Position numbers and translations under genes: made by a program
Assembly: GCA_016125385.1 (NCBI GenBank)
Contig: WGLV01000002.1
Coordinates: 1-64,000, forward strand
Length of the DNA: 64,000 nucleotides
DNA from: a bacterium
Lineage (GTDB): Bacteria; Hinthialibacterota; Hinthialibacteria; Hinthialibacterales; Hinthialibacteraceae
Reading direction: 5' to 3'
Shown: one piece after another, positions 1 to 64,000 of the stretch
Layout: each line of letters begins with the position of its first letter
Position numbering within the stretch: position 1 is the first letter of the stretch
Notes under the pieces: generated by a model
What the model was told of the DNA's origin: nothing
What the model saw: the letters and a program-made list of their open reading frames with translations, nothing else
Databases searched by the model: none

Positions 1-140
<140 letters not shown>

Positions 141-246
141 TCACACGCTCGATCGTTTTCGCGGCGCGCGCAACACCGTGAAAACTTAAGAGATAACGAA
201 GATTCGCTAATAAAAAGATAAAACTAAGGAAAGCGCGCGGAAGATT

Positions 247-564
247 ATGGCAGTCGAAGCCCCCAACAAAATTCGTATCCGGCTTAAGGCCTACGATTAC
301 CGCTTGCTCGACCTGTCGACCCGGCAGATCGTGGATACGGCGAAACGAACCGGCGCCAAGATCATCGGCCCGATTCCGCTGCCGACGCAGATTTCAAAGT
401 ATACGGTGCTGCGCTCGCCGCACGTCGACAAAAAATCGCGTGAACAGTTTGAAATCCGTTCACACAAGCGACTGGTCGATATCGTCGATTGGAGCCCCAA
501 GACGATGGATGCGTTGACGCAGCTTGAGCTGCCCGCCGGCGTTCACGTCGAGATCAAACTGTAA
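247..564 (+). CDS. rpsJ: 30S ribosomal protein S10
   Basis: 105 residues, close to the usual 102-105. The protein has the S10 signature [15 protein letters not shown] near the N-terminus, the PLPT loop around residue 45 and the closing [12 protein letters not shown]10 assembles into the head of the small subunit and, as NusE, also joins antitermination complexes. The ATG follows a purine-rich AAGGAAAG stretch about 13 bases upstream. It opens the S10 gene set here; the 106-base gap after tuf contains no clear promoter, so it is probably read from upstream as well. Confidence 0.98.
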
Positions 565-587
565 AGCGTGAATGGACGAGTGAGACA

Positions 588-1235
588 ATGAAAGCGATTC
601 TTGGACATAAACTCCGCATGACGCAACTGTTTCAAGAGGATGGCAAGATGGTTCCTCTGACCGCGTTGAAGGTGGGTCCGTGTCCGATCGTTCAGATCAA
701 GACGGTCGAAACGGATGGTTACAACGCTCTTCAACTGGGTTATCAACCCGCGAAAGAAAAAGCCTTATCCAAAGCGGAGATAGGCCACTTCGCCAAGTCA
801 GGCGCCGCGCCTCAGCGGCTATTGCGTGAAGTTCGTCTCGATTCGGTTGATGGCTTTGAGCTGGGACAGAATATTGATTCGTCGCAGTTCACGGAAGGCG
901 AAAACGTCGATGTGACCGGCGTTTCAAAGGGCTTCGGATTCCAGGGCGGCGTGCGTCGTCATAACTGGAAAGGCGGCCGCAAGACTCACGGTTCCATGTT
1001 TCACCGCCGTATTGGTTCCATCGCGGCGGGTACCGGCCAGGCGCGCATCTTCAAGGGCAAAAACCTGCCGGGCCGCATGGGGAACGAGCGCGTGACCGTG
1101 CAGAATCTGAAGATTATCAAAATCGATCATGAAAACGGCATTCTCTACGTGAAGGGCGGCGTGCCCGGACCCGACGGTGGAGTCGTTTTCGTCAAGCAAA
1201 CAACAAAAAAAGATTTGCGTAAGAACGCTCAATAG
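588..1235 (+). CDS. rplC: 50S ribosomal protein L3
   Basis: 215 residues, the expected size for bacterial L3. It starts with MKAILGHKLRMTQLF (the family pattern is a short N-terminus leading to GxKxGMTQ) and carries the conserved internal run GVSKGFGFQGGVRRHNW followed by THGSMFHRR and GRMGN. L3 is an early-assembly 23S rRNA binder near the peptidyl-transferase centre. It sits 23 bases after rpsJ and 11 before rplD, and ends in TAG. TAG is therefore an ordinary stop in this genome, which matters for the amber codon at 26013-26015. Confidence 0.98.
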   Translation: MKAILGHKLRMTQLFQEDGKMVPLTALKVGPCPIVQIKTVETDGYNALQLGYQPAKEKALSKAEIGHFAKSGAAPQRLLREVRLDSVDGFELGQNIDSSQFTEGENVDVTGVSKGFGFQGGVRRHNWKGGRKTHGSMFHRRIGSIAAGTGQARIFKGKNLPGRMGNERVTVQNLKIIKIDHENGILYVKGGVPGPDGGVVFVKQTTKKDLRKNAQ

Positions 1236-1246
1236 GTCTGAAAACC

Positions 1247-1891
1247 ATGGTTGCATTTGAGGTTTACGATCACAGCAAGTCCGTAAAGGAAAAGGTCGAA
1301 CTGGCTGACTCGGTCTTCGGGGCCGAGATCAACGAGGTCTTTCTGCACCAGGTTCTGACCGCGTATGCAGCGAATCGGCGTCAGGGAACACACAAGGCGA
1401 AGAATCGCAATGAGGTTCACGGTACCAACAACAAACCCTTCCGTCAGAAGGGCACGGGCCGCGCCCGTCAGGGTACCATGCACGCTCCGCATCATCGTCA
1501 CGGCGCACGTCAGTTCGGACCCGTTCCGCGCTCGTACCGCCAGGCGATTCCGAAAAAGATGAAGCAGGAAGCGTTTCGTCAATGTCTGTCTCTGCAGACG
1601 GGACGCGGCCGGTTGTCATTGCTTTCGGATCTTCAGTTCGCCGAAATCAAGACGAAGCAGGCGGCTGGCATCGTCAGCAAGTTCGACGCCGAAGGCCGGG
1701 TCCTGTTCCTGGACGTGAATCCGAATGACAACGCCGTGTTGTCGATTCGGAATCTGGACAAAACCTCCGTGCTGCCGGTTTCATCGTGCTCGCCGCTGGA
1801 TATCTTTAAATCCGACTGGGTCTTTCTGACCAAGGCGGCGGCGGAACTCTTTCAGCAGCGCTACGCCAAAGAAGGAGGCTCCGAGGCATGA
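1247..1891 (+). CDS. rplD: 50S ribosomal protein L4
   Basis: 214 residues, typical of L4. The loop that inserts into the exit tunnel is visible as FRQKGTGRARQGTMHAP around residues 64-80, and the C-terminal half ends with the usual LFQQRYA-type helix. L4 lines the polypeptide exit tunnel with L22 and in some bacteria represses its own operon through the S10 leader; no such leader is recognisable before rpsJ here. The stop overlaps the rplW start by four bases, consistent with translational coupling. Confidence 0.97.
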   Translation: MVAFEVYDHSKSVKEKVELADSVFGAEINEVFLHQVLTAYAANRRQGTHKAKNRNEVHGTNNKPFRQKGTGRARQGTMHAPHHRHGARQFGPVPRSYRQAIPKKMKQEAFRQCLSLQTGRGRLSLLSDLQFAEIKTKQAAGIVSKFDAEGRVLFLDVNPNDNAVLSIRNLDKTSVLPVSSCSPLDIFKSDWVFLTKAAAELFQQRYAKEGGSEA

Positions 1892-2172
1892 ACCCGTATG
1901 ACGTGATTCAGGAAGCGGTGTTTTCCGAGCGTACAACGACGCTCTCCGAAAAAGAAAATACGTATACGTTCAAAGTTCACAGAGACGCGAACAAACTCCA
2001 GATCAAAGACGCCGTGGAAACCGCGTTCAACGTGAAAGTCGCCGACGTTCGTACCGTGAATGTACGTCCCAAGCGAAAGATGGACCGGTACCGCGGAATA
2101 GTCGGCAAGACGCGGCGTTACAAGAAAGCGCTGGTTAAACTGGCGCCCGGCAGCTCGATAGAGTTCGCGTAA
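1888..2172 (+). CDS. rplW: 50S ribosomal protein L23
   Basis: 94 residues. It has the L23 pattern of an N-terminal segment with SERTTTLSEKENTYTFKV, followed by IKDAVETAFNVKVADVRTVNV and the positively charged loop KRKMDRYRG. L23 sits at the tunnel exit and docks trigger factor and SRP. Its ATG overlaps the last codons of rplD (ATGA), with a GGAGG-like site AAGGAGGCTCC just upstream inside rplD. Confidence 0.97.
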   Translation: MNPYDVIQEAVFSERTTTLSEKENTYTFKVHRDANKLQIKDAVETAFNVKVADVRTVNVRPKRKMDRYRGIVGKTRRYKKALVKLAPGSSIEFA

Positions 2173-2198
2173 AAACGGAGTAGGTGGAGTAAGTTAAA

Positions 2199-3032
2199 GT
2201 GGCTATCAAATCCTACAATCCAACGACTCCCACCCGGCGTTTTCAGACGGTGTCCGCGTTTGATGAAATCACGCAGCCCAAGCCGGAGAAAAGTCTGGTC
2301 GTCACGCTGAAGAAGAAGGGCGGCCGTAACCAGCAGGGCCGTATTACCGTGCGCCACCGTGGCGGCGGTCACAAGCGGAAATACCGTATTATCGATTTCA
2401 AGCGCAACAAGGACGGTGTTCCGGCTCGCGTTGCGTCGATTGAGTACGATCCAAACCGCTCGGCTCGCATCGCGTTGTTGAACTACGTGGATGGAGAAAA
2501 ACGCTACATCATCGCTCCCGATGGATTGAATGTCGGTGATGAGGTGATGTCAGGCCCCGGCTCGCCCCATAAAGTCGGTAACTGCCTGGCGCTGCGCGAT
2601 ATCCTCGATGGTACGTTCGTCCATGCGTTGGAGTTGAAAATCGGGAAGGGCGCCTGCGTGGCGCGTTCCGCCGGCACTTACGCCCAGGTCATGGGCCGTG
2701 AAGGCGATTACGCCCGCATCAAGATGCCATCAAACGAGATGCGCATGATCCACGTCGAATGCCGCGCCACCATCGGCCAGACGTCGAACGCCGATCATGA
2801 AAACATCTCGATCGGCAAGGCGGGCCGCAAGCGCTGGCTGGGTCGCCGCCCGCACGTTCGCGGCGTGGTTATGAACCCGGTCGATCACCCGCTGGGCGGC
2901 GGTGAAGGCCGTTCGTCAGGCGGACGCCACCCCTGCACCCCGTGGGGTAAACCCACCAAGGGATACAAGACGCGCCGCAACAAGCGCACGCAGGGTATGA
3001 TCATCGAACGACGGCGCACCAAAAAGCGCTAA
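2199..3032 (+). CDS. rplB: 50S ribosomal protein L2
   Basis: 277 residues, as expected. It begins at GTG ([13 protein letters not shown]) with GGTGGAG about ten bases upstream. Diagnostic stretches are [20 protein letters not shown] near residue 45, then [14 protein letters not shown], the [14 protein letters not shown] active loop near residue 226, and the Arg/Lys-rich C-terminus. L2 is essential for subunit joining and peptidyl-transferase activity. Next-gene spacing is 19 bases. Confidence 0.98.
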
Positions 3033-3051
3033 TTAATATGGAGTAGCCGTT

Positions 3052-3336
3052 ATGGGACGCTCGTTAAAAAAAGGACCTTACGTTGACCAACGCCTGCTCG
3101 CCCGGATCGAGCAGATGAATCTGAGCGGTGAAAAGCGCGTGGTTCGTACCTGGCGCCGGGCCGGCATGATTACGCCAGAAATGGTGGGTCATACCATCGC
3201 CGTTCACAACGGAAAAAAATTCGTTCCCGTCTATCTGACCGAAAACATGGTCGGCCATAAACTGGGCGAATTTTCACCAACCAGAACGTTCAAATCGCAC
3301 GGCGGCAAGACCGCCCGCGTGATGCGCCTGAAGTAA
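3052..3336 (+). CDS. rpsS: 30S ribosomal protein S19
   Basis: 94 residues. The start [12 protein letters not shown] and the later run [21 protein letters not shown] are textbook S19, ending in [15 protein letters not shown]19 pairs with S13 in the head of the small subunit, near the A-site finger. It lies in normal S10-operon order between L2 and L22 with a 16-base gap downstream. Confidence 0.98.
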
Positions 3337-3352
3337 AGAGGAGTTCGGCCCA

Positions 3353-3700
3353 ATGGGTATGCAAGCCACCTTACGCCACTGCCGGATGTCGGCCCGCAAG
3401 TTGCGGCTGGTCGCGGACGCCGTTCGCGGCAAGGGCTATAACGAAGCCGTCGGGATTCTGACGTTTTTGCCCAAACAAAAAGCGGCGGGCATTATTCTGA
3501 AATTGTTGAAATCAGCCGCGGCCAACGTGGAAGAAACTTCGGAATTCGACCCGGAAGAACTTGTTGTCCGATCGATTCAGGTCAACGGCGCGCGTATGAT
3601 GAAGCGCTTTCGCCCCGCGCCGCAGGGCCGCGCCGTGCGCATTCGCAAGCGTATGAGCCACATCACGCTGGAGCTGGGGCCGAGCCGCAAAGGCCGATAA
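3353..3700 (+). CDS. rplV: 50S ribosomal protein L22
   Basis: 115 residues. It has the conserved SARKLRLVADAVRGK near residue 13, the beta-hairpin RMMKRFRPAPQGRAVRIRKR near residue 84 that reaches into the exit tunnel, and the final SHITLEL. L22 binds all domains of 23S rRNA and, with L4, forms the tunnel constriction. GAGGAG lies about ten bases before the ATG. Confidence 0.98.
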   Translation: MGMQATLRHCRMSARKLRLVADAVRGKGYNEAVGILTFLPKQKAAGIILKLLKSAAANVEETSEFDPEELVVRSIQVNGARMMKRFRPAPQGRAVRIRKRMSHITLELGPSRKGR

Positions 3701-3724
3701 CCGAAAAGGCGGAGAGGAACGACC

Positions 3725-4396
3725 GTGGGACAGAAAGTACATCCATACGGATTCCGAGTTGGAATCTACAAAAACTGGAAATCGCGCTGGTTCGCGGAGA
3801 AAGATTACGCGAGTCTTCTTCACGAAGACCTGAAGATCCGCAAAGCGATTAAGGATCGCCTTTTCCACGCCGGCATCAGCGAGATCGAGATCGAGCGTTT
3901 TACGCAGCGCATGCGGATCACGATTTATGCGGCCCGCCCCGGCATCATCATCGGCCGCAAGGGCGTCGAGGTCGAGCGCTTGAAGAAGCTGCTCAGCAAC
4001 ATGACCGAACGCCAGATCCACATCAATATTAAGGAAATCAAAGTCCCCGAGCTGGACGCGCAGCTTCAGGCCGAGGCGATCGCGCTTCAACTTCAGCGCC
4101 GCGTTTCGTTCCGGCGGGCTCTCAAGCGCACCATGCAATCGTCGATGCAGGCGGGAGCGCTGGGCGCGAAAATGATGGTGAAAGGCCGCCTGGGCGGCGC
4201 GGAAATGTCGCGGACCGAATGGTATCGCGAAGGCCGCGTGCCGCTTCACACCCTGCGCGCCGACGTGGATTACGGGTTTTCCGAAGCGAAAACCACCTAC
4301 GGACGAATCGGCGTGAAGGTATGGATCTTCAAAGGCGAGCTTCAGTATCAGATCAGTCAACAGATTGTTGAAGAAACTCAGGAGGCGGCTTCCTAA
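3725..4396 (+). CDS. rpsC: 30S ribosomal protein S3
   Basis: 223 residues. It starts with GTG ([17 protein letters not shown]), the typical S3 N-terminus, preceded by GGAGAGG. The KH domain GXXG loop appears as [14 protein letters not shown] around residues 75-88; the C-terminal domain has [23 protein letters not shown]3 lines the mRNA entry channel. The TAA stop shares a base with the rplP start (TAATG), implying coupled translation. Confidence 0.98.
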
Positions 4397-4812
4397 TGTT
4401 AATGCCATCTCGCGAAAAATTCCGCCGCGTTCACCGCGGTCATCGCCGCGGGATCGCCTGCCGTGGAAACCACGTCGATTTTGGCGACTTCGGGCTGAAA
4501 GCCATGACTGGCGGATGGGTAACCTCGCGCCAGATCGAGGCGGCTCGTGTGGCGATTACCCGTCACATGAAGCGCCGCGGCAAATTGTGGATTCGCCTGT
4601 TTCCGCACAAGCCTATTACCGCCAAGCCGGCTGAAACCCGCATGGGAAGCGGTAAAGGCTCGCCCGAAATGCACGTCGCCGTGGTGAAACCCGGTCACGT
4701 TATGTTTGAGCTGGCGGGTGTTCCTGAAGACATCGCCCGTGAGGCGTTTCGCCTGGCCGGTCACAAGCTGCCGATTCAGGTTCGCTTCACCCGGCGCGAA
4801 GAAACGGCGTAA
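4396..4812 (+). CDS. rplP: 50S ribosomal protein L16
   Basis: 138 residues, standard size. The N-terminus [19 protein letters not shown], the [21 protein letters not shown] segment and the [10 protein letters not shown] loop identify L16, which organises the A-site tRNA elbow contact in the large subunit. One small departure is the run [12 protein letters not shown], where many homologues have GLQALEPGWIT; it is conservative and probably neutral. The start overlaps the S3 stop by one base. Confidence 0.97.
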
Positions 4813-4824
4813 GAGGATCGAATC

Positions 4825-5037
4825 ATGAAGGGTACCAAAGCCGAAGATTTTCGTTCGATGACGGTTCAGGAACTGGATGGACGCATCTTTGAGATGAAGA
4901 AGCAGCTGTTCAACATGCGCATGCAGCTTCATTCCAACCAGCTGACCAACACGAATGAAATCAGTAATGTGAGAAAGAACATCGCCCGGGCGTTCACCGT
5001 TCGTGGAGAGAAAATGAGCGAGGCTCAGAACGCATAA
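4825..5037 (+). CDS. rpmC: 50S ribosomal protein L29
   Basis: 70 residues, at the usual 60-75. The helical hairpin is recognisable: [30 protein letters not shown], then [17 protein letters not shown]29 sits by the tunnel exit next to L23. The TAA stop and the rpsQ ATG overlap (TAATG). Confidence 0.95.
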
Positions 5038-5306
5038 TGACTGATATAAGAGATACACGTCGAAAAGTTCGCGAAGGCGTGGTCGTCAGCACCGCGATGG
5101 AAAAAACCATTGTGGTTCAGATCGACCGCAACATGCGCCACCCGCAATACGGCAAGGTCATCCGCCGCAGTAAAAAGGTCAAGGTTCATGACGAAAACGG
5201 CGCATGTCAGGTCGGCGACGTTGTACGCATCACGGAGACGCGCCCGCTCAGCAAAACCAAACGCTGGCGTTATTTGGAAACCGTCCGCAAGGCGGTCGTA
5301 GTCTAA
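5037..5306 (+). CDS. rpsQ: 30S ribosomal protein S17
   Basis: 89 residues. The S17 OB-fold pattern is present: [20 protein letters not shown], then [19 protein letters not shown] and [22 protein letters not shown]17 binds the 5' domain of 16S rRNA and helps body assembly. Its start is coupled to rpmC by a one-base overlap; rplN follows after 19 bases. Confidence 0.97.
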
Positions 5307-5325
5307 GAACGCAGGAGGATCGACG

Positions 5326-5694
5326 GTGATCCAGGAATATACACGACTTGTAGTGGCCGATAATTCCGGCGCTCGTAAACTGATGTGCTTCAAAGTGCTG
5401 GGCGGTTCCAAACGCCGGTACGCCAGCGTGGGCGACGTCGTCGTCGCCAGCGTGAAGGAAGCCATTCCGGAATCGAACGTAAAAAAAGGCTCCGTGGTGA
5501 AGGCCGTCATCGTACGCACTGTAAAAGAAGTTCAGCGTCCCGATGGCTCCACCATCCGCTTTGACAACAACGCCGCTGTGCTGATCAACGACGCCGGCGA
5601 TCCCATCGGAACCCGCATCTTCGGGCCGGTGGCCCGCGAACTCCGCGACCGCAAGTACATGAAGATTATCTCGTTGGCTCCGGAGGTGCTGTAA
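5326..5694 (+). CDS. rplN: 50S ribosomal protein L14
   Basis: 122 residues, the exact usual length. It starts at GTG ([20 protein letters not shown]) after GGAGGATC, and has the family run [13 protein letters not shown] and the closing [14 protein letters not shown]14 sits at the subunit interface, bridging with 16S rRNA helix 14 and L19. It overlaps rplX by one base (TAATG). Confidence 0.98.
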
Positions 5695-5924
5695 TGGCGA
5701 AGGTCAGACTGAAAAAAGGCGACACCGTCGAAGTCATCACGGGTGATGACCGGGGCAAGACCGGTAAAGTTCTGGAATTCAATCAGAAAAAAGACCGCGT
5801 CTACGTCCAGGGCGTCAACATGAGAAAAAAACACCGCCGGGCCAACCCCCAGGCCAACCAACCGGGCGGGATTATCGAAGCCGAAGGACCGATTCATCCT
5901 TCGAACGTACGACTGGTGAAGTAG
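5694..5924 (+). CDS. rplX: 50S ribosomal protein L24
   Basis: 76 residues, at the short end for L24 (often about 100). The KOW motif is clear: [20 protein letters not shown] near the N-terminus, followed by VNMRKKHRR and the ending [10 protein letters not shown]24 initiates 50S assembly. The protein stops just after this conserved core, so only the variable C-terminal extension found in other bacteria is missing. Ends in TAG. Confidence 0.96.
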
Positions 5925-5937
5925 CGAGAAAGCGATC

Positions 5938-6537
5938 ATGGCCGATAAGAAGAAAAAGAAAGAAGCTGAACACGAGAACGTACTGCCCACCGGCTATCGT
6001 TCACGTCTGCGCGAGGAATACGCGAATCGTATTCTGCCCGAGATGATGAAAAGTTTCGGGTATAAAAACGTCATGCAGGCGCCCCGGTTGGAGAAGATCG
6101 TCATCAACATGGGTCTGGGCGAAGCCGCGCGCGACGCCAAGATGCTTGAAGGCCTGCGTGAAAATCTGGCGCAGATCGCCGGTCAACAGCCGGTGATCAC
6201 CAAGGCGAAGAAATCGATCTCCAACTTCAAACTGCGCGAAGGCATGAACGTCGGCCTGAGCGTCACTCTGCGGCGCGACCGGATGCTGGATTTCCTCGAT
6301 CGGTTCGTCAACATTTGCGTGCCCCGTATCCGCGACTTCCGCGGCTTGTCCAACAAGTCGTTCGACGGTCGCGGCAACTACAGCATGGGCGTGCAGGAAC
6401 AGTTGATCTTTCCTGAAATCCATTACGATGGAATTCCCCGCGTACAGGGAATGAACATCTGCATCGTCACCTCGGCCAAGACCGACGAAGAAGCGCTCGC
6501 GTTGCTTCGCCTGTACGGCGTGCCGTTCCGGAATTAA
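5938..6537 (+). CDS. rplE: 50S ribosomal protein L5 with basic N-terminal extension
   Basis: 199 residues against a usual ~180. The core is standard: [20 protein letters not shown], then [17 protein letters not shown], the [14 protein letters not shown] loop and FNVxxP-like [21 protein letters not shown]. The first ~20 residues ([20 protein letters not shown]) are an added charged arm. The only good start with a spaced purine stretch (GCGAGAAAGCG) is the ATG used here, so the arm seems genuine. L5 binds 5S rRNA and P-site tRNA. Confidence 0.96.
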
Positions 6538-6548
6538 GGGAGAGACTC

Positions 6549-6734
6549 ATGGCGAAGAAAAGCATGGTTATTCGAGCGAATCGGACCCCGAAGTTTTCGG
6601 TTCGCCAGGTGAATCGCTGCCAACGGTGCGGCCGTCCGCGCAGCTACTATCGCAGATTCAAATTGTGCCGCGTCTGCCTGCGCGAACTCGCGCTGCAAGG
6701 GTTCATCCCCGGCATGACCAAATCAAGCTGGTAG
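6549..6734 (+). CDS. rpsN: 30S ribosomal protein S14, zinc-binding type
   Basis: 61 residues, the short zinc form (type Z). The zinc ligands are Cys24, Cys27, Cys40 and Cys43 in [14 protein letters not shown] ... LCRVCLREL. It ends [11 protein letters not shown], the usual C-terminus. S14 joins S3 and S10 in the head of the 30S subunit. Start follows GGGAGAG; rplE lies 11 bases upstream and rpsH 48 bases downstream. Confidence 0.97.
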
Positions 6735-6782
6735 CCCAACGGCCGCCGCTGGTAGAGTTGGACTGAAAAGGAGCATCCGTCA

Positions 6783-7178
6783 ATGTCGACCGATCCGATC
6801 GCGGATTTGCTGACTCGCATTCGCAACGCGAACACCGCCGGGAAGGAAAAAGTTGAAATTCCTTCCTCCAAAATGAAGACCGCCATCGTCGAACTGATGA
6901 AGCGCGAAGGGTATATCCGTAACTATCGCGTGGTGGAAGAGAATGGCAAGCCGGTGATTCGCGTGTATCTGAAATACGGCCCCAAGGGCGAACGCATCAT
7001 TACCAAATTGCATCGGGTGAGCCGTCCCAGCGTGCGCCGTTACGCCGGCAAAGACAAACTGCCGCGCGTGATCGGAGGTCTCGGGGTCAGCATTATTTCA
7101 ACCCCGCGTGGACTCATGACCGACCGCGAAGCCCGCAAGCAGGGCATCGGCGGCGAAATTGTTTGCAACATCTGGTGA
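6783..7178 (+). CDS. rpsH: 30S ribosomal protein S8
   Basis: 131 residues, standard. It opens with STDPIADLLTRIRNANTAGK and contains the C-terminal signature GVSIISTPRGLMTDREARKQGIGGE. S8 binds the central domain of 16S rRNA; in Escherichia coli it also represses the spc operon at the rplE start. No equivalent hairpin was recognised here. Spacing to rplF is 46 bases. Confidence 0.98.
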   Translation: MSTDPIADLLTRIRNANTAGKEKVEIPSSKMKTAIVELMKREGYIRNYRVVEENGKPVIRVYLKYGPKGERIITKLHRVSRPSVRRYAGKDKLPRVIGGLGVSIISTPRGLMTDREARKQGIGGEIVCNIW

Positions 7179-7224
7179 CCCGGGGTCGCCGTTTGACACC
7201 AAGTAAAAAGAACGAGACGCGATT

Positions 7225-7761
7225 ATGTCACGAGTAGGCAGATTACCCATATCGATTCCGTCCGGCGTTCAGATCACGCTGAAAGAGCGCGATGTGACGG
7301 TCAAAGGCCCCAAGGGTCAGTTGGAATGGAGCGTTCCCGAGCCGATTCAGGTCGAGCAGAGCGATAACGAACTGGTTATCACGCGCCCCGACGATCTGGC
7401 CGAGAACAAGGCGCTGCATGGAACCTCGCGCGCGCTGATCGCCAACATGGTGAAGGGTGTTTCTGAAGGCTTCACCAAAGTGCTCGAAATCAACGGCGTT
7501 GGATACCGCGCGGCGGCCCAGGGCGACGTGCTGCATCTCGAACTGGGATATTCCCATCCGATCGACTTTCCTCTTCCCAAAGAAGTGACCGCATCGGTTG
7601 AGAAAAATACGGTGGTTACCCTGACCAGTTACAACAAACAGGTTTTGGGTCAGATCGCCGCCGAGATTCGCGAACTTCGTCCGCCCGAGCCATACAAAGG
7701 CAAGGGAATCAAATACGCGGAAGAAACGATTCGCCGCAAAGTCGGCAAGAAGAATGTGTAA
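7225..7761 (+). CDS. rplF: 50S ribosomal protein L6
   Basis: 178 residues, standard. SRVGRLPISIPSGVQITLK opens the first of two related domains; the second ends with the highly conserved RELRPPEPYKGKGIKYAEE. L6 lies near the sarcin-ricin loop and factor-binding site. A 96-base spacer follows before rplR, longer than other gaps in the cluster; it contains repeated GGCCGCC/CGGCC segments but no T-run. Confidence 0.98.
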   Translation: MSRVGRLPISIPSGVQITLKERDVTVKGPKGQLEWSVPEPIQVEQSDNELVITRPDDLAENKALHGTSRALIANMVKGVSEGFTKVLEINGVGYRAAAQGDVLHLELGYSHPIDFPLPKEVTASVEKNTVVTLTSYNKQVLGQIAAEIRELRPPEPYKGKGIKYAEETIRRKVGKKNV

Positions 7762-7857
7762 GGCTTTTTTCAGGACGTGGCCGCCGTCGATCGGCCTGGC
7801 CGCCTGATTAAGGAACGTTACTACCCCGGCTTTTGCGCCGACAGATGAGAGAAAACG

Positions 7858-8229
7858 ATGAAAAACCTGCATCACGCCCGTAAGCGCCGTCACGCGCGCG
7901 TCCGTAAAAAAATCTTCGGTACGGCCGAACGTCCCCGGCTGAACGTATTCCGCAGTAACAAGCACATCTACGTTCAGGCGATAGACGATAATTCCGGCGT
8001 TACTCTGGCCGCGGCGTCATCCATGGAAAAGAGTCTTCCCGCCGCCGCTGGCGGTGAGGAAGCGTTGACAGGCAAACGGTTGACCGCGCAACAGGTCGGC
8101 CAGACCATCGCGAAAAAACTTCAGGAAAAGGGAGTTTCAGCGGTGGTGTTTGACCGGGGCGGTTACCTGTACCACGGCCGCATTCAGGCCCTGGCTGACG
8201 GCGCCCGCGACGGTGGATTGAAATTTTAA
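7858..8229 (+). CDS. rplR: 50S ribosomal protein L18
   Basis: 123 residues, typical. The start [18 protein letters not shown] leads to [20 protein letters not shown], and the 5S-rRNA-binding region closes with [21 protein letters not shown]18 carries 5S rRNA into the large subunit with L5 and L25. Start is supported by GATGAGAGAAAACG directly upstream. Confidence 0.97.
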
Positions 8230-8256
8230 GCGTTGAAGCGAGAAGGATAATCAATA

Positions 8257-8766
8257 ATGGCTCAGTTTTATGACGCTTCGAAAGACCAGAAAGAATTCGT
8301 CGAGCGCGTAATTCACGTCAACCGCGTGGATAAAGTCGTGAAAGGCGGCCGCCGCTTCAGCTTCAGCGCGCTGGTCGTGGTCGGCGATGAAAACGGCCGG
8401 GTCGGCCTCGGATACGGCAAAGCGCCTGAAGTCGCCGACGCGATCCGCAAATCGATTGACCGCGCCAAGAAGGAAATGGTCAAGATTCCGATGGTTAAAC
8501 GCACCATCCCGCATGAGGTGACCATCCGATTCAGCGCCGCCAAGATCATGTTGAAGCCGGCGGCTCGTGGTACGGGCGTCATCGCGGGCGGCGCGTGCCG
8601 CGCCATTCTGGAGGCGGCGGGTATTCAGGATATTCTGGCCAAGTCGCTGGGCAGCGATAACGCCATGAACATCGCCAAAGCCACCATCCAAGGTTTGAAA
8701 TCCTTGAAAGACCTCGAATCGGTCGCGAAACTTCGCGGCAAGGATCCCAAGGAGATCATCGACTAA
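8257..8766 (+). CDS. rpsE: 30S ribosomal protein S5
   Basis: 169 residues, typical. The S5 double-stranded RNA-binding-like domain is seen in [20 protein letters not shown] and [17 protein letters not shown]; the C-terminal domain has [20 protein letters not shown]5 lies at the mRNA entry side and affects decoding accuracy. The stop overlaps the rpmD start by one base (TAATG). Confidence 0.98.
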
Positions 8767-8954
8767 TGGCGAAGAAACTTGAAGTTACTCAAATTCGTGG
8801 CGTGGCTGGCCGTGTGCCCAAGCATCAGGCGACCATCAAAGCGCTGGGCCTGAGCCGCCCCAACAAAACGGTGGTTCATAACGATACGCCCCAGATCCGC
8901 GGCATGTTGAAAAGCGTCGGCTTCATGGTTCAGGTCCGCGAGATCGAAGACTAA
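8766..8954 (+). CDS. rpmD: 50S ribosomal protein L30
   Basis: 62 residues. The pattern KLEVTQIRGVAGRVPKHQATIKALGLSRPNKTV and the later RGMLKSVGFMVQVRE fit the short bacterial L30. Many bacteria from PVC and candidate phyla lack L30, so its presence is worth recording. It is coupled to rpsE by a one-base overlap and followed by rplO after 51 bases. Confidence 0.95.
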   Translation: MAKKLEVTQIRGVAGRVPKHQATIKALGLSRPNKTVVHNDTPQIRGMLKSVGFMVQVREIED

Positions 8955-9005
8955 GCCGGTTTAGAAACACAACCCGAACGATTTCGGCGAGTAAAGAGGA
9001 CTGAA

Positions 9006-9464
9006 ATGTATATCGGTGAATTGCAAGCGCCTCCCCGTAAACGTAAAAAACGCGTGGGCCGTGGCCCCGGATCGGGCACGGGTAAAACCGCTGGCCGCGG
9101 TCAGAAGGGTCAGAAATCGCGTTCTGGATATAAAAGCCGTCCGTGGTTCGAAGGCGGACAGATGCCGCTTCAGCGCCGCGTCCCCAAGCGTGGTTTCAAA
9201 CCGCGCAACCGTGTGACCTACCAATTGGTCAAGGTTGAATCGCTGGCGAAATTCGGCGACGGCGCCGTGGTAGACGCGCAGGCGTTGAAGGAAGCCGGTC
9301 TGGTGAAAAACGATGGCCGTCTGATCAAGATTCTTGGCGACGGCGATTTGAAATCGAAAGTCACCGTTCACGCGGACGCCTTCAGCAAATCCGCTCAAGA
9401 GAAAATCACCCAGGCGGGCGGTGAAGCGATCGTTCGCGCCTCCAAGCCGGCCCCCCAGGCCTGA
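9006..9464 (+). CDS. rplO: 50S ribosomal protein L15
   Basis: 152 residues, typical. The glycine/basic N-terminus KRVGRGPGSGTGKTAGRGQK, then FEGGQMPLQRRVPKRGF and the C-terminal ADAFSKSAQEKITQAGGE mark L15, a late assembly protein. GAGGAC is about seven bases before the ATG. It precedes secY by 17 bases, the usual order in the spc set. Confidence 0.98.
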   Translation: MYIGELQAPPRKRKKRVGRGPGSGTGKTAGRGQKGQKSRSGYKSRPWFEGGQMPLQRRVPKRGFKPRNRVTYQLVKVESLAKFGDGAVVDAQALKEAGLVKNDGRLIKILGDGDLKSKVTVHADAFSKSAQEKITQAGGEAIVRASKPAPQA

Positions 9465-9481
9465 CAGGAACGTAATCAATC

Positions 9482-10840
9482 ATGATGGATGCGGTTCTGA
9501 ACATTTTTCGGATTCCCGATCTCCGGCGCCGGGTGATCTTCACTCTGGTCGTACTGGCGATTCTTGAAGTCGGCAAGTTCATCCCCTTGCCGGGAATCAA
9601 TCCATTGGCGATCAACCGCCAGATCGGCGGCAGCGGGGATCTGTTCAACCTGATCAATATGTTCGCTGGCGGCGCGTTTCGCCGAGTTTCGATTTTTGCT
9701 CTCGGCATCATGCCCTACATCAGCGCCTCCATCATTCTGCAATTGTTAACGGTTACTTCTCCTTATCTGGAAGAACTTTCCAAGAAAGGGGAGGAAGGCC
9801 GCAAAAAGATTAACCAGTACACTCGCTATCTGACCGTCGGCATCACGGCGTTTCAGGCGTTTCTGCTTTCGTTTTCGCTGCAGAACCCGAATTACTGGGG
9901 CAATATCGTTTACCAGCCCGGTCTCGGTTTTCAGTTCATGTGCATCATGTCGATGACCGCTGGAACGATCATCATCATGTGGCTGGGCGAGTTGATCACC
10001 GAACGTGGAATCGGCAACGGCATTTCCCTGATCATCTTCGCCAACATCGTATCGGTGTTCCCGAACTCGATTATGCAGGCATGGAACCTCCTGGCGATGG
10101 GCGAACCCAGCTTCTCGCCGTTCGACGCGCTGGTATGCTTCATCGTTTTTGTGATCGTTATCGCGGGAGTCGTGATCGTTCAGTACGGTCAACGCCGGGT
10201 TCCGATCAAGCGCGGACGCATGGTGCGCGGCGGGCGCATGTACGCGGGACAGTCGAACGCGTATCTGCCCTTGCGAATCAACACCGCCGGCGTTATTCCG
10301 GTCATCTTCGCCGCCGCCATTCTGACTTTGCCTTCGTTTTTCGTGAACTTCGCCATGCCGCTTCAGCAGAGTGAGAACTTTGTGTGGATCTACGACGCGG
10401 CGATGTGGCTTCAGAGCCAGTTGCGTCCCGGTTATGCGTTATACACCGTGCTTTACGTGATCCTGATTATCTTTTTCTGCTACTTCTACACAGCGATTAC
10501 TTTCAATCCGAAAGACGTTGCGGAAAACCTTCAGAAGAATGGTTCGACCATTCCGGGATACAGTCACGGCAAGCGCACCGAGGAATATCTGACGCGCATT
10601 CTGAACCGGATCACTCTGGCGGGCGCCATCTTTCTCGCCGGCGTCTCAGTATTGCCTGACCTGATGGTTCGCTTCATGCAGATTCCGCAGAGCGTAGCGT
10701 ATATGCTGGGTGGAACTTCGATCATCATCGTGGTCGGCGTCGCGCTCGATACGGTGAATCAGATCGAGAACCACCTTCGCGTCCGCAACTACGATGGTTT
10801 CCGGAAACGGGGCCGGGTTCGCGGCCGTTCAGGCATGTAA
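9482..10840 (+). CDS. secY: Protein translocase subunit SecY
   Basis: 452 residues, with ten hydrophobic segments expected for the SecYEG pore. Landmarks are FIPLPGINP near residue 38, GGAFRRVSIFALGIMPYISASI near residues 60-82 (TM2 and plug region), the cytosolic loop ELSKKGEEGRKKINQYTRY, GIGNGISLIIFANIV, GQRRVPIKRGR (C4 loop) and QKNGSTIPGYSHGKRTEEYL (C5 loop). The plasma-membrane pore exports unfolded proteins and inserts membrane proteins. It ends the spc part; the normal next gene, adk, is not present and map follows after 104 bases. Confidence 0.98.
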   Translation: MMDAVLNIFRIPDLRRRVIFTLVVLAILEVGKFIPLPGINPLAINRQIGGSGDLFNLINMFAGGAFRRVSIFALGIMPYISASIILQLLTVTSPYLEELSKKGEEGRKKINQYTRYLTVGITAFQAFLLSFSLQNPNYWGNIVYQPGLGFQFMCIMSMTAGTIIIMWLGELITERGIGNGISLIIFANIVSVFPNSIMQAWNLLAMGEPSFSPFDALVCFIVFVIVIAGVVIVQYGQRRVPIKRGRMVRGGRMYAGQSNAYLPLRINTAGVIPVIFAAAILTLPSFFVNFAMPLQQSENFVWIYDAAMWLQSQLRPGYALYTVLYVILIIFFCYFYTAITFNPKDVAENLQKNGSTIPGYSHGKRTEEYLTRILNRITLAGAIFLAGVSVLPDLMVRFMQIPQSVAYMLGGTSIIIVVGVALDTVNQIENHLRVRNYDGFRKRGRVRGRSGM

Positions 10841-10872
10841 CATTGAGGGCTGGCTAGAATTACGATTCAAGG

Positions 10873-10878
10873 TATAAT
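10873..10878 (+). promoter_or_regulatory. Candidate -10 element in the secY-map gap
   Basis: The 104-base gap between secY and map contains a perfect TATAAT at 10873-10878. No good -35 lies at 16-18 bases upstream (the sequence there is GC-rich, CTGGCT-like), so an internal promoter for map-infA-alpha genes is only suggested. Confidence 0.35.
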
Positions 10879-10944
10879 AAATATTTTGAGCCATTCTCCC
10901 GCAAGTTGTAGCGTCGATCAGGGGAAAGGCCGAAATCGAGATAC

Positions 10945-11766
10945 ATGATTACGTTGAAATCGCCTTCGGAGATCCAGAAGTTACAGGAAAGCGCCGATCT
11001 GGTTTCCGAAGTGCATAACCGGCTGCAGGAAATCATTGAGCCGGGGTTGCCGACGATCGAACTCGATCAGCTGGCTGAAAAGCTGATACGAAGTTATGGG
11101 GCTAAACCCGCGTTTAAAGGCTATCGCGGTTTCCCCTATTCGGTTTGCGTGTCGATCAATGAACAGGTTGTTCACGGGTTTCCTTCCGACCGCAAGTTAC
11201 GCGACGGCGACGTTTTAAGTCTGGATATCGGCGTCCATTATCAGGGGTATGTCGGCGACGTCGCCCGCACGGTTGGCGTTGGAGCCATCTCGCCCGAAGC
11301 CGATCTGCTGATACGAAGGTCGTATCAGGCGCTTCGTGAGGCCGGGGAACAAGCCCGGCACGGAAATCGGATCGGCGACGTTTCCCACGCGGTTGAAACG
11401 CTGGGGCGTCAGTGGGGCTACGGAGTCGTTCGCGATTTCGTCGGTCACGCGGTGGGGTGCAGCATGCACGAAGATCCGCAGGTTCCCAATTACGGGAAGC
11501 CGAACGCGGGCCCCCGCATCAAGGCGGGGATGGTGTTGTGCATCGAGCCGATGTTTAACTTGGGTACCTGGGAAGTTCAGGTGCTCTCCGACCGCTGGAC
11601 GGTCGTTACGAAAGATCGCACGTTATCCGTGCATGTGGAAGATATGATCGCGGTTCTTCCCGATGGGCCGAAAGTGTTGTCCTCCGCGAATGGACGCATC
11701 TACCCGGAAGAGCCTGAACCAGAAGCGGCGCCGGCGGTCACGCCCGCGCGGGAAGCTACTAATTAA
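10945..11766 (+). CDS. map: Methionine aminopeptidase, type I
   Basis: 273 residues. The pita-bread metal ligands are all present: Asp94 (SLDIG), Asp105 (GDVARTVG), His168 (FVGHAVG), Glu201 (CIEPMF) and Glu232 (HVEDMIA), with substrate-contact His78 (VHGFP) and His175. It removes the initiator methionine from new proteins in the cytosol. The last ~25 residues ([20 protein letters not shown]) are a Pro/Ala/Glu-rich tail not found in most homologues. The gene lies where adk-map usually stands, two bases before infA. Confidence 0.97.
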
Positions 11767-11768
11767 GT

Positions 11769-11987
11769 ATGGCGAAGAAAAACGTCATTGAAGTAAAAGG
11801 GAAAATCATCGAAACCCTGCCCAACGCCATGTTCCGCGTGGAGCTGGAAAACGGGCATAAAGTCTTAGCGCATATCTCCGGCAAAATGAGGATGCACTAC
11901 ATCCGGATTCTGCCGGGAGACACCGTAACTGTGGAACTTTCTCCCTACGATCTGTCGCGCGGGCGGATTACCTACCGCCAGGCGTGA
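11769..11987 (+). CDS. infA: Translation initiation factor IF-1
   Basis: 72 residues, the standard size. [21 protein letters not shown], then [23 protein letters not shown] and the ending SRGRITYRQ define the S1-type OB fold of IF-1. IF-1 occupies the A site during initiation. It starts two bases after the map stop, so it is probably translated by coupling to map; the order map-infA-rpmJ-rpsM is a common bacterial arrangement. Confidence 0.98.
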
Positions 11988-12015
11988 GCGATCGAATCGA
12001 GCAGGAGTTGATGTC

Positions 12016-12129
12016 ATGAAAGTCAAAGCATCGGTCAAACCCATTTGCGAACACTGCAAAGTCATTCGCCGCCGCGGCATAGTGCGAGTGATCTGCAAAA
12101 ACCCGCGCCACAAGCAGCGCCAAGGTTGA
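12016..12129 (+). CDS. rpmJ: 50S ribosomal protein L36, zinc form
   Basis: 37 residues: [20 protein letters not shown], then [17 protein letters not shown], ending at TGA. The zinc-ribbon ligands Cys11, Cys14, Cys27 and His32 are all present, so this is the C+ form. L36 is the smallest 50S protein and sits at the base of the L7/L12 stalk region. GCAGGAG precedes the ATG by about eight bases. It lies between infA (28 bases) and rpsM (17 bases). Confidence 0.97.
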
Positions 12130-12146
12130 GTTGAGGAGGAGCAAAC

Positions 12147-12518
12147 GTGGCTCGTATCAGCGGCGTCGATTTACCCAGAGATAAACGCGTTCTCATCGGT
12201 CTGACGTACATCTTCGGCATCGGGCGTTCCCTGTCGACGGAGATTCTCCAGAAGGCGAGCGTGAGCGAAGACACTCGCGTCCGCGACCTGACGGAAGAAG
12301 AAGTCAGCCGTATCACAACCGTCATTCAGCGTGAATACATGGTGGAGGGTGACCTGCGCCGTGAAATCAACATGAATATCAAACGGTTGATGGACATTGG
12401 ATGTTATCGCGGCCTTCGTCACCGCCGCGGTCTTCCCTGCCGGGGACAGCGCACCCGGACCAATTCACGCACCCGCAAGGGTCCGCGCCGCACGATCGGC
12501 GTTAACAAGAAGAAATAA
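12147..12518 (+). CDS. rpsM: 30S ribosomal protein S13
   Basis: 123 residues. It starts at GTG ([21 protein letters not shown]) after GGAGGAGC. The helix-two-turns-helix and the C-terminal tail [18 protein letters not shown] then [12 protein letters not shown] are diagnostic. S13 contacts P-site tRNA and the 50S subunit through bridge B1. First gene of the alpha portion proper. Confidence 0.98.
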
Positions 12519-12551
12519 ATTCGCAGTCGCGACTTGAAGGAGTAACCGATT

Positions 12552-12947
12552 ATGGCTCGTGGTCGAGGCGCCGCGCGCGGTAAAAAGAAAGTTAAAAAGC
12601 ACGTGCCGCGCGGCATTGTGCACATTCAAGCTACGTTTAACAACACCATTGTCACCATTACCGATATGGAAGGCAATACCATATCATGGGCGACGTCGGG
12701 CAACACGGGATTCAAAGGGTCTCGTAAAAGCACCCCGTACGCCGCTCAGGTGACCGCCCAGGAAGCCGCCGAGCGCGCGAAGGAACACGGCCTCGAACAG
12801 GTCGAAGTTCGCGTGAAAGGCCCCGGCTCGGGCCGTGAAGCCGCCATCCGCGCCCTGCAGGTCGTGGGGTTGAAGATTCGTCTCATCAAAGACGTCACCC
12901 CCATCCCGCACAACGGATGCCGTCCGCCGCAACGCCGGCGCGTGTGA
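12552..12947 (+). CDS. rpsK: 30S ribosomal protein S11
   Basis: 131 residues. A basic N-terminus ([18 protein letters not shown]) leads into [18 protein letters not shown], then [13 protein letters not shown] and the end [15 protein letters not shown]11 forms the mRNA exit platform with S7 and S18. Start follows AAGGAGTAACC; 33 bases after rpsM. Confidence 0.98.
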
Positions 12948-12990
12948 CCGCGAGTTCAATTTCAGAAGGTGATAGACCAGGAGGACTGGA

Positions 12991-13620
12991 GTGGCCCGTT
13001 ACATTGGACCTGTTTGCAAACTCTGCCGTGCGGAAGGATTGAAACTCTTCCTGAAAGGGAAGAAATGTCTGTCCGCCAAGTGCCCGATCAGCCGGCGCAA
13101 CTACCCGCCCGGCCAGCACGGCCAGCGCCGCGCCGGTAAAAAATCGGATTACGGCCTTCAGCTGCGTGAAAAACAAAAAGCCAAACGCACCTATGGCGTG
13201 CTTGAGCGTCAGTTCCGCCGTTATTATCAGGAAGCGTCGCGTATGCGCGGCGTTACCGGCGAGAACCTGCTCCATCTGCTCGAACGCCGCCTCGATAACG
13301 TGATTTTCCGTCTCGGTTTCGCGGCGTCGCGCTCGCAGGCGCGCCAGTTGATTCGTCATAACCACGTACTGGTGAACGGAAAGCGGGTCAATATCCCCTC
13401 GTTCCTGGTCAAAGTGGGGCAAAACCTGGAGATCAAGGAATCCAGCCGCAACGTGCCCGGCGTGATGGAAGCGGTTTCACTGCGGAAATCGACCGGCGCT
13501 TTCGCCTGGCTGGAACGCGACGACAAAAACTTCACTGGCCGCCTGACGCGTCTTCCGACCGTCGACGAAATCGCGCTGCCCGTGAAGGAGCAGATGATCG
13601 TCGAATTGTACTCCAAGTAA
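12991..13620 (+). CDS. rpsD: 30S ribosomal protein S4, zinc-binding
   Basis: 209 residues. Begins at GTG after AGGAGGACTGGA. The N-terminal zinc site is intact: Cys9, Cys12, Cys26, Cys31 in GPVCKLCRAEGLKLFLKG and KCLSAKC. It continues with the S4 domain (ERRLDNVIFRLGFAASRSQA, then QLIRHNHVLVNG). S4 nucleates 30S assembly; in several bacteria it is also the autoregulator of the alpha operon. The 93-base spacer after it holds two consecutive hairpins, recorded separately. Confidence 0.98.
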   Translation: MARYIGPVCKLCRAEGLKLFLKGKKCLSAKCPISRRNYPPGQHGQRRAGKKSDYGLQLREKQKAKRTYGVLERQFRRYYQEASRMRGVTGENLLHLLERRLDNVIFRLGFAASRSQARQLIRHNHVLVNGKRVNIPSFLVKVGQNLEIKESSRNVPGVMEAVSLRKSTGAFAWLERDDKNFTGRLTRLPTVDEIALPVKEQMIVELYSK

Positions 13621-13649
13621 GGATTCGCACGAGCGGATTCTTCGCCGTC

Positions 13650-13694
13650 GGCCGGGCGTTTCATCCCGGCCCAATCAGCATCCGTTCCGGATGC
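13650..13694 (+). promoter_or_regulatory. Two tandem hairpins between rpsD and rpoA
   Basis: The first hairpin pairs GGCCGGG (13650-13656) with CCCGGCC (13665-13671) around the loop CGTTTCAT. The second pairs GCATCCG (13678-13684) with CGGATGC (13688-13694) around TTC. Neither has a T-run, so they are not classical terminators. They end about 20 bases before the rpoA ATG and could be a processing site, a partial attenuator or a protein-binding site; the function is inferred only. Confidence 0.55.
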
Positions 13695-13713
13695 GTACGG
13701 GAGCAATAGATCC

Positions 13714-14808
13714 ATGAAGTTTAAATCTGTCGTCTTGCCAGGACGCGTACAGATCGATCAAGACTCACTGACGGATCGCTACGGCAAATTCGTCGTAGAG
13801 CCGTTGGAGCGCGGATTCGGCACGACGCTGGGCAACTCGCTTCGCCGAGTCCTCCTTTCATCGATTCAAGGTTCCGCGATCAAAGCGGTACGCATCACCG
13901 GCGTGTTGCAGGAAGTTTCTTACATCCCCGGCGTTGTGGAAGACGTGACCGACATCATCCTGAACCTGAAGGGCCTGCGGGTTAAAAATCACCGCAATGG
14001 TCCGGTGACTCTTTACCTGACCGCGAAAGGCGAAGGCCAGGTAAAAGCGTCGGCGATCGAACCGAATCCCGACGTTGAAATTCTGAACCCCGAGTTGCAC
14101 ATCGCCACGCTGGATAAAGACGGCGAACTTGAAATGGAACTGTACGTCGACGTCGGCCGCGGCTATCTTCCCGCCGAACGTCAGGGCAAACAGGCCGATC
14201 TGTATCCGGTCAACACCATCCTGATGGACGCGATCTTCACCCCGATCGAACGCGTCAAGTACGTGGTTGAAAACGCCCGCGTCGGCGACATCACCGACTA
14301 TGACCGTCTGATCATGGAAATCTGGACGGACGGAACGATTACGCCGCAGGATTCGCTGGCGTTTTCCGCGAAAATTCTGAAAGATCATCTCTTCCTCTTC
14401 ATTCATTTCCCCGATGAAGATGAAGTTCCTTCCGAAGGCGATGAAGGGCAGGAGGAAGTGATTAATCCGTATCTCACCAAGGGCGTTGAAGAACTCGAAC
14501 TTTCGGTTCGCGCGTACAACTGCCTCAAAGCCGCCAATATCAAAAGCGTCGGCGAACTGGTGACCAAGACGGAAAGCGAAATGCTGAAGTATCGAAACTT
14601 CGGTAAGAAATCGCTGAACGAAATCAAGGAAGTCATGTTGAAGTACGGCCTTCGGCTGGGGATGGATCTGAACCAGTTGAAAGCGGGTGAGCATGACGTG
14701 GACGCTCACATTCCCGCGATGATGGAACACGACATTGATGATGATGATGACGATATGGATGGTGTGGAAGAATCGGTCGCGGCGAGCGATGACGCGTCGG
14801 AAGACTAA
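13714..14808 (+). CDS. rpoA: DNA-directed RNA polymerase alpha subunit
   Basis: 364 residues, longer than the usual 310-330. The N-terminal dimerisation domain shows FVVEPLERGFGTTLGNSLRRVLLSS and later DVGRGYLPAERQ; the C-terminal domain (about 250-320) has LELSVRAYNCLKAANIKSVG and KYRNFGKKSLNEIKEV, which contacts UP elements and activators. Beyond this is a ~40-residue tail with a DIDDDDDDMDG acidic run. The alpha linker (PDEDEVPSEGDEGQEE) is acidic as well. Encoded between rpsD and rplQ as in most bacteria. Confidence 0.98.
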   Translation: MKFKSVVLPGRVQIDQDSLTDRYGKFVVEPLERGFGTTLGNSLRRVLLSSIQGSAIKAVRITGVLQEVSYIPGVVEDVTDIILNLKGLRVKNHRNGPVTLYLTAKGEGQVKASAIEPNPDVEILNPELHIATLDKDGELEMELYVDVGRGYLPAERQGKQADLYPVNTILMDAIFTPIERVKYVVENARVGDITDYDRLIMEIWTDGTITPQDSLAFSAKILKDHLFLFIHFPDEDEVPSEGDEGQEEVINPYLTKGVEELELSVRAYNCLKAANIKSVGELVTKTESEMLKYRNFGKKSLNEIKEVMLKYGLRLGMDLNQLKAGEHDVDAHIPAMMEHDIDDDDDDMDGVEESVAASDDASED

Positions 14809-14839
14809 GCAAGCATAATTACGCAGGGAGCGTCGACAG

Positions 14840-15217
14840 ATGATTCACAAGTGGAAAGGCAATCGTTTAGGACGGACGGCGTCACACCGCGACGCGATGC
14901 TGGCGAATCAGGCGATTTCGTTGATTCGTCATGGCCGCATCAAGACCACGCTGCCCAAGTGCAAGGAACTGCGCCGTGTGGTGGAAAAACTGGTGACCGC
15001 CGCCAAAGATGACACCGTGCATGCCCGGCGCATGGTGAATCGCGTTGTTCACGACAAAAGCATGGTGAAAAAACTGTTCGACGAGATCATGCCCAAGTTT
15101 AAAGATCGTCCGGGCGGTTATACCCAGATTCTGAAGATCGGCTTGCGCCCGAACGACGGCGCTTCAATGGCCTTCATTCAGTTCGTCGGATACGAGCCGG
15201 AAGAAGAGGAAGATTAA
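14840..15217 (+). CDS. rplQ: 50S ribosomal protein L17
   Basis: 125 residues, typical of the short bacterial L17. It has the helix run GRTASHRDAMLANQAISLI, RIKTTLPKCKELRRVVEKL and the basic C-terminal KIGLRPNDGASMAFIQFVG. The acidic last residues (EPEEEED) are variable. L17 lies at the tunnel-exit side of the 50S subunit. It is the last gene of the cluster, with a terminator 33 bases after its stop. Confidence 0.97.
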   Translation: MIHKWKGNRLGRTASHRDAMLANQAISLIRHGRIKTTLPKCKELRRVVEKLVTAAKDDTVHARRMVNRVVHDKSMVKKLFDEIMPKFKDRPGGYTQILKIGLRPNDGASMAFIQFVGYEPEEEED

Positions 15218-15250
15218 GAATTACTTCTTTTTAAGAAACGCAAAATAAAA

Positions 15251-15277
15251 GGCGTGGTTTTGAACCACGCCTTTTTT
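15251..15277. terminator. Bidirectional intrinsic terminator after rplQ
   Basis: GGCGTGGTT (15251-15259), loop TTG, AACCACGCC (15263-15271), then TTTTTT (15272-15277). Nine perfect base pairs with a T-run on the + side and AAAATAAAA on the other, so it can also end the convergent minus-strand gene at 15310. Confidence 0.95.
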
Positions 15278-15309
15278 GTTATGTATTTGTCTGGATCTTT
15301 TTTAAATTC

Positions 15310-16095
15310 TTACCGCAGGTCGTATACCCTTACGTTTTCAGGTACCTTGGGGACGAGCGACTGAAGCGATAAGCCGCGATTGAGGATAATGTCGCGGAAC
15401 TGGATCAGCAGATCGAGGTCGCCGACGACTTCAAATTGTTTGGGCATGTAGGTTTCCTGATCGAGCCAGAGCAGCCGGTCGGGTTCTACTTCACGCAGCT
15501 TTTCTTTCGGGAAGAAATGCAGGCGGTAGGTTTTTACGCCCATGATCTCTTCTTCATAAACGTTTTCGTTGACGTAGACGCGTTCCTTCATCTTTTCCAT
15601 ATCGAAATCGGCCAGCCCGGCGAGTTGTAGAAACTCGGGCAAGGCGCCGCCCTCGTCCAGCCATTCAATGGAAAAGGTGTTTTCGTCCGGCTTGTAGGTG
15701 TACAGGATTTTTTGCGGGGTGAGGTAATACGTCACCACGGGAGTCACCGGTACGGCGGGGCCCGCCGCCGCGGAGATGGGGACGCCTTCCTTATACAGAT
15801 CGATACGAATCGACCCGGCGCGATTTTTTTTATCGCCCTCGTTTTTGAATTCCTGCACCAGGCGGGCGTGAACCACGAACGTCTTGGAATCACCGTTGGG
15901 CTGGCGCTCGATCTGGGAGAATACGCATTGAAAATCCTTGATCGAGTCCCAGCGCTTGGAGGCGCGCTCCAATACGTCAGAGGGTGAGACGCCGGCTTTT
16001 TTCAGGTCGGGTTGAGCCCAACCGGCGCCGCAGATCAGAAAAACAGCAACGATCCACAAGCCGATTCGTTTATAAAAACCAGGCGATGCCGTCAT
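15310..16095 (-). CDS. Secreted LolA-like / DUF1571-like protein
   Basis: 261 residues from the ATG at 16095, chosen because it gives a clean signal peptide (RIGLWIVAVFLICGAGWAQ, cleavage likely after GWA) and has AAGGAG upstream. A longer in-frame reading would run deep into the upstream gene. The mature part starts as a helix (SDVLERASKRWDSIKDFQCVF) followed by beta-rich segments such as SIRIDLYKEGVP and ILYTYKPDENTFSIEWLD, a layout like LolA/LolB carriers and DUF1571 proteins, which hold lipids in a half-barrel. It overlaps the GH57 stop by 26 bases and is last in the operon. Exact ligand unknown. Confidence 0.7.
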   Translation of the reverse strand: MTASPGFYKRIGLWIVAVFLICGAGWAQPDLKKAGVSPSDVLERASKRWDSIKDFQCVFSQIERQPNGDSKTFVVHARLVQEFKNEGDKKNRAGSIRIDLYKEGVPISAAAGPAVPVTPVVTYYLTPQKILYTYKPDENTFSIEWLDEGGALPEFLQLAGLADFDMEKMKERVYVNENVYEEEIMGVKTYRLHFFPKEKLREVEPDRLLWLDQETYMPKQFEVVGDLDLLIQFRDIILNRGLSLQSLVPKVPENVRVYDLR

Positions 16096-18172
16096 CGGAA
16101 TGTTCCGCTCCTTGCATACGCAACTCGCCGCCCGCCGGGATGGTGGCGTCCAGCTCTCCGTCGCGTTCAATGATGAAATAAAACCCGAATTCATCTTCGG
16201 GATCGAGTCCCCACGCGTTCATATCTACGATTCCAAGCAGGCGACGGTTACGCATGACCAGCGAAACCGCGTCATGGCCGGAATCGAGCGGGATTTGTTT
16301 TTCTTCGGGGCGCGTCACGTTGATCAAGTAGCGAGCCTTGCCGGGCGGGGGCGCGTCGAATGAAAAATCGATGCGGAAACAGAATCGGTTTTCATGGCGG
16401 CCATAGCGGATTTCGCCATCGAGGCTGTTCGCCTGGTGCATGGCGCCGCCGCCCGCCGCCGGAACGAATTGCGCGCCCGCCCATTCAAAATAGGCGTCTT
16501 CACGATCGAGATCAGGCGTTTGTAAAAGACGTCCGCCCGCGCCTTCGAGTTTACGATGCGTTTTCTTGATCGGATGACGCAACGCTTCGGGCGCATCGGC
16601 GCCGATCAACTGGTATAGATGCGCGAGATGACCGCGAAACAGTTGATCGAAGATAAAATCATGGGCGGATGAATTTTCATCGCCATACCACCAGAACCAG
16701 TCGCTGCCTTCGCAGATGTCGAGCGCGCGCCATGCGGCGGAGCGAGTTTCTTCATCCAACCGCGACTCCGCTTCAATCAGAGCCGCGCGTCCATCGCGCA
16801 GTAATGACCAGGCCAAGTTGTCTTCCGGATGGCCGATCCATATACGGAAATTGCGATTGATCCATGAGGCTGGGAAAATGGATTCAAGGGTAGGATCCGT
16901 AGAGTACGAATCGCGGTATTCGGGCACGGTGGTCGGGATTACCTGTGAATCCTTCAACACGCCTTCGATGAAATACTGAAGGAAGTCGTGGCCGTCACGC
17001 GGGTAATATTCCCAGCAATTTTCGCCGTCGAGGATGATACTGATCAGCGGCGGCGCATCCGCGTTCCAGTCTTCGCCGATGTTTTTTAAGTGGCGAATCA
17101 GGTCTTTCGCGGCCTGTTTAGCGGGTTGATTCTGATTGATGAAGCCGATGAGGTCGGAAAGTCCGTGATCGCGGAAGACGCAATCGAGTTCGCCTTCCGG
17201 TGTGGCCAGACGGTGCAGTTTGAATAGATCCTCACGTTTCCATTCATGGCCGTTGAATGGTTTTGAGCCGAACAACACGGCTTCGTCAGTGCAGAAAAAC
17301 GTGACTCCCGCTTTGGCCATCAAAGCGCACGCCTGATCGGAAACCGATCCTTCAGAAGGCCACATGCCGCGCGGGCGGAACCCGAAACATTCCTGAAAAT
17401 ACGCCAAACCGTTCTCGATATGGCGCAACGCGTCTTCCGGCGAATGGAAGGGAGGCTCGGGAGTCGGGTCATGAGGGTTGGATACTCTCGCGATCGCGCT
17501 GTCGCACAAGAGAGGCATGATCGGGTGAAAGTACGGCGTGGTGGTCAGTTCAAGCGCTCCTTTTTCCGCCATTTTCTGATGAATGGGGATAATGCGCTTG
17601 AGAATCTTGATGTGTTCATCGAGCAGCGCCTGTTTATCTTCTTCAGTAAAGCCACGTCCTTTGGAGACCAGCGAAGTGAGTGGTTCGTCGGGATTTTCTT
17701 TCCAGATGGGGTCGACCCAGGTCAGGTTGAACCAGACCTGCAGATCGAGATAGTCCTGCGTGGTGAAGCGGTCGATGGCTTCTTCGATGGCGCCGCCGCG
17801 TTTTTGTTGCAGTTCGTTGTATCGGGGGATCGGATCGATCATGCGTTGGGCGTGCGCGTCGAAAAAGCGTTCGAGCACGATTCGTTTTTCGTCGCGGGTC
17901 AGGTCGGCGGCCGGTTTGCGGCTGAGTTCCAGAGCGGAATCGGTGCAGCCTTTTTCACAATAACCGCGAATCTGCTCAAGCAGGGAAGGGACCAGATTGA
18001 TGGTTTGTTTCCAGCCCTCAAAGCGTTTGCACAGCCACGCCATATCGTAATAATCTTTCACGCCGTGCATGCGCACCCACGGCATCCATGCGACGTTGGA
18101 ATCGGGTCCGTTATACCAGGGTTGATGCTGATGCCAGAAGACGTGCAGATAAACCGGTTTTTTTGAGCTCAT
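16070..18172 (-). CDS. Glycoside hydrolase family 57 alpha-glucan enzyme
   Basis: 700 residues. The GH57 N-terminus VYLHVFWHQHQPWYNGP holds the substrate-contact HQHQPW motif. The expected nucleophile region is GMWPSEGSVSDQACALMAK and the acid/base region SIILDGENCWEYYPRDG. The last ~150 residues form a beta-rich domain with EIRYGRHENRFCFRIDF, of the type seen after the barrel in many bacterial GH57 proteins. GH57 covers alpha-amylases, 4-alpha-glucanotransferases and branching enzymes; sub-specificity cannot be read here. No signal peptide, so it acts in the cytosol. It follows glgA by 33 bases, consistent with glycogen or other alpha-glucan turnover. Confidence 0.9.
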   Translation of the reverse strand: MSSKKPVYLHVFWHQHQPWYNGPDSNVAWMPWVRMHGVKDYYDMAWLCKRFEGWKQTINLVPSLLEQIRGYCEKGCTDSALELSRKPAADLTRDEKRIVLERFFDAHAQRMIDPIPRYNELQQKRGGAIEEAIDRFTTQDYLDLQVWFNLTWVDPIWKENPDEPLTSLVSKGRGFTEEDKQALLDEHIKILKRIIPIHQKMAEKGALELTTTPYFHPIMPLLCDSAIARVSNPHDPTPEPPFHSPEDALRHIENGLAYFQECFGFRPRGMWPSEGSVSDQACALMAKAGVTFFCTDEAVLFGSKPFNGHEWKREDLFKLHRLATPEGELDCVFRDHGLSDLIGFINQNQPAKQAAKDLIRHLKNIGEDWNADAPPLISIILDGENCWEYYPRDGHDFLQYFIEGVLKDSQVIPTTVPEYRDSYSTDPTLESIFPASWINRNFRIWIGHPEDNLAWSLLRDGRAALIEAESRLDEETRSAAWRALDICEGSDWFWWYGDENSSAHDFIFDQLFRGHLAHLYQLIGADAPEALRHPIKKTHRKLEGAGGRLLQTPDLDREDAYFEWAGAQFVPAAGGGAMHQANSLDGEIRYGRHENRFCFRIDFSFDAPPPGKARYLINVTRPEEKQIPLDSGHDAVSLVMRNRRLLGIVDMNAWGLDPEDEFGFYFIIERDGELDATIPAGGELRMQGAEHSDDGIAWFL

Positions 18173-18205
18173 ACAACCTCACAAATTACGAATTGAGCAG
18201 ATGGA

Positions 18206-19648
18206 TTATGCGCTGAGAACGTTCATGTACAGTTTGATGTATTCGTGCGCTGACGCTTCCCAGGAGAAATCGAGTTTCATCGCGCGCTTGACGATGGACC
18301 ACCAGACGTGCTGATTCTGATAGAGCGTGAGTGCGCGGATACAGGCTTCCTGCAACGCCACCGAACTGGCGTCGTAAAAGACGAATCCGTTGCCGTCTGG
18401 AAACGTATTGACGTCCTTGATGGTATCGGCCAGACCGCCTGTATTGCGCACGATGGGCAACGAGCCATATCGCAACGCGTACATCTGAGTAAGCCCGCAA
18501 GGTTCATAGCGTGAGGGCATCAGAAACAGATCGCAACCGGCCTGAACCATGTGAGCGAGGCGGTTATCGTACTCAAGCCTGACGCCGCACTCCGCGCGAT
18601 AGATTTGATCGAGCGTATTATATTTTTCTTCGAGCTCGGGTTCTCCCGTTCCCAGAACAGCAAATCGAGCGCCACGAGAGATCAGGCGGGGAATCGCCTC
18701 AGCAAGCAGATCGAGCCCTTTTTGTGAGGCGAGTCGTGACACCACGCCGAACAGAGGTTTGCTGAGATCGCCTTCAGGCAGGTTAAACGCCTTCAACAGA
18801 GCTCGTTTGCACTCGATCTTATCCGTCTCGACGGTGTCGATCGTGTATTGCACGGGCAGGTTCGTGTCCGAATCGGGCGACCAGTCCGAGTAATCCACGC
18901 CATTCAGAACGCCGACAAGCCGGTCGTACCGTTGGCGCAACACCCCGTCCAATCCACAACCGAATTCATGCGTCTGGATTTCTTCGGCGTAGGTGGGGCT
19001 TACCGTGCTGACATAGTCGCTGAACAGAATGCCGCCCTTCATCAGATTGACGCGGTCGTAAAACTCCATTCCGTTCAGTTTGAAGTACGACCAGTCGAGC
19101 CCGGTTTTGAGGAAATCATCCGTGGGGAACGAGCCCTGATACGCCAGGTTATGGATGGTGAACAGGCTCTTCAGGCGAGCCAGTTTGGGTTCCTGGGCGG
19201 AGGCGGCGCGGATGTAGACCGGCGCCAGCGCCGACTGCCAATCGTTGGCGTGAATCAGGTCGGCCTCAACCAGCCCGCGATTGATCAGTTCCAGAGCGGC
19301 GCGGCTGAAAAAGGCGAAGCGTTCCAGATTGTCGGAATAATCAACTCCGTTTTCGTTGTAGATTCCAGCGCGATCAAAAAATTCGTCTCGCGCGATGAGA
19401 TACACCGGGATGCTGGTTTTGGGCAAAACGGTTTTCAATATCTCCGCTTGATAACTGGTTTCGCCAAGTTGAATGTCAAAGCGGTCGACGACTTCCGCGT
19501 CTCTGGCTACGCCGCGATAGCGGGGCATGACGAGCGAGACGTGCAGTCCTTTTTTTACGAGTGCTCTGGGCAACGATCCCGCTACGTCGGCGAGTCCGCC
19601 GGTTTTGGCGAATGGAGCGATTTCGGAGGCGATAAACAATATTTTCAT
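18206..19648 (-). CDS. glgA: Glycogen synthase (ADP-glucose type, GT5)
   Basis: 480 residues from ATG at 19648; an upstream extension reaching 19888 would overlap the neighbouring gene out of frame and has no family similarity. The N-terminus MKILFIASEIAPFAKTGGLA contains the ADP-glucose-binding KTGGL motif (Lys about 15). HANDWQSALAPVYIRA is the starch-synthase catalytic stretch and the C-terminal Rossmann half shows VVSRLASQKGLDLL, LMPSRYEPCGLTQMYALRYG and VRNTGGLADTI. It elongates alpha-1,4-glucan chains in the cytosol. It lies 40 bases after the parvulin gene and 33 before GH57. Confidence 0.96.
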   Translation of the reverse strand: MKILFIASEIAPFAKTGGLADVAGSLPRALVKKGLHVSLVMPRYRGVARDAEVVDRFDIQLGETSYQAEILKTVLPKTSIPVYLIARDEFFDRAGIYNENGVDYSDNLERFAFFSRAALELINRGLVEADLIHANDWQSALAPVYIRAASAQEPKLARLKSLFTIHNLAYQGSFPTDDFLKTGLDWSYFKLNGMEFYDRVNLMKGGILFSDYVSTVSPTYAEEIQTHEFGCGLDGVLRQRYDRLVGVLNGVDYSDWSPDSDTNLPVQYTIDTVETDKIECKRALLKAFNLPEGDLSKPLFGVVSRLASQKGLDLLAEAIPRLISRGARFAVLGTGEPELEEKYNTLDQIYRAECGVRLEYDNRLAHMVQAGCDLFLMPSRYEPCGLTQMYALRYGSLPIVRNTGGLADTIKDVNTFPDGNGFVFYDASSVALQEACIRALTLYQNQHVWWSIVKRAMKLDFSWEASAHEYIKLYMNVLSA

Positions 19649-19688
19649 GCCGGGCCTGTTTTGGGTAACGGGTTCGGTTCTCAGATTC

Positions 19689-21623
19689 TTATTGCGGCGT
19701 TTTCGAGTTAGCTGTTTTTTCCGTTTGTGCATAGTAATGAATATCGGCCTGCAAATCAGGACGTTTCGCCAGGCGGGCCATATAGCCACGAACCTGAGTG
19801 AGCGCTTGCTGGTTGAATTCGGCGGGATGCAACTGGTCAAACTCGTCGAGCAACCGCTGGCGTAATTCCTGAATCTCTTTAGAAGCAAATGCCGTACCGA
19901 TTAACTCTCTTGCTTCATCAAAAGTATATGGACGCGGCGGCGTGATGTCTCTGACGTAATAGATTTCATATCCAAACCGCATCTGTTGGTCGTCGTTATA
20001 GGGAATGGGTTTGGTGATCTCGCCGGCTTTCAGCCCCACAACGGCGGCCTGCAAGGCCGCGTTCATCCGGTTTTCAGGTATTACGCCGAGTCGTCCTCCC
20101 GAGCTGGCGTCGTCTCCATTGGAGGCGTACAGCGCGGCGGCGTCAAGGAAGGGGCGGCCCTCTTCCAATTCGGCGCGCGCCCGATTGGCGCGGTCTTCAG
20201 CCTGTCGGGTTCGAATCACCCGTTCAAAAGAAGACAGCGAGTAATCGAAAGGAACGCGGAAGAAAATGTGATAGAGATCGTAAATAGCCGGCGTGGTCAG
20301 ATATTGAGAATCTTTGTATTTCTCGTATTGTTCGCGGATTTTCTCATCGGGCATGACCGCGTCGCTGGCTTGTTCTGAGAGGTACAGATCGGCGAGCCGC
20401 GAACGCCGCCAGACCGAAAGGGTCGCGGCGACATCGCTTTCATCCCAGCCACGAGCGCGGGCTTCAGCCAGACACGCGTATTTATTGGCGAGCACGTTGA
20501 GAAAATCGCGCTTCATTTCCGTCGTCCATTTGTGATTCTGAATCGCCATATCCTTGAACTCGCCGAATGTGAGCTCATAAACCCCCGGTACACTCAACAC
20601 GATGGACGATGGATCGGCGTTTTCTGGAGCAATCAACGGTTCATCATTGATCAGACAATTGTGTTTTTCCTGCAACGAGCGGGACAGGCGATAGATGCCT
20701 TCGTTGCGTTTTTCGTCGAATAACTTTTTTAGAATTCCATCACGTACTTCTTCGTAGGGCCGGTATTGGGGTTCGATGAAATCATCGAGTTTCAGGATGT
20801 AATAGCGATCGTTGTACTCGAAAATCGGAGAATATTCTCCTTTTTTGAGCCGCTTGAGTTGTTCTTCAATCGCGGGCGCCGCCGATCCGGGTGGAATGGG
20901 ATTAGCAAGCCCACGAATATTGGCGGGCGCTTCTGAATACTTGACCGCGGCTTCTTCAAACGAGTCGCCCGATTCGATCGCTTTGTACGCTTCATTGATT
21001 TTTTGTTGAGCCGCTTCCGGCGGGCGGCCCTCCGCGTTTTTGTAGACGTAGATGCCGCGAACCTGAAAGACGTTGGTGTTGTCTTCCATGAAGAGGCCTT
21101 CGTGATTCTGTTCGTAAAAACGGCGCAGGTCGGCCTCTGTGATCGAGATATTCTTCAATACTTCTTCCACGACGACCTTCTGATACAACTCGTCGTCGAG
21201 CGTGTTTTTCATGTATTCGGTGAACTCGGGTTTTTGATCGAGTTCCTGTTCCTGCGCCTTCACGGCAAGGATGGATTCAAACGCGATCTCGTGCGCGATG
21301 TCTTTTATATAATCCGTCGTCGAATTAATCTCCGCGGAGGGCAAATCCCCCCCGGAAGGATTGGCTGCTTTTTCATCGTGTAACACGACGTGAGCGAGAT
21401 ATTCATCAAAGGATTTCGTTTCCTGGTATTCCAGCATGAAATCACGGACGGAAACGGTGCGATCGCCGAAAGATATCAGGGTGACGTCCGGCGCTGGACG
21501 GTTGATCTGTCGCGATGGCTCGCCGCCGCAATGAGAAAGCGCTGTGGCGAGCAGAATTACGCACGCGAGCCAGGATAGAGAAGAACGGATTTCAGGGAGT
21601 CGCATCAAGTTCATTGTATCCAT
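19689..21623 (-). CDS. Double-parvulin peptidyl-prolyl isomerase, periplasmic
   Basis: 644 residues. A hydrophobic N-terminal segment (LSWLACVILLATALSHC) ends at Cys32; the residue before it is His, so the lipobox is atypical and lipidation is uncertain. A SurA-N-like helical part follows, then one parvulin-type (PpiC) domain around 170-300 (FQVRGIYVYKNAEGRPP then SGDSFEEAAVKYSEAP) and a second around 440-590 (LYHIFFRVPFDY, EGRPFLDAAALYASNGDD, GGRLGVIPENRM). Such proteins fold or escort outer-membrane and secreted proteins. Spacing to GT2 (36 bases) and to glgA (40) suggests one operon, though the mixed functions make the logic unclear. Confidence 0.85.
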   Translation of the reverse strand: MDTMNLMRLPEIRSSLSWLACVILLATALSHCGGEPSRQINRPAPDVTLISFGDRTVSVRDFMLEYQETKSFDEYLAHVVLHDEKAANPSGGDLPSAEINSTTDYIKDIAHEIAFESILAVKAQEQELDQKPEFTEYMKNTLDDELYQKVVVEEVLKNISITEADLRRFYEQNHEGLFMEDNTNVFQVRGIYVYKNAEGRPPEAAQQKINEAYKAIESGDSFEEAAVKYSEAPANIRGLANPIPPGSAAPAIEEQLKRLKKGEYSPIFEYNDRYYILKLDDFIEPQYRPYEEVRDGILKKLFDEKRNEGIYRLSRSLQEKHNCLINDEPLIAPENADPSSIVLSVPGVYELTFGEFKDMAIQNHKWTTEMKRDFLNVLANKYACLAEARARGWDESDVAATLSVWRRSRLADLYLSEQASDAVMPDEKIREQYEKYKDSQYLTTPAIYDLYHIFFRVPFDYSLSSFERVIRTRQAEDRANRARAELEEGRPFLDAAALYASNGDDASSGGRLGVIPENRMNAALQAAVVGLKAGEITKPIPYNDDQQMRFGYEIYYVRDITPPRPYTFDEARELIGTAFASKEIQELRQRLLDEFDQLHPAEFNQQALTQVRGYMARLAKRPDLQADIHYYAQTEKTANSKTPQ

Positions 21624-21659
21624 TGTAACAGGGTTTCAGGTGGACGCCGCATAATCGTG

Positions 21660-22565
21660 TCAGTGGGTCCATAAATGGACGCGCACGATCAGGTCGGCCA
21701 CCAGTCCGAGAACGAACATCTGAATACTGGTCATCATTAAAACGATAAAGGTTGCGTCCATAAAACGCCCCATCGCCTGTGAAACGATTAAAACCAGAAA
21801 CGCGGCGAAGGCAAGCAGAACGCTGAGCGGCAGAAAGAAATTCAACGGACGTAATAACACCACCGTGCGCAGAATCACCATGATCATGTTCCACGTGTCG
21901 GCGACCGGTCTGAACTTGGAACGTCCGGCGCGTTTGCGGTATTCGATTTCAGGATACGAAACTCGCTTGCCGTTGGCGTGAAACGCGATGGTGATTGTGG
22001 TGGTCAATGAAAATCCATCCGGCAGCAACCGCAGGATCGGTTCGACTTCTTCGCGCCGGAACGCGCGCAACCCCGAATTGAGGTCAGGAATCGAGCGGCG
22101 TACCATCCATTGGGCGAAGATGCGTATCATCCATTTCGCGGGGCGCCGAATCCAGGGAATTTTTGCGTTGGAGCCGATTCGTGCGCCCACCGCCATATCG
22201 ACGCAATCCAGATGATCGACCAATGTCTGAATCGCGCTGGCGGGGTAGGTGCCATCCGCGTCGATGATCACAATGTTGGGATATCTGGTGTGCTGGATGC
22301 CGGTTTTGATGGCGGCGCCGTAACCGAGGTTGACCTCGTGACGCACGCATTGAAACGTATCGTCATTCAGCAATGGAAGGATCGGTTCATGAGACCCGTC
22401 ATCGACGAACATGATTTCACAGGGATATTCGAGCGATGCCGTGAAGCCGCGTAATTCAGCGGCGCATTCGCGCAGGCCTTCCGATTCGTTATAAACGGGA
22501 ACGATGATCGACAGGCCTTCTTGAGCGCGGCCGGGCCGATCCTGAATGGGGGCAGTCTGAATCAT
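21660..22565 (-). CDS. Glycosyltransferase family 2 with two C-terminal membrane helices
   Basis: 301 residues. GT-A signature residues: SIIVPVYNESEGLRECAAEL, MFVDDGSHEP (DDGS), the second acidic site VIIDADGTYPASAIQTLVDHL and SGLRAFRREEVEPILRL. Two hydrophobic helices occupy about 235-300 (LNFFLPLSVLLAFAAFLVL, then FIVLMMTSIQMFVLGLVADL). This is the DPM1/GtrB plan, in which a nucleotide sugar is loaded on a polyprenyl phosphate at the cytosolic face. Substrate unknown. First gene of the minus-strand group ending at 15310. Confidence 0.88.
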   Translation of the reverse strand: MIQTAPIQDRPGRAQEGLSIIVPVYNESEGLRECAAELRGFTASLEYPCEIMFVDDGSHEPILPLLNDDTFQCVRHEVNLGYGAAIKTGIQHTRYPNIVIIDADGTYPASAIQTLVDHLDCVDMAVGARIGSNAKIPWIRRPAKWMIRIFAQWMVRRSIPDLNSGLRAFRREEVEPILRLLPDGFSLTTTITIAFHANGKRVSYPEIEYRKRAGRSKFRPVADTWNMIMVILRTVVLLRPLNFFLPLSVLLAFAAFLVLIVSQAMGRFMDATFIVLMMTSIQMFVLGLVADLIVRVHLWTH

Positions 22566-22777
22566 GTCTCTCCGCCGGGGTTACCCCTTAGATGTCGCGA
22601 TCCCTGAATCCGTCGTGACGATTCGATTTTTTCAGGGCGTAACCGTCCACTATGATGAAGCGCGATGAAGTCATTTCGAGGATTGTCCAATTTCAATAAG
22701 CTATTATAATTTTAATATCAAATTCAATTTCGTGTCATCTCTGACGGCCGCCGCCGTCAGTGGGTGGGGATGAACTC
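22566..22777. promoter_or_regulatory. Divergent control region with promoter and two leader hairpins
   Basis: For the + gene: TTGTCC (22683-22688), 16-base spacer, TATAAT (22705-22710). The + leader contains a perfect 8-bp hairpin CTGACGGC (22741-22748) / GCCGTCAG (22753-22760) ending just before the GGTGGGG ribosome site. On the minus side, the leader of the GT2 gene can fold CCCTGAA (22602-22608) with TTCAGGG (22631-22637), and GGGG/CCCC around TTA at 22577-22587. Confidence 0.6.
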
Positions 22778-23140
22778 ATGAATGACGAGCGTGTGTTTCA
22801 ATGGTTAGCCGATCATGATCGGCGTTATCATCTCAATGCATACTTGTTCGTTCTTGAAGCGCTTCGCTACACGCAGGCGTTGTACAAGAAGACGCGTCAC
22901 GTTTCAGGGCGTCAGTTGCTGGTCGGCATCGCCAAATTCGCCAAAAACCGGTACGGCGAGATGGCGTACCTGGTATTTGAAAACTGGGGCGTTCAAACCC
23001 CGCGCGACTTCGGCAACATCGTCTTCAACCTGGTTGAGATGGGTGAAGTCAAAAAGACCGCCGACGACCGCATTGAAGATTTCGACGTTGATTTCGATCT
23101 GAAGAGTCAGCTCGAAAAAGTCGAACAAAGCCTCGGCTGA
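22778..23140 (+). CDS. Minf_1886 family protein (function unknown)
   Basis: 120 residues from ATG at 22778, chosen over the GTG at 22760 because GGTGGGG sits correctly before the ATG and the GTG lies inside the hairpin. The run RYHLNAYLFVLEALRYTQAL, the central RHVSGRQLLVGIAKFAKNRYG, then VFENWGVQTPRDFGNIVFNLVEMG matches the family called Minf_1886 or Verruc_Plancto-restricted protein. Its members are small, cytosolic and of unknown role; the pattern of two short alpha segments and a winged-helix-like centre is only a guess. It is monocistronic, convergent with the SurA gene. Confidence 0.85.
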   Translation: MNDERVFQWLADHDRRYHLNAYLFVLEALRYTQALYKKTRHVSGRQLLVGIAKFAKNRYGEMAYLVFENWGVQTPRDFGNIVFNLVEMGEVKKTADDRIEDFDVDFDLKSQLEKVEQSLG

Positions 23141-23179
23141 ATCCGATCCCTTTATAGAATGTTTTCGGATCACGGCGTC

Positions 23180-24145
23180 TTACGACGCCGCGATTCGTAT
23201 ATCGATCTTCGCATTCTCGTGAAGATCGGTGATCCATTGCTTCATGACGTCTTCCAGTTTTTTCCGCAGTAATAATTTTCCCGGCGTTTCTTTTTCAAGA
23301 ACCTTGATGACATGAAAGCCGAGCGGCGTCCTGATCGGATCGGTGATGGTGTTTTCATCCATTCCGAACAGAACGTCGAATTGAGGGAACATCTGCCCCT
23401 TGCGGAAACGGGGCAGAACGCCTCCCTGAGCGCGGGTTTCCTGATGTTCGGAGAACGTCGCGGCCAGCTCATCAAACGATTCGCCATTACGGGCGCGGGT
23501 GGCGATCTGCCGTGCTTTTTCCAGAGCCTGCGCCACCTGCGGTTCGGTGGCGTCTTCAGGAACGCGGATCAGGATATGCGCCACCTGGATCATCTCATCA
23601 TCAAACATGCCGGGATTGTCTTTCTTGTATTGCTGAATCTCTTCGGGCGTGGGAGGTTGTACCTCGCCCCGCTTGATCTGAGGGGCGACGATGTGGAGCA
23701 GGTAATCCTTATACACCTGCTGACGCTGAATGCGGCGCATTTCATCCCAGGTGACCCCCATTTCCTTTTCGCGTTGTTCGAGCGCGCTGGGCGACGAGTA
23801 TGGCGCCTGCATCTGTTCGATGATGCGATCCGTCTGGCGATCGACCGACTGACGGACGAGGTCTTTCTGGTCGGGATTCAGACGCTGTTCGATCGCGTTG
23901 ATCAGCAGTTTTTCATCAATCAGGAATTTGAGGGCTTCGAGACGAACCTGATTCAGTTGCTGTTCAGACAAAGAACTCAGATCCACGTCGCTTTTCTTGC
24001 GTAGTTGGATGTAATCGTCCAGCTCGCCGGTGAGGATGACTTCTCCATTCACCACGGCGGCGATTTTTTCCGCGCCGGCGGCCTGGCTCCACGAGATTTG
24101 GACGGCGCAAACCACCAGAATCAGAATCCATAAATGCTTTCGCAT
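23180..24145 (-). CDS. SurA-like periplasmic chaperone / PPIase
   Basis: 321 residues. Signal peptide LWILILVVCAVQISWSQAAG, then the SurA N-domain start EKIAAVVNGEVILTGELDDY. A single parvulin domain occupies about 190-290: IQVAHILIRVPEDATEPQV, NGESFDELAATFSEHQETRA and GGVLPRFRKGQMFPQFD, ending TPLGFHVIKVLEKETPG. SurA escorts beta-barrel proteins to the BAM complex. GAGGAG lies seven bases before the ATG. It is 71 bases after the amidohydrolase gene, so it might be read in the same transcript. Confidence 0.9.
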   Translation of the reverse strand: MRKHLWILILVVCAVQISWSQAAGAEKIAAVVNGEVILTGELDDYIQLRKKSDVDLSSLSEQQLNQVRLEALKFLIDEKLLINAIEQRLNPDQKDLVRQSVDRQTDRIIEQMQAPYSSPSALEQREKEMGVTWDEMRRIQRQQVYKDYLLHIVAPQIKRGEVQPPTPEEIQQYKKDNPGMFDDEMIQVAHILIRVPEDATEPQVAQALEKARQIATRARNGESFDELAATFSEHQETRAQGGVLPRFRKGQMFPQFDVLFGMDENTITDPIRTPLGFHVIKVLEKETPGKLLLRKKLEDVMKQWITDLHENAKIDIRIAAS

Positions 24146-24216
24146 ATTATTCTCCTCTTGAAGTCCCGTTTATCCAATTACGGATGAATCACTTGAGCGA
24201 TAACGGCAATTACCAG

Positions 24217-24954
24217 TCACACAGTGTACAGAATTCGCCGCAAAGATTCCAGAATCGCCGGTTTGATCGGGCCCCATGATTTGGCGCGTTCAGACCAGTG
24301 GCGTTGATTGATCTCCAACTCCACGCCGAGATATACGGCCTGCGAGAAACGGGTGCGCAGCCAGGTGGTAAACCCATCGGACGCGCCTTTGTAAGGCCGG
24401 TTGCAATGGATCGCGATTCGTGGCAGTAAATCTGAACACTCGCGTTTCCAGCGGCGGCACAAATCCTGCTCCAATGGTCTCGCGGGATCGTACAACAGCC
24501 CAATGCCGGTTGGACGTTCGACGCCGTTGAGTATCGGCGTGAAGGTATGGACCGCGAGATGGAACACCCGTTCACCGCGTTCGATTCTATCGCGTATCTC
24601 TTGTTCCACAACACCACGATGTGACGCGTAATAGTGTTCGAGGAGATGGTTTTTGTCATCCACAGGCAAAAACCGGGTGAACTCGGAAAACAGGCGAGGG
24701 TGATGTGGAGAACGATTGCAATCGATTACCAGACGGCTGATGAGAGTGTATCGCAGCGGGGCGTTGAAATCCGCCTCGATGGCTTGCGCCATGTTCAACG
24801 CGCCGACGTCAAATCCGCGATGCGTTCGCAGGATCGCCGTGGCGGCGCTCAAATCTTCTTTGCAGCATTCGGGAATCTCCGCTCCGGCGTGTTCGCACGT
24901 GAGATAAAGAGACAGCCCCGCGCTCAACGGAAAAGCCGCCCCTGAGCGAGGCAT
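24217..24954 (-). CDS. N-formylglutamate amidohydrolase-like enzyme
   Basis: 245 residues from ATG 24954 (a GTG two codons earlier is possible). The FGase fold signatures are present: SLYLTCEHAGAEIPECC near the N-terminus, RTHRGFDVGALNMAQAI, RLVIDCNRSPHHPRLFS, FHLAVHTFTPILNG and YLGVELEINQRHW at the end. His and Glu in these runs are the expected zinc ligands. Family members hydrolyse N-acyl-glutamate or related amide bonds. It overlaps the GCS2 stop by about 31 bases and is the fourth gene of the amidoligase cluster, where it may hydrolyse or recycle the ligated product. Confidence 0.88.
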   Translation of the reverse strand: MPRSGAAFPLSAGLSLYLTCEHAGAEIPECCKEDLSAATAILRTHRGFDVGALNMAQAIEADFNAPLRYTLISRLVIDCNRSPHHPRLFSEFTRFLPVDDKNHLLEHYYASHRGVVEQEIRDRIERGERVFHLAVHTFTPILNGVERPTGIGLLYDPARPLEQDLCRRWKRECSDLLPRIAIHCNRPYKGASDGFTTWLRTRFSQAVYLGVELEINQRHWSERAKSWGPIKPAILESLRRILYTV

Positions 24955-26168
24955 TCGCACAATTCCGCATAGATAAAATGCAGGCTGTCTACGTCGAGGC
25001 CTTCAGTTAAACGGTTAAGAATGCGAGTCGAGAGCGAGCCGTGTTCGAGTATCCATTCCAGCGCGGCGCAAGCTTTGGCGTCACGCTGTTTGAATTCATG
25101 GCCAAGTTCAGCGAACAGATGTTTCCACACGCCGCCCGCGAGAACCGGATCCTCTGATTCAATGCCCAGAAGGCGCAGGTAATCGCGATCGGCGACCGGG
25201 GCGCATTCGGCTTTTTCGATACATTGAAGGAAGATCGTTTCCAGCGGTTCGGTTTTGACGTTTTTCTGTTCGGCGAACGGCGTCCAGCGCTCTTTGACCA
25301 GCGCCTTTAATGCGGCGTCGATCAGCATTAACACGCCCAGGTCGGCGCTGGGGCATTCCTGAATATCGAGCACGCGAATCTCGATCGAGCCCCGGTCGAA
25401 TCGCGCGATGGCGCCGCGCGAGTTGAGCCATTCATGACGCAGGATGCCCTGCGGATCGAGAGGCGCGATGTCGCGGTACATGGGATCAAAGATGCGTTCC
25501 TTGTATTCGCGGTGCGTGAATACCGCTTCGGGAATGACCCGGCCCGTCACCGAGGGGACGCGTTCGGAATTGGTCCGGTAATACGCCATGCGCGCGTCGA
25601 GCCAGTTCGCGCGGCGGCCATCGACCAGTGGGCTGCTGGCCGCCAGAGCGGGCAATAACGGCATGAGGATGCGAATCGCCGCATGCAGCCGCCCGAACTC
25701 TTCATCGCTGGAAAAGGGCAGATTCAGATGAACGCTTTGCAGGTTCGACCAGCCGTGCCCGCCGCAGCCGAAGATGCGATCGTAACTTTCGTACACGGGG
25801 TTGAATTCATGCGGCCAGAGCTGCGTTTCCTGATCGGGGTTCATCCAGGGGTGCATGGCGGTGGGCATGAGCCGGGCGCCGAATTCTTCAAGACGCCGAT
25901 CCAGGTCTTCAATCTGCGACTGGAACAAGCCCGCCAGCCCCGCCAGACCGGGAGCCGGCCCGTTGGTTTTGAGTTCGATCACATGGTTAACGAGCTCGTT
26001 GGACCAGGAAATCTAGCCGCGCTCGATCTCCGATTCATACGAACCGGCCACGGAATGAATCAACCTGTCGCAGAGCGGCGCGACGTTGAGCGTCGAACGA
26101 TTCACGATCATGTATTCCAGTTCGACGCCGTATGCGCTGAAGAGGGCGCGTGACGTTTGAGAAGACAT
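24924..26168 (-). pseudogene. GCS2-type carboxylate-amine ligase, interrupted by in-frame TAG
   Basis: From ATG at 26168 (three bases after the RimK stop) the frame reads SRALFSAYGVELEYMIVNRS and continues to SYESEIERG, then meets TAG at codon 52 (26013-26015). After the stop the same frame carries on as ISWSNELVNHVIELKTNGPA to the end at 24924. The pieces match the GCS2 family, GVELEYMIV before the break and HVIELKTNGPAP, WSNLQSVHLNLPF and SIEIRVLDIQECPSADLG after it. The enzyme would join an amine to a carboxylate using ATP. A GTG (25982) inside the helix could restart only a truncated protein without the first Glu-binding strand. Decay, sequencing error and read-through cannot be separated here. 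Confidence 0.8.
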
Positions 26169-26170
26169 GG

Positions 26171-27628
26171 TTAGCGGGCTTTCCGTTTTTCAATTCGTTC
26201 GACAAAGACGGAGATGATCTGGTCGTAGAGCGCGTCTTTCAGCTTCGCGTCTTCAAAACCGGCGTCGATGCTGGGATTGTCGTTGATTTCTATGACGTAC
26301 ACTTTATCGCCGATTTGTTTCAAGTCGACGCCGTATAGCCCATCGCCGATCAGGTTGGCGGCGCGCAGAGCGGTTTTGACGACCGCGGGGGGCGACTCTT
26401 CGACTAGATACGAGGCCACGTCACCGTAGCGCGTTTCGCCATTCATCTCATTCTTCTGAATCTGCCAGTGATCGGAGGCCATGAAATACTTGCAGACGTA
26501 GATCGGCTTGCGATTCAACACCCCCACCCGCCAGTCAAAAGGCGTGGGGGTGTATTCCTGAGCGATGATGAGATCGGAATCATCAAGCAGCCGCTCGATG
26601 ATACGATGCAGGCTGTCGGGATCTTCCGCTTTGAATACGCCCTGTGAAAACGAACTGTCGGGCATTTTTAAAATGCAGGGCAAACCGATGGTCTGTTGAA
26701 CCTGCGTCTTGTTATCGCGATGAACGATCATGGTACGGGGATGCGATATGCGGTGACGGCTGAGCAGCTCCGCGAGGAAAACCTTATTGGTGCATAGCTG
26801 GATGGACGCCGGATCGTCGATTACGACAAGCCCTTCGGCGGCGGCGCGGCGAGAAAAGCGGTAGGTATGATGATCGACGTTGGTGGTCTCGCGGATAAAC
26901 AGCGCGTCGAATTCGGGGATCGAGCCATAGTCGTCCTTGTCGATAAATTCCACGCCCAGGTCGGCTCGTTTGGCTGCTCTGGCGAAATTTTTTAACGCGC
27001 GATCGTTGGAGGGCGGGTTTTCTTCATCATCGCTGACCAGGATCGCGAGATCGTAACGAGGGATCTTCCGCCGGGGCGCGCGCGGCGCGGATGCGAAAAA
27101 TTCCTCCGCCGCCTGCGTGACGAAGCCGTAATGCTCCTGAACCACTTCCTTGATGGTGATAGGGTAGATTCTGTGCAGAGCCCAATGGTTATCGAGATAA
27201 CGGAACTCGGCGCGAAGCAAGGGCGATTGAAACAGGCGTGAGAGCTGGTCAGCTAGGCGTTCATACCGCTTCGCCATGTTTCGTCCGAAATAAATGCTGA
27301 GGGTGAAACGATCGGATTGCAGCGGTTTGAGGCTGCGCTGAATCAGTTCGTCAAGATCGTCGGAGATCAGCCGCAGAATCGAAAGCGACTTCATGTCCTG
27401 AATCGTTTCGATGCTGGGGATGGGGCGATGATCGCGGGCGGCCGCCAGCAGGGAGACGTAATACCCCAGGCTCTGATAGCGGTAACTGCTGCACAGGTTG
27501 AATACTTTTACGCCGCGCTGATCGCTGAATTTGGGGTCGGAAAGATAGTGACGGGCCGAGACGACCTCCGCGCCCGTATGAGTGAACGGCCAGCGTTTTG
27601 GATTGTTCACGACGATGAGGTTCGGCAT
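26171..27628 (-). CDS. RimK-type ATP-grasp ligase with RLAN N-terminal domain
   Basis: 485 residues. The first ~180 residues (NLIVVNNPKRWPFTHTGAEV, VFNLCSSYRYQSLGYYVSLL, then IQDMKSLSILRLISDDLDEL) match the RLAN domain that precedes some ATP-grasp enzymes. A pre-ATP-grasp segment (RYDLAILVSDDEENPPSND) follows. The ATP-grasp fold spans about 285-470 with CILKMPDSSFSQGVFK, IAQEYTPTPFDWRVGVLN and the metal-binding VIEINDNPSIDAG near 447. RimK enzymes add amino acids to a carboxyl group using ATP. Close packing (3 bases to GCS2, 9 from the C39 gene) indicates a single transcript. Confidence 0.9.
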   Translation of the reverse strand: MPNLIVVNNPKRWPFTHTGAEVVSARHYLSDPKFSDQRGVKVFNLCSSYRYQSLGYYVSLLAAARDHRPIPSIETIQDMKSLSILRLISDDLDELIQRSLKPLQSDRFTLSIYFGRNMAKRYERLADQLSRLFQSPLLRAEFRYLDNHWALHRIYPITIKEVVQEHYGFVTQAAEEFFASAPRAPRRKIPRYDLAILVSDDEENPPSNDRALKNFARAAKRADLGVEFIDKDDYGSIPEFDALFIRETTNVDHHTYRFSRRAAAEGLVVIDDPASIQLCTNKVFLAELLSRHRISHPRTMIVHRDNKTQVQQTIGLPCILKMPDSSFSQGVFKAEDPDSLHRIIERLLDDSDLIIAQEYTPTPFDWRVGVLNRKPIYVCKYFMASDHWQIQKNEMNGETRYGDVASYLVEESPPAVVKTALRAANLIGDGLYGVDLKQIGDKVYVIEINDNPSIDAGFEDAKLKDALYDQIISVFVERIEKRKAR

Positions 27629-27637
27629 GGCGAATGA

Positions 27638-28369
27638 CTACTCGCTCCTCCGGGGTTCGATCAGAAGAAGGTTGGCGTCATCGGTGAGGACGCCCAGCAG
27701 AATCGACGAGATCAGCCGGTCCAGATTGACTTCGTAGTAATGGTTTTCTTTCAACGGATTCGGATACAGTGGATCGGCCACCCGTACAGTGCGATGATCG
27801 CGGTTGTATCCGCATAATACCACGAAATGCCCGCAAGGCGTTCCTCGAATGTCATCGTAATCACAGTTCGGGCCGATTTCACGCGAGCTGTGATAGAGAT
27901 AGGTGGCGCTGAGTCCGGTCAGAATGGGTGTGTCTTTTTTCAGATGTTTCTGGATGAGCCGGTGCGTCAGCTCGGCGAAGCGCAACTCTCCACCTAATTC
28001 AAAGAATTCAAGATAATTCTGGCTGATCAGTTGGATCCGCGGGCTGGTTTTGTGTTTCATCTGTTCGATGAGTTTGTCACGGATCTGGCCGGTTTTCAGC
28101 CCGAACCAGGTTGGGTCGAAAACGTCGAGGTTGTATGAATAGATCGTTGCGTGGTAGCCCCGTTTTAATGCGTGACAGGCGAGGATCACCGCCAGCGTTC
28201 CGCCGGTGAGCAATTGGGGAATTCCGGTGATGACGGTTTCGAGCGGCAGGACGTCGTTGTAATACTGGTACACCGCCTGAAGACAGGTGGGGCCGCAGGT
28301 GAAATAATCGGGCTGCGGCATGATGGAAAAATGAATTTTTTTCTCGACGGGGTCGGCGGTGTTGGTCAT
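27638..28369 (-). CDS. C39-like cysteine peptidase of the amidoligase cluster
   Basis: 243 residues. Papain-like catalytic set: Cys25 in PQPDYFTCGPTCLQAVY, His181 in GTPCGHFVVLCGYNRD and Asp199 in VRVADPLYPN, in the order Cys-His-Asp of the C39 family. No signal peptide or membrane segment, so unlike bacteriocin exporters it is a free cytosolic enzyme. The domain also contains SYNLDVFDPTWFGLK and TGLSATYLYHSSRE. In this neighbourhood it is thought to cleave or transfer a peptide product. First gene of the cluster; ten bases before RimK. Confidence 0.85.
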   Translation of the reverse strand: MTNTADPVEKKIHFSIMPQPDYFTCGPTCLQAVYQYYNDVLPLETVITGIPQLLTGGTLAVILACHALKRGYHATIYSYNLDVFDPTWFGLKTGQIRDKLIEQMKHKTSPRIQLISQNYLEFFELGGELRFAELTHRLIQKHLKKDTPILTGLSATYLYHSSREIGPNCDYDDIRGTPCGHFVVLCGYNRDHRTVRVADPLYPNPLKENHYYEVNLDRLISSILLGVLTDDANLLLIEPRRSE

Positions 28370-28490
28370 TCCGTTAAGGTCCGAGCCAGGCTCCTGCGGG
28401 TAGGGTATCGTCCGTTCACCCCGGAGGATGAAAGATCACGCATGATATTGTCTCTCGATTTCAAAAAAACGCCATATCCAATCAACGCTT

Positions 28491-29879
28491 TTATTGCATT
28501 AGCTGGAGAGGGGGCCATTTCACGCCGCTTTCAAAACTGTCCCATATCTGGTTGTATCGCCAGTCCCACAGACGCCCCTTGTCTTCCGACAGGCTGACGG
28601 GATACACCGCCCAACGGCCGGGGTAACAGAACGCGCCGATCCACTGTACCCAGATGGAAAACGCCAGCAACAGAGCGAACAGCACGGTCAGCGCCCGCCG
28701 GCGGGAGATCGACGGCCACGCGGCGGCGAGGAACAGAATAAGAAATGGATACACATCGACCTGATACCGTGGGCCGTAGTGCATGATTCCACCCCACCAG
28801 ACGATATATTTCGCCAGCAGGACGAATAGAATAACCGGAATGGAGCCCGTCAGAGCGAAAAAACGACGGTAGGGATCATCCGACCGCCAGGCGGCGTACA
28901 TTCCCCAAATGGAGAACAGCAGAATCGGACTGAAGACGAAAACGCCCCGGCTGGGGCTGAACAGCACCCCCGCCAGCCCTTCCCACAGCGGCGTCGACCA
29001 AACCCCGCCGCGCACCCGGTCGAGATACCAGCGATCTTCCAGCACCAGCGCCAGCCCGCCGTTCCAGGTGGAGAACATCCACTCGTTATAGGCGGCCAGC
29101 GCCGCGATGAGCGCCAACGCGGGGATCGCGTACCACACCGAACGCCAACGGAAACGAACCAGCAGCGCGAGGCCGTATAACCCGGCCGCGACCAGATGAA
29201 TGATCCGGCACAAGACCGTACAACCCGCCGCGGCGCCGGCCAGCGCCAGCCAGCGATTGGCGCGGGGAGAACCGTCTTCTTCCAGAGCGCGGACGGTGGC
29301 GTAAAAACACACGCTCCACCAGAAGACGGCGCCGGTATGCTGCCAGATGCTCTGCGAGGCGATCGGCCATAACGCCGTGCCGAACGCGTAAGCGTAAGAG
29401 ACGGTTAGCGCTCCGGTTTTCGAAAGGAAGCGCTTCAGCGTCAGAAACGTAAAAAGTACGGTCAGCGCGCAGTAGGTGGAGGCGGTGATCTTGCTGATGT
29501 AATCCCACACCAGGTTGCCGTCGCCGGGTTGAATCATGCCCGACCAGACGAAGGGGGCGTAAAACGGAAACGCCATCAGACCGGGGAAGATCGGATAGTT
29601 GGAGACGATGTGGCCGTTACGCTCCGACAAAAAATACGGCAAGTCGTTATAGGGGAGAAAATCATGCAACTGATCCATGTACACCGTGCCGGAACGCGCC
29701 AGCAGAATCGCGGCGAATTTGGCGCCGGTGGTGTCTCCACTGCTCAATTCTCTGAAGTTAGACATATAAACCAGAAACGGGATAAAGCAGAGAAGCAACT
29801 TACGCCGGTCAAAAATTTCACCCGGACGGGAGCAAAAAGAAGGTGATTCGGAGTGTGATTGAGCCGACTTGATTTTCAT
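28491..29879 (-). CDS. Multi-pass membrane protein, GT39/GT87-like glycosyltransferase candidate
   Basis: 462 residues from ATG 29879; the in-frame sequence further upstream lies in the divergent control region and reads as low-complexity. About ten hydrophobic segments are visible, e.g. LLLCFIPFLVYMSNF at the start, ASTYCALTVLFTFLTL, PILLFSIWGMYAAW and RALTVLFALLLAFSIWVQWI. The short external loop after TM1 contains SSGDTTGAKFAAILLARSGT, where many polyprenyl-phosphate-sugar transferases keep an acidic residue. No family-defining motif was recognised; a lipid-linked glycosyltransferase is a guess. Its own 3' end is 121 bases upstream of the C39 gene. Confidence 0.55.
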   Translation of the reverse strand: MKIKSAQSHSESPSFCSRPGEIFDRRKLLLCFIPFLVYMSNFRELSSGDTTGAKFAAILLARSGTVYMDQLHDFLPYNDLPYFLSERNGHIVSNYPIFPGLMAFPFYAPFVWSGMIQPGDGNLVWDYISKITASTYCALTVLFTFLTLKRFLSKTGALTVSYAYAFGTALWPIASQSIWQHTGAVFWWSVCFYATVRALEEDGSPRANRWLALAGAAAGCTVLCRIIHLVAAGLYGLALLVRFRWRSVWYAIPALALIAALAAYNEWMFSTWNGGLALVLEDRWYLDRVRGGVWSTPLWEGLAGVLFSPSRGVFVFSPILLFSIWGMYAAWRSDDPYRRFFALTGSIPVILFVLLAKYIVWWGGIMHYGPRYQVDVYPFLILFLAAAWPSISRRRALTVLFALLLAFSIWVQWIGAFCYPGRWAVYPVSLSEDKGRLWDWRYNQIWDSFESGVKWPPLQLMQ

Positions 29880-30021
29880 TTTTGAAAGAATCCGATATAC
29901 TATAATTACCAGTAACCATGATGATCCGTTCCATATCATCATCAAGTCAGCTGATTGAACAACTTCAACGATAATTAGGGTAGAGCCTCTGATGAGGCGC
30001 ACTTTGAAAGGAGTGATTTTG

Positions 30022-30348
30022 ATGAAAATCACCAATTTCGCAATCGTGTTAGCCGTTGGAATTTCTCTGGTCCTGATGGGCTGCACCTCGTCGCCCACGC
30101 AGACCGGCGCCTTGGGCGGCGCGGCGGTGGGCGGTCTGGCGGGGCAGTTGATCGGTGGAAATACCACGTCGACTCTGCTGGGCGCCGGCGCCGGCGCGGT
30201 TGGCGGCGCGCTTCTGAACGATCATATCGACCGGCAGAAGCGTGAATCCTACAATCAGGGCTATAACCAGGGTTACAACCAGGGCAGCGCCAATTCGAAC
30301 AGCTCGACGTCGCAGAGCCAGCCGAATTACAACTCGGCGCCTCGCTGA
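30022..30348 (+). CDS. Glycine-zipper lipoprotein
   Basis: 108 residues from ATG 30022, with AAAGGAG nine bases upstream. Lipoprotein signal: KITNFAIVLAVGISLVLMGC, lipobox LMGC at Cys21. The mature part opens with a glycine zipper (GALGGAAVGGLAGQLIGG and LLGAGAGAVGGALLNDH) typical of SlyB/OmpA-like and YMGG-type lipoproteins. Then comes a charged stretch and three repeats of YNQG (SYNQGYNQGYNQGSANS) with an Asn/Ser-rich C-terminus. It probably associates with the outer membrane. The next gene downstream is a paralogue, separated by a terminator. Confidence 0.8.
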   Translation: MKITNFAIVLAVGISLVLMGCTSSPTQTGALGGAAVGGLAGQLIGGNTTSTLLGAGAGAVGGALLNDHIDRQKRESYNQGYNQGYNQGSANSNSSTSQSQPNYNSAPR

Positions 30349-30375
30349 TCGAGCCTCTGATTCCAACGCGGCGAC

Positions 30376-30410
30376 CCGCCCGGCGGCTTCGGCTTCCGGG
30401 CGGTTTTCGT
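30376..30410 (+). terminator. Intrinsic terminator between the two glycine-zipper genes
   Basis: CCGCCCGG (30376-30383) pairs with CCGGGCGG (30396-30403) around the loop CGGCTTCGGCTT, followed by TTTTCGTTTT. This separates transcription of the first lipoprotein from the second. Confidence 0.8.
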
Positions 30411-30513
30411 TTTATGCGCCGAGGCGCCGCCAGCGGATTGTTAGCCGCGGGCCCGCTCAATGCGATAACTCATTCAATAACGGGCCACGCGGTGGCCGAA
30501 GAAGGAGCCTCTC

Positions 30514-30903
30514 ATGAAAACGCCCATTGGAATGATCATCATCGCGAGCGTGGTATCGATCGCGGCGGGCTGTAACACCACCAGCGGAGCGCTGGGCGGC
30601 GGCGCCATTGGCGCGCTGGCGGGTCAGGCGATCGGTGGAAACACCGAAGCCACGCTGATTGGCGCCGGAGTGGGCGCGTTGTCGGGCGCTCTGGTGGGAG
30701 ACGCGGTCGAACGAGACCGGGCCCGGTCGTATGGAACCGGATACCATCAGGGATACGCCGATGGCGCGAGCCGGTATACGCCTCCACCGCCTGCTCGTCC
30801 TCGCTTTCGCGGACGCCCGATGAATCCCCATCATTATTACTATGTCCCGGCGCCCGGCTATTACTACGTACCCGCGCCGCCTCCTCCGCCCTACTATCCG
30901 TGA
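30514..30903 (+). CDS. Second glycine-zipper lipoprotein, Pro/Tyr-rich tail
   Basis: 129 residues. Lipobox SIAAGC with Cys20; GAAGGAGCC precedes the ATG. Mature zipper GALGGGAIGALAGQAIGGN, then LIGAGVGALSGALVGDAVE, closely similar to the upstream paralogue including the order of Gly residues. The tail differs: SYGTGYHQGYADGAS, then Pro/Tyr-rich runs with PAPGYYYVPAPPPPPYYP at the end, resembling cell-wall or surface-associated stretches. Likely outer-membrane anchored. Tandem duplication of a small envelope protein is inferred. Confidence 0.8.
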   Translation: MKTPIGMIIIASVVSIAAGCNTTSGALGGGAIGALAGQAIGGNTEATLIGAGVGALSGALVGDAVERDRARSYGTGYHQGYADGASRYTPPPPARPRFRGRPMNPHHYYYVPAPGYYYVPAPPPPPYYP

Positions 30904-30929
30904 GGAATCGTCTTAAATGTGATATCAAA

Positions 30930-30966
30930 AACGCCCCGGGGGAGAGCATCCTCCGGGGCGTTGGCT
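30930..30966 (-). terminator. Terminator of the alpha-2-macroglobulin operon
   Basis: AACGCCCCGG (30930-30939) and CCGGGGCGTT (30953-30962) form ten base pairs, extended inward by G-C pairs. Read on the minus strand, the stem is followed by TTTTGATATC, so it ends the minus-strand transcript; on the + side it may also stop the lipoprotein gene. Confidence 0.85.
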
Positions 30967-30999
30967 TTGTCAGCCAAAGTTACTTTGGCGGCGCCAGGA

Positions 31000-33900
31000 T
31001 CAGTCGACGATCATGTCCTGCGGCGGCGAGATCGATTTGACCTCGGGGTTGTAATACTCATACACGCTCGACGCGGGCGCCTTGGCCACCACTGGAAGAG
31101 TGGCCTTCATCGGCACGTCGATCTTCAGCGTTTCGCCGCCTTTCATCGATTCGATGTAGATCAACACCTGCCGGGCGGTGGCGCTGTACTTTGCGATGGT
31201 CCCCTTGTCGACGTATTCATCCAGCTGGGGGCGCTCGACCTGGAACCCGGGCGGGACGCCGACGTCGATCATCACCATTTGAGCCTGCTCGGGCCGGTTG
31301 TTGGTGGCGGAGACGTGGCAGGTGACGCGGTCGTTGCGGCGCAGTTCGGTGCGGTCGTATTCGACCTGAATGTCGAAGGCTTTGTTGATTAATTGACTCG
31401 TCTGAATGGCCGAACCCGAGACGGGGCCGTGCAGCGGAACGATCCCGCCAAAGCCTTCGAAATACTTGCCGACGATCTGGTACATCATCGAGCCTTCACC
31501 GTTCATGGTCAGCTCGACCTTGTTTTCGCCCTCGTTAAGAAAACGGGTGGCGTCGATCTGGTGGAATACGTCGGCGTTATCGGGCGTGATTTCAATGCGC
31601 CCCGCCTCGCGTCCATTGACGGCGACCACGGCGGTTCCATCGCCCAGGCTGGTGCGGGCGCCGAGTGAGCCGATCAGCGCCTTGAGCGCGAGTACGGTTC
31701 CATGCGTGGTCGACCAGGCCCCGTTGGGCGATTTGACCGAGATCAGCCAGTTGAGCGTGCGGGAGAGTTCGGCGGGGTAGCGGCCGCTTTCGATGGCGGC
31801 CAGCGCCGCCCAGGCGGTGACCTCGACCCAGGCGTGTTCGCCGCGCGCGAAGCTCATGCTGGCGTCGCACTTCCAGTACTGCTTGTCGTTTTCCACGACC
31901 GCCATATCTATCAGGCGCCTCATGGCTTCAAGCGTGACAGGATTTTTCGGCGCGAGTTTCAACAGCGCATTGCACAAGATGGAAAGCGTGTAGGCGTCGT
32001 CCGCGCTTCGGGCGTGGTCGAGCAGGTACTGGGTGGTGGTTGAAAGCTCGCCGGCGCCGGCGTTAGCCAGCGCGAGGGCGATGTACGCCGTGACCAGCGT
32101 TTTGTTATCCTGAATCGATTTCCACATTTCGGCGTGGGCGTAATTGGAATCGGGTTCCCACGAGCCGTCGGCGTTGCGCTGGCCCATCAGCCAGTTTTTC
32201 GTCCGGGCGAGCACGTTTTCGTCGATGGGGTAGACTTCGTTCATGTCGCCGAATTCCATCAGCCCGTAGGCGGAAAGCACGCGGGTGGCGGGCGCCTGAC
32301 CGAAGACGGAGAAGCCGCCGCCGGGAATCTCAAAAGTCAGCAGGCGCTGGTAACCCAGGTTGATATATTCGCGCGCCTTCATTTCGATGGCGGGGGTGAT
32401 GCGTTCGCTGTCGCGCATGTAGCGCATCGCGAGAATGTTGGGATAGGTGGTTGAACTGGTTTGTTCGAAACAGCCGTAGGGCATCTGCAACAGGGCGTCC
32501 ATACCCTCGACCACCTGACTGAAAATGCCGGGATAGATTTTGACCCAAAGCCGATCGGCGCCCTGCAGGCGGTTGGGGGGCAGGGAAAAGCGTTCTTCCA
32601 CTGCGCTTTCCAGCCGTCCGTTGAAATTCACGAAGCGGGGTTCGCCGTTGGGGCGTACCTCAATGGTCCGGGAGATGGCGTCGGCGTCTTCCGAACCCCA
32701 GGCGAAGACGGTGAGCGGTTTGTCGCCCAACTGGCTGGCCTGAATGCGGTATGAAACCGAGGTGACCTCGTGAGCGGCGACTTTAACGTCTCGTTTCAGA
32801 TCCCCTTCCAGCAAATCGAACCAGCCCGCCTTTTCGAGCGAGACTTCGACTTCCTGCGGTTTGTCGAGGTAGTTGTACACCGCCACCGGGATGGTGACCT
32901 CATCGCCCCGGGTGAGAAACACCGGCAGGTCGAGATCGATGAAGAACGGCTTGAAGACCTTCATCGCGGCGGTGGCGTCGCCCAGCGCGCCGCTTTTGGC
33001 GTTGGCCATCGCCGACAGACGCCAGGTGGTGATGGAATCGGCCATCGGCAGATTGAGTTGGGCCTCGCCGCGTTCGTCGGTGATCAACTCGGGCGTGTAG
33101 TACAGCGTTTCGGGGAAATAACGCCGCACCCGCACCGCGCGCTCGGCGGGTTTGACGCTGGCTGAGGCGTCTGACAGTTCGCTGAACTTTTCCCGCAGGC
33201 TGGCGAGCGTCTGCTGGACGGTCTGGTCGAGTTGGCCGCCGTGTTTTTCGAGGGCTTTTTCCGCCGCCGCCTGAAGCGCTTTTTCATTGACCACGCCGCC
33301 GGCGTAGAGCGGGCCCAGGTTTTCATCCTGAAGGCCCATTTCCTGCTGAAACTCGCCCCACAGCGCTTCGCTGCGCTCACCCAGTGAATCGGTCGCGGAA
33401 ACGATAAACGAGAACAGATCGTTCATCCCCGCCGCGGGTAATGCGGCGTCATCTTGCGGCTTCAGCAGGTCGAAGGGGACCTCTTTTTGCAGCGATTGAT
33501 AGATAGGATCGGCTTCCGGCCGATTCGCCTTGTCTTCGCTCTGAGCGGAGTAATCGTAATAGACGGACTTGTCTTGATTATCCGCTTGAGCGATGGCGGC
33601 CGATGTGGCGAGGTTGGAGACGCCGTCATTGTTGATATCTCCGTTTGAGGGATGGACCGCGCCAAAACGGTCCTGTACCATGATGCCGTCCGCATCATCG
33701 CCCGGCTCAAACCCCCATTGAGAATCCTGAGGTTGGGCGCCGCCTTCCGCGCCAATGCCGGTATCCTGCACGTTGGAAGAAACGCCGGGAGGGCCGTCCA
33801 AAGCCATTATGCCAGGTTGTTGTTTTACCAATTTATAATTGATGGCGGGAGCGTCCGGCGCCGCTGCCATATCAAGTCGATCGATCCCACGCATTCCATA

Positions 33901-36633
33901 GCCCCCAAAGCCTCCGCCTTGTAGCTGCACGGCGCCCGGTTCAATTCCCTTCGCCAGGGCGGGTTCCCGGCCCAGCGCTTCTCTCTCTTCCAAAATGATC
34001 GCCCCTTCGTCCAAAAGGCGTTCCTGAACGGCTCCTCCACGTCGAAGCATCAGTAGCCGCTCTCCACCCCTCCCCAATCCCAGCACTCTCATGCGGGGGA
34101 GGATGCTTTGCAGCGTTTGCGTTTCATCATCCTGTGTATCGGCCAGTTCATCTGGGCCGACGCTGGCCAGGCTTAGTTCACCACCGGATGTACGGTAGAT
34201 CGCATACGGGCGTCCCCACGGGTCTTTCAGCGGAAGATCGTTAAGGTCGCCGTCCAGCCGAAGCAGCGCTTCACCCGCCGTCATGGGATGGTCAAAGAAG
34301 TTTTCACCGCGTGGGTTGCTCCCATCGGGCTGTAATCCCAATTCAGCCATTTTCTGTCCCAGCGCCTGAAGGTCGGTTTGCACCCGCCGGCGTTTTTCAA
34401 CGCCGGTGTCGACGATCATCCTGGATGAATCCGGGTTGTCGAGACGTGAAAGAAGCGCCTTGGCGAGCGAGTCTTCTTTCTCCAGCGGCATCGGTGACAA
34501 GGAAATCGCCTTGTCGAGTTTGTAGCCATGAATTTCCACTTTGGGCTGGAGCAGTTCGCGCTCGATAGCGAAGAAAACCTTCGCCAGCCCCAGTTCTTTT
34601 TCGGAGAGGCTGTAGACGCTTTCATCGACGATGTTCATGCCAAGAGCCGCCTGCACCGGTTGGCCGGCGGAGTCGCGCACCGCGATCTTGAGCCGAGCGG
34701 GCTGCCCGGGGGCGTATTGGTCGAGGTCGGGCGTGATTTCGATGCGCAGGTCGTCGGAGCGAAGCGCGATGACGCGCCGGTTGTCGCTAACCATATTGCC
34801 GTCGCTTCTGATGCGATACGCATTAAGTTCAATTGTCCCGGATAGATCATGCGTGATCGGCTGCTTGATTTGGGCTCGCCCGTTTTCAGGACGCAAGGTA
34901 TGCGTTAACTGGGTCTGACCGTCTTTGATGATATCGAGATAAACGGCTTCGCCTTTTTGATTCGGCGAAAAGACATTTACCGTCATCACGTCGCCAACCC
35001 GATACACAGCCTTATCTGGACGAAGAAGGAGAGAATCTTCGGTTGCGGTGACGGGGACCTCTTTATTGAGCGAGATGGTTTTTCCATCCAGATTGGCTTC
35101 GATAGTGAGCGCGACCGGTTCTTTCTCTTTTGGAGTGACATATAGAACCGCGATTCCATCATCATTGCATTTTACTTTGATATCTTGCTTTAAGGCGCTT
35201 GATTTAATGCTCAGGCTCGGCTTGGCGACGCTTCCGTCGGGATAGGAAGCGACCAGATAAACCTCGTTCTCGACGCCCGCCGTCAGGACGCCGCTTTCAG
35301 GAATCAGGTCAACTTCCAGCGGATCGGACGCGGCGTGGAAGGTATGAATCTTCTGTTCTTCATGATCCGCCGAATCGCGTACCCGTGTGTCGAGCTGAAT
35401 CAGGGCGTTTCCTTTGAACAACGGTTGACCCACCAACCGGTCCGGCAAGACAAATGAGAATTCAAACTTGCCTTCGTTATTGGTTTTACCATCAACGGTT
35501 ACAAATTCATTAAAGCCAATATCGAAGCAATTAGCCACGATCTTGACCGCCGCCCCGTCCACCGGCTTGCCGAAGAAATAACGCGATTCCAAGCTGCCTT
35601 TCACGGTTTCTCCGGGGGCATAGAACGAACGCTCGGTTTTGACGTCGACCCGAAACTTGGGCAGGACGTATTCATACACCTGAACGCCTTTTTCAAACTC
35701 CGTTTCTCCGCTGATGGCTTTGACAAGGTAATCGCCTTGATTGACTTCGTCAGCCAGTTGAAAATCGGCGGAGACGACTCCGAATTCGGAGGCTTTTTCA
35801 TTCTGTTTGAAGACTTTGTTACCGCGACCGTCGTAGACTTCAAGCGTGACCGTTCTACCGGCAAGCGGTTTGTTGCTCATCTGATGAGCGATCAGCCCAC
35901 GGATATGGATGGTCTGGCGAGGCTGATAAACAGGTTTGTCGGTGGTAAGAAAAATTTTGACGCCGGGTTTCACGGTGACGCGGGATTCGAGCGAGTTATC
36001 ACCCAGCTTCGATCGAACATGAAGGCTGAGTACGTATTCGCCGTTAAGGCCGTCCAGCCGATTGAAGACGAGTTCGGCCGCGCCGCCGGAGTCGGTTCGA
36101 GCCTCGACCCGAATGACGGCCTCGCCGCCCCGGGCGAGTTCCGCGCTGACTTCAGCCCCTTCAATCGGGGCTCCATCCCGTCCGTTGGTGACGATCGCGC
36201 GGACAACGCTTCTGCCGCCCTCAATCCACTCTGTCTGACCGACCAGTTGAATCTCCTGACTGTCTTGCTCTGTGCCGAGAGGCTTGAGCCACACCTGACC
36301 CATCAGGTCGATGCGCAGGGTGCATTGATCCAGCGCGGGTGCGTTGGATGCGATGGGCAATGCGATCTCCTCGACGCCTTTTCCATTGAGAATGACGATT
36401 TTTTTCTCGAGCTTGGAGATCGGCTGATACCCGCCGTCGAGCAGCGTCGCCTTCAGGTCTTCAATTCGCCGTCCGGTCTCACTGAACTGAAACGGGAGTG
36501 TGATCGCCACCGATTCGGCGTGACGAACGGCGGTGACGCCGTTGCGGTCGAGCGTTATATCGGCGGACGCGCCCAGCGCGCCTATCGCGATGAGAAAGTA
36601 ATAAAGTAACAGGGTTTGAAATCGTTTTTTCAT
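31000..36633 (-). CDS. Bacterial alpha-2-macroglobulin family protein
   Basis: 1877 residues. Signal peptide FQTLLLYYFLIAIGALGASA. Several MG (macroglobulin) beta domains follow, e.g. VKIFLTTDKPVYQPRQTIHI near 225 (MG2) and FRVDVKTERSFYAPGETVKG near 330. The bait-like region (about 700-1100) is long and loop-rich and contains a DPWGRPYAIYR motif near 803. Then the A2M domain (ELITDERGEAQLNLPMADSI), the thioester site CFEQ at 1388-1391 within PYGCFEQTSSTTYPN, an alpha/alpha thioester domain and the C-terminal receptor-like domain. The protein traps proteases that attack the periplasm or cell surface. It follows the anti-sigma gene by 24 bases. Confidence 0.93.
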   Translation of the reverse strand: MKKRFQTLLLYYFLIAIGALGASADITLDRNGVTAVRHAESVAITLPFQFSETGRRIEDLKATLLDGGYQPISKLEKKIVILNGKGVEEIALPIASNAPALDQCTLRIDLMGQVWLKPLGTEQDSQEIQLVGQTEWIEGGRSVVRAIVTNGRDGAPIEGAEVSAELARGGEAVIRVEARTDSGGAAELVFNRLDGLNGEYVLSLHVRSKLGDNSLESRVTVKPGVKIFLTTDKPVYQPRQTIHIRGLIAHQMSNKPLAGRTVTLEVYDGRGNKVFKQNEKASEFGVVSADFQLADEVNQGDYLVKAISGETEFEKGVQVYEYVLPKFRVDVKTERSFYAPGETVKGSLESRYFFGKPVDGAAVKIVANCFDIGFNEFVTVDGKTNNEGKFEFSFVLPDRLVGQPLFKGNALIQLDTRVRDSADHEEQKIHTFHAASDPLEVDLIPESGVLTAGVENEVYLVASYPDGSVAKPSLSIKSSALKQDIKVKCNDDGIAVLYVTPKEKEPVALTIEANLDGKTISLNKEVPVTATEDSLLLRPDKAVYRVGDVMTVNVFSPNQKGEAVYLDIIKDGQTQLTHTLRPENGRAQIKQPITHDLSGTIELNAYRIRSDGNMVSDNRRVIALRSDDLRIEITPDLDQYAPGQPARLKIAVRDSAGQPVQAALGMNIVDESVYSLSEKELGLAKVFFAIERELLQPKVEIHGYKLDKAISLSPMPLEKEDSLAKALLSRLDNPDSSRMIVDTGVEKRRRVQTDLQALGQKMAELGLQPDGSNPRGENFFDHPMTAGEALLRLDGDLNDLPLKDPWGRPYAIYRTSGGELSLASVGPDELADTQDDETQTLQSILPRMRVLGLGRGGERLLMLRRGGAVQERLLDEGAIILEEREALGREPALAKGIEPGAVQLQGGGFGGYGMRGIDRLDMAAAPDAPAINYKLVKQQPGIMALDGPPGVSSNVQDTGIGAEGGAQPQDSQWGFEPGDDADGIMVQDRFGAVHPSNGDINNDGVSNLATSAAIAQADNQDKSVYYDYSAQSEDKANRPEADPIYQSLQKEVPFDLLKPQDDAALPAAGMNDLFSFIVSATDSLGERSEALWGEFQQEMGLQDENLGPLYAGGVVNEKALQAAAEKALEKHGGQLDQTVQQTLASLREKFSELSDASASVKPAERAVRVRRYFPETLYYTPELITDERGEAQLNLPMADSITTWRLSAMANAKSGALGDATAAMKVFKPFFIDLDLPVFLTRGDEVTIPVAVYNYLDKPQEVEVSLEKAGWFDLLEGDLKRDVKVAAHEVTSVSYRIQASQLGDKPLTVFAWGSEDADAISRTIEVRPNGEPRFVNFNGRLESAVEERFSLPPNRLQGADRLWVKIYPGIFSQVVEGMDALLQMPYGCFEQTSSTTYPNILAMRYMRDSERITPAIEMKAREYINLGYQRLLTFEIPGGGFSVFGQAPATRVLSAYGLMEFGDMNEVYPIDENVLARTKNWLMGQRNADGSWEPDSNYAHAEMWKSIQDNKTLVTAYIALALANAGAGELSTTTQYLLDHARSADDAYTLSILCNALLKLAPKNPVTLEAMRRLIDMAVVENDKQYWKCDASMSFARGEHAWVEVTAWAALAAIESGRYPAELSRTLNWLISVKSPNGAWSTTHGTVLALKALIGSLGARTSLGDGTAVVAVNGREAGRIEITPDNADVFHQIDATRFLNEGENKVELTMNGEGSMMYQIVGKYFEGFGGIVPLHGPVSGSAIQTSQLINKAFDIQVEYDRTELRRNDRVTCHVSATNNRPEQAQMVMIDVGVPPGFQVERPQLDEYVDKGTIAKYSATARQVLIYIESMKGGETLKIDVPMKATLPVVAKAPASSVYEYYNPEVKSISPPQDMIVD

Positions 36634-36657
36634 ATCGGCACCTCTGTGGATCCCGGG

Positions 36658-38289
36658 TTAGCGGCGTTCGACCGGCGCCGGCCGCGTGGAACGGGCGCTC
36701 GCGTTCTCATGCGGCTCGGTCGAACAGGTCAGATCGGGGATCGGATTTAAATCGGTATCGAGAACTGAAACCAGAAAGATCGCGTCTTCGGGATTCGAGG
36801 TGGAGAAAAAGACCTTGAATGTAATCTGGTTCCAGCCTTCTTCCAGCGGGACCTTGCAATACGACTGATTGAGCCTCAGCAATTCCCGAGGATCGATCAA
36901 GGATGGATTGCGCTGGCGGGACCGGATTTCCCCGTTGATGTACAGGTAGTACACCGCCTGCGTGTTCGCGGATATGACCACCATGCGGGGATGAGGCGTG
37001 TACACGGAAGTGGACAGCCAGCCGGTCCAGCCTTTCCCGTCGGGGATTCGCGCGCCTTTTAATGGAAGCAGGCGGCCCTCATCAAGCGCGACCGGACGCC
37101 ACGCGACGGACTGGCCGTTCAGCCCTCTCATTTTCGAGTTGGAACCGGCGAGCGGTAATTCGCCGAAACCCATCGCGAAATCGGGGAAGGGGCCAATGAA
37201 CAACCAGTCATGAATGGCGTCACGATCCCGCAAAGCCCGGCGGATATCATCGGCGATATGCTGGGCTTTCTGGTGAAACACGTGATCGCCGGGCCAGGCG
37301 GCGAGCACGGCGCGCGTCCATTCCAGCGCCTGTTCGGGCTCCGCGTTCTGAACTCGCCCGGCGGCGCTCAACGCCAGCGTGGCGAATTGTTCAGACGAAC
37401 CGTCACTGGCGTTTAAGTCATTAATAACGCCCGCGATGCCGCCGAAATACTTTTCGTCGGACATCATCAGTTCGGCGAGAGAATAGCGCGCCTGCTGAGC
37501 GGTAATTTCGGAATCGGGAAACCGGGCGATCAACTCGCGATAGGTCTCAATGGCGTCTCCTGTACGGTCGAGCGCGCGGTATGAGTCGGCCATCAGCGTC
37601 ATCGCCAGCGCCGCCCATTCTTTTTCGCCGGGACACTGCTTGACCACGTCCGATAACAATAGCAGTGCGCTTTCCAGCAGGGTTTTTCTTTCACCGCCGA
37701 CCTTGGTAAACGCCTGGTTGTAGACGCTGAGTCCGGTTCGGAACAGGCTTTCGGCCTGAGCGGCGGACGCATCGATTTCCGCCGAGCCGCCGTGCGACGC
37801 TGCTATCAATGCGGGTTCGGGCGCGTCATTCATTGAAAGCAGGCCGGTTACGGAATTTACCGCGACGGCTTCGCGTATGGGTTTCACTTTCCGGCTTACC
37901 GATTCGCGCAAGGTGATATCCGGCGCGGGCGCGTTCATCACGATGGCGGAGCCGTCTACGCCGGTTTTGGGCGTTGGATTCAGCAGGGCGACGGCGGCGG
38001 ATACGCTCGCCAACATCAGCACCGCCGCCGCAGCCAGCCAGCGCGCCGGAAAAATGGTACGGCGGGCGAGATCACGCCGAGCTTCATCATGTATCGCGTC
38101 GGGATCGGGCGCGGCTTGGCCTGAATCGTGAAGCGAGCGCATCCACTCACGCGCCTGGAGCAGTTCAGACCATTCACGCGCTAGCGCGTCATCGGCGCTT
38201 AACTGTTCTTCGAGCCGGAGATCGTCTTCAGGCGAGATTTCGCCGTAGAGCCGCTCGATCATCCACTGACGGATTTGTTCTTCATTCAT
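36658..38289 (-). CDS. Membrane anti-sigma factor with TPR-like periplasmic part
   Basis: 543 residues. The N-terminus (EEQIRQWMIERLYGEISPED, DLRLEEQLSADDALAREW) resembles anti-sigma domains but lacks the HxxxCxxC zinc motif. One membrane helix sits near 83-106 (RWLAAAAVLMLASVSAAVAL). Outside, helical repeats (about 185-340) include ALAMTLMADSYRALDRTGDA and RYSLAELMMSDEKYFG, and the last ~180 residues form a beta-rich domain with YYLYINGEIRSRQRNPSLID. The gene overlaps the ECF sigma gene by four bases, which strongly supports a sigma/anti-sigma pair. The outer part may sense envelope stress or proteolysis. Confidence 0.75.
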   Translation of the reverse strand: MNEEQIRQWMIERLYGEISPEDDLRLEEQLSADDALAREWSELLQAREWMRSLHDSGQAAPDPDAIHDEARRDLARRTIFPARWLAAAAVLMLASVSAAVALLNPTPKTGVDGSAIVMNAPAPDITLRESVSRKVKPIREAVAVNSVTGLLSMNDAPEPALIAASHGGSAEIDASAAQAESLFRTGLSVYNQAFTKVGGERKTLLESALLLLSDVVKQCPGEKEWAALAMTLMADSYRALDRTGDAIETYRELIARFPDSEITAQQARYSLAELMMSDEKYFGGIAGVINDLNASDGSSEQFATLALSAAGRVQNAEPEQALEWTRAVLAAWPGDHVFHQKAQHIADDIRRALRDRDAIHDWLFIGPFPDFAMGFGELPLAGSNSKMRGLNGQSVAWRPVALDEGRLLPLKGARIPDGKGWTGWLSTSVYTPHPRMVVISANTQAVYYLYINGEIRSRQRNPSLIDPRELLRLNQSYCKVPLEEGWNQITFKVFFSTSNPEDAIFLVSVLDTDLNPIPDLTCSTEPHENASARSTRPAPVERR

Positions 38290-38897
38290 GGCGTGATTCC
38301 ATCCTGAATCAATCGGCGCCGGACCGCGCTCAATGCGTAATGCAACCGGCTTTTGACGGTATTGGCCGGGCAGCCGAGCAGAGCGCCGATTTCATCAAAA
38401 GTCATGTCGGTATTTTCACGTAACATCAACGCTTCGCGTTGTTCGTCGGGCAGTGAATGAACCGCGTGGAGAATCCGCTCGCGCATGAAAGACTCATGAG
38501 CGGCGTCGCGCGGCGTTGAACCGGCGCAGGCGGCCAGTGAGATCACTGTGTCGCCGTCCGTGGGTTGAATCAGGTTGGCCTGTGTTTTCGCTTTTCTCAT
38601 GGCATCGATGCACGCGGAGCGCGTAATAGCGTAAAGCCAGGTTGTGAAGCGGGCGGTCTCCCGATACCGCTTCCGGTTGCGAATTAAGCGAATGAAGACG
38701 TCCTGAAACAGGTCGTCCCACTGGTCGCGATGGGGGGTGAATCCCTGAATAAAGGCGTACACCGAACCGCGATGACGCTCAAAGAGCGTATCGAAGGCTT
38801 GAGCGTCGCCCTGGGCGTAGCGCGTCATCAGCGCTTCATCGCCGAGGGCGTTCGGAGTGGGTTCAGGAGCTATCGGCCTCATCGCGATCGCGTTCAT
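38286..38897 (-). CDS. ECF-type RNA polymerase sigma factor
   Basis: 203 residues. Sigma region 2 is seen in LFERHRGSVYAFIQGFTPHR and DLFQDVFIRLIRNRKRYRET, then ARFTTWLYAITRSACIDAMR. Region 4 is LPDEQREALMLRENTDMTFD followed by EIGALLGCPANTVKSRLHYA. No region 1.1 or 3, so it is a group 4 (ECF) sigma factor. It overlaps its anti-sigma partner by four bases (ATGA) and is followed by the macroglobulin, so it probably controls protease defence. Its own promoter recognition sequence could not be defined. Confidence 0.92.
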   Translation of the reverse strand: MNAIAMRPIAPEPTPNALGDEALMTRYAQGDAQAFDTLFERHRGSVYAFIQGFTPHRDQWDDLFQDVFIRLIRNRKRYRETARFTTWLYAITRSACIDAMRKAKTQANLIQPTDGDTVISLAACAGSTPRDAAHESFMRERILHAVHSLPDEQREALMLRENTDMTFDEIGALLGCPANTVKSRLHYALSAVRRRLIQDGITP

Positions 38898-39146
38898 CTT
38901 ACCGCATGTAACGCGCCGCCGGGCGGAATCGTTTTAACAAATTGACAAAATGGTGATTTCTTCCGGAAACGCCGGTGGGAAAGACGGAATCGGACGCCCG
39001 TCACTTGGCGATTTTCTCATTCATCATTTTAATACAGAGGTATTCATAGCCGCTTCCGGAATCGAATTCGACCCGGCGCGAGATCGCTCATGTCTATCCT
39101 TCGGTGCGGCGGCGACTCATCCATAACCATTCGGGAGGTTTCTCCA

Positions 39147-39860
39147 TTGAAACGTTTCGCGCTTTATCTGACCGTAGCGGCGCTCATGGCCGCCTGTTCC
39201 AACAGCAACCAGGGCGAGTTTGTCGAGTCGAGTTCCACCCCGGCGCCGCCCATGATGGCTCAGTCATCCGGTTCAGACCTGCCCGCCGGTCATCCGCCGG
39301 TTGGAGGCCAGGGCGCCGGGCAACAGCAAAGCATGCTGGAGCCAGGGCCCAAACAGGAACCGGCGGTGATCGAGGGCGGAAAGGCCGTCTCGGCCGGACT
39401 GTCGTTCTCCATCGATCCCAGCTGGAAGTCTGAAAAGCCCAGCAGCAGCTTCCGTGCCGCTCAGTTCGACCTGCCCGCGCCTGAAGGCGCCGAGGGCGAC
39501 GCCGAACTGGCTCTGTTTCAGGGGATCGGCGGATCGGCTCAGATGAACATCGACCGCTGGATCGGCCAGTTCACCCAGCCTGACGGTTCTGACTCGAAGG
39601 CCGCGGCCAAGGTCGCTCATCTCGACGTGGGTAACTTCCATGTCGAAACGCTGGATATCACGGGTAACTATGGCGCGTCAATGTCGATGGCTCCGATGGC
39701 GAGCGGTTCACAGCCCAAGACCGGTCAGCGGATGCTGGCGGCGGTCGTGGAGGGTGCGGGCGGCCCTTGGCATTGGAAGCTGGTTGGGCCTGAAGCGACG
39801 GTCGAGCACTGGAAACCGGCGTTCGATCAGCTGATCCAGTCAATGAAGCCGGCTCCCTAG
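39147..39860 (+). CDS. Lipoprotein of unknown function
   Basis: 237 residues when started at TTG 39147, which is preceded at eight bases by GGGAGG; the in-frame ATG at 39090 would put the signal peptide too deep. Lipobox LMAAC gives Cys17. The mature N-terminus is Pro/Ser/Gly-rich and disordered (SSTPAPPMMAQSSGSDLPAG), followed by a compact domain from residue 90 with KAVSAGLSFSIDPSWKSEKP, then FDLPAPEGAEGDAELALFQG, and a C-terminal GAGGPWHWKLVGPEATVEHW. The pattern of beta strands suggests a sigma-periplasmic sensor or a LpqN/DUF1795-like fold, but no family was identified with confidence. Alone, with a short non-coding run on each side. Confidence 0.65.
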   Translation: MKRFALYLTVAALMAACSNSNQGEFVESSSTPAPPMMAQSSGSDLPAGHPPVGGQGAGQQQSMLEPGPKQEPAVIEGGKAVSAGLSFSIDPSWKSEKPSSSFRAAQFDLPAPEGAEGDAELALFQGIGGSAQMNIDRWIGQFTQPDGSDSKAAAKVAHLDVGNFHVETLDITGNYGASMSMAPMASGSQPKTGQRMLAAVVEGAGGPWHWKLVGPEATVEHWKPAFDQLIQSMKPAP

Positions 39861-39954
39861 ATTTCCGCGAGACGAAAATCCGATCGTATGTTAATGTAGA
39901 TGTTCCGGCAATAATGGTGAATCACTGTTCGAGGGAAATATAAGGAGCATACGG

Positions 39955-41403
39955 ATGAAGCGTCTTCTCAGCATGGGGGCGATGGCGTTTTTCGCCATCT
40001 GGGCAGGGTGCGTCTGGGCGCAACAAATCGATCTGATTTATCCCGCCGAAGGTGAGGAAATTACGGTCGAGGATCTAGTGGACAAGGGGCTGCAATGGAG
40101 TGGGGCAACCGGCGCCACTGAATTTAAAATCTATTGGCAGGCGGACGTTTTCGTTCAGTTGCAAGGTCCCTTTACAGCGACAAGCTCACCTTATAAGTTC
40201 CCTGCGTTTTCCAAGACAAGTATTTTACCGGGGAACTATACGTGGCACGTCGAAGTCACGGGTGGAACCGGAATTGGAACCAGTTCCGCCGCGCTCCATT
40301 TTACCGTGGTCAGCGTTGGAGAGGGACTGATTCCAACGCCGACGCCGGCGAATCCTGCTCCGACGCCGACGCCTTCCGGCAATCTGGACGGATCCGGTCA
40401 GATCAGCGGAAAAGATACGCTCTTTTTCGCGAGCAAATGGGGGACCTATAACGACGCTAAACGATATGGATACGACCTCAACTATGACGGCTGGGTCAAT
40501 CAACTCGACTTGTTGACCTTGATGAGCCGCAACGGTCAGATCGTGCCCACGCCGACGCCGACGCCTCCCGCCGGGCTGGTACAGAATATTCGGCTGATTC
40601 CGGGGGCTCAGGTAGGGCGCGCCGAAACGGTTGGTTTTGAAATTCAGTGGGACCCGCCTTCGTATCCGAGCGGCGATGCGTTTACTTATGACGTGTACGT
40701 CGAGACCAACACCATTCAGAAAATCGAATTTCGCGGCCTTACGGCGACTTCAATCAAACCGTTTATGAATTATCCCAACGGGTGGACGCAGACAGGCGCA
40801 CAGACCGCGTACATTCGCGCGAAAGATTCGCTGGGGCGTCCAGGGCCGATCGCGGTGGTTCCTTTTGAAGTTGTGTTTGGAAACACGCAGACTCCGACTC
40901 CAACCCCGCTGCCGGTGGTGGATGAAAACCTGCCCGCGCCTGTCTGGAACCAGGCGGATGTGCCCACCATGATGCTGGCCACTTCACCGTTTACCTACTG
41001 CTATGAGTCAGCGCGTGAAACCGTGACGCTGGAACCGGATTCACCTGTGTTGAATTATGATGGAACCAGCAATCTGTGCGCATACAGCCAGGTGGTTGGC
41101 GGCGTGTACGTCGACGATCAGGGAGAGCCTGATTTTTCCAAACTGTCGACCGGGACGATTTTTGAATTTCTGCCGGTGGATGGTGCGTCGTCATACAAGG
41201 TTCAACTGAGATATATTCGTAACGGTTCTGATCCCAAGGTGATCAAAAGCGCGGTTATCAATTTCAAAACGGCGACGAGTTTCACCACGTCGCTGTCGCG
41301 CGATCCGGGGGAGACGATTTACCTGTTTGAAGTGCAGGGCGTGATGCCGGATGGCCGTTTGACTCCATTCAGTGTTCCGTTACAACTCACGTTGAAAATC
41401 TGA
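39955..41403 (+). CDS. Secreted dockerin-like multi-domain protein
   Basis: 482 residues. Signal peptide LLSMGAMAFFAIWAGCVWAQ; AAGGAG precedes the ATG. A fibronectin-III-like beta domain (about 24-122) is followed by PTPTP linkers (about 127-140 and 197-205). Between the linkers, 143-193 contains two dockerin-type calcium loops, NLDGSGQISGKDTLFFASKW and YDLNYDGWVNQLDLLTLMSR. Two further beta domains follow after a third linker near 315 (TPTPTPLPVVDE). No cohesin was recognised in the window, so the dockerin part may simply stabilise the domain. Located directly 5' of waaF. Confidence 0.75.
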   Translation: MKRLLSMGAMAFFAIWAGCVWAQQIDLIYPAEGEEITVEDLVDKGLQWSGATGATEFKIYWQADVFVQLQGPFTATSSPYKFPAFSKTSILPGNYTWHVEVTGGTGIGTSSAALHFTVVSVGEGLIPTPTPANPAPTPTPSGNLDGSGQISGKDTLFFASKWGTYNDAKRYGYDLNYDGWVNQLDLLTLMSRNGQIVPTPTPTPPAGLVQNIRLIPGAQVGRAETVGFEIQWDPPSYPSGDAFTYDVYVETNTIQKIEFRGLTATSIKPFMNYPNGWTQTGAQTAYIRAKDSLGRPGPIAVVPFEVVFGNTQTPTPTPLPVVDENLPAPVWNQADVPTMMLATSPFTYCYESARETVTLEPDSPVLNYDGTSNLCAYSQVVGGVYVDDQGEPDFSKLSTGTIFEFLPVDGASSYKVQLRYIRNGSDPKVIKSAVINFKTATSFTTSLSRDPGETIYLFEVQGVMPDGRLTPFSVPLQLTLKI

Positions 41404-41420
41404 TCGCGGCGCGGCGAAGC

Positions 41421-42416
41421 ATGGCTCGCGTATTGATTCGACTTCCCAACTGGCTCGGCGACGCCGTCATGGCGGCCGGGCCGGTTTCGTTATGGGCCCG
41501 TTCACATCCCGATGATGAACTCACACTATCAGGAGGCCCCGGCGCGTTGCCCGTGTTTGAAAACGCGGATACGCCGTGTCGGCTTTTGCCGTTATTGAGT
41601 ACGTCGTCTTCGTTGTCCGCACTGTCGGCTGAAGCGAAGCGATTGCGCGAGCTGCAATTCGATGAAGCGCTCCTGCTGACAAATTCGTTTTCTTCCGCGC
41701 TGGTCACGGCGTGGGCGGGCGTCCCTGTGCGGAGGGGATTCCGTGCTCACAGCCGCTCGTGGCTGTTAACTCACGGGATTCCGTTTCCATCTCCCCAGAA
41801 CCACCAGGCGGCTCAATATAATCTGCTTCTCAATGGAACAAACGAGATGCCGGAGCCGCGAATTCACCTGACGGTGGAGGAGCGCGCCTGGGCCGATGAT
41901 TTTTTGAAGACAGAAGGAGTAACGGGCGAGCCGCTGATCGGGATGGCCGCGGCCGCCGCCTATGGGGCCGCCAAATGCTGGCCGCCTGACCGCTACGCCG
42001 CACTGGCCAGGCGTTGCGTGGATGAACTTGGCGCCCGGGTAATTTTTTTCGGCGCGCCGAGTGAGGCGGAACGCATTTGCTCATTATGCCAGCAGACGGG
42101 AAGGGGAGCGATCAACGCGGCGGGCCGGACGACGCTCAGGTGGCTATTCGCCTTGATTGAACGATGCCGTATGGTGGTTTGCAACGACTCGGGCGTTATG
42201 CACGCCGCCGCCGCACTGCAAACGCCGCTGACCGCGATCATCGGGCCGACCAATGCGCGAATCACCGGACCGCTTGCGCCCAATGCCAACCTGGTTGATA
42301 AACAGGTGGAGTGCGCGCCCTGCATGAAGCGTGAGTGCCCTCTCAAACATCATCGCTGCATGACCGAGATCGGGATCGATGAGGTCTTCGAGATCGTAAA
42401 ACGCCGCGTCTCTTGA
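41421..42416 (+). CDS. waaF: Lipopolysaccharide heptosyltransferase II
   Basis: 331 residues. Starts MARVLIRLPNWLGDAVMAAG, the typical GT9 N-terminus that binds the acceptor. The C-terminal Rossmann half has IGMAAAAAYGAAKCWPPDRY, then VVCNDSGVMHAAAALQTPLT, IIGPTNARITGPLAPN and the Cys-rich end CAPCMKRECPLKHHRCM. It adds the second heptose to the LPS inner core, so the cell should carry an LPS-like outer membrane. Located 17 bases after the dockerin-like gene; convergent with purF. Confidence 0.93.
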   Translation: MARVLIRLPNWLGDAVMAAGPVSLWARSHPDDELTLSGGPGALPVFENADTPCRLLPLLSTSSSLSALSAEAKRLRELQFDEALLLTNSFSSALVTAWAGVPVRRGFRAHSRSWLLTHGIPFPSPQNHQAAQYNLLLNGTNEMPEPRIHLTVEERAWADDFLKTEGVTGEPLIGMAAAAAYGAAKCWPPDRYAALARRCVDELGARVIFFGAPSEAERICSLCQQTGRGAINAAGRTTLRWLFALIERCRMVVCNDSGVMHAAAALQTPLTAIIGPTNARITGPLAPNANLVDKQVECAPCMKRECPLKHHRCMTEIGIDEVFEIVKRRVS

Positions 42417-42428
42417 CGAAACGCGGCG
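42402..42428 (-). terminator. Terminator of purF (convergent with waaF)
   Basis: CGCCGCGT (42402-42409) and ACGCGGCG (42421-42428) form eight base pairs around an 11-base loop that holds the waaF stop codon. Read on the minus strand, the stem is followed by TTTTACG, suiting termination of purF. Confidence 0.6.
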
Positions 42429-42455
42429 CGACTGAATCGATTTTGATCGTGGGAT

Positions 42456-43898
42456 TTACAACTCGACGTGAACCAGCCGTTTTTCCGCTTCGATGACTTC
42501 TTTTCCGTTATGACCCTGCGTCATCATCTCGGCCATTTCGGGGAAAAGCAGGGGGTATTTTCCGCTGAAGCATGCGTTGCAGAATTCATCCTCCGAGCCG
42601 CCGACCGCTTCATGCAGTCCCTTCACGGAGAGGTAGTGCAGCGTGTCGACGCGAAGATGCTTTTTGATTTCTTCAAGCGAGTGCGTCGCGCCGATCAGGC
42701 GGCTGCGTTCAGGCGTATCGATGCCGTAATAGCAGGGTTCGATCCACACCGGCGAGGCGATACGAAGGTGAATCTCGCGGGCGCCCGCCTGGCGCAACAT
42801 CTTGACGATTTTGCGGATGGTGGTTCCGCGAACGATGGAGTCGTCAATGACGATGATGCGTTTGCCCTCAAGCACGGACCGGACCGGGCTGTATTTGATC
42901 TTGGCGCCGAAGTCACGGATGCTCTGGCTGGGCTCAATGAAAGTCCGCCCGATATAATGGCTGCGGATGATGCCCTGTTTGAAGGGGATGCCGCTCGCGG
43001 TGGAGTATCCGATCGCCGAGCATACGCTGGAATCGGGAACCGGAACGACCACATCGCCCTCCGTGGGGCACTCTTTCCATAACATGCGTCCCAGGTTCTC
43101 TCGGGCTGGGTTCACTTCGCGGCCGAAGATGTGGCTGTCGGGCCGGGAGAAATAGACGAGTTCAAAGATGCACTGAGCCTTACGTTCATGCGTGGCGAAA
43201 AAGCGGCTTTCGATGCTGTCTTTGGTGACGATGACCATCTCACCGGGTTCGACGGTGCGGATGTATTCGGCGCCGATGATGTCAAAAGCGCAGGTTTCAG
43301 AAGCGAAGACATACCCATCCTTGCATCGGCCCAGTGAAAGCGGGCGGATGCCCAGCGGATCGCGCAGGCCGATCACATAGTCTTCGTTCATCAAAACCAT
43401 TGAAAAAGCGCCCTGCAGGCGCTGTAACGATTCTTCAAGAGCGATGAGAAAATCCGTTTGGGGATTGCGGGCGAGCAGGTGGATGAGAATCTCGCTGTCG
43501 GTCGTCGTCCGGAAAATCGACCCCAGCGATTCGAGTTCGTTGCGTAACTGAACGGTATTGATGAGGTTTCCGTTGTGCGCGACCGCCAGCCATCCTCGGC
43601 GGTATTCGCACATGATCGGCTGGGCGTTGGTGAGGTTGCTCGACCCGGTGGTTGAGTATCGAACGTGCCCGATGGCGCTGTCGCCGGGGAGTTTATTAAG
43701 GTTTTCTTCATCGAAAACATCAGCCACCAGCCCCATGCCATGATGCTGGTAGGGGTGTCTCCCGCCGCACGTTACGATGCCGGCGCTTTCCTGACCGCGA
43801 TGTTGCAGGGTATACAGACCGAGGTAGGTCAGATGGGAGGCTTCTTCGACGTTGGCGATGGCGAAAACGCCGCAGTAATCACGCAGGGTTTCGGACAT
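42456..43898 (-). CDS. purF: Amidophosphoribosyltransferase
   Basis: 480 residues from ATG 43898 (longer 491-residue reading starts within the promoter region). The nucleophile is Cys9 in LRDYCGVFAI, exposed after removal of an eight-residue propeptide. Glutaminase motifs LQHRGQESAGIVT and HNGNLIN are present; the PRPP-binding signature is RIIVIDDSIVRGTTIRKIV. The C-terminal part includes FCNACFSGKYPL, with cysteines that may bind an iron-sulfur cluster as in Bacillus-type enzymes. First step of purine synthesis: PRPP and glutamine give phosphoribosylamine. Confidence 0.97.
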   Translation of the reverse strand: MSETLRDYCGVFAIANVEEASHLTYLGLYTLQHRGQESAGIVTCGGRHPYQHHGMGLVADVFDEENLNKLPGDSAIGHVRYSTTGSSNLTNAQPIMCEYRRGWLAVAHNGNLINTVQLRNELESLGSIFRTTTDSEILIHLLARNPQTDFLIALEESLQRLQGAFSMVLMNEDYVIGLRDPLGIRPLSLGRCKDGYVFASETCAFDIIGAEYIRTVEPGEMVIVTKDSIESRFFATHERKAQCIFELVYFSRPDSHIFGREVNPARENLGRMLWKECPTEGDVVVPVPDSSVCSAIGYSTASGIPFKQGIIRSHYIGRTFIEPSQSIRDFGAKIKYSPVRSVLEGKRIIVIDDSIVRGTTIRKIVKMLRQAGAREIHLRIASPVWIEPCYYGIDTPERSRLIGATHSLEEIKKHLRVDTLHYLSVKGLHEAVGGSEDEFCNACFSGKYPLLFPEMAEMMTQGHNGKEVIEAEKRLVHVEL

Positions 43899-43936
43899 GT
43901 TATCTATAGAGTCAAGCAGGATAGAATACAAAAAAC

Positions 43937-43965
43937 AGAATACTCACCAAACCTGAATATTGCAA
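43937..43965 (-). promoter_or_regulatory. Promoter candidate for purF
   Basis: On the minus strand TTGCAA (complement of 43960-43965), 17-base spacer, then TATTCT (complement of 43937-43942). Transcription would start near 43930, giving a leader of about 30 bases before the ATG. Confidence 0.45.
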
Positions 43966-44042
43966 CTCTGGAATCAATGAATTTTCCACTCAAATCCAGA
44001 ATCACAGGTTATCCACAGGTCTCTAACCGCTTTTCCAGAGGA

Positions 44043-44375
44043 TTACGGTTGCGACATCCATGATTTGAGTACGCTGGCGGTCCCCTCGGGGTTTTCAGCG
44101 GCGTAGTTGAGGATCATGGTTCGCATTTTCTGACTGCGCTGAACGTGGGGAGACTCGATCGCCTGGTCGAGAGAGGTCAGCCCCAGTTCCCGATCCGAAT
44201 ACGCCCGGCGCCTCCGCAATGGCTGCAGCGAATAATCCGCCAGCGGAGCGATCCAGATATCTTCGTCCGGACGGATGGGGCGGGGTTTGAAATCCGTCCA
44301 CGCCCAGTAATACCCGGCGGCGAAAAGCCCCGAAAGGATCAGCGTGGAAAACAAGCCGGTTGTCAGCAATACCAT
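44043..44375 (-). CDS. Small membrane protein with FliF-like C-terminal tail
   Basis: 110 residues from ATG 44375; a GTG at 44507 would add 44 residues and overlap the yhhQ gene by 41 bases. One membrane helix at the start (MVLLTTGLFSTLILSGLFAA). The cytosolic part is basic, then acidic, and ends SQKMRTMILNYAAENPEGTA followed by SVLKSWMSQP. That ending matches the FliF C-terminal helix pattern (small helix, ENPE, a gap, then a W near the end), which binds FliG in flagella. No other flagellar gene is in the window, so the link is a motif resemblance only. Confidence 0.55.
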   Translation of the reverse strand: MVLLTTGLFSTLILSGLFAAGYYWAWTDFKPRPIRPDEDIWIAPLADYSLQPLRRRRAYSDRELGLTSLDQAIESPHVQRSQKMRTMILNYAAENPEGTASVLKSWMSQP

Positions 44376-44466
44376 TTCGATGCCTGCGTCGAGATTCAAC
44401 CCCGGGCGGCTGCCCGTGAGATCAATATTGTATCCAAGTATTGGGGATATCTCCAATAGGAAATTG

Positions 44467-45198
44467 TCACGCCAGCGATTGCTGTTCGGGGATCTCGTCG
44501 AATTCACCGAGCCCCATCCACCTGCGCAGCAGCCAGTTGAAGAAATAAAAGAACGGCGTATCCAGTAAGGCGATGATCAGTTTGAATAGAAATCCCTGCC
44601 AGACCAGAGATTGCCATTGCCGCCATTCGATCACTTCAAACAGGCATAACAACGTAATCACCGTGATGGTGTCAATCAGTTGTGAACAGATGGTGGAGCC
44701 GTTATTGCGCAGCCAGAGGTGGCGCCCCTTGGTGAGCCGCTTCCAGAAATGGAACAGCCGTATATCGATAAACTGGGCGGAGAGGTAGGCGCACATCGAG
44801 GCGAAAACGCCCGGCCCGAACAGGCCGAACACCTCGGTGAATTCTTCATTGCTGACTTTGGACCACTCGGTCGCGGGAGCGGCCTGTGCGATCAGAATCA
44901 GGCTCATGACGAACAGGCTGGCGACGAATCCGCTGACCACGATCTGGTCGGCGCGCTTGCGTCCATATATTTCAGACACGATGTCGGTTACCAGAAAAGT
45001 GATCGGGTAGGGGAGGATTCCGACGGAAAGTTCAAAGGTGTACAAACCGAAGGGCGACCAGATGAAAAATTTCTGAAAGATCAGATTGCTTGTCACCAGC
45101 GAAGCGATGAAGATGCCCGCGCAGATCAGAAACACCCGTTCCTGAAAGGCGAGCGCGGTGGGTGAGTGCAGGGTCGAGTAAGGGTTCGGCTGTTGCAT
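44467..45198 (-). CDS. yhhQ: Queuosine precursor transporter (YhhQ / VUT family)
   Basis: 243 residues with six to seven hydrophobic segments. The family run ITFLVTDIVSEIYGRKRADQ, the loop FIDIRLFHFWKRLTKGRHLW and LRNNGSTICSQLIDTITVIT are diagnostic for the vitamin-uptake/queuosine-precursor family (DUF165). It imports preQ0 or preQ1 through the inner membrane for tRNA modification. The second and third conserved Arg/Asp sets (RNNxST, SQLIDT) are intact. It precedes the FliF-tail gene on the same strand. Confidence 0.9.
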   Translation of the reverse strand: MQQPNPYSTLHSPTALAFQERVFLICAGIFIASLVTSNLIFQKFFIWSPFGLYTFELSVGILPYPITFLVTDIVSEIYGRKRADQIVVSGFVASLFVMSLILIAQAAPATEWSKVSNEEFTEVFGLFGPGVFASMCAYLSAQFIDIRLFHFWKRLTKGRHLWLRNNGSTICSQLIDTITVITLLCLFEVIEWRQWQSLVWQGFLFKLIIALLDTPFFYFFNWLLRRWMGLGEFDEIPEQQSLA

Positions 45199-45315
45199 GT
45201 CGAACTCCGGATCGAAATGATTTTGAAGAAATATGAACGACTTTTCCGGTTTGGGAAGGGCGAACTGGTATTCAGCTGGTTGGATTTGAGGAATGAATCG
45301 AGGAATAAACGCCGA

Positions 45316-45990
45316 TCAATGAGAAGCGATCAATTCAACCACGGCATAAGGTGTGTTGGATGATGCGGTTTGCGCGGCTGAGGCGAGGGCGGCATCTGGA
45401 TTCGCGGGAGACGTCGACCGGCGGCAGATGACGGGCAGGGAACCTGTGGCGTCCTTTGCTTCCATATCGAGATTCAGGCCCACCCACTCGCGGATTTCCG
45501 ATTCAAGCGTATCGCACCACTCTGACCGAATCGGAGAATCGATGGTTGAGATCGCGGCTTTGCGTTCGAGTTCGGCCATATACCCCAGGATTTGATTGAA
45601 CGCGCCACGTACATCGGTTTGAGTGAGATCGAGTTCAATCGGCGTCAGGCGCAACAGGGGGATGTTGATATAGGAAGCGAGATCGGTCCAGCCGTCAATG
45701 GCGGAAATCTCTCCTCCGAGCTGGCTGGTGTCGCCATGCAGGTGTATCGGCAGATGGATGGATTGAAACGATGCGCCGAAATCGCTCACGGTTTGGATAA
45801 GGCGGTCGATGGCTTCAATGGGAGGATTGTCATCCATGTTGCCGGGGCGGCGGGCGCGCCGCGCCGCGATTTCAAAAGCGATACCTTCGCCATGCTGGGC
45901 GGCTTCTTTCAGCCATATCGAATTTCGCTGAAGCCACGAATTGAAATCGTCGATGCGCCACTCGGGCGTCGAAATGATGACTTGCGCCAT
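45316..45990 (-). CDS. Uncharacterised protein of the signalling cluster
   Basis: 224 residues without signal peptide or membrane helix. The arrangement of FQSIHLPIHLHGDTSQL, then YINIPLLRLTPIELDL suggests alpha/beta strands of a TIM-barrel-like or sugar-isomerase fold, but the similarity is too short to classify. The C-terminus (SPANPDAALASAAQTASSN) is Ala/Ser-rich and likely disordered. It comes 15 bases after the stop of the STAS-like gene, and its place in a PilZ/STAS/receiver-like group suggests a signalling or accessory role. Confidence 0.6.
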   Translation of the reverse strand: MAQVIISTPEWRIDDFNSWLQRNSIWLKEAAQHGEGIAFEIAARRARRPGNMDDNPPIEAIDRLIQTVSDFGASFQSIHLPIHLHGDTSQLGGEISAIDGWTDLASYINIPLLRLTPIELDLTQTDVRGAFNQILGYMAELERKAAISTIDSPIRSEWCDTLESEIREWVGLNLDMEAKDATGSLPVICRRSTSPANPDAALASAAQTASSNTPYAVVELIASH

Positions 45991-46005
45991 TGCGCCGGTC
46001 TCCCG

Positions 46006-46326
46006 TTACACGTCGCTGGAAAATCGAAATTCAAATCCTTCTTCCAGATTGGCGATCATAAGAAAAAAGCGGAACGTCTCGGGCGCGTCGCGGACAAATA
46101 CGCGCCCCTCCCTGACCTGTACATCGTTTTTGAATTTTAGAAGCGGGATGGAGAAATATAGAGGGATGGACCGCATTCCAGAGAAATTGAGGCTGATGAA
46201 TTTTTCGTGGCGGTAGATGACCTTTTTCAAATGGTCTTCAAACAGGTAGAGGTCGTCCATGTCGGGTTCGCCCGAAAATTCGATCTCAAGAACGCTTTTT
46301 TCTTTTTTTTCGGTGATATCAAGCAT
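46006..46326 (-). CDS. Small STAS-like protein
   Basis: 106 residues from ATG 46326, with GGGGGAG ten bases upstream; an in-frame start at 46359 would overlap the upstream gene. The order of a strand (KKEKSVLEIEFSGEPDMDDL), helix (YLFEDHLKKVIYRHEKFISL), strand (NFSGMRSIPLYFSI) and strand (VQVREGRVFVRDAPETFRFF) resembles a STAS domain, used by anti-sigma antagonists. The phosphorylatable Ser usual at the end of strand 3 is not clearly placed. It overlaps the stop of the PilZ-STAS gene and looks co-translated. Confidence 0.55.
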   Translation of the reverse strand: MLDITEKKEKSVLEIEFSGEPDMDDLYLFEDHLKKVIYRHEKFISLNFSGMRSIPLYFSIPLLKFKNDVQVREGRVFVRDAPETFRFFLMIANLEEGFEFRFSSDV

Positions 46327-46331
46327 GGAAA

Positions 46332-47537
46332 TCAGACTCCCCCGTATGTCGTACACCATTCATCGTACAAATCGTTCAGCGTCGATTCAATGATCCGGTC
46401 TGAGACCGGTTTTTCGAGGTATATCTTGATTGGCGCAACGAGCGCTTCTCTGACCAGTGGTTCCAGGTAAGGTGGACCGATCACAATAATGAATGGTGCG
46501 CGTCTGATCCGTGATTCGTCGTAACTTTGGTTGAATTTAACCAGGTCTTCACACTCTTCCGCCTCAAAATCAATAATCAGAAAGCTGGAGCGTTGTTTAA
46601 TAATGTAGTATCCAGCGTCCTGAACCTTGGTCAGCGCTTCGTAACGCAACTGTAACGCCTGCAAGGGAGCGATGAGCCGGTGAATGCGAGAGAGATTGCC
46701 CGCCGCGATCAGTGCGGGGCCCATTTCAGCCGGTTCGTCCGGCTCAAGCGTCTCCAAGCCGGGTGATTGGTTTTGTTGAGGCTTCGAGCCGGGAGGAGAA
46801 TCGAACTCATTCGCGGGTTCGCCCCGCGACGGTTCAGATAGATCATCCAGCTCGAATTGAGCGTGAACGGCGGCCATGCGCTCGTGATTCAGAAGCAGGG
46901 GCGAGACGTTGTTTTGAGCGGAAAAGGTTTTTTTACCAATGATACAGGTTACGTCAACGCCGTTCCGTTCCATCTGCTGCAGCGCCGAGCGGATCAGGGT
47001 GACCACCGTGGCCGCCATGCTTTCCACGTTGTGAAGGGTGATCAGCAACTCGCGCATGGAACTCCCGTGGTTGCGCAGGACGGATTGAAGCAACGCGCCC
47101 GATTCCAGATCAAGCCGGCCGATAACCCGAATCACGCCATACTCACCCGTGAACAGCGTCATGATTTCCGCGTCGCCGCGATACCAGCGCCGGTATTCAG
47201 GCCGAGGGGTTTCGTCCTGAATAAATTGGACGCCGACGCTGTCGATCGATTCCCGGCGCACGATGATTCCAGTTCGCATCAGGGGATGCTCTTTGAGTTG
47301 TTTGACGCTGGTGATCAGTTTTGCGCTGTCTTTATCGATTAAGGGGATGATGTGTATGGTGTCTTTGACGTTGGGCAGGCTGGATGTTCTCAGCAACAGG
47401 CCGGTCGCGCTCTCGTTCGCGATGGTTCCCCGGCTGAGTACGCGCGTATTGGCCCTGCACCATAAACAGGGTTCGTTCGTAGAGCGGCGTTCTTCACGCG
47501 TTACGGGGGAGGATGCGCCCGGAGGCTTTCTCAACAT
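46332..47537 (-). CDS. PilZ-like / STAS-like / receiver-like signalling protein
   Basis: 401 residues. The first ~115 (RRSTNEPCLWCRANTRVLSR, then GTIANESATGLLLRTSSL and SVGVQFIQDE) have the shape of a PilZ domain, with the RxxxR and xSxGG-like turns weakened. A STAS-like part follows (FTGEYGVIRVIGRLDLESGA, then LLITLHNVESMAATVVTLIR). After a Pro/Gln linker, the last ~120 residues (SSFLIIDFEAEECEDL, then APFIIVIGPPYLEPL and APIKIYLEKPVSDRIIE) resemble a receiver domain: the LEKP motif and order fit, but the usual phospho-Asp is replaced. Such fusions integrate c-di-GMP or partner switching. No membrane segment. Confidence 0.5.
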   Translation of the reverse strand: MLRKPPGASSPVTREERRSTNEPCLWCRANTRVLSRGTIANESATGLLLRTSSLPNVKDTIHIIPLIDKDSAKLITSVKQLKEHPLMRTGIIVRRESIDSVGVQFIQDETPRPEYRRWYRGDAEIMTLFTGEYGVIRVIGRLDLESGALLQSVLRNHGSSMRELLITLHNVESMAATVVTLIRSALQQMERNGVDVTCIIGKKTFSAQNNVSPLLLNHERMAAVHAQFELDDLSEPSRGEPANEFDSPPGSKPQQNQSPGLETLEPDEPAEMGPALIAAGNLSRIHRLIAPLQALQLRYEALTKVQDAGYYIIKQRSSFLIIDFEAEECEDLVKFNQSYDESRIRRAPFIIVIGPPYLEPLVREALVAPIKIYLEKPVSDRIIESTLNDLYDEWCTTYGGV

Positions 47538-47847
47538 GCTGATTTTTCCATTCTGGCTGAATTAGTTCCCAATGGGTTTCCTGAATGTTCCTGATCGAAA
47601 TTGTAAATTTATATCACGATTTTTGAACTGGGCGCAATACGCATCGACTGTGCGAAAATTCAGGCTTAAGTAATTGTTGTATATGCTCACCGCGCCCGGC
47701 AACTTGTTATTCATATCTTACCCGTTCACAATCCATTTGCGAATCCATGACTATTTCAAATCCTGCACGTTATGATATACGATCGCTCGCTCTGAGCGCT
47801 GGAGAAATCCGCGCCCGGAAGGAAGGGCGCGACCAGTTGGAGAATTT
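47538..47847. other. 310-base divergent gap, AT-rich, weak promoters
   Basis: No coding or RNA gene seen. For the minus gene at 47537, TTCAAA and TACAAT occur with a 16-base spacer. For the + gene, TTTCAA and TATACG have 16 bases between them near 47752-47785. A hairpin CGCGCCC (47810-47816) / GGGCGCG (47825-47831) lies just before the + ribosome site, and its loop is GGAAGGAA. Confidence 0.4.
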
Positions 47848-50337
47848 ATGAATCGTTTTTTTCTACTCATATCGATCGCAGCCGCTTCGATCATCTCGGC
47901 AGTAGCGGCGGGCGAGAGCGCGGTTTCTCTGTTTCAGCAGGGGAATGCGGCTCTGGCCGCGGGCGATTACGTTTCCGCCGCCTATTATTATCAACGCGTT
48001 CGGGAGTCGGACGAATGGCCTCAATTCAGTGATAAAGCCGATCTTTTGGGTAAGCTCGGTCTGGTTGAAGAAGGACAGAGCCGCTTTGAGCACGCCGCTT
48101 ACTGGTACGGCGAACTGGTTGACTGGCTCGACAAAAATCCCAATTCCGGTCCGGGCTCGTTTTATCCCTACTATCGTTTGCGCTACGCCGATTGTCTGGA
48201 GCGCGCCGGTGACTACAAGCGGGCCGCTTCGATTTTGTGGGATCAATATGAAAAGACCGAAGCGGCGGTGAAGCCCGCTATCGTGGAACGTCTGGTTCAG
48301 AATTATCAGTTCAGAGAATGTACGCCGGAAGAGATGACGGCTCTACGGCAGGCGGTAATGGCGAACGGCGTTCAGACGCTGGGATGGAATCTCGCGGAAC
48401 TGTATCAGCAGAAACAGCAGTACGAGGAGAGTTTCGCTCTCTATCAGGATCTCTGGCCTCAAGCGCCAAATCAGGCTCAAGATCATCTTGACTCGATGAT
48501 CGAAACCTATCGCGCCACCAATCACCTCGATGATCTGGTGAACGCGATCCAGGAACGGCTCGATCAGGGCGAAAATCCGAACATGCTGCTGTTGCTGGAA
48601 TGTGACATTCTGCGGCGGCTCGATCGCGGTGAAGAAGCGCTTCAACGCATGGAGCGTTTTTTAGCGAAACTGGCCGGAGTTGAAAACCTGCAATCCGCTC
48701 GTTCACTGATTGGCCGGGCCCCGGGATCGATGATTCAATCGTGGATCGACCTGGTTCAACGGATTCGCGGCGATGACGCCGCCGTTGAACTGATGAAGGG
48801 CTGGATTGAAGCCCAACCGAGCGATGTGTTATTACGCGAACGGCTGGCGAACCTGTACGCCAACACGGGGCGGCTTGATGACGCGGTCGCTCTATGGCGA
48901 GACTGGGCTGCTTCGTTTAGCGGCGACGCGGTGGCCTTGCTGCATGCGGTCGATCAACTCTCTACGCTGGGCGCACAGGACGCGGCGGCGAAGTTACTGG
49001 AAGAAGCGAGTGGGGAGATTCCGCCTCAGTATGCGTTTCGTCAGGCGCAGAGCGCGTTGCGGACGGGCCGCTTTAACGATGCGATCGCCGAATTGAACGT
49101 CGCGTCGGTTTCTGGCCAGACTTCGCCCGCGGCGATCGAAGACGCCGTCCAGAAATTCGCTCAATCGGCGCCCGACGCACAGGCGTTGTTTGACGCAATG
49201 GTCGAACGAGCGACCGGAGTGACTTATGCTGAAATTCCGCTATGGATGAGAAACTCAATCGAGACGGTCGGCGCTCAGTTACATCAGAATGGCGCGCTGA
49301 GCGATCTGGCCCGCGCCGAACCCAGCGGCGTATGGCGAATCGAACTGGCGCGTGGAGCCGCTCAGCGTGGTGACCGGGACTGGGCGCTGGATTTGCTCAA
49401 TTCGGTCGATCGCGACAGCCCCTATTACGTTTCCGCGGAGCGCGAAAAAGCGCTGCTGTTAAGTGAAGCGTTTACGCTGCCCGACCGGCGCGAGGCGGTT
49501 AGTCTGATGAGAACCTCGCTGGAACCGTTTCTGAGTGAATCAAGCCGGATTCCTCTGAGTCAGATTCTGGTGGAACGACTTCTGACTTTCGCCGAGATCG
49601 CGCTGGATGCTTACGCGCCCGCCGACGCGCTCGGCGCCGTGGGCAAGATCGAATCCGCTTCCAACGAACTGGATCAGCCCATGAGCCCGCCCGCTGAAGA
49701 ACGGCTGCATATGGCTCGCGCCCGGGCCTGGATGGAACAGGCGCAATGGCCGAAGGCGCTTGACCTGTTCAACACGATCCAGATCGAACCCTACGCCACC
49801 GACGCCGCGTTTTATTCCGCGAGAATTCAACTTGGCCTTGAAGAGACGGACGCGGCGCGCGATGCGTTTCAGGCCATCGTGGAAGACCCCGCCCGCTGGA
49901 GGCGCGCGAACGATGCGCTGGAAGAATTGACCGCGCTGGAACCCCTGGTGGGAGAAGCGCTTGAGTTATACAGCCGCGCGGCGTTGTATGAGTTACAGGG
50001 CCGTTTCGCTGACGCGATTCCGTTGTACCGCCAGATCGCGGTTGACCACTTCGGTGATGACGCCGAAGAACGTGCTCTCTATACCGCCGGACTGAATGAA
50101 TGGCGCGAAGGGGATGTCACCGGCGCGCGTGAACAATGGAAGCGCCTGTCAGTGGACGTTGATCATCCCGTGATTCATGGCATGATTCGTTGGAATTTAT
50201 GGCGGACCCGGCCTGCAAGCGGCGACGTCGGCGATTTGACCGGATACCAGGATCTTCTACTGGAGTTTCCCGATACGCTGTTCGCCGATCTGGCCCGGCT
50301 GGAGATGCAGGAACGAAACAGGCAAGACCAACCCTAG
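47848..50337 (+). CDS. Periplasmic TPR-repeat protein
   Basis: 829 residues. Signal peptide FFLLISIAAASIISAVAAGE; TTGGAG precedes the ATG. The entire mature part is made of TPR-like helical pairs, e.g. SLFQQGNAALAAGDYVSAAY, YWYGELVDWLDKNPNSGPG, ADCLERAGDYKRAASILWDQ and LFNTIQIEPYATDAAFYSAR, and the end has QLPRQIAV-type repeats (EGRFADAIPLYRQIAVDHFG). TPR arrays of this kind act as scaffolds, often with outer-membrane or secretion partners. It is 24 bases upstream of a pilin-like gene and probably co-transcribed. No catalytic motif is visible. Confidence 0.8.
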   Translation: MNRFFLLISIAAASIISAVAAGESAVSLFQQGNAALAAGDYVSAAYYYQRVRESDEWPQFSDKADLLGKLGLVEEGQSRFEHAAYWYGELVDWLDKNPNSGPGSFYPYYRLRYADCLERAGDYKRAASILWDQYEKTEAAVKPAIVERLVQNYQFRECTPEEMTALRQAVMANGVQTLGWNLAELYQQKQQYEESFALYQDLWPQAPNQAQDHLDSMIETYRATNHLDDLVNAIQERLDQGENPNMLLLLECDILRRLDRGEEALQRMERFLAKLAGVENLQSARSLIGRAPGSMIQSWIDLVQRIRGDDAAVELMKGWIEAQPSDVLLRERLANLYANTGRLDDAVALWRDWAASFSGDAVALLHAVDQLSTLGAQDAAAKLLEEASGEIPPQYAFRQAQSALRTGRFNDAIAELNVASVSGQTSPAAIEDAVQKFAQSAPDAQALFDAMVERATGVTYAEIPLWMRNSIETVGAQLHQNGALSDLARAEPSGVWRIELARGAAQRGDRDWALDLLNSVDRDSPYYVSAEREKALLLSEAFTLPDRREAVSLMRTSLEPFLSESSRIPLSQILVERLLTFAEIALDAYAPADALGAVGKIESASNELDQPMSPPAEERLHMARARAWMEQAQWPKALDLFNTIQIEPYATDAAFYSARIQLGLEETDAARDAFQAIVEDPARWRRANDALEELTALEPLVGEALELYSRAALYELQGRFADAIPLYRQIAVDHFGDDAEERALYTAGLNEWREGDVTGAREQWKRLSVDVDHPVIHGMIRWNLWRTRPASGDVGDLTGYQDLLLEFPDTLFADLARLEMQERNRQDQP

Positions 50338-50360
50338 ACGGGATGGATGAGGAATAGACC

Positions 50361-50906
50361 ATGCAAAACGTTGATACCGCCTTTGGAAATGAAACGCCGT
50401 TGAATTCACGCGCCGATAAGAGCGGCGGCATTTTGCAGACGCTCAGCATGTGGGAACTCGCCGCGCTTGGGATGGCGTTCGTGCTGATCGTTTTCGTATC
50501 GATCCCCAATTTCTTTCACGCTCTGGGCGAATTGCGCGGGAAGGAATGTTCGCGGCGGCTCACCTTGGCGGCGAACTGCCTCAAGTATCTCGCGGTGAAA
50601 AACAACACGCAGCCGGGCGAACAGATCTGTCAGTTATTCGACCTGAACCAGTTGCTGGAGCAGGTTCAGCGGGGAGGATCGTTTCTGGGCGGCACCGGCC
50701 GGATGATCGTTTATTACAAGATCGGAGTCGAGCCGGATTGCGCGGGCGAGGGCGACCATTCCGTCGACCTCATCATGGGACCCAACGGAGAAGTCCCCGT
50801 CCCGAAATGTTCGTTGGCTGACGGCCCTGAAGGCGATTATTATCGCGAAAATGGTTTACACGTGGCGGACGTCTCGAAGGTCACGGGGGATATCGGTTTA
50901 GAATAA
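50361..50906 (+). CDS. Single-helix membrane protein, pilin-like
   Basis: 181 residues. One hydrophobic helix (WELAALGMAFVLIVFVSIPN, about 31-50) is followed by the pilin-like turn FFHALGELRGKECSRRL, and the outside domain holds LAANCLKYLAVKNNTQPGEQ and CAGEGDHSVDLIMGPNGEVP. The helix layout is like that of pseudopilins but the cleavage motif GFTLxE is missing and the helix starts at residue 31. Four to five Cys in the soluble part may form disulphides. It is 24 bases after the TPR gene; related function is likely but unknown. Confidence 0.6.
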   Translation: MQNVDTAFGNETPLNSRADKSGGILQTLSMWELAALGMAFVLIVFVSIPNFFHALGELRGKECSRRLTLAANCLKYLAVKNNTQPGEQICQLFDLNQLLEQVQRGGSFLGGTGRMIVYYKIGVEPDCAGEGDHSVDLIMGPNGEVPVPKCSLADGPEGDYYRENGLHVADVSKVTGDIGLE

Positions 50907-50995
50907 CCCGCGTCTTTGTGCTACGATTTCATCGTTCCGCATAGCGGAGAAACCAGTGGTTGGCGTTCGATTTTAATCATGGAGCGGTTCGGATC

Positions 50996-52402
50996 ATGGC
51001 GACGATTTTGGTGGCTGAAGATGAAGCCAAGATGCGCAAAATCCTCGCCCTGTCTTTAATGGAAGAAGGGCATGAGATTCTGGAGGCGAAAGACGCCGAA
51101 GAAGCCGCGCACGTTATCCGGACCACTTCAATCAGCCTGGTGATTTCCGATCTGCGCATGCCGGGTGGCGGCGGCATGAGCGTCCTGAAAGCCGTCCAGG
51201 AGGTTAATCATTACATCCCCGTTATTATTCTGACCGCGTATGGCACCATTGAAAACGCGGTGGAGGCGTTGAAGAACGGCGCCGCCGATTACCTGCTCAA
51301 ACCCTGCGATCTCGACGAAATCAAACTGGCGGTCCACAAGGCATTGCAGGTCCAGCAACTGGAACTGGAAAACATCTACCTGCGCAACGAAATATCCGAT
51401 CTTTTCGGTGATGTGGAAATCGTAGGCCGTTCGGAATCGATTCAAAACGTGCTCGACATGGTAAAGCGCATCGCGCAAGGCGATGGCGTCGTCATGATTC
51501 GCGGCGAAAGTGGAACCGGCAAGGAACTCGTCGCTCGCGCCATTCATCAGCAAAGTCCCCGCGCCGGAAAAGCCTTCGTTACCGTAAAATGCGCCGGCTC
51601 TCCCGCTGACTTGCTCGAACTTGAGTTATTCGGACGGGTGAGAAATCTGCGGGGGGCTTCTTCGGCGCCGGCGGCGGGCAAATTTGAACTCGCGCATGGC
51701 GGGACGCTGTTCCTCGACGAGGTCGGCGAGTTGCCTCCGCGCATTCAGGGCAAGATTCTCAAGACGATTGAGGAAGGTTCCATTGAACCGGTGGGGGGTG
51801 ACCGCCCCAAGAAGGTCGACGTCCGGCTGATCGCTTCCACCCGAATGGACATGGAGGAGAAGGTCAGCCAGGAGACCTTTCGTTCTGAGTTGTATTACCG
51901 GATGAACGTGTTGCCGCTGATTCTGCCGCCGTTACGCGAACGGCGGGAGGACATTCCCCTGCTGGTCGATCACTTTCTTCGCCGTAAAAGCCCCGGTGGT
52001 AAGCCCGCCATCGCTTTTTCGGATGAGGACCTTGACGCCATGATGCGGTATCACTGGCCGGGAAACGTGCGTGAACTGGAAAACGTGGTTGAGCGCGCGG
52101 TGGTGTTGGGGGCGACCGGCGTTAACGTTCTGCTGCCCGCCGCGCATATTCCCGAGACGGACGGCGGCGGGATGAATTTTGAAGAAAAGGAACTGCTGTC
52201 GCTTTCATATAAAGAAGCCAAGCATCTGGTTCTGGAAAAATTCGAAAAGACCTATTTCACCCATCTACTGCAGAAGACGCGCGGCAACGTATCACGTGCG
52301 GCGCGCATCGCCCAGGTGCATCGTAAAAACCTGCATGTGAAGATCTCCGAGCTGGATATCGATCCTCATCAGTATTCTCAGAATGGCGGCGACCGGTCGT
52401 AA
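50996..52402 (+). CDS. NtrC-type response regulator lacking GAFTGA
   Basis: 468 residues from ATG 50996. Receiver domain with Asp52 (ISLVISDLRMPGG) and a Lys near 102 (YLLKPCD). AAA+ domain: Walker A GESGTGKE at 170-177, Walker B GGTLFLDEVGEL, arginine finger region FRSELYYRMNVLPLILPPLR. Between ELFG at 210-213 and KFELA at about 229 the sequence is RVRNLRGASSAPAAG, so the GAFTGA loop that contacts sigma-54 is absent. The C-terminal Fis-type HTH is KTRGNVSRAARIAQVHRKNL. Most relatives with this change (TyrR, HupR) act with sigma-70 or as repressors. It is 89 bases after the pilin-like gene. Confidence 0.9.
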   Translation: MATILVAEDEAKMRKILALSLMEEGHEILEAKDAEEAAHVIRTTSISLVISDLRMPGGGGMSVLKAVQEVNHYIPVIILTAYGTIENAVEALKNGAADYLLKPCDLDEIKLAVHKALQVQQLELENIYLRNEISDLFGDVEIVGRSESIQNVLDMVKRIAQGDGVVMIRGESGTGKELVARAIHQQSPRAGKAFVTVKCAGSPADLLELELFGRVRNLRGASSAPAAGKFELAHGGTLFLDEVGELPPRIQGKILKTIEEGSIEPVGGDRPKKVDVRLIASTRMDMEEKVSQETFRSELYYRMNVLPLILPPLRERREDIPLLVDHFLRRKSPGGKPAIAFSDEDLDAMMRYHWPGNVRELENVVERAVVLGATGVNVLLPAAHIPETDGGGMNFEEKELLSLSYKEAKHLVLEKFEKTYFTHLLQKTRGNVSRAARIAQVHRKNLHVKISELDIDPHQYSQNGGDRS

Positions 52403-52469
52403 TTGGTTTCCGCTTCTCTTTCCGTATTTTATTCTGATTCCATATTTGGTTCTCTTGTGAAAAATTATC

Positions 52470-52498
52470 TTGACAATTGTTTTTATGTGTACTATTAT
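52470..52498 (+). promoter_or_regulatory. Consensus sigma-70 promoter of the radical SAM gene
   Basis: TTGACA (52470-52475), spacer of 17 bases, TATTAT (52493-52498). The region is strongly AT-rich in a GC-rich neighbourhood. A leader of about 85 bases then leads to AAGGAAAG at 52577 and the ATG at 52590. Confidence 0.85.
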
Positions 52499-52589
52499 CA
52501 GGTTAACTGGAATCGGGGAGTGAAAGATGTCTCTTTTTTTGATCTGTCTATTTATATATAAACTGTATAGATAAGAAAGGAAAGATATC

Positions 52590-53957
52590 ATGAAGATCCT
52601 GCTGATTGCTCCATCCAGCGGCCACTGGCGCCAGGTAGGCCGGCGGCGCCTGGTTTCCGGGGAAACGTTCCGGTTTTCGATGCTCAGTCTGCTCTCGGTG
52701 GCGGCGGCGACGCCGCGCGGAGTCGATATCCGCATCGTGGACGAACAGTTCGACGACGTTCCATGGAATGAACGATTCGATCTGGCGGGCCTGACGGTTA
52801 TGACCGCCGCCGCGCCGCGCGCGTATGAGATCGCCGATCGGCTCCGCGAGCGCGCGATACCAGTCGTAATGGGCGGTATGCACCCAACCTTCCTGCCGGA
52901 TGAAGCGCTGCGTCACGCCGACGCGGTAGTGAAGGGAGAGGCGGAACCCGTCTGGGCCGAATTGATTGAAGACGCGCGGGCGGGAAGACTGCGTCCGGTA
53001 TATGAAGCGGAGCGGCCTTTCGATATGGCGAATCTGACTCCGCCGCCGTACGAGTTGCTTTCGCTGAATCGTTATTCATCCTACGCCGTGCAGGCGACGC
53101 GTGGATGCGATCGCCGGTGTTCGTTCTGCTCGGTATCGGCGTTTAACCATTACGCACAACGGCGTCGTCCGGTGGAGTCGGTCATTGAGGAAGTAAAGCT
53201 CGTTCCGTCGCGTTTCTTCGTATTCGTGGATGACAACCTGACCTCGAATCGTGATTACGCGCTGGCGTTATTTGACGCGCTGTCTTCATGCGGTAAACAG
53301 TGGGTAAGCCAATCGACGCTGGCCATCGCCGATGACGCGGAACTACTGAACGCTGCGTCGAAAGCGGGCTGCGTGGGCTTATTCACCGGCATGGAGACGA
53401 TTTCGGATGAGAACCTGCAATCGGTCGAAAAAGGCTTTCATCAGGCTGAGCGTTACCGTGAATGGATCGCCCGGCTGCATGAACGCGGCATCGGCGTGGA
53501 GGCGGGCGTGGTATTTGGTTTCGACGGCGATGATCCCGGCGTGTTCCGGCGGACGCTCGACCGGTTGGACGATCTTCAGGTCGACGCCGCGCAAATCTCA
53601 ATCTTCACGCCGCTGCCAGGAACTCAGACGCATGAAATGATGCGCGATCGGATTCTTGACTGGAACTGGTCGCATTACGATTTTCATCAAGCGGTGTTTC
53701 ACCCCCGGCGGATGAGCGTTGAAGCGTTGAAAGCGGGGCACGACTGGGTGACGCGGGAATTTTACTCGCCCGCGCGCATCGCGAAACGCATGGCCCGATG
53801 GGTATCGCGTCCCAATGGGATACTCACCGCACCATACGCGGCTGCGTTGAACGTTGCTTATCTTGCCCGGATTCATAATTGGGGAATCCGGGGATGGGAC
53901 CCGGGCCGGGAAGTGGTTGAGCGTGCGCCGCGCGTGTTTTCGCTTTCACATTCATGA
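52590..53957 (+). CDS. Radical SAM protein with B12-binding-like N-domain
   Basis: 455 residues. The N-terminal Rossmann part (MKILLIAPSSGHWRQVGRRR, then VVMGGMHPTFLPDEALRH) is a cobalamin-binding domain by layout, but the DxHxxG cobalt-binding motif is not seen, so B12 may be bound base-off in another way or not at all. The radical SAM cluster motif is Cys173, Cys177 and Cys180 in RGCDRRCSFCSVSAFNH. Later parts include VDDNLTSNRDYALALFDALS and IGVEAGVVFGFDGDDPGVFR, and the end is basic. Related enzymes modify lipids or hopanoids, but the substrate is unknown. A consensus promoter precedes it. Confidence 0.85.
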   Translation: MKILLIAPSSGHWRQVGRRRLVSGETFRFSMLSLLSVAAATPRGVDIRIVDEQFDDVPWNERFDLAGLTVMTAAAPRAYEIADRLRERAIPVVMGGMHPTFLPDEALRHADAVVKGEAEPVWAELIEDARAGRLRPVYEAERPFDMANLTPPPYELLSLNRYSSYAVQATRGCDRRCSFCSVSAFNHYAQRRRPVESVIEEVKLVPSRFFVFVDDNLTSNRDYALALFDALSSCGKQWVSQSTLAIADDAELLNAASKAGCVGLFTGMETISDENLQSVEKGFHQAERYREWIARLHERGIGVEAGVVFGFDGDDPGVFRRTLDRLDDLQVDAAQISIFTPLPGTQTHEMMRDRILDWNWSHYDFHQAVFHPRRMSVEALKAGHDWVTREFYSPARIAKRMARWVSRPNGILTAPYAAALNVAYLARIHNWGIRGWDPGREVVERAPRVFSLSHS

Positions 53958-53980
53958 TCGGCTTTTCGCTATTCGCGGGA

Positions 53981-54040
53981 TTGGGATAGGCGGATGAGAG
54001 AGTATAATGCGTCAAGAAGTCGATATTTGCTCATCCGCCT
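53981..54040 (+). promoter_or_regulatory. Promoter bracketed by an 11-bp inverted repeat
   Basis: TTGGGA (53981-53986), 16-base spacer, TATAAT (54003-54008). AGGCGGATGAG (53988-53998) and CTCATCCGCCT (54030-54040) are perfect inverted copies, 31 bases apart, flanking the -10. The left arm lies in the promoter spacer and is outside the transcript, so a DNA operator is more likely than an RNA stem. Confidence 0.6.
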
Positions 54041-54057
54041 GACTCAAGAAGGACTCC

Positions 54058-54468
54058 ATGCGGTACCGGCGATGGATCGGTTTATTACTGGTCTTCGTCT
54101 TTTGCCTTGACGGCGCTTCAACTCTCGTTTCCACCACATCCCAGGCTTCGCGTAACGTGGCAATCGATGAAGAACAATGCCACTGCACCTGTTGCGGCGA
54201 CGTGTGCCCGATGGGTAAGGCATGCTGTTGTTATGATAAAAACCATGCGGCGAATCGGTTGATACTTGCATTTCAACCGCAATCCTGCCAGCCGGATGGC
54301 GCCGTTGAACTCGCGGCTTCTTCATTCTGGATGTCGGTAAAATGGGTTCCATCCGACGGCTGCGCATCCGACACCCATCCGCATAAATCGTCATGGACGC
54401 CGATCAGTTCGCGCCCATTATTTGGAATCACTTTCCCGCCTCTGACGCCTCCTCCTCAATCCGTCTGA
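54058..54468 (+). CDS. Cysteine-rich secreted protein
   Basis: 136 residues. Signal peptide WIGLLLVFVFCLDGASTLVS; AGAAGGACTCC precedes the ATG. The mature N-terminus carries eight Cys within 18 residues (41, 43, 45, 46, 50, 56, 57, 58) in QCHCTCCGDVCPMGKACCCY, followed by two distant Cys. Such spacing suggests metal binding or a disulphide-rich knot. The C-terminus is Pro/Ser-rich. No family recognised. Upstream repeat structure and the strong promoter indicate controlled expression. Confidence 0.65.
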   Translation: MRYRRWIGLLLVFVFCLDGASTLVSTTSQASRNVAIDEEQCHCTCCGDVCPMGKACCCYDKNHAANRLILAFQPQSCQPDGAVELAASSFWMSVKWVPSDGCASDTHPHKSSWTPISSRPLFGITFPPLTPPPQSV

Positions 54469-54601
54469 TTTTTCTCTTGACATCTTGATACCCAATTTGC
54501 TGACACGGGCGTTCCGCTCTGGAGGTCGTGTCTCCATTTGAGCGAAATCATTCATAGCGGGCGTCGCTAGACACGTTCGTTATGAACCTGGGTACAGCCC
54601 G

Positions 54602-54630
54602 CGAAAATCACAAGAAAAACGTGATTTTCG
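54602..54630 (+). repeat. 10-bp palindrome in the leader of the FG-GAP gene
   Basis: CGAAAATCAC (54602-54611) and GTGATTTTCG (54621-54630) are perfect inverted copies with a nine-base loop AAGAAAAAC. It lies 47 bases before the ATG at 54677. No T-run follows; it could be an operator or an mRNA hairpin. Confidence 0.6.
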
Positions 54631-54676
54631 ATGACCGTAACTCTATTAACAAATATTAACGTTTGGAGACGTTTCT

Positions 54677-56365
54677 ATGAAATTTCAAACTACGGGCATG
54701 GTGTGCCTGTTTGTCATCTTTTTTTCAACATCCATTGGCGCGCAGGAGACGATGTTCGTCGACCGAAGCGTCGAGAGCGGATTGCAGGGCGATCTGATCT
54801 ACCGTCAATTGGGGGTTTCGTGGGCCGATGTCAATAATGACGGCTTACAGGATGTGTTCATCGCGACCTACCCGATTAACCAGTTGTTCATCAACCAGGG
54901 TGGCAACGTGTTCAGTGATGAGGCCGAATTGTACGGAGTCGACGATCCCCAGGCGGAAGCCGCGTGCGGCGTCTGGGGCGATTATGACGGCGACGGCGAT
55001 CTCGATCTTTTCGTCGGTAATCTATCGATGGTTGCTCCAGAAGACGGCGCAGCGATGACGCCGTTCGGCAACCGCCTGTATCGAAACGACGGCGCGAAAT
55101 TCACCGACGTGGCGGCGGTGGCGGGAGTATCGGGAATTCCCGAGGGCGTAACCGGTGGGACGACGAGTTGTTCATGGGCCGATTACGACGGCGATGGATG
55201 GCTCGATCTGCTGGTATGCAACCGCCTGTTCGGCGTGTTTCTCTATCACAATCAGGGCGATGGAACTTTCGTGGAACGGGCGCAGGCGGTTGGGCTGCGA
55301 AGCATGCCGATGTGGATGAGTTATGAACACGGCGCGTGGTGCGATTATGACCGCGACGGCGACGAAGACCTGTTTCTCTGCGCGGGAGAACCGGTGATGA
55401 TGAACATGGACAGCGGCTCCACAACCGGGATGTCAACGCCGATGCAGATGGCGGGTTCGCCCTCTTCCAATCGACTTTATCAGAACCAGGGAGATGGAAC
55501 CTTCATTAACGTAACGGAGAGCGCCGGACTGGTGTATGAAACAAACATGGCGCGAACACACACGGCGGTGTGGGGCGACTATAACAATGACGGCTGGCCC
55601 GATCTGTTTTCCGGAAACCGGGGGTCGATCACGATGAACACCGTCGCTAACAGCCGGCTTTATCTCAATCGCGGCGATGGAACTTTTGTCGATCAGAGTG
55701 AACAGGTGGGTATTGTCGATGAGTTCTCCGTCTTCGGCGCCGATTGGGCCGACGTTGACAACAACGGCTGGCTCGATCTGTACATCGCCATTCATCCCGA
55801 TATGCGCGATTATCCCGATCATCACATCAATCCGACGCGTATTCCACATCCTCTGTATATGGCGCGTGATGGCGGCGTGTTTGAAAACGTGGACGCTGAA
55901 CTCGCCGACTTGCCGTTCGTATCGGGCATCACCGATCTGGGGCATCAGGGCGGCGCGGTCTTCGCCGACTCTGACAACGACGGCGATCTCGATCTCGTCG
56001 TGGTGGAAGCGATGGGGCTGGGGCCGATGCGCTTTTACGAAAACACAAACGCGGCGGCGGGCGCTCACTGGATCGAGGTCGAATTGCACGCTCTCTCACC
56101 CAACGTCTTCGCGGTGGGAGCCAAAATCATTGTGACCACCGAATCGGGGATTCAGTACCGCGAAGTAGGCTCGGGCGCCGCCGGCTGGGGATCGCAGGCG
56201 CCGTTCGCACAGCACTTCGGGCTTGGTGATTCCGCTTCGGCTCAAGTTAAGGTGATCTGGCCCAATGGCGATGAGACCGATCTGGGGGTGCTTGAAGCGG
56301 ATCAGAAGCACGCTGCGTCTCAAGCGGCTCCGTCTTCATCTCACTGGGCGCTTTACCTGAATTGA
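54677..56365 (+). CDS. FG-GAP repeat / ASPIC-UnbV secreted protein
   Basis: 562 residues. Signal peptide CLFVIFFSTSIGA. Seven to eight FG-GAP/VCBS repeats with calcium loops, e.g. WADVNNDGLQDVFIA, WGDYDGDGDLDLFVG, WADYDGDGWLDLLVC, WGDYNNDGWPDLFSG and FADSDNDGDLDLVVV, give a beta-propeller. The ASPIC/UnbV domain follows (HWIEVELHALSPNVFAVGAK, then GSGAAGWGSQAPFAQHFGLG and KVIWPNGDETDLGVL). Surface or secreted location is expected. The stop overlaps the next ATG by one base (TGATG), so it is coupled to a pseudopilin. Function unknown; adhesion or sugar binding is a guess. Confidence 0.9.
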   Translation: MKFQTTGMVCLFVIFFSTSIGAQETMFVDRSVESGLQGDLIYRQLGVSWADVNNDGLQDVFIATYPINQLFINQGGNVFSDEAELYGVDDPQAEAACGVWGDYDGDGDLDLFVGNLSMVAPEDGAAMTPFGNRLYRNDGAKFTDVAAVAGVSGIPEGVTGGTTSCSWADYDGDGWLDLLVCNRLFGVFLYHNQGDGTFVERAQAVGLRSMPMWMSYEHGAWCDYDRDGDEDLFLCAGEPVMMNMDSGSTTGMSTPMQMAGSPSSNRLYQNQGDGTFINVTESAGLVYETNMARTHTAVWGDYNNDGWPDLFSGNRGSITMNTVANSRLYLNRGDGTFVDQSEQVGIVDEFSVFGADWADVDNNGWLDLYIAIHPDMRDYPDHHINPTRIPHPLYMARDGGVFENVDAELADLPFVSGITDLGHQGGAVFADSDNDGDLDLVVVEAMGLGPMRFYENTNAAAGAHWIEVELHALSPNVFAVGAKIIVTTESGIQYREVGSGAAGWGSQAPFAQHFGLGDSASAQVKVIWPNGDETDLGVLEADQKHAASQAAPSSSHWALYLN

Positions 56366-57000
56366 TGGATATCAAAATGGATAAAAAAGGATTCACTTTA
56401 ATAGAATTACTGATCGTCGTGGCGATCATCGGCATTCTCGCGGCGATCGCCGTTCCCAATTTTCTCAATGCGACGGTGCGGGCTAAAGTCGCGCGCGCAC
56501 AAGCCGATTTCCACGCATTGCGCAACGCGATCGAAGTATACGGTATGGAGAAGGCGGATTTTCCGCCTTCTCCCGTGTACGCCGGGGTGCGCGCGTATAA
56601 CTTTCGCGAGCGCTATCGCCCGTTGACCACGCCGGTGGCGTACCTGAACGTGGTTCCGCTCGATCCGTTTCCGCGCCGCAGCCGGTATGAGTTCGACACC
56701 GAAGCCGATATGCGGAAAATCGCGCCCGGTGCGGATGTTTATTCCTACTTCCGCTCCGATAAAGCGGGTCCGAACGGGAATTACAATTTCGGCGACGATA
56801 AGTGGATGGTTTCATCCAGCGGGCCGGACGGATATGTACAATACCTCGGCTATTTTCCCAGGACGAAAACAGAAGCGGATGAACTCTGCGCCCTGTGCCG
56901 GATTGATGTCCCTTCGTATGAATTGCAGGCGAAATTGTACGATCCCAGCAACGGCGTCGTCAGCGAAGGGGAATTGATTCAATGGGGAGGGCGGGAGTGA
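56365..57000 (+). CDS. Type II secretion / type IV pilin-like pseudopilin
   Basis: 211 residues. A short positive leader (MDIKMDKKG) precedes the cleavage point G^F and the methylated helix FTLIELLIVVAIIGILAAIA with Glu5. The soluble part contains YRPLTTPVAYLNVVPLDPFP and DDKWMVSSSGPDGYVQYLGY, a DPF-type loop close to the GspG/DUF1559-like family. An alternative ATG 12 bases later is possible. Pseudopilins form the secretion pseudopilus in the inner membrane. It is translationally coupled with the FG-GAP gene, suggesting export or surface display of that protein. Confidence 0.9.
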   Translation: MDIKMDKKGFTLIELLIVVAIIGILAAIAVPNFLNATVRAKVARAQADFHALRNAIEVYGMEKADFPPSPVYAGVRAYNFRERYRPLTTPVAYLNVVPLDPFPRRSRYEFDTEADMRKIAPGADVYSYFRSDKAGPNGNYNFGDDKWMVSSSGPDGYVQYLGYFPRTKTEADELCALCRIDVPSYELQAKLYDPSNGVVSEGELIQWGGRE

Positions 57001-57073
57001 TCGCGCACGCGTGAGTAACGGATTTGACTTAATTGATAGAATCCAACCTTTTCAATCGCCGGGTTTTGGGCTA

Positions 57074-57106
57074 GGATATATTCGTATATCCGGATAAACG
57101 GATATA
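57074..57106 (+). promoter_or_regulatory. Alternative-hairpin element in the metH leader
   Basis: GGATATA (57074-57080) pairs with TATATCC (57085-57091) across a TTCG loop. The same TATATCC can instead pair with GGATATA at 57100-57106 across GGATAAAC. The two stems exclude each other. A third partial partner CATATCC is at 57155-57161, and TCGCCC/GGGCGA forms a hairpin at 57174-57187. Neither a cobalamin nor a SAM riboswitch core was recognised. Confidence 0.55.
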
Positions 57107-57206
57107 TGGTTTTACCCGATTGGGTTCTAATCCACTTCGTGTGAGAGCGAATCTTCATATCCAGACACCAAATTCGCCCCCGGGCGATTGAGTAAAGGAA
57201 GGTTGT

Positions 57207-60200
57207 ATGCCAAACCCGGATCGTTTTCGTGAATCGCTTAATGACCGCATCCTCGTCTTTGACGGCGCGATGGGGACCTCCATCCAGAACATGAACCTGA
57301 CCGCCGACGATTTCGGCGGGGCGGAGCTGGAAGGCTGCAACGAGAATCTCGTGCTGACCCGCCCGGACGCCATCGAGTCGATTCACCGCAGTTTTCTGGA
57401 AGCCGGCGCGGATGTGATAGAAACGAACACTTTCGGTTCCACGCCGCTGGTGCTGGCGGAATACGGCTTGCAAGACCACGCGGCCGAGATCACGCGCGAA
57501 GCGGCGTTGATCGCGCGGCGCGCCGCCGACGCGCTGAGCACTGAATCAAAACCTCGATTCGTGGCGGGGTCGATGGGGCCTACGACGAAAAGCATCACCG
57601 TGACCGGTGGCGTGACCTTTCAACAGCTCGTCGATAATTTTTACCAGCAGGCAAAAGGGTTGATCGAAGGCGGAGTCGATGTGCTGTTGCTCGAAACCCA
57701 GCAGGACACGCGCAATACCAAGGCGGGTCTGCTCGGCATCGGCCGGGCCCGGGAGGAAACCGGCGTCCGTCTGCCCATCATGGTCAGCGGAACCATCGAG
57801 CCGATGGGAACCATGCTGGCGGGGCAGGGCGTCGACGCGCTGTACACTTCGCTCGAACACGCCGACTTGCTGTCGCTCGGAATCAATTGCGCCACCGGCC
57901 CGAAGTTTATGACAGACCACATTCGCTCGCTGGCCGAGATCGCGCGCTGTTTCGTCAGTTGCATCCCCAACGCGGGGTTGCCGGATGAAGAGGGCAATTA
58001 CAACGAGACGCCGGATATGATCGCGGGCGTACTGACGAACTTTATCCGCGAGGGCTGGGTGAACATTCTCGGCGGATGCTGTGGTACCACGCCGGCCCAC
58101 ATCGAAGCCATCGCGCGCGCGGCTGAAGGAAAGACGCCACGCGTTCCGAACAAGGAATTTCGCTGTCATTTTTCCGGCATCGATTATTTCGAAGCCACTG
58201 ACGAAAAACGCCCCATTCTGGTCGGCGAACGGACCAACGTGATCGGCAGCCGCAAGTTCAAGAATCTCATCTGTGATGAAAAGTTTGAAGAAGCCAGTGA
58301 GATCGGCCGTAAGCAAGCGCGAACCGGCGCACATATTCTTGACGTGTGTCTGGCTAATCCCGATCGAGAAGAAATCGACGATATGAAGCGATTTCTCGAA
58401 CAGGTCATCAAAAAAGTGAAACTGCCGTTGATGATCGATTCGACCGATGCTGAGGTTATCGAACTCGCGCTCACCTATTGCCAGGGCAAAAGCCTGATCA
58501 ACTCGATTAACCTCGAAGACGGGGAGGAACGATTTGAAAAAGTCGTTCCTATCGCGAAAAAATACGGCGCGGGCCTGGTGGTGGGCTGTATTGATGAAGA
58601 CCCAAAATCCGGTATGGCGGTTACCCGGAAGCGGAAGCTGGAAATCGCGAAGCGATCGTATGACCTGCTCGTTAACAAATATGGCGTAACTCCCGAAGAC
58701 ATCGTTTTCGATCCGCTGGTGTTCCCCTGTGCTACCGGTGATGAGAATTACATCGGTTCGGCGGAAGAGACCATCGAAGGAGTCCGCGCCATCAAACAGG
58801 CGTTGCCACGAACCCGAACCATTCTGGGAGTAAGTAACGTGTCGTTCGGGTTGCCGCCCGCCGGGCGTGAAGTGTTGAACTCGGTTTTCATCTATCACTG
58901 CGTCAAAGCCGGGCTCGACATGGCGATCGTCAACACCGAAAAACTGGAGCGCTATGCGTCGATCTCCGACGAAGAAAAGAAACTCGCCGACGACCTGTTG
59001 TTCAACCGGGGTGAAGACCCCATCGCGGCGTTCGCGGCGTTTTATAAAGACAAGACGGTGAAAGCGAAAGAAAAGGTCCCGCGTGACACCATGAGCGTGG
59101 AAGACCGCCTGGCTGGAGCCATCATTGAAGGCAGCAAAGAATTTCTGATCGAAGATCTCGACGAAGCGCTGCAGAAATACAAGCCGCTCGAAATCATTAA
59201 CGGCCCACTGATGGCTGGCATGGATGAGGTCGGCCGTCTCTTCGGCGCGAATGAACTGATCGTCGCCGAGGTCTTACAGAGCGCCGAGGCGATGAAGGCG
59301 GCGGTGGCGTACCTCGAACCGAAGATGGATAAAGGCGACGTCCAGGTGAAGGCGAAGATGCTGCTCGCCACAGTCAAAGGCGACGTTCACGACATCGGCA
59401 AGAATCTGGTGGAGATCATCTTTTCCAACAATGGGTACGAGATTATCAATCTGGGCATTAAGGTGCCTCCCGAGACCTTGCTGGAGGCGTTTCAGACGCA
59501 TAAAGCCGATATGATCGGCCTGTCGGGGCTGCTGGTGAAGTCAGCCCAGATGATGGTGACGACGGTGAAAGACCTGAAGTCGGCGGGAGTAAATGTCCCC
59601 ATACTGGTGGGCGGCGCGGCGTTATCGAATGCCTTCACCCGTAACAAGATCGCGCCGGAATACGGCGACCTGGTGGTATACGCCAGCGACGCCATGAACG
59701 GTCTCGATCTGGCCAACCAGATCGTCGATCCCAAACGGCGCCCCGAACTGGAGCAGAAAATCGCCGAGATGAGCGACCTGCTGCAGCAGCGCGCTCAGAA
59801 AAAAAGCGCCGCCGCCGAGCGCCCACGGCGTGAGCGCACTTCTTCGATTCGCCGGGATGTTCCCATCCCAACGCCGCCCGATTTCAAGGCGCACCTTATC
59901 GCGGAGCATCCCTTTGAAGAGGTGATGGAATACATCAATCCACAGATGCTGTACGGCAAACATCTCGGCTTGCGCGGCGTGTTCAGTCAGTTGCTTAAAG
60001 ACGGCGACGAAAAAGCCTTGACGCTGAAGAAGCAGGTCGAGGAAATGGTGGACCTGATTCTGGCGAATCAAATCCTCAAGCCGCGGGCGGTGTATCGCTT
60101 CTTCCCGGCGCGGTCTGAAGAGGATTCGATCGTGATTTTGAACGCGCCTCGCGGAAGCGAAATCGACCGCTTCACCTTCCCGCGTCAGTCCGATCTCGAC

Positions 60201-60710
60201 GAACTGTGCCTCAGCGATTTCGTCACATCCGACGGCGGCGACGCGGTTGGAATGTTTGTGACCACCACCGCCGATCCATCGTTGTATGAGTGGTCGGATC
60301 GCTTCAAAAAAGACGGCGAGTATCTGAAATCGCACATGCTGCAAGCCATCGCGATCGAAAGCGCGGAAGGCTTCGCGGAGTTGCTGCACAAGAAAATGCG
60401 CACGATGTGGGGTATCGCCGATTCTCCTGATCTGACGCAAAAGGAAATGTTCCACGCGAAATATCAGGGTCTGCGGGTCAGTTTCGGGTATCCGGCCTGC
60501 CCGCGGATGGAGGATCAGGTTCAACTGTTCCGGCTGCTCGACGTTGAAAAACAGATTGGCGTCGCGTTGACCGATGGCTATATGATGGAGCCGGAGGCTT
60601 CGGTTTCGGCGATGGTGTTCCACCATCCCGACGCGAAGTACTTCAATATCTCCGACAAGGATCTGCAGGCCTTCGAAGCGGCGCTGAACGCGCCCGCCGC
60701 AGCGGTATAA
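57207..60710 (+). CDS. metH: Cobalamin-dependent methionine synthase
   Basis: 1167 residues; AAAGGAAGG precedes the ATG. Domain order: homocysteine-binding barrel (RILVFDGAMGTSIQ, then INCATG and GGCCGTTPAH with the zinc Cys), pterin-binding barrel (LVGERTNVIGSRKFKNLI, LMIDSTDAEVIELAL), cap, B12-binding (GDVHDIGKNLV with cobalt ligand His728, then IGLSGLLVKSAQMM and LVGGAALSNAFT), and AdoMet reactivation (about 870-1160, with YGKHLGLRGVF, SFGYPACPRMED). All modules are intact, so it methylates homocysteine with methyl-folate. Slightly shorter than the 1227 residues of E. coli. Monocistronic, with a structured leader. Confidence 0.97.
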   Translation: MPNPDRFRESLNDRILVFDGAMGTSIQNMNLTADDFGGAELEGCNENLVLTRPDAIESIHRSFLEAGADVIETNTFGSTPLVLAEYGLQDHAAEITREAALIARRAADALSTESKPRFVAGSMGPTTKSITVTGGVTFQQLVDNFYQQAKGLIEGGVDVLLLETQQDTRNTKAGLLGIGRAREETGVRLPIMVSGTIEPMGTMLAGQGVDALYTSLEHADLLSLGINCATGPKFMTDHIRSLAEIARCFVSCIPNAGLPDEEGNYNETPDMIAGVLTNFIREGWVNILGGCCGTTPAHIEAIARAAEGKTPRVPNKEFRCHFSGIDYFEATDEKRPILVGERTNVIGSRKFKNLICDEKFEEASEIGRKQARTGAHILDVCLANPDREEIDDMKRFLEQVIKKVKLPLMIDSTDAEVIELALTYCQGKSLINSINLEDGEERFEKVVPIAKKYGAGLVVGCIDEDPKSGMAVTRKRKLEIAKRSYDLLVNKYGVTPEDIVFDPLVFPCATGDENYIGSAEETIEGVRAIKQALPRTRTILGVSNVSFGLPPAGREVLNSVFIYHCVKAGLDMAIVNTEKLERYASISDEEKKLADDLLFNRGEDPIAAFAAFYKDKTVKAKEKVPRDTMSVEDRLAGAIIEGSKEFLIEDLDEALQKYKPLEIINGPLMAGMDEVGRLFGANELIVAEVLQSAEAMKAAVAYLEPKMDKGDVQVKAKMLLATVKGDVHDIGKNLVEIIFSNNGYEIINLGIKVPPETLLEAFQTHKADMIGLSGLLVKSAQMMVTTVKDLKSAGVNVPILVGGAALSNAFTRNKIAPEYGDLVVYASDAMNGLDLANQIVDPKRRPELEQKIAEMSDLLQQRAQKKSAAAERPRRERTSSIRRDVPIPTPPDFKAHLIAEHPFEEVMEYINPQMLYGKHLGLRGVFSQLLKDGDEKALTLKKQVEEMVDLILANQILKPRAVYRFFPARSEEDSIVILNAPRGSEIDRFTFPRQSDLDELCLSDFVTSDGGDAVGMFVTTTADPSLYEWSDRFKKDGEYLKSHMLQAIAIESAEGFAELLHKKMRTMWGIADSPDLTQKEMFHAKYQGLRVSFGYPACPRMEDQVQLFRLLDVEKQIGVALTDGYMMEPEASVSAMVFHHPDAKYFNISDKDLQAFEAALNAPAAAV

Positions 60711-60757
60711 CCGCTGAAACAAACGCCGGCGGATTCTCGTATTATATTGAAACCCTG

Positions 60758-60780
60758 TGGGGCGGGATTTTCCCGCCCCA
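60758..60780 (+). terminator. Strong hairpin after metH
   Basis: TGGGGCGGGA (60758-60767), loop TTT, TCCCGCCCCA (60771-60780): ten perfect pairs. No T-run follows, so it may be a weak terminator, an mRNA end-protecting stem, or both. Confidence 0.55.
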
Positions 60781-60846
60781 TGCGTTATCATGTCCGTTGA
60801 TCGGATGCTTGTGGGAAACGAATTCATCGATTGAAAGGGAACGGGA

Positions 60847-61734
60847 ATGCGATCGAAATGGATGCTGTTCGCGGTCTTGCTCTGTGTATGCGTTAAGTCA
60901 ACCTTCGCTCAAGACGGCGCCGCCGATCCCGGAGCCCAGGTTGTGGGCATGATCGAAGAAGCCACCACGGTGGCGCATGTTGCGTTTCTCCACACCAATG
61001 ACTTTCAGGGTAACTTTGAACGGGCCGGACAGATGGAAGCCGCCATCCGTCGGCTGAGGCTGGAATATCCCGACTCGCTCCTTTTCGACGCCGGCGATTT
61101 TTTTGAGAGCAAGACGTACGCCGCGCTCGCTAACGAGGGGCAGGCGGTCGTCGATTTCATGAACCGGCTGGGGTATGACGGGATGACGCTGGGCGGCAAC
61201 GCGTTTCACGGCTTTCGCCTGAAAGATGTGCGCCGATGCATTCAGCGCTTTCAGTTTCCCGTTCTGTGCGCCAACGTGGTCGACGCAAAACTGGGCGATC
61301 CACTGGCGTTGCCTTATTGGACCTACGCGGTACGCGGAGCGCGTATCGGCGTGGTGGGCGCGTATGACGATGAACCGCTCAACGACGCGGGGCTGCACGT
61401 GATTCAGTCTCAACCGGTGGTTGAATATTACGCGTATCAGCTCAAGAACAAGGTCGATCTGGTGGTTGCGCTGACTCACGAGGGACTGGAAAAAGATAAG
61501 GAACTGGTGGATGAGATCCCCATTATTGATGTCATCATCGGCGGTTCATCCGAAGACGCCATGACCGAACCGCTTAAATACAAGGATACTCTGATCGTTC
61601 AGGCGGGCAGTCTGGGGCGTAATATCGGCGTGTTGGAACTCGATATCGACCTGGAAGCCAACCGAGTGGCATCGTACCAGGGACGGCTGGCTCCGGTTGA
61701 ACCGGAAAAGACCGTTAAATCGAATTTCGAATAA
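60847..61734 (+). CDS. 5'-nucleotidase/UshA-like protein with eroded active site
   Basis: 295 residues. Signal peptide WMLFAVLLCVCVKSTFA. The metallophosphatase fold is seen in HTNDFQGNFE (49-58), LLFDAGDFFESK (Asp84), TLGGNAFHGF (114-123), VALTHEGLEKD and VIIGGSSEDAM. In active family members the motifs are HxNDxHG, GNHE/D and GGHS/TH; here His54 is Gln, the GNH set has become GGNA, and GGHSH is GGSSE. Asp52, Asp84 and the THEG His are retained. A non-catalytic or altered metal site is likely. The C-terminal substrate domain of UshA is absent. Secreted to the periplasm. Confidence 0.8.
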   Translation: MRSKWMLFAVLLCVCVKSTFAQDGAADPGAQVVGMIEEATTVAHVAFLHTNDFQGNFERAGQMEAAIRRLRLEYPDSLLFDAGDFFESKTYAALANEGQAVVDFMNRLGYDGMTLGGNAFHGFRLKDVRRCIQRFQFPVLCANVVDAKLGDPLALPYWTYAVRGARIGVVGAYDDEPLNDAGLHVIQSQPVVEYYAYQLKNKVDLVVALTHEGLEKDKELVDEIPIIDVIIGGSSEDAMTEPLKYKDTLIVQAGSLGRNIGVLELDIDLEANRVASYQGRLAPVEPEKTVKSNFE

Positions 61735-61757
61735 TCACTTTTCATGCGGGTGCGATC

Positions 61758-62075
61758 ATGAATGATGAGATGGGTTTTCATCTGCACCAGGGTGATGAAG
61801 GCGACGATTTCCGCGTGCTGAAAAACCCATGCGTTGCCGATTGCAATACAGAGATCGGCCGCGTAACGCTGATCCTTGACCGGGAATATCCCCGTATGCT
61901 TTTTGTGCAAATCAACGAGGAATGGCGCAAGTGCATCATGCTGGACGAAGAGTACGCTCGCTTCCGTGACGACATGGAAGTGCATGATTTTCTGGTGCGT
62001 TTTCAGTCAACGGGGATGTTTAATCAGTTGATTGAAGAAGAAAAAAAACTGGATGAGGGGTGGAAAGCGCTGTGA
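61758..62075 (+). CDS. Small hypothetical protein
   Basis: 105 residues, acidic, without a membrane or export segment. Begins MNDEMGFHLHQGDEGDDFRV; the body has VTLILDREYPRMLFVQINEE and DMEVHDFLVRFQSTGMFNQL, and ends LIEEEKKLDEGWKAL. No family recognised. It lies 23 bases after the nucleotidase-like gene on the same strand and probably shares its transcript. The start is uncertain because the upstream GCGGGTGCGATC is a weak ribosome site. Confidence 0.6.
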   Translation: MNDEMGFHLHQGDEGDDFRVLKNPCVADCNTEIGRVTLILDREYPRMLFVQINEEWRKCIMLDEEYARFRDDMEVHDFLVRFQSTGMFNQLIEEEKKLDEGWKAL

Positions 62076-62099
62076 TTCACCAGCCATCCACGGTAAAAA

Positions 62100-63785
62100 T
62101 CACCGGGGGATGATTAATCCGAGGAAATCTCCGTCAACCGGGGGATGATCTCCTTCATCTTCCCGGAGCTTGTTCACCGTTCCATAATCGACCTTCAATA
62201 CCGCTCCCCGTAATCCGGCTTCTTTCAAGTACTCAAAATCTTCCGGTTCGAAATGACGTTCAATCACGAATACGGGAAAGTATCCATCATTCCGGTTGCT
62301 GCTGATGATTGAACTCACGCTTTCTTCGAACTCCTCAGTGGATGGATTGATCAGCGTGTAGAATTCTCCCGTGTAAAATTGCAGCCCATAGGGAAGGTGG
62401 CGTCCAATAAAGTAAAAGCGAGGCGGCCGGGTTTGTTTCTGGATCAACTCGATTATAAATTGCGACTGGCTTTTCAGCGATTTGTCGGCTTCTTTATCGG
62501 CCACGACGGTTTTACCCACGGCGATCAACATCAGCGCCGCACAGGTAAAGCCAATCAGGCAACGCCTTCTCTTTGAGCACAGCAGATAAAACACTCGGCC
62601 TACCGCGAGGCCGACGGGGATGAATACGGGCGTCATGTAGAGGTGCAGGCGCGACTGGCTGCACATGAAGACGATCGTTGGAATGATGATGGAAGTCAGC
62701 AGATACGCCCATTCCGGCGTACTCCACCCCTTGCGCCGATACCAGCTTTGAAACTGGCCGATAAACATCCGTGGATGAAAAATCACGATCGACACCCAAG
62801 GCAGGGGGCCAAGAAACAACACGGGAAGAAACACGGTGAAAGCGTAATACCATTGTTCGTTTCGATGAAATTCATCGGTAAACACCCTGCCGTATACTTC
62901 ATGAAAAACCCAGTATGACACCAGACCGGGGTGGTGAAGAATCTCATAGAGATACCAACCCAGCCCGATCAGAACGAACAGGGCGGCGCCGGTTGGCTGA
63001 AACAGGGAAGGGATCGGTTGGCGCTGGCGTTGAAGAGCGATATACGCGGCGATTACGCCAACCATGATTAACAATCCGGGAGGGCCTTTGGTCAGAAACG
63101 CCGCGCCGAACGCGGCCCACATGCCGATCATGGCGGGGCGGCTTTGCAGACGCACCGCAGCCCAGAAACAGGTGACCGCGAGGGTGTCCCACATGGCCAG
63201 AAATACGTCAGTTGAAACGATTGTGGACGAAACCGCCGTGAACAGCGACGTCGTATACGCCAGTCCGCAGATCAGCGCGTTTTTTTCCCCCCATAGCAGA
63301 TAGGCGATGATGTACGCGCATGCGCTGGTGACCGCGTAGGAGAGAATCAGATAAGCGCGGACCCCATACTCGTTGTAACCAAAAAGCTGGATGCCCGCCG
63401 CGATGGCCCAATAGGTTAACGGGGGTTTCGTCCAGTGTTCTTCGAGGTTCAGGGTAGGATCAAGCCACTCGTGATTGACGATCATCTCACGAGCGCATTC
63501 CGCGTAACGCCCTTCCGTTGGTTCGAGCAGGGGGCGCCAGGCGGAGATCAATGGAATCAATGCTGCAAGGATGAACAGCAGCCAGAATTCACGCTCTCTC
63601 CAGACCGGAGGAAAATGAACGAGTGCCTGGGTGGATGGAGGGATCGAAATGGATTCTGAAGAATCTGTAGAACGCGGGAGCGGGGCATGTTCCGCTACGC
63701 CGGTTTCATCGATATTCAAATCAAACCACTTGCGAGTTTGTGACACTATTCCGAGCCCAACGCGAAGAATGACGTCAAACAGCAA
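62100..63785 (-). CDS. GT39 (ArnT/PMT-type) membrane glycosyltransferase
   Basis: 561 residues, starting at TTG 63785 (no in-frame ATG nearby; a GTG 13 codons later is possible). A hydrophilic N-terminal stretch (about 70 residues) is unusual for the family. Then comes FWLLFILAALIPLISAWRPL and the external loop LEPTEGRYAECAREMIVNHE with the acidic residues typical of ArnT. Further segments: LTYWAIAAGIQLFGYNEYGV, WAAFGAAFLTKGPPGLLIMV, then LGPLPWVSIVIFHPRMF, giving about twelve helices and a C-terminal periplasmic part. It transfers a sugar from polyprenyl phosphate to a lipid or protein. Convergent with the 61758 gene. Confidence 0.88.
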   Translation of the reverse strand: MLFDVILRVGLGIVSQTRKWFDLNIDETGVAEHAPLPRSTDSSESISIPPSTQALVHFPPVWREREFWLLFILAALIPLISAWRPLLEPTEGRYAECAREMIVNHEWLDPTLNLEEHWTKPPLTYWAIAAGIQLFGYNEYGVRAYLILSYAVTSACAYIIAYLLWGEKNALICGLAYTTSLFTAVSSTIVSTDVFLAMWDTLAVTCFWAAVRLQSRPAMIGMWAAFGAAFLTKGPPGLLIMVGVIAAYIALQRQRQPIPSLFQPTGAALFVLIGLGWYLYEILHHPGLVSYWVFHEVYGRVFTDEFHRNEQWYYAFTVFLPVLFLGPLPWVSIVIFHPRMFIGQFQSWYRRKGWSTPEWAYLLTSIIIPTIVFMCSQSRLHLYMTPVFIPVGLAVGRVFYLLCSKRRRCLIGFTCAALMLIAVGKTVVADKEADKSLKSQSQFIIELIQKQTRPPRFYFIGRHLPYGLQFYTGEFYTLINPSTEEFEESVSSIISSNRNDGYFPVFVIERHFEPEDFEYLKEAGLRGAVLKVDYGTVNKLREDEGDHPPVDGDFLGLIIPR

Positions 63786-63961
63786 AACATAGCCATTTTA
63801 GTCACGAAATTGAATCTTGAAAGTTATGAAAAAGGATTGTCCGCTTTTTTTACAATTTTATCGAACATATTCAACATGATCGATTTTCAATTTGATTCGT
63901 TAGTGAGGCGGGTATATTGAATAGATACAGACTCCATTCGGACCGATACTGGAGTTCAGCA

Positions 63962-64000
63962 ATGGAATTTGTTGATCGTAGAGATGAAATTAACCGGGCA
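63962..64000 (+). CDS. Partial gene, first 13 codons
   Basis: ATG at 63962 reads MEFVDRRDEINRA and runs off the window. GGAG lies seven bases upstream. A TTGATT at 63892 and TATATT at 63913 (15-base spacer) are a weak promoter. Product unknown. Confidence 0.45.
   Translation, partial: MEFVDRRDEINRA

Follow-up and report, generated by a model that had tools for sequence, protein, structure and literature searches.

Two ligases and two hydrolases in a conserved four-gene unit of Hinthialibacterota and other bacterial phyla, with a possible role in small-peptide metabolism

The window analysed here, a stretch of 64,000 nucleotides from a genome of the phylum Hinthialibacterota, contains a run of four minus-strand genes (24217-28369) that encode a C39-like peptidase, an RLAN-RimK fusion protein, a GCS2-family ligase and an FGase-type amidohydrolase. 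Such an arrangement raises the question of whether these genes belong together and, if so, what their products make or modify. The features are as follows.

27638..28369, minus strand: C39-like (papain-fold) cysteine peptidase/transpeptidase, 243 aa, without a transporter domain (Pfam, conservation, AF2 model, fold matches)
26171..27628, minus strand: fusion of an RLAN domain (about 25-172) with a RimK-type ATP-grasp ligase (about 192-481), 485 aa (Pfam, metal residues, AF2 model, fold matches)
24924..26168, minus strand: GCS2-family carboxylate-amine ligase gene, 414 positions plus stop, with one in-frame TAG at codon 52
26013..26015, minus strand: the in-frame TAG inside the GCS2 gene (nonsense codon or assembly error)
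24217..24960, minus strand: FGase-family (N-formylglutamate amidohydrolase-like) amidohydrolase, 247 aa (Pfam, 2odf profile match, invariant residues)

The genes are closely packed, with nine bases between C39 and RimK, two bases between RimK and GCS2, and an overlap of 37 bases between the 3' end of GCS2 and FGase. Pfam searches matched the C39 protein to Peptidase_C39_2 (6.7e-08), the fusion protein to RLAN (9.3e-47) and RimK (2.8e-11), the GCS2 protein to PF04107 (4.9e-29; 102-110 bits against a curated cut-off of 21) and the FGase protein to PF05013 (1e-15; 59 bits against a cut-off of 28.9). These matches and the coordinates bear out the description, given in a first-pass annotation of this DNA, of four co-directional minus-strand genes of the named families, two of them bond makers and two bond breakers. 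Among NCBIfam models an equivalog was found for none of the four proteins; the best matches were to RimK-family, YbdK-family and HutG models, far below cut-off. A PADLOC search for a defence role gave no match.

The same annotation had observed that the C39 enzyme has neither a transporter nor a leader-peptide substrate in the window. Indeed, the protein is not fused to a transporter domain, and a precursor peptide was not found beside it. A SurA-like gene had also been placed 71 bases downstream; its position is correct (a peptidyl-prolyl isomerase gene, 23180-24145), but it does not form part of the setting of the module. Both this gene and the upstream membrane protein were rejected as members, neither being conserved next to the module in relatives.

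Conservation and history of the unit

Profile searches of 14 genomes of the phylum found the RLAN domain, GCS2, C39 and FGase subfamilies in one common set of six genomes; the remaining eight gave no match to any of them, and carriers and non-carriers occur inside one family of the phylum. The FGase gene lies about 5 kb off in G011, and the module is split across two contigs in G004. On a wider scale, 84,980 species genomes were scanned with the RimK protein; 258 stretches were confirmed and 80 loci were kept. C39 precedes RimK, in conserved order and orientation, in 53 of the 72 loci where flank length permitted the test. GCS2 follows RimK in the same sense in 60 of 76 testable loci, and FGase comes next in 27 of 67. 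At both the C39/RimK and the RimK/GCS2 junctions stop and start codons often overlap, with a median gap of -1 base. Order and orientation are kept for C39-RimK-GCS2 in 12 named phyla and for all four genes in nine. Since the 80 loci were chosen by RimK similarity, the occurrence of GCS2 or C39 without RimK is excluded for the 14 phylum genomes only, by means of the other three profiles. Moreover, the distance matrices of the four proteins correlate pairwise (r 0.75-0.81, with none of 1000 permutations as high), a correlation to which shared species history contributes.

It had been considered at the outset that homologues of these proteins might rarely be found together. The opposite is seen, both in the shared set of phylum genomes and in the order kept across the 80 related loci, and the grouping is a true functional unit. 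No other conserved gene was found near the module; the flanks are unrelated between phyla, and even within the home phylum, so that the conserved unit consists of exactly these genes. Nor was any conserved gene found in the flanks of the loci that follows GCS2 in place of FGase.

In the RimK tree the source locus groups with same-family genomes (L002, L004) and with Hydrogenedentota loci (L008, L009, L015), a placement that makes Candidatus Hydrogenedentota the probable affiliation of the source genome. The tree requires at least 23 changes of phylum, which suggests transfer of the module between phyla. Partial modules also occur. Twelve Gallionellaceae-type loci keep RimK, and neither C39 nor GCS2 was found in those of their genomes that were searched, nine or more in number. 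These genomes with a solo RimK include those of L032, L042, L045, L053, L056, L060, L061, L062 and L076; their RLAN-RimK is well conserved and their loci are nested inside the full-module clade. FGase was likewise not found in three Gallionellaceae-type genomes. This group apparently has a separate use for RimK. In Uhrbacteria (about 1.2 Mb) and in Omnitrophota the two ligases, RimK and GCS2, are present with neither C39 nor FGase nearby. In Nitrosomonas and a Verrucomicrobium FGase is encoded elsewhere in the genome, and it was not found in many of the searched genomes whose module is without it. A separate observation concerns four Cytophagales loci (L083, L084, L086, L087), in which a DUF155 (RMND1-like) gene precedes the module in the same direction.

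An in-frame stop codon in the GCS2 gene

The GCS2 gene had earlier been read as an intact open reading frame at 24924-25982, and this reading does not hold, the frame being only the C-terminal part of the gene. It begins at a GTG codon at 25982 and so is without the first 62 residues, which include the invariant E16, E18, N57, E58 and H62. The true start is an ATG at 26168, two bases past the RimK stop codon, which gives 415 codons including the stop, and the in-frame TAG lies between the two starts. A search of the genome with the GCS2 subfamily profile found a single copy, the one carrying the TAG. The site is open in the other phylum genomes that cover it and in nearly all loci from other phyla, and relatives have varied residues there (K, G, V, E, P or others); none of the other relatives in the alignment has a stop at this position. 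In the source genome TAG serves as an ordinary stop, since it terminates the adjacent C39 gene. For this reason, and because RimK begins just beyond that stop, recoding of TAG across the genome was set aside.

If real, the TAG would break the GCS2 step in the source genome. The module might then be decaying there, with a true nonsense mutation, a dead GCS2 and the pathway switched off, a situation compatible with any reading of the function. The position of the TAG in frame at codon 52, and the fact that the neighbouring C39 gene ends normally with the same codon, are in line with decay. However, the rest of the 415 codons is without further damage and nearly all family-invariant residues are kept, and comparison with relatives gives a pN (0.31-0.37) well below pS (0.68-0.76). 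The assembly, moreover, is a draft of 77 contigs in which a single-base error is possible, and isolated frame breaks are found at other loci too (L003, L030 and L055). On balance we consider decay a serious prospect that is nonetheless somewhat less probable than its opposite. The stop is either a recent mutation or an assembly error, and one draft assembly stands behind both readings. As a general observation, frame breaks confined to a single assembly affect C39, RimK or GCS2 genes at L030, L055 and L118 (G013), so isolated breaks do occur in drafts of the module.

The four enzymes and their possible function

Conservation analysis showed that catalytic residues are intact in the module families. 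For the RimK protein, the concern that it might lack the metal residues of an ATP-grasp enzyme is removed by an 83-sequence alignment, in which D435, E447 and N449 are invariant or nearly so. D365-W-R367 is invariant and aligns with the D-x-R motif of LysX and RimK. An AF2 model of the fusion protein (mean pLDDT 87.2) places the RimK domain closest to ArgX/LysX (Z about 26) and RimK (Z about 25), followed by D-Ala ligases (Z about 22) and glutathione synthetase (Z 21.0); the superposition on ArgX/LysX/RimK extends over about 265-272 residues at Z 25-26. Both ArgX and LysX join an amino acid to a glutamyl carboxylate. These amino-carrier ligases thus have the closest fold, and their conserved D-x-R and ExN motifs are present in the module RimK. 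In contrast to them, the module enzyme has an N-terminal RLAN domain and a different operon, and the LysW carrier (TIGR01206) was found in none of the 14 phylum genomes, although it was found in controls. The literature search returned no paper naming the RLAN domain.

The members of the GCS2 family are small-molecule ligases. The module GCS2 profile gave no match to solved structures at 1e-3, and the GCS2 protein used singly found plant glutamate-cysteine ligase (GCL) weakly (best 0.04). Judged by its sequence, the module GCS2 is a remote branch, too divergent for a confident match to glutathione-type ligases. FGase matched 2odf (Atu2144) by profile (1.2e-39), and its residues E23, H24, H47, D51, H134, H138 and E216, putative metal or catalytic residues, are invariant.

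For the C39 enzyme, the catalytic set Q19, C25, H181 and D199 is conserved in 62 sequences. Its AF2 model (mean pLDDT 90.3) superposes on a double-glycine leader-peptidase domain (Z 16.1, rmsd 2.1, 135 residues, 22% identity) and on the primitive phytochelatin synthase Alr0975, a glutathione-cleaving enzyme whose structure was solved as an acyl-enzyme with glutathione (Z 15.8, rmsd 2.7, 164 residues). The two Z scores amount to a tie, and a common fold is no proof of function. The phytochelatin synthase profile (PF05023) gave no match to C39 at E 0.001; the likeness to Alr0975 is one of fold alone.

One rival reading is a role in the maturation of a ribosomally made peptide, in which C39 would take off the leader and the ATP-grasp enzyme would cross-link the product, as in graspetides. 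An ATP-grasp ligase is indeed present, PsnB is among the Foldseek matches, and C39 shares with the leader peptidases ComA, PCAT1 and LahT a Cys-His-Asp fold that gives its best structural score. In contrast to those peptidases, the module C39 is longer (243 aa) and is not fused to an ABC transporter, and no leader peptide gene was found adjacent to it. No conserved small ORF was found up- or downstream of the module across phyla (a distant precursor gene is possible), which makes such a role less likely; nor is a transporter conserved with the module, and RimK is nearer to ArgX/LysX/RimK than to graspetide ligases. Furthermore, we know of no role for GCS2 and FGase in graspetide clusters. Peptide maturation of this kind is therefore regarded as very unlikely.

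The main rival to a small-peptide pathway is the modification of a protein or carrier. Here RLAN would bind a protein to whose end or side chain RimK adds amino acids, GCS2 would cap or extend the addition, and C39 and FGase would remove the tag, making the system reversible in the manner of RimK/RimB on ribosomal protein S6. The nearest relatives of the RimK domain (ArgX, LysX and RimK) all act on protein-borne glutamate, and the solo RimK of Gallionellaceae fits a single-enzyme protein ligase. However, no conserved substrate gene adjoins the module, LysW is absent as described above, and a protein modifier would not need strict pairing with a ligase of a small-molecule family such as GCS2. 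Known RimK/RimB and RloABC systems do pair a RimK-type ligase with a peptidase, in the case of RimK/RimB a protease (PMC12239564), a likeness that speaks for protein modification. The partner in the module is nevertheless of papain fold rather than a retropepsin, and GCS2, FGase and the RLAN domain are present in addition; no RimB-type retropepsin partner was found in the operon, and no conserved flanking gene beyond the four. Taken together, we judge protein modification improbable, at well under an even chance.

A further possibility is salvage, in which the main task of the module would be to degrade and recapture an unusual acyl- or gamma-glutamyl-amine; GCS2 and RimK would supply activated intermediates (compare the catabolism of gamma-glutamylated amines). 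The module has two hydrolases, one of them from a family (FGase) with a known part in catabolic deformylation, and its scattered occurrence between unrelated flanks suggests an accessory metabolic module. Yet no dehydrogenase, aminotransferase or transporter travels with it, and among the RimK-selected loci the ligases are kept more widely than the hydrolases. Salvage appears quite unlikely.

We tentatively favour, at just short of even chances, a self-contained pathway for the synthesis and turnover of a small non-ribosomal peptide, resembling a two-ligase pathway of the glutathione type but with hydrolases of its own. In the first step GCS2 would couple an acid to an amine; its family suggests glutamate, reacting through the side-chain carboxyl, as the probable acid. 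RLAN-RimK would then extend that product by another amino acid, and its RLAN domain may hold the peptide as it grows. Cleavage or transpeptidation of the product would fall to the C39 enzyme, and FGase would take off an N-acyl group or a terminal amide. The order of the steps, the substrates and the product are those that we infer. A division in which the ligases make the product and the hydrolases process it fits the two-ligase loci of Uhrbacteria and Omnitrophota. Four findings weigh against the pathway: GCS2 is too divergent to be matched confidently to glutathione-type ligases, the solo RimK of Gallionellaceae-type genomes indicates that RimK can serve without its proposed partner, FGase could not be found in many genomes whose module is without it, and the GCS2 gene of the source genome carries a TAG.

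The closest parallel to the proposed pathway is glutathione biosynthesis (GshA/GCL plus GshB) together with phytochelatin synthase. There too a GCS-type ligase and an ATP-grasp ligase act one after the other, and their product is cut or transpeptidated by an enzyme of papain fold, as the superposition of C39 on Alr0975 recalls. The module differs in that its ATP-grasp enzyme is nearer to ArgX/LysX/RimK than to GshB, and in having an RLAN domain, a remote GCS2, an extra FGase and no Phytochelatin Pfam match. Glutathione synthetase itself was rejected as a partner; PF02955 is found in four of the 14 phylum genomes, and its distribution does not follow that of the module. The more specific proposal, that the module is a transferable four-gene unit making a new and widespread glutathione- or phytochelatin-like peptide in many phyla, by GCS2 and then RimK, with C39 as a dedicated transpeptidase/hydrolase and FGase as a deacylase, is conceivable but on the doubtful side. 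As for the interpretation first given to this locus, its conserved module of two ligases and two hydrolases stands, while SurA in the setting and an intact GCS2 in the source genome do not.

An RLAN/RimK-GCS2-FGase grouping of the same enzyme families is said to have appeared in the comparative genomics of amidoligases by Iyer et al. in 2009. To our knowledge no product of the module is known. A 2015 article by the same group cites that earlier work for ATP-grasp and COOH-NH2 ligases that are linked in operons and carry out ligations in succession (PMC4431377). The literature search found no paper on this four-gene grouping, nor any product. The module families are all known and the grouping was probably predicted earlier. 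Two peptide ligases and two hydrolases are nonetheless inherited as one unit in many phyla, and isolates of Nitrosomonas, Pontibacter and Marivirga are among the carriers. A small peptide made by this unit would be a widespread metabolite missing from biochemistry, and a protein modified by it would bear a widespread tag; as cultured carriers exist, the question of function is open to direct testing.

Other genes of the window were noted in passing. On the minus strand, 31000..36633 encodes a bacterial alpha-2-macroglobulin (1877 aa) with TED, bait-region and receptor-binding domains, and two PpiC/SurA-type peptidyl-prolyl isomerase genes a short distance apart (19689..21623 and 23180..24145) lie on either side of a family 2 glycosyltransferase; the isomerase of 644 aa has two PPIase domains. 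On the plus strand, the adjacent glycine-zipper lipoprotein-like genes at 29992..30348 and 30514..30903 are likely a local duplication, and the protein encoded at 22760..23140 belongs to the hypothetical family TIGR04138 (Minf_1886), whose name refers to Planctomycetes and Verrucomicrobia.

Follow-up and report, generated by a model that had tools for sequence, protein, structure and literature searches.

A GCS2-family gene in the window (the whole analysed stretch of DNA, 64,000 nucleotides long) is interrupted by an in-frame TAG at codon 52, and the interruption was probably caused by a recent single-base nonsense mutation in the sampled strain, with no further decay since then. When the minus strand is read from ATG 26168, the TAG occupies positions 26015–26013 and the frame is otherwise open down to TGA 24926–24924. 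This was first described in an earlier note on this DNA, and the minus-strand reading and the Pfam match agreed with it. The gene and its stop are located as follows:

24924–26168, minus strand: GCS2-family (YbdK/glutamate-cysteine-ligase-like) gene, 414 codons, PF04107
26013–26015, minus strand: premature TAG, codon 52 of this gene; none of the 84 relatives has it

A whole-genome Pfam search was performed on the 5.53-Mb draft (77 contigs, completeness 95.8%). The locus matched PF04107 (GCS2) with 109.9 bits against a gathering score of 21, and one TAG was located inside the match; the part after the TAG alone gave 106.2 bits. This locus was the sole GCS2 match in the genome, and no second GCS2 gene that might have replaced it was found in the search. 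Modeling of the product using AlphaFold led to a model with a pLDDT of 90. A Foldseek search assigned to it the glutamine-synthetase-like ligase fold that YbdK shares with plant glutamate-cysteine ligase (GCL), with E values of 6e-13 to 1r8g and 8e-12 to 2gwc; the top solved-fold matches were YbdK (1r8g/1tt4) and plant GCL (2gwc) with TM scores of 0.6–0.7 by query length. The protein was not attributed to any named NCBIfam family (the best score was 52.4 against a cut-off of 176.4 bits for TIGR02050).

To evaluate the TAG, the gene was compared with 84 relatives covering the site, namely four loci from related genomes (49–56% identity) and 80 loci from a wider contig scan (49–60%). The gene is present in the same-family genomes G001, G002 and G004 (in G002 only in part, at the end of a contig) and in two genomes of the same class, G010 and G012. 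The titles of the records that hold the wider loci include Verrucomicrobia, Planctomycetota, Hydrogenedentota, Desulfobulbaceae and Bacteroidota genera, among others. At the DNA level, the closest long match was 67–68% identical. Both flanks of the TAG align with the four related-genome loci and the 80 wider loci, in agreement with the earlier note. All 84 relatives carry a sense codon at the site, which supports the single-base change that had been proposed as the cause, and none contains a stop within the GCS2 gene. Note that a single stop symbol in one locus (L115) is the second aligned residue, at the edge of the match, and was taken to lie before the start of that gene. Column 52 holds 14 kinds of residue among the relatives (P, E, A, G, D, S, R, V, K, T, Q, N, L and I) and ranks 20 of 414 by entropy, among the most variable columns. 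In the predicted structure (pLDDT 90), codon 52 is placed in a hairpin turn between strands 47–50 and 53–56. The variability of the column and the predicted turn indicate that no special residue is needed at this position.

The state of the gene allows the age of the lesion to be bounded. Of the 89 columns with at least 95% conservation among relatives, it retains 88, and no second lesion was found. In a neutral simulation, more than 91% of runs at 1% substitutions per site broke at least one of the 88 columns or gained a stop, and at 1.5% substitutions per site 97% of runs lost a kept column or gained a stop. Thus, any loss is recent, corresponding to less than about 1–1.5% neutral change, as the earlier note had argued from the intact operon. 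A disabling lesion, an intact gene in relatives and little further decay are together what is found in a recent pseudogene. The lesion is therefore either recent or absent from the organism altogether.

The main rival explanation, less probable than the mutation, is that the TAG arose through an error of consensus calling or assembly, or that the contig took up a minor allele from a mixed population, and that the GCS2 gene of the organism is intact. A wrong base call would yield an identical sequence, the TAG being known from one assembled genome whose closest comparisons belong to the same family. The absence of a second lesion fits a sequence error as well as a recent mutation. This explanation is favoured by the state of the genome as a 77-contig draft, by a single one-base lesion in an otherwise well-conserved gene and by intact neighbouring genes. 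However, a coding-potential scan of the 264-kb contig, a method of limited sensitivity that the GCS2 gene itself passed only narrowly, revealed no other visibly split gene. The scan reported five stops with a coding signal on both sides, including the GCS2 TAG. Judged only by inspection of the translations, three of the four other candidates read as joins of different genes, and the fourth (69725) reads as the end of a gene followed by probably non-coding sequence. In addition, genome-wide, no internal stop was found in 63 ABC_tran and 73 GFO_IDH_MocA matches (136 in total). These two results indicate that the assembly is not generally error-rich.

As the earlier note had stated, TAG is an ordinary stop here. 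It terminates 20 of the 174 long non-overlapping ORFs on the 264-kb contig (TAA terminates 75 and TGA 79), and the stop positions of the four genes that had been named, tuf (138–140), rplC (1233–1235), rplX (5922–5924) and rpsN (6732–6734), were confirmed. The gene encoding RF1 is intact (528 bits). A reassignment of TAG from stop to sense in this organism is scarcely credible: apart from the one in-frame TAG nothing points to it, and it is effectively refuted by the terminal-stop counts, which include several ribosomal protein genes, by the retention of RF1 and by the family matches, none of which contains an internal TAG. A new reading of the genetic code at the GCS2 TAG is not likely.

Read-through at a useful rate, by a near-cognate or natural suppressor tRNA or as a programmed event, would yield the full-length enzyme; any residue inserted at codon 52 would be tolerated, the turn there being variable, and the frame after the TAG is intact. 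Despite this, read-through is very unlikely. A tRNA with the anticodon CUA was not found among 46 ARAGORN-typed genes (44 Rfam places), in a draft of 95.8% completeness from which a few tRNA genes appear to be missing (tRNA-Ile(GAU) and tRNA-Ala(UGC) were not seen). The best PylS profile match in the genome scored 29.7 bits against a cut-off of 178.15 bits, and this candidate, a 501-aa ORF, reads by inspection as a class II lysyl-tRNA synthetase. RF1 is present, a stop is kept at the site in 0 of the 84 relatives and the RNA fold downstream of the TAG is not unusual (z = -0.99). On these grounds, decoding by pyrrolysine or a suppressor tRNA was rejected, and the read-through listed among the possible causes in the earlier note, together with the CUA tRNA or pyl genes on which it might depend, gained no support. 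It is also highly improbable that the TAG is genuine and has been retained as a regulatory stop, tuning the dosage of the ligase in this species through low-rate read-through, for example by a tRNA whose gene is missing from the draft.

If the TAG base is true in the organism, as we infer under the nonsense mutation, RF1 would terminate translation at codon 52 and release a 51-residue peptide without a domain; this peptide alone has no Pfam match. The predicted products are as follows:

26016–26168, minus strand: 51-residue product if the TAG terminates, with only the invariant L9 F10 G14 E16 E18 region
24924–25982, minus strand: 352-aa product of the earliest restart available past the TAG (GTG, codon 63)

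The restart product does not contain the invariant N-terminal region L9–V22 (E16, E18; the GVELEYM strand). The acidic residues of this GCS2-type strand presumably have a role in metal/ATP binding. Restarts at GTG codon 63 or later would be without this strand, and enzyme activity would be lost or nearly so. It is unlikely that a start past the TAG gives a shorter gene that still functions, because 12 of the columns with at least 95% conservation among relatives would be lost, E16 and E18 among them. Note that an automatic gene caller would report a 352-aa GCS2 protein from GTG 25982 without the conserved N-terminus, and such an annotation should be treated with caution.

The GCS2 gene belongs to a conserved set of four genes (window 24217–28369, minus strand), namely a C39-like peptidase, an RLAN/RimK ATP-grasp ligase, GCS2 and an N-formylglutamate amidohydrolase-like gene (FGase). 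The other members are located as follows:

27638–28369, minus strand: C39-like peptidase, intact, first of the conserved set (PF13529, 33.6 bits)
26171–27628, minus strand: RLAN and RimK-like ATP-grasp ligase, intact (PF14401, 158.9 bits; PF08443, 43.8 bits)
24217–24927, minus strand: FGase (PF05013, 59 bits)

The intact peptidase and ligase genes bear out the earlier remark that the rest of the operon appears undamaged. The ATP-grasp ligase has 63–67% identity with its counterparts in G001 and G004. The C39-like peptidase gene was found in 65 of the 84 relative loci (in 64 of them upstream on the same strand), and in 53 loci an FGase match follows GCS2 on the same strand. All four genes in this order and strand were present in 45 loci and the first three in 19 more, counts that are affected by the many loci ending at contig ends. 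A possible FGase start, TTG 24927–24925, overlaps the GCS2 stop, so FGase is probably translationally coupled to GCS2. Through polarity, the TAG would then probably reduce translation of the overlapping FGase gene, which is plausible.

Two genomes of the same family with an estimated completeness of 98%, G003 and G005, contain neither GCS2 nor the ATP-grasp gene. Thus, the GCS2 gene can be lost, and the operon is dispensable in the family. The enzymes of the operon score far under every NCBIfam cut-off, its product is probably a peptide or an amide-modified metabolite, and none of the papers covered by a literature search was found to name the four-gene combination. The meaning of the TAG itself is small, being that of another single-lesion pseudogene or of a base error in a draft genome; the uncharacterised ligase/peptidase operon, spread over many phyla, is more deserving of attention.

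Elsewhere in the window, a gene at 31000–36633 (minus strand) encodes a 1877-aa alpha-2-macroglobulin-like protein with MG2, a bait region, A2M, a thioester domain and a receptor-binding domain. Genes encoding a TPR protein (36658–38289) and an ECF sigma factor (38286–38897) are located near it. An FG-GAP repeat protein with an UnbV/ASPIC domain is encoded at 54677–56365 (plus strand). Three putative ORFs, 28491–30167 (558 aa), 39955–41403 (482 aa) and 46332–47537 (401 aa), had no Pfam match at E 0.001.

A comparison with known systems indicated that the in-frame UAG within an enzyme gene resembles pyrrolysine decoding of UAG; unlike in that system, PylS over the cut-off and a CUA tRNA were not found here, and the UAG is not conserved in relatives. 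YbdK (PDB 1r8g, 1tt4) and plant glutamate-cysteine ligase (2gwc) share with the GCS2 protein a PF04107 match over the cut-off and the fold. However, the protein is only 14–16% identical to them and is far under every NCBIfam equivalog cut-off, and, unlike theirs, its gene sits with those of an RLAN/RimK ATP-grasp ligase, a C39-like peptidase and FGase. With respect to an ordinary bacterial nonsense pseudogene, the case differs in that the TAG, seen in the assembled sequence of one genome, may or may not be fixed in the species; the two are alike in a single stop within a conserved frame, a dispensable accessory operon and a genome without recoding machinery.
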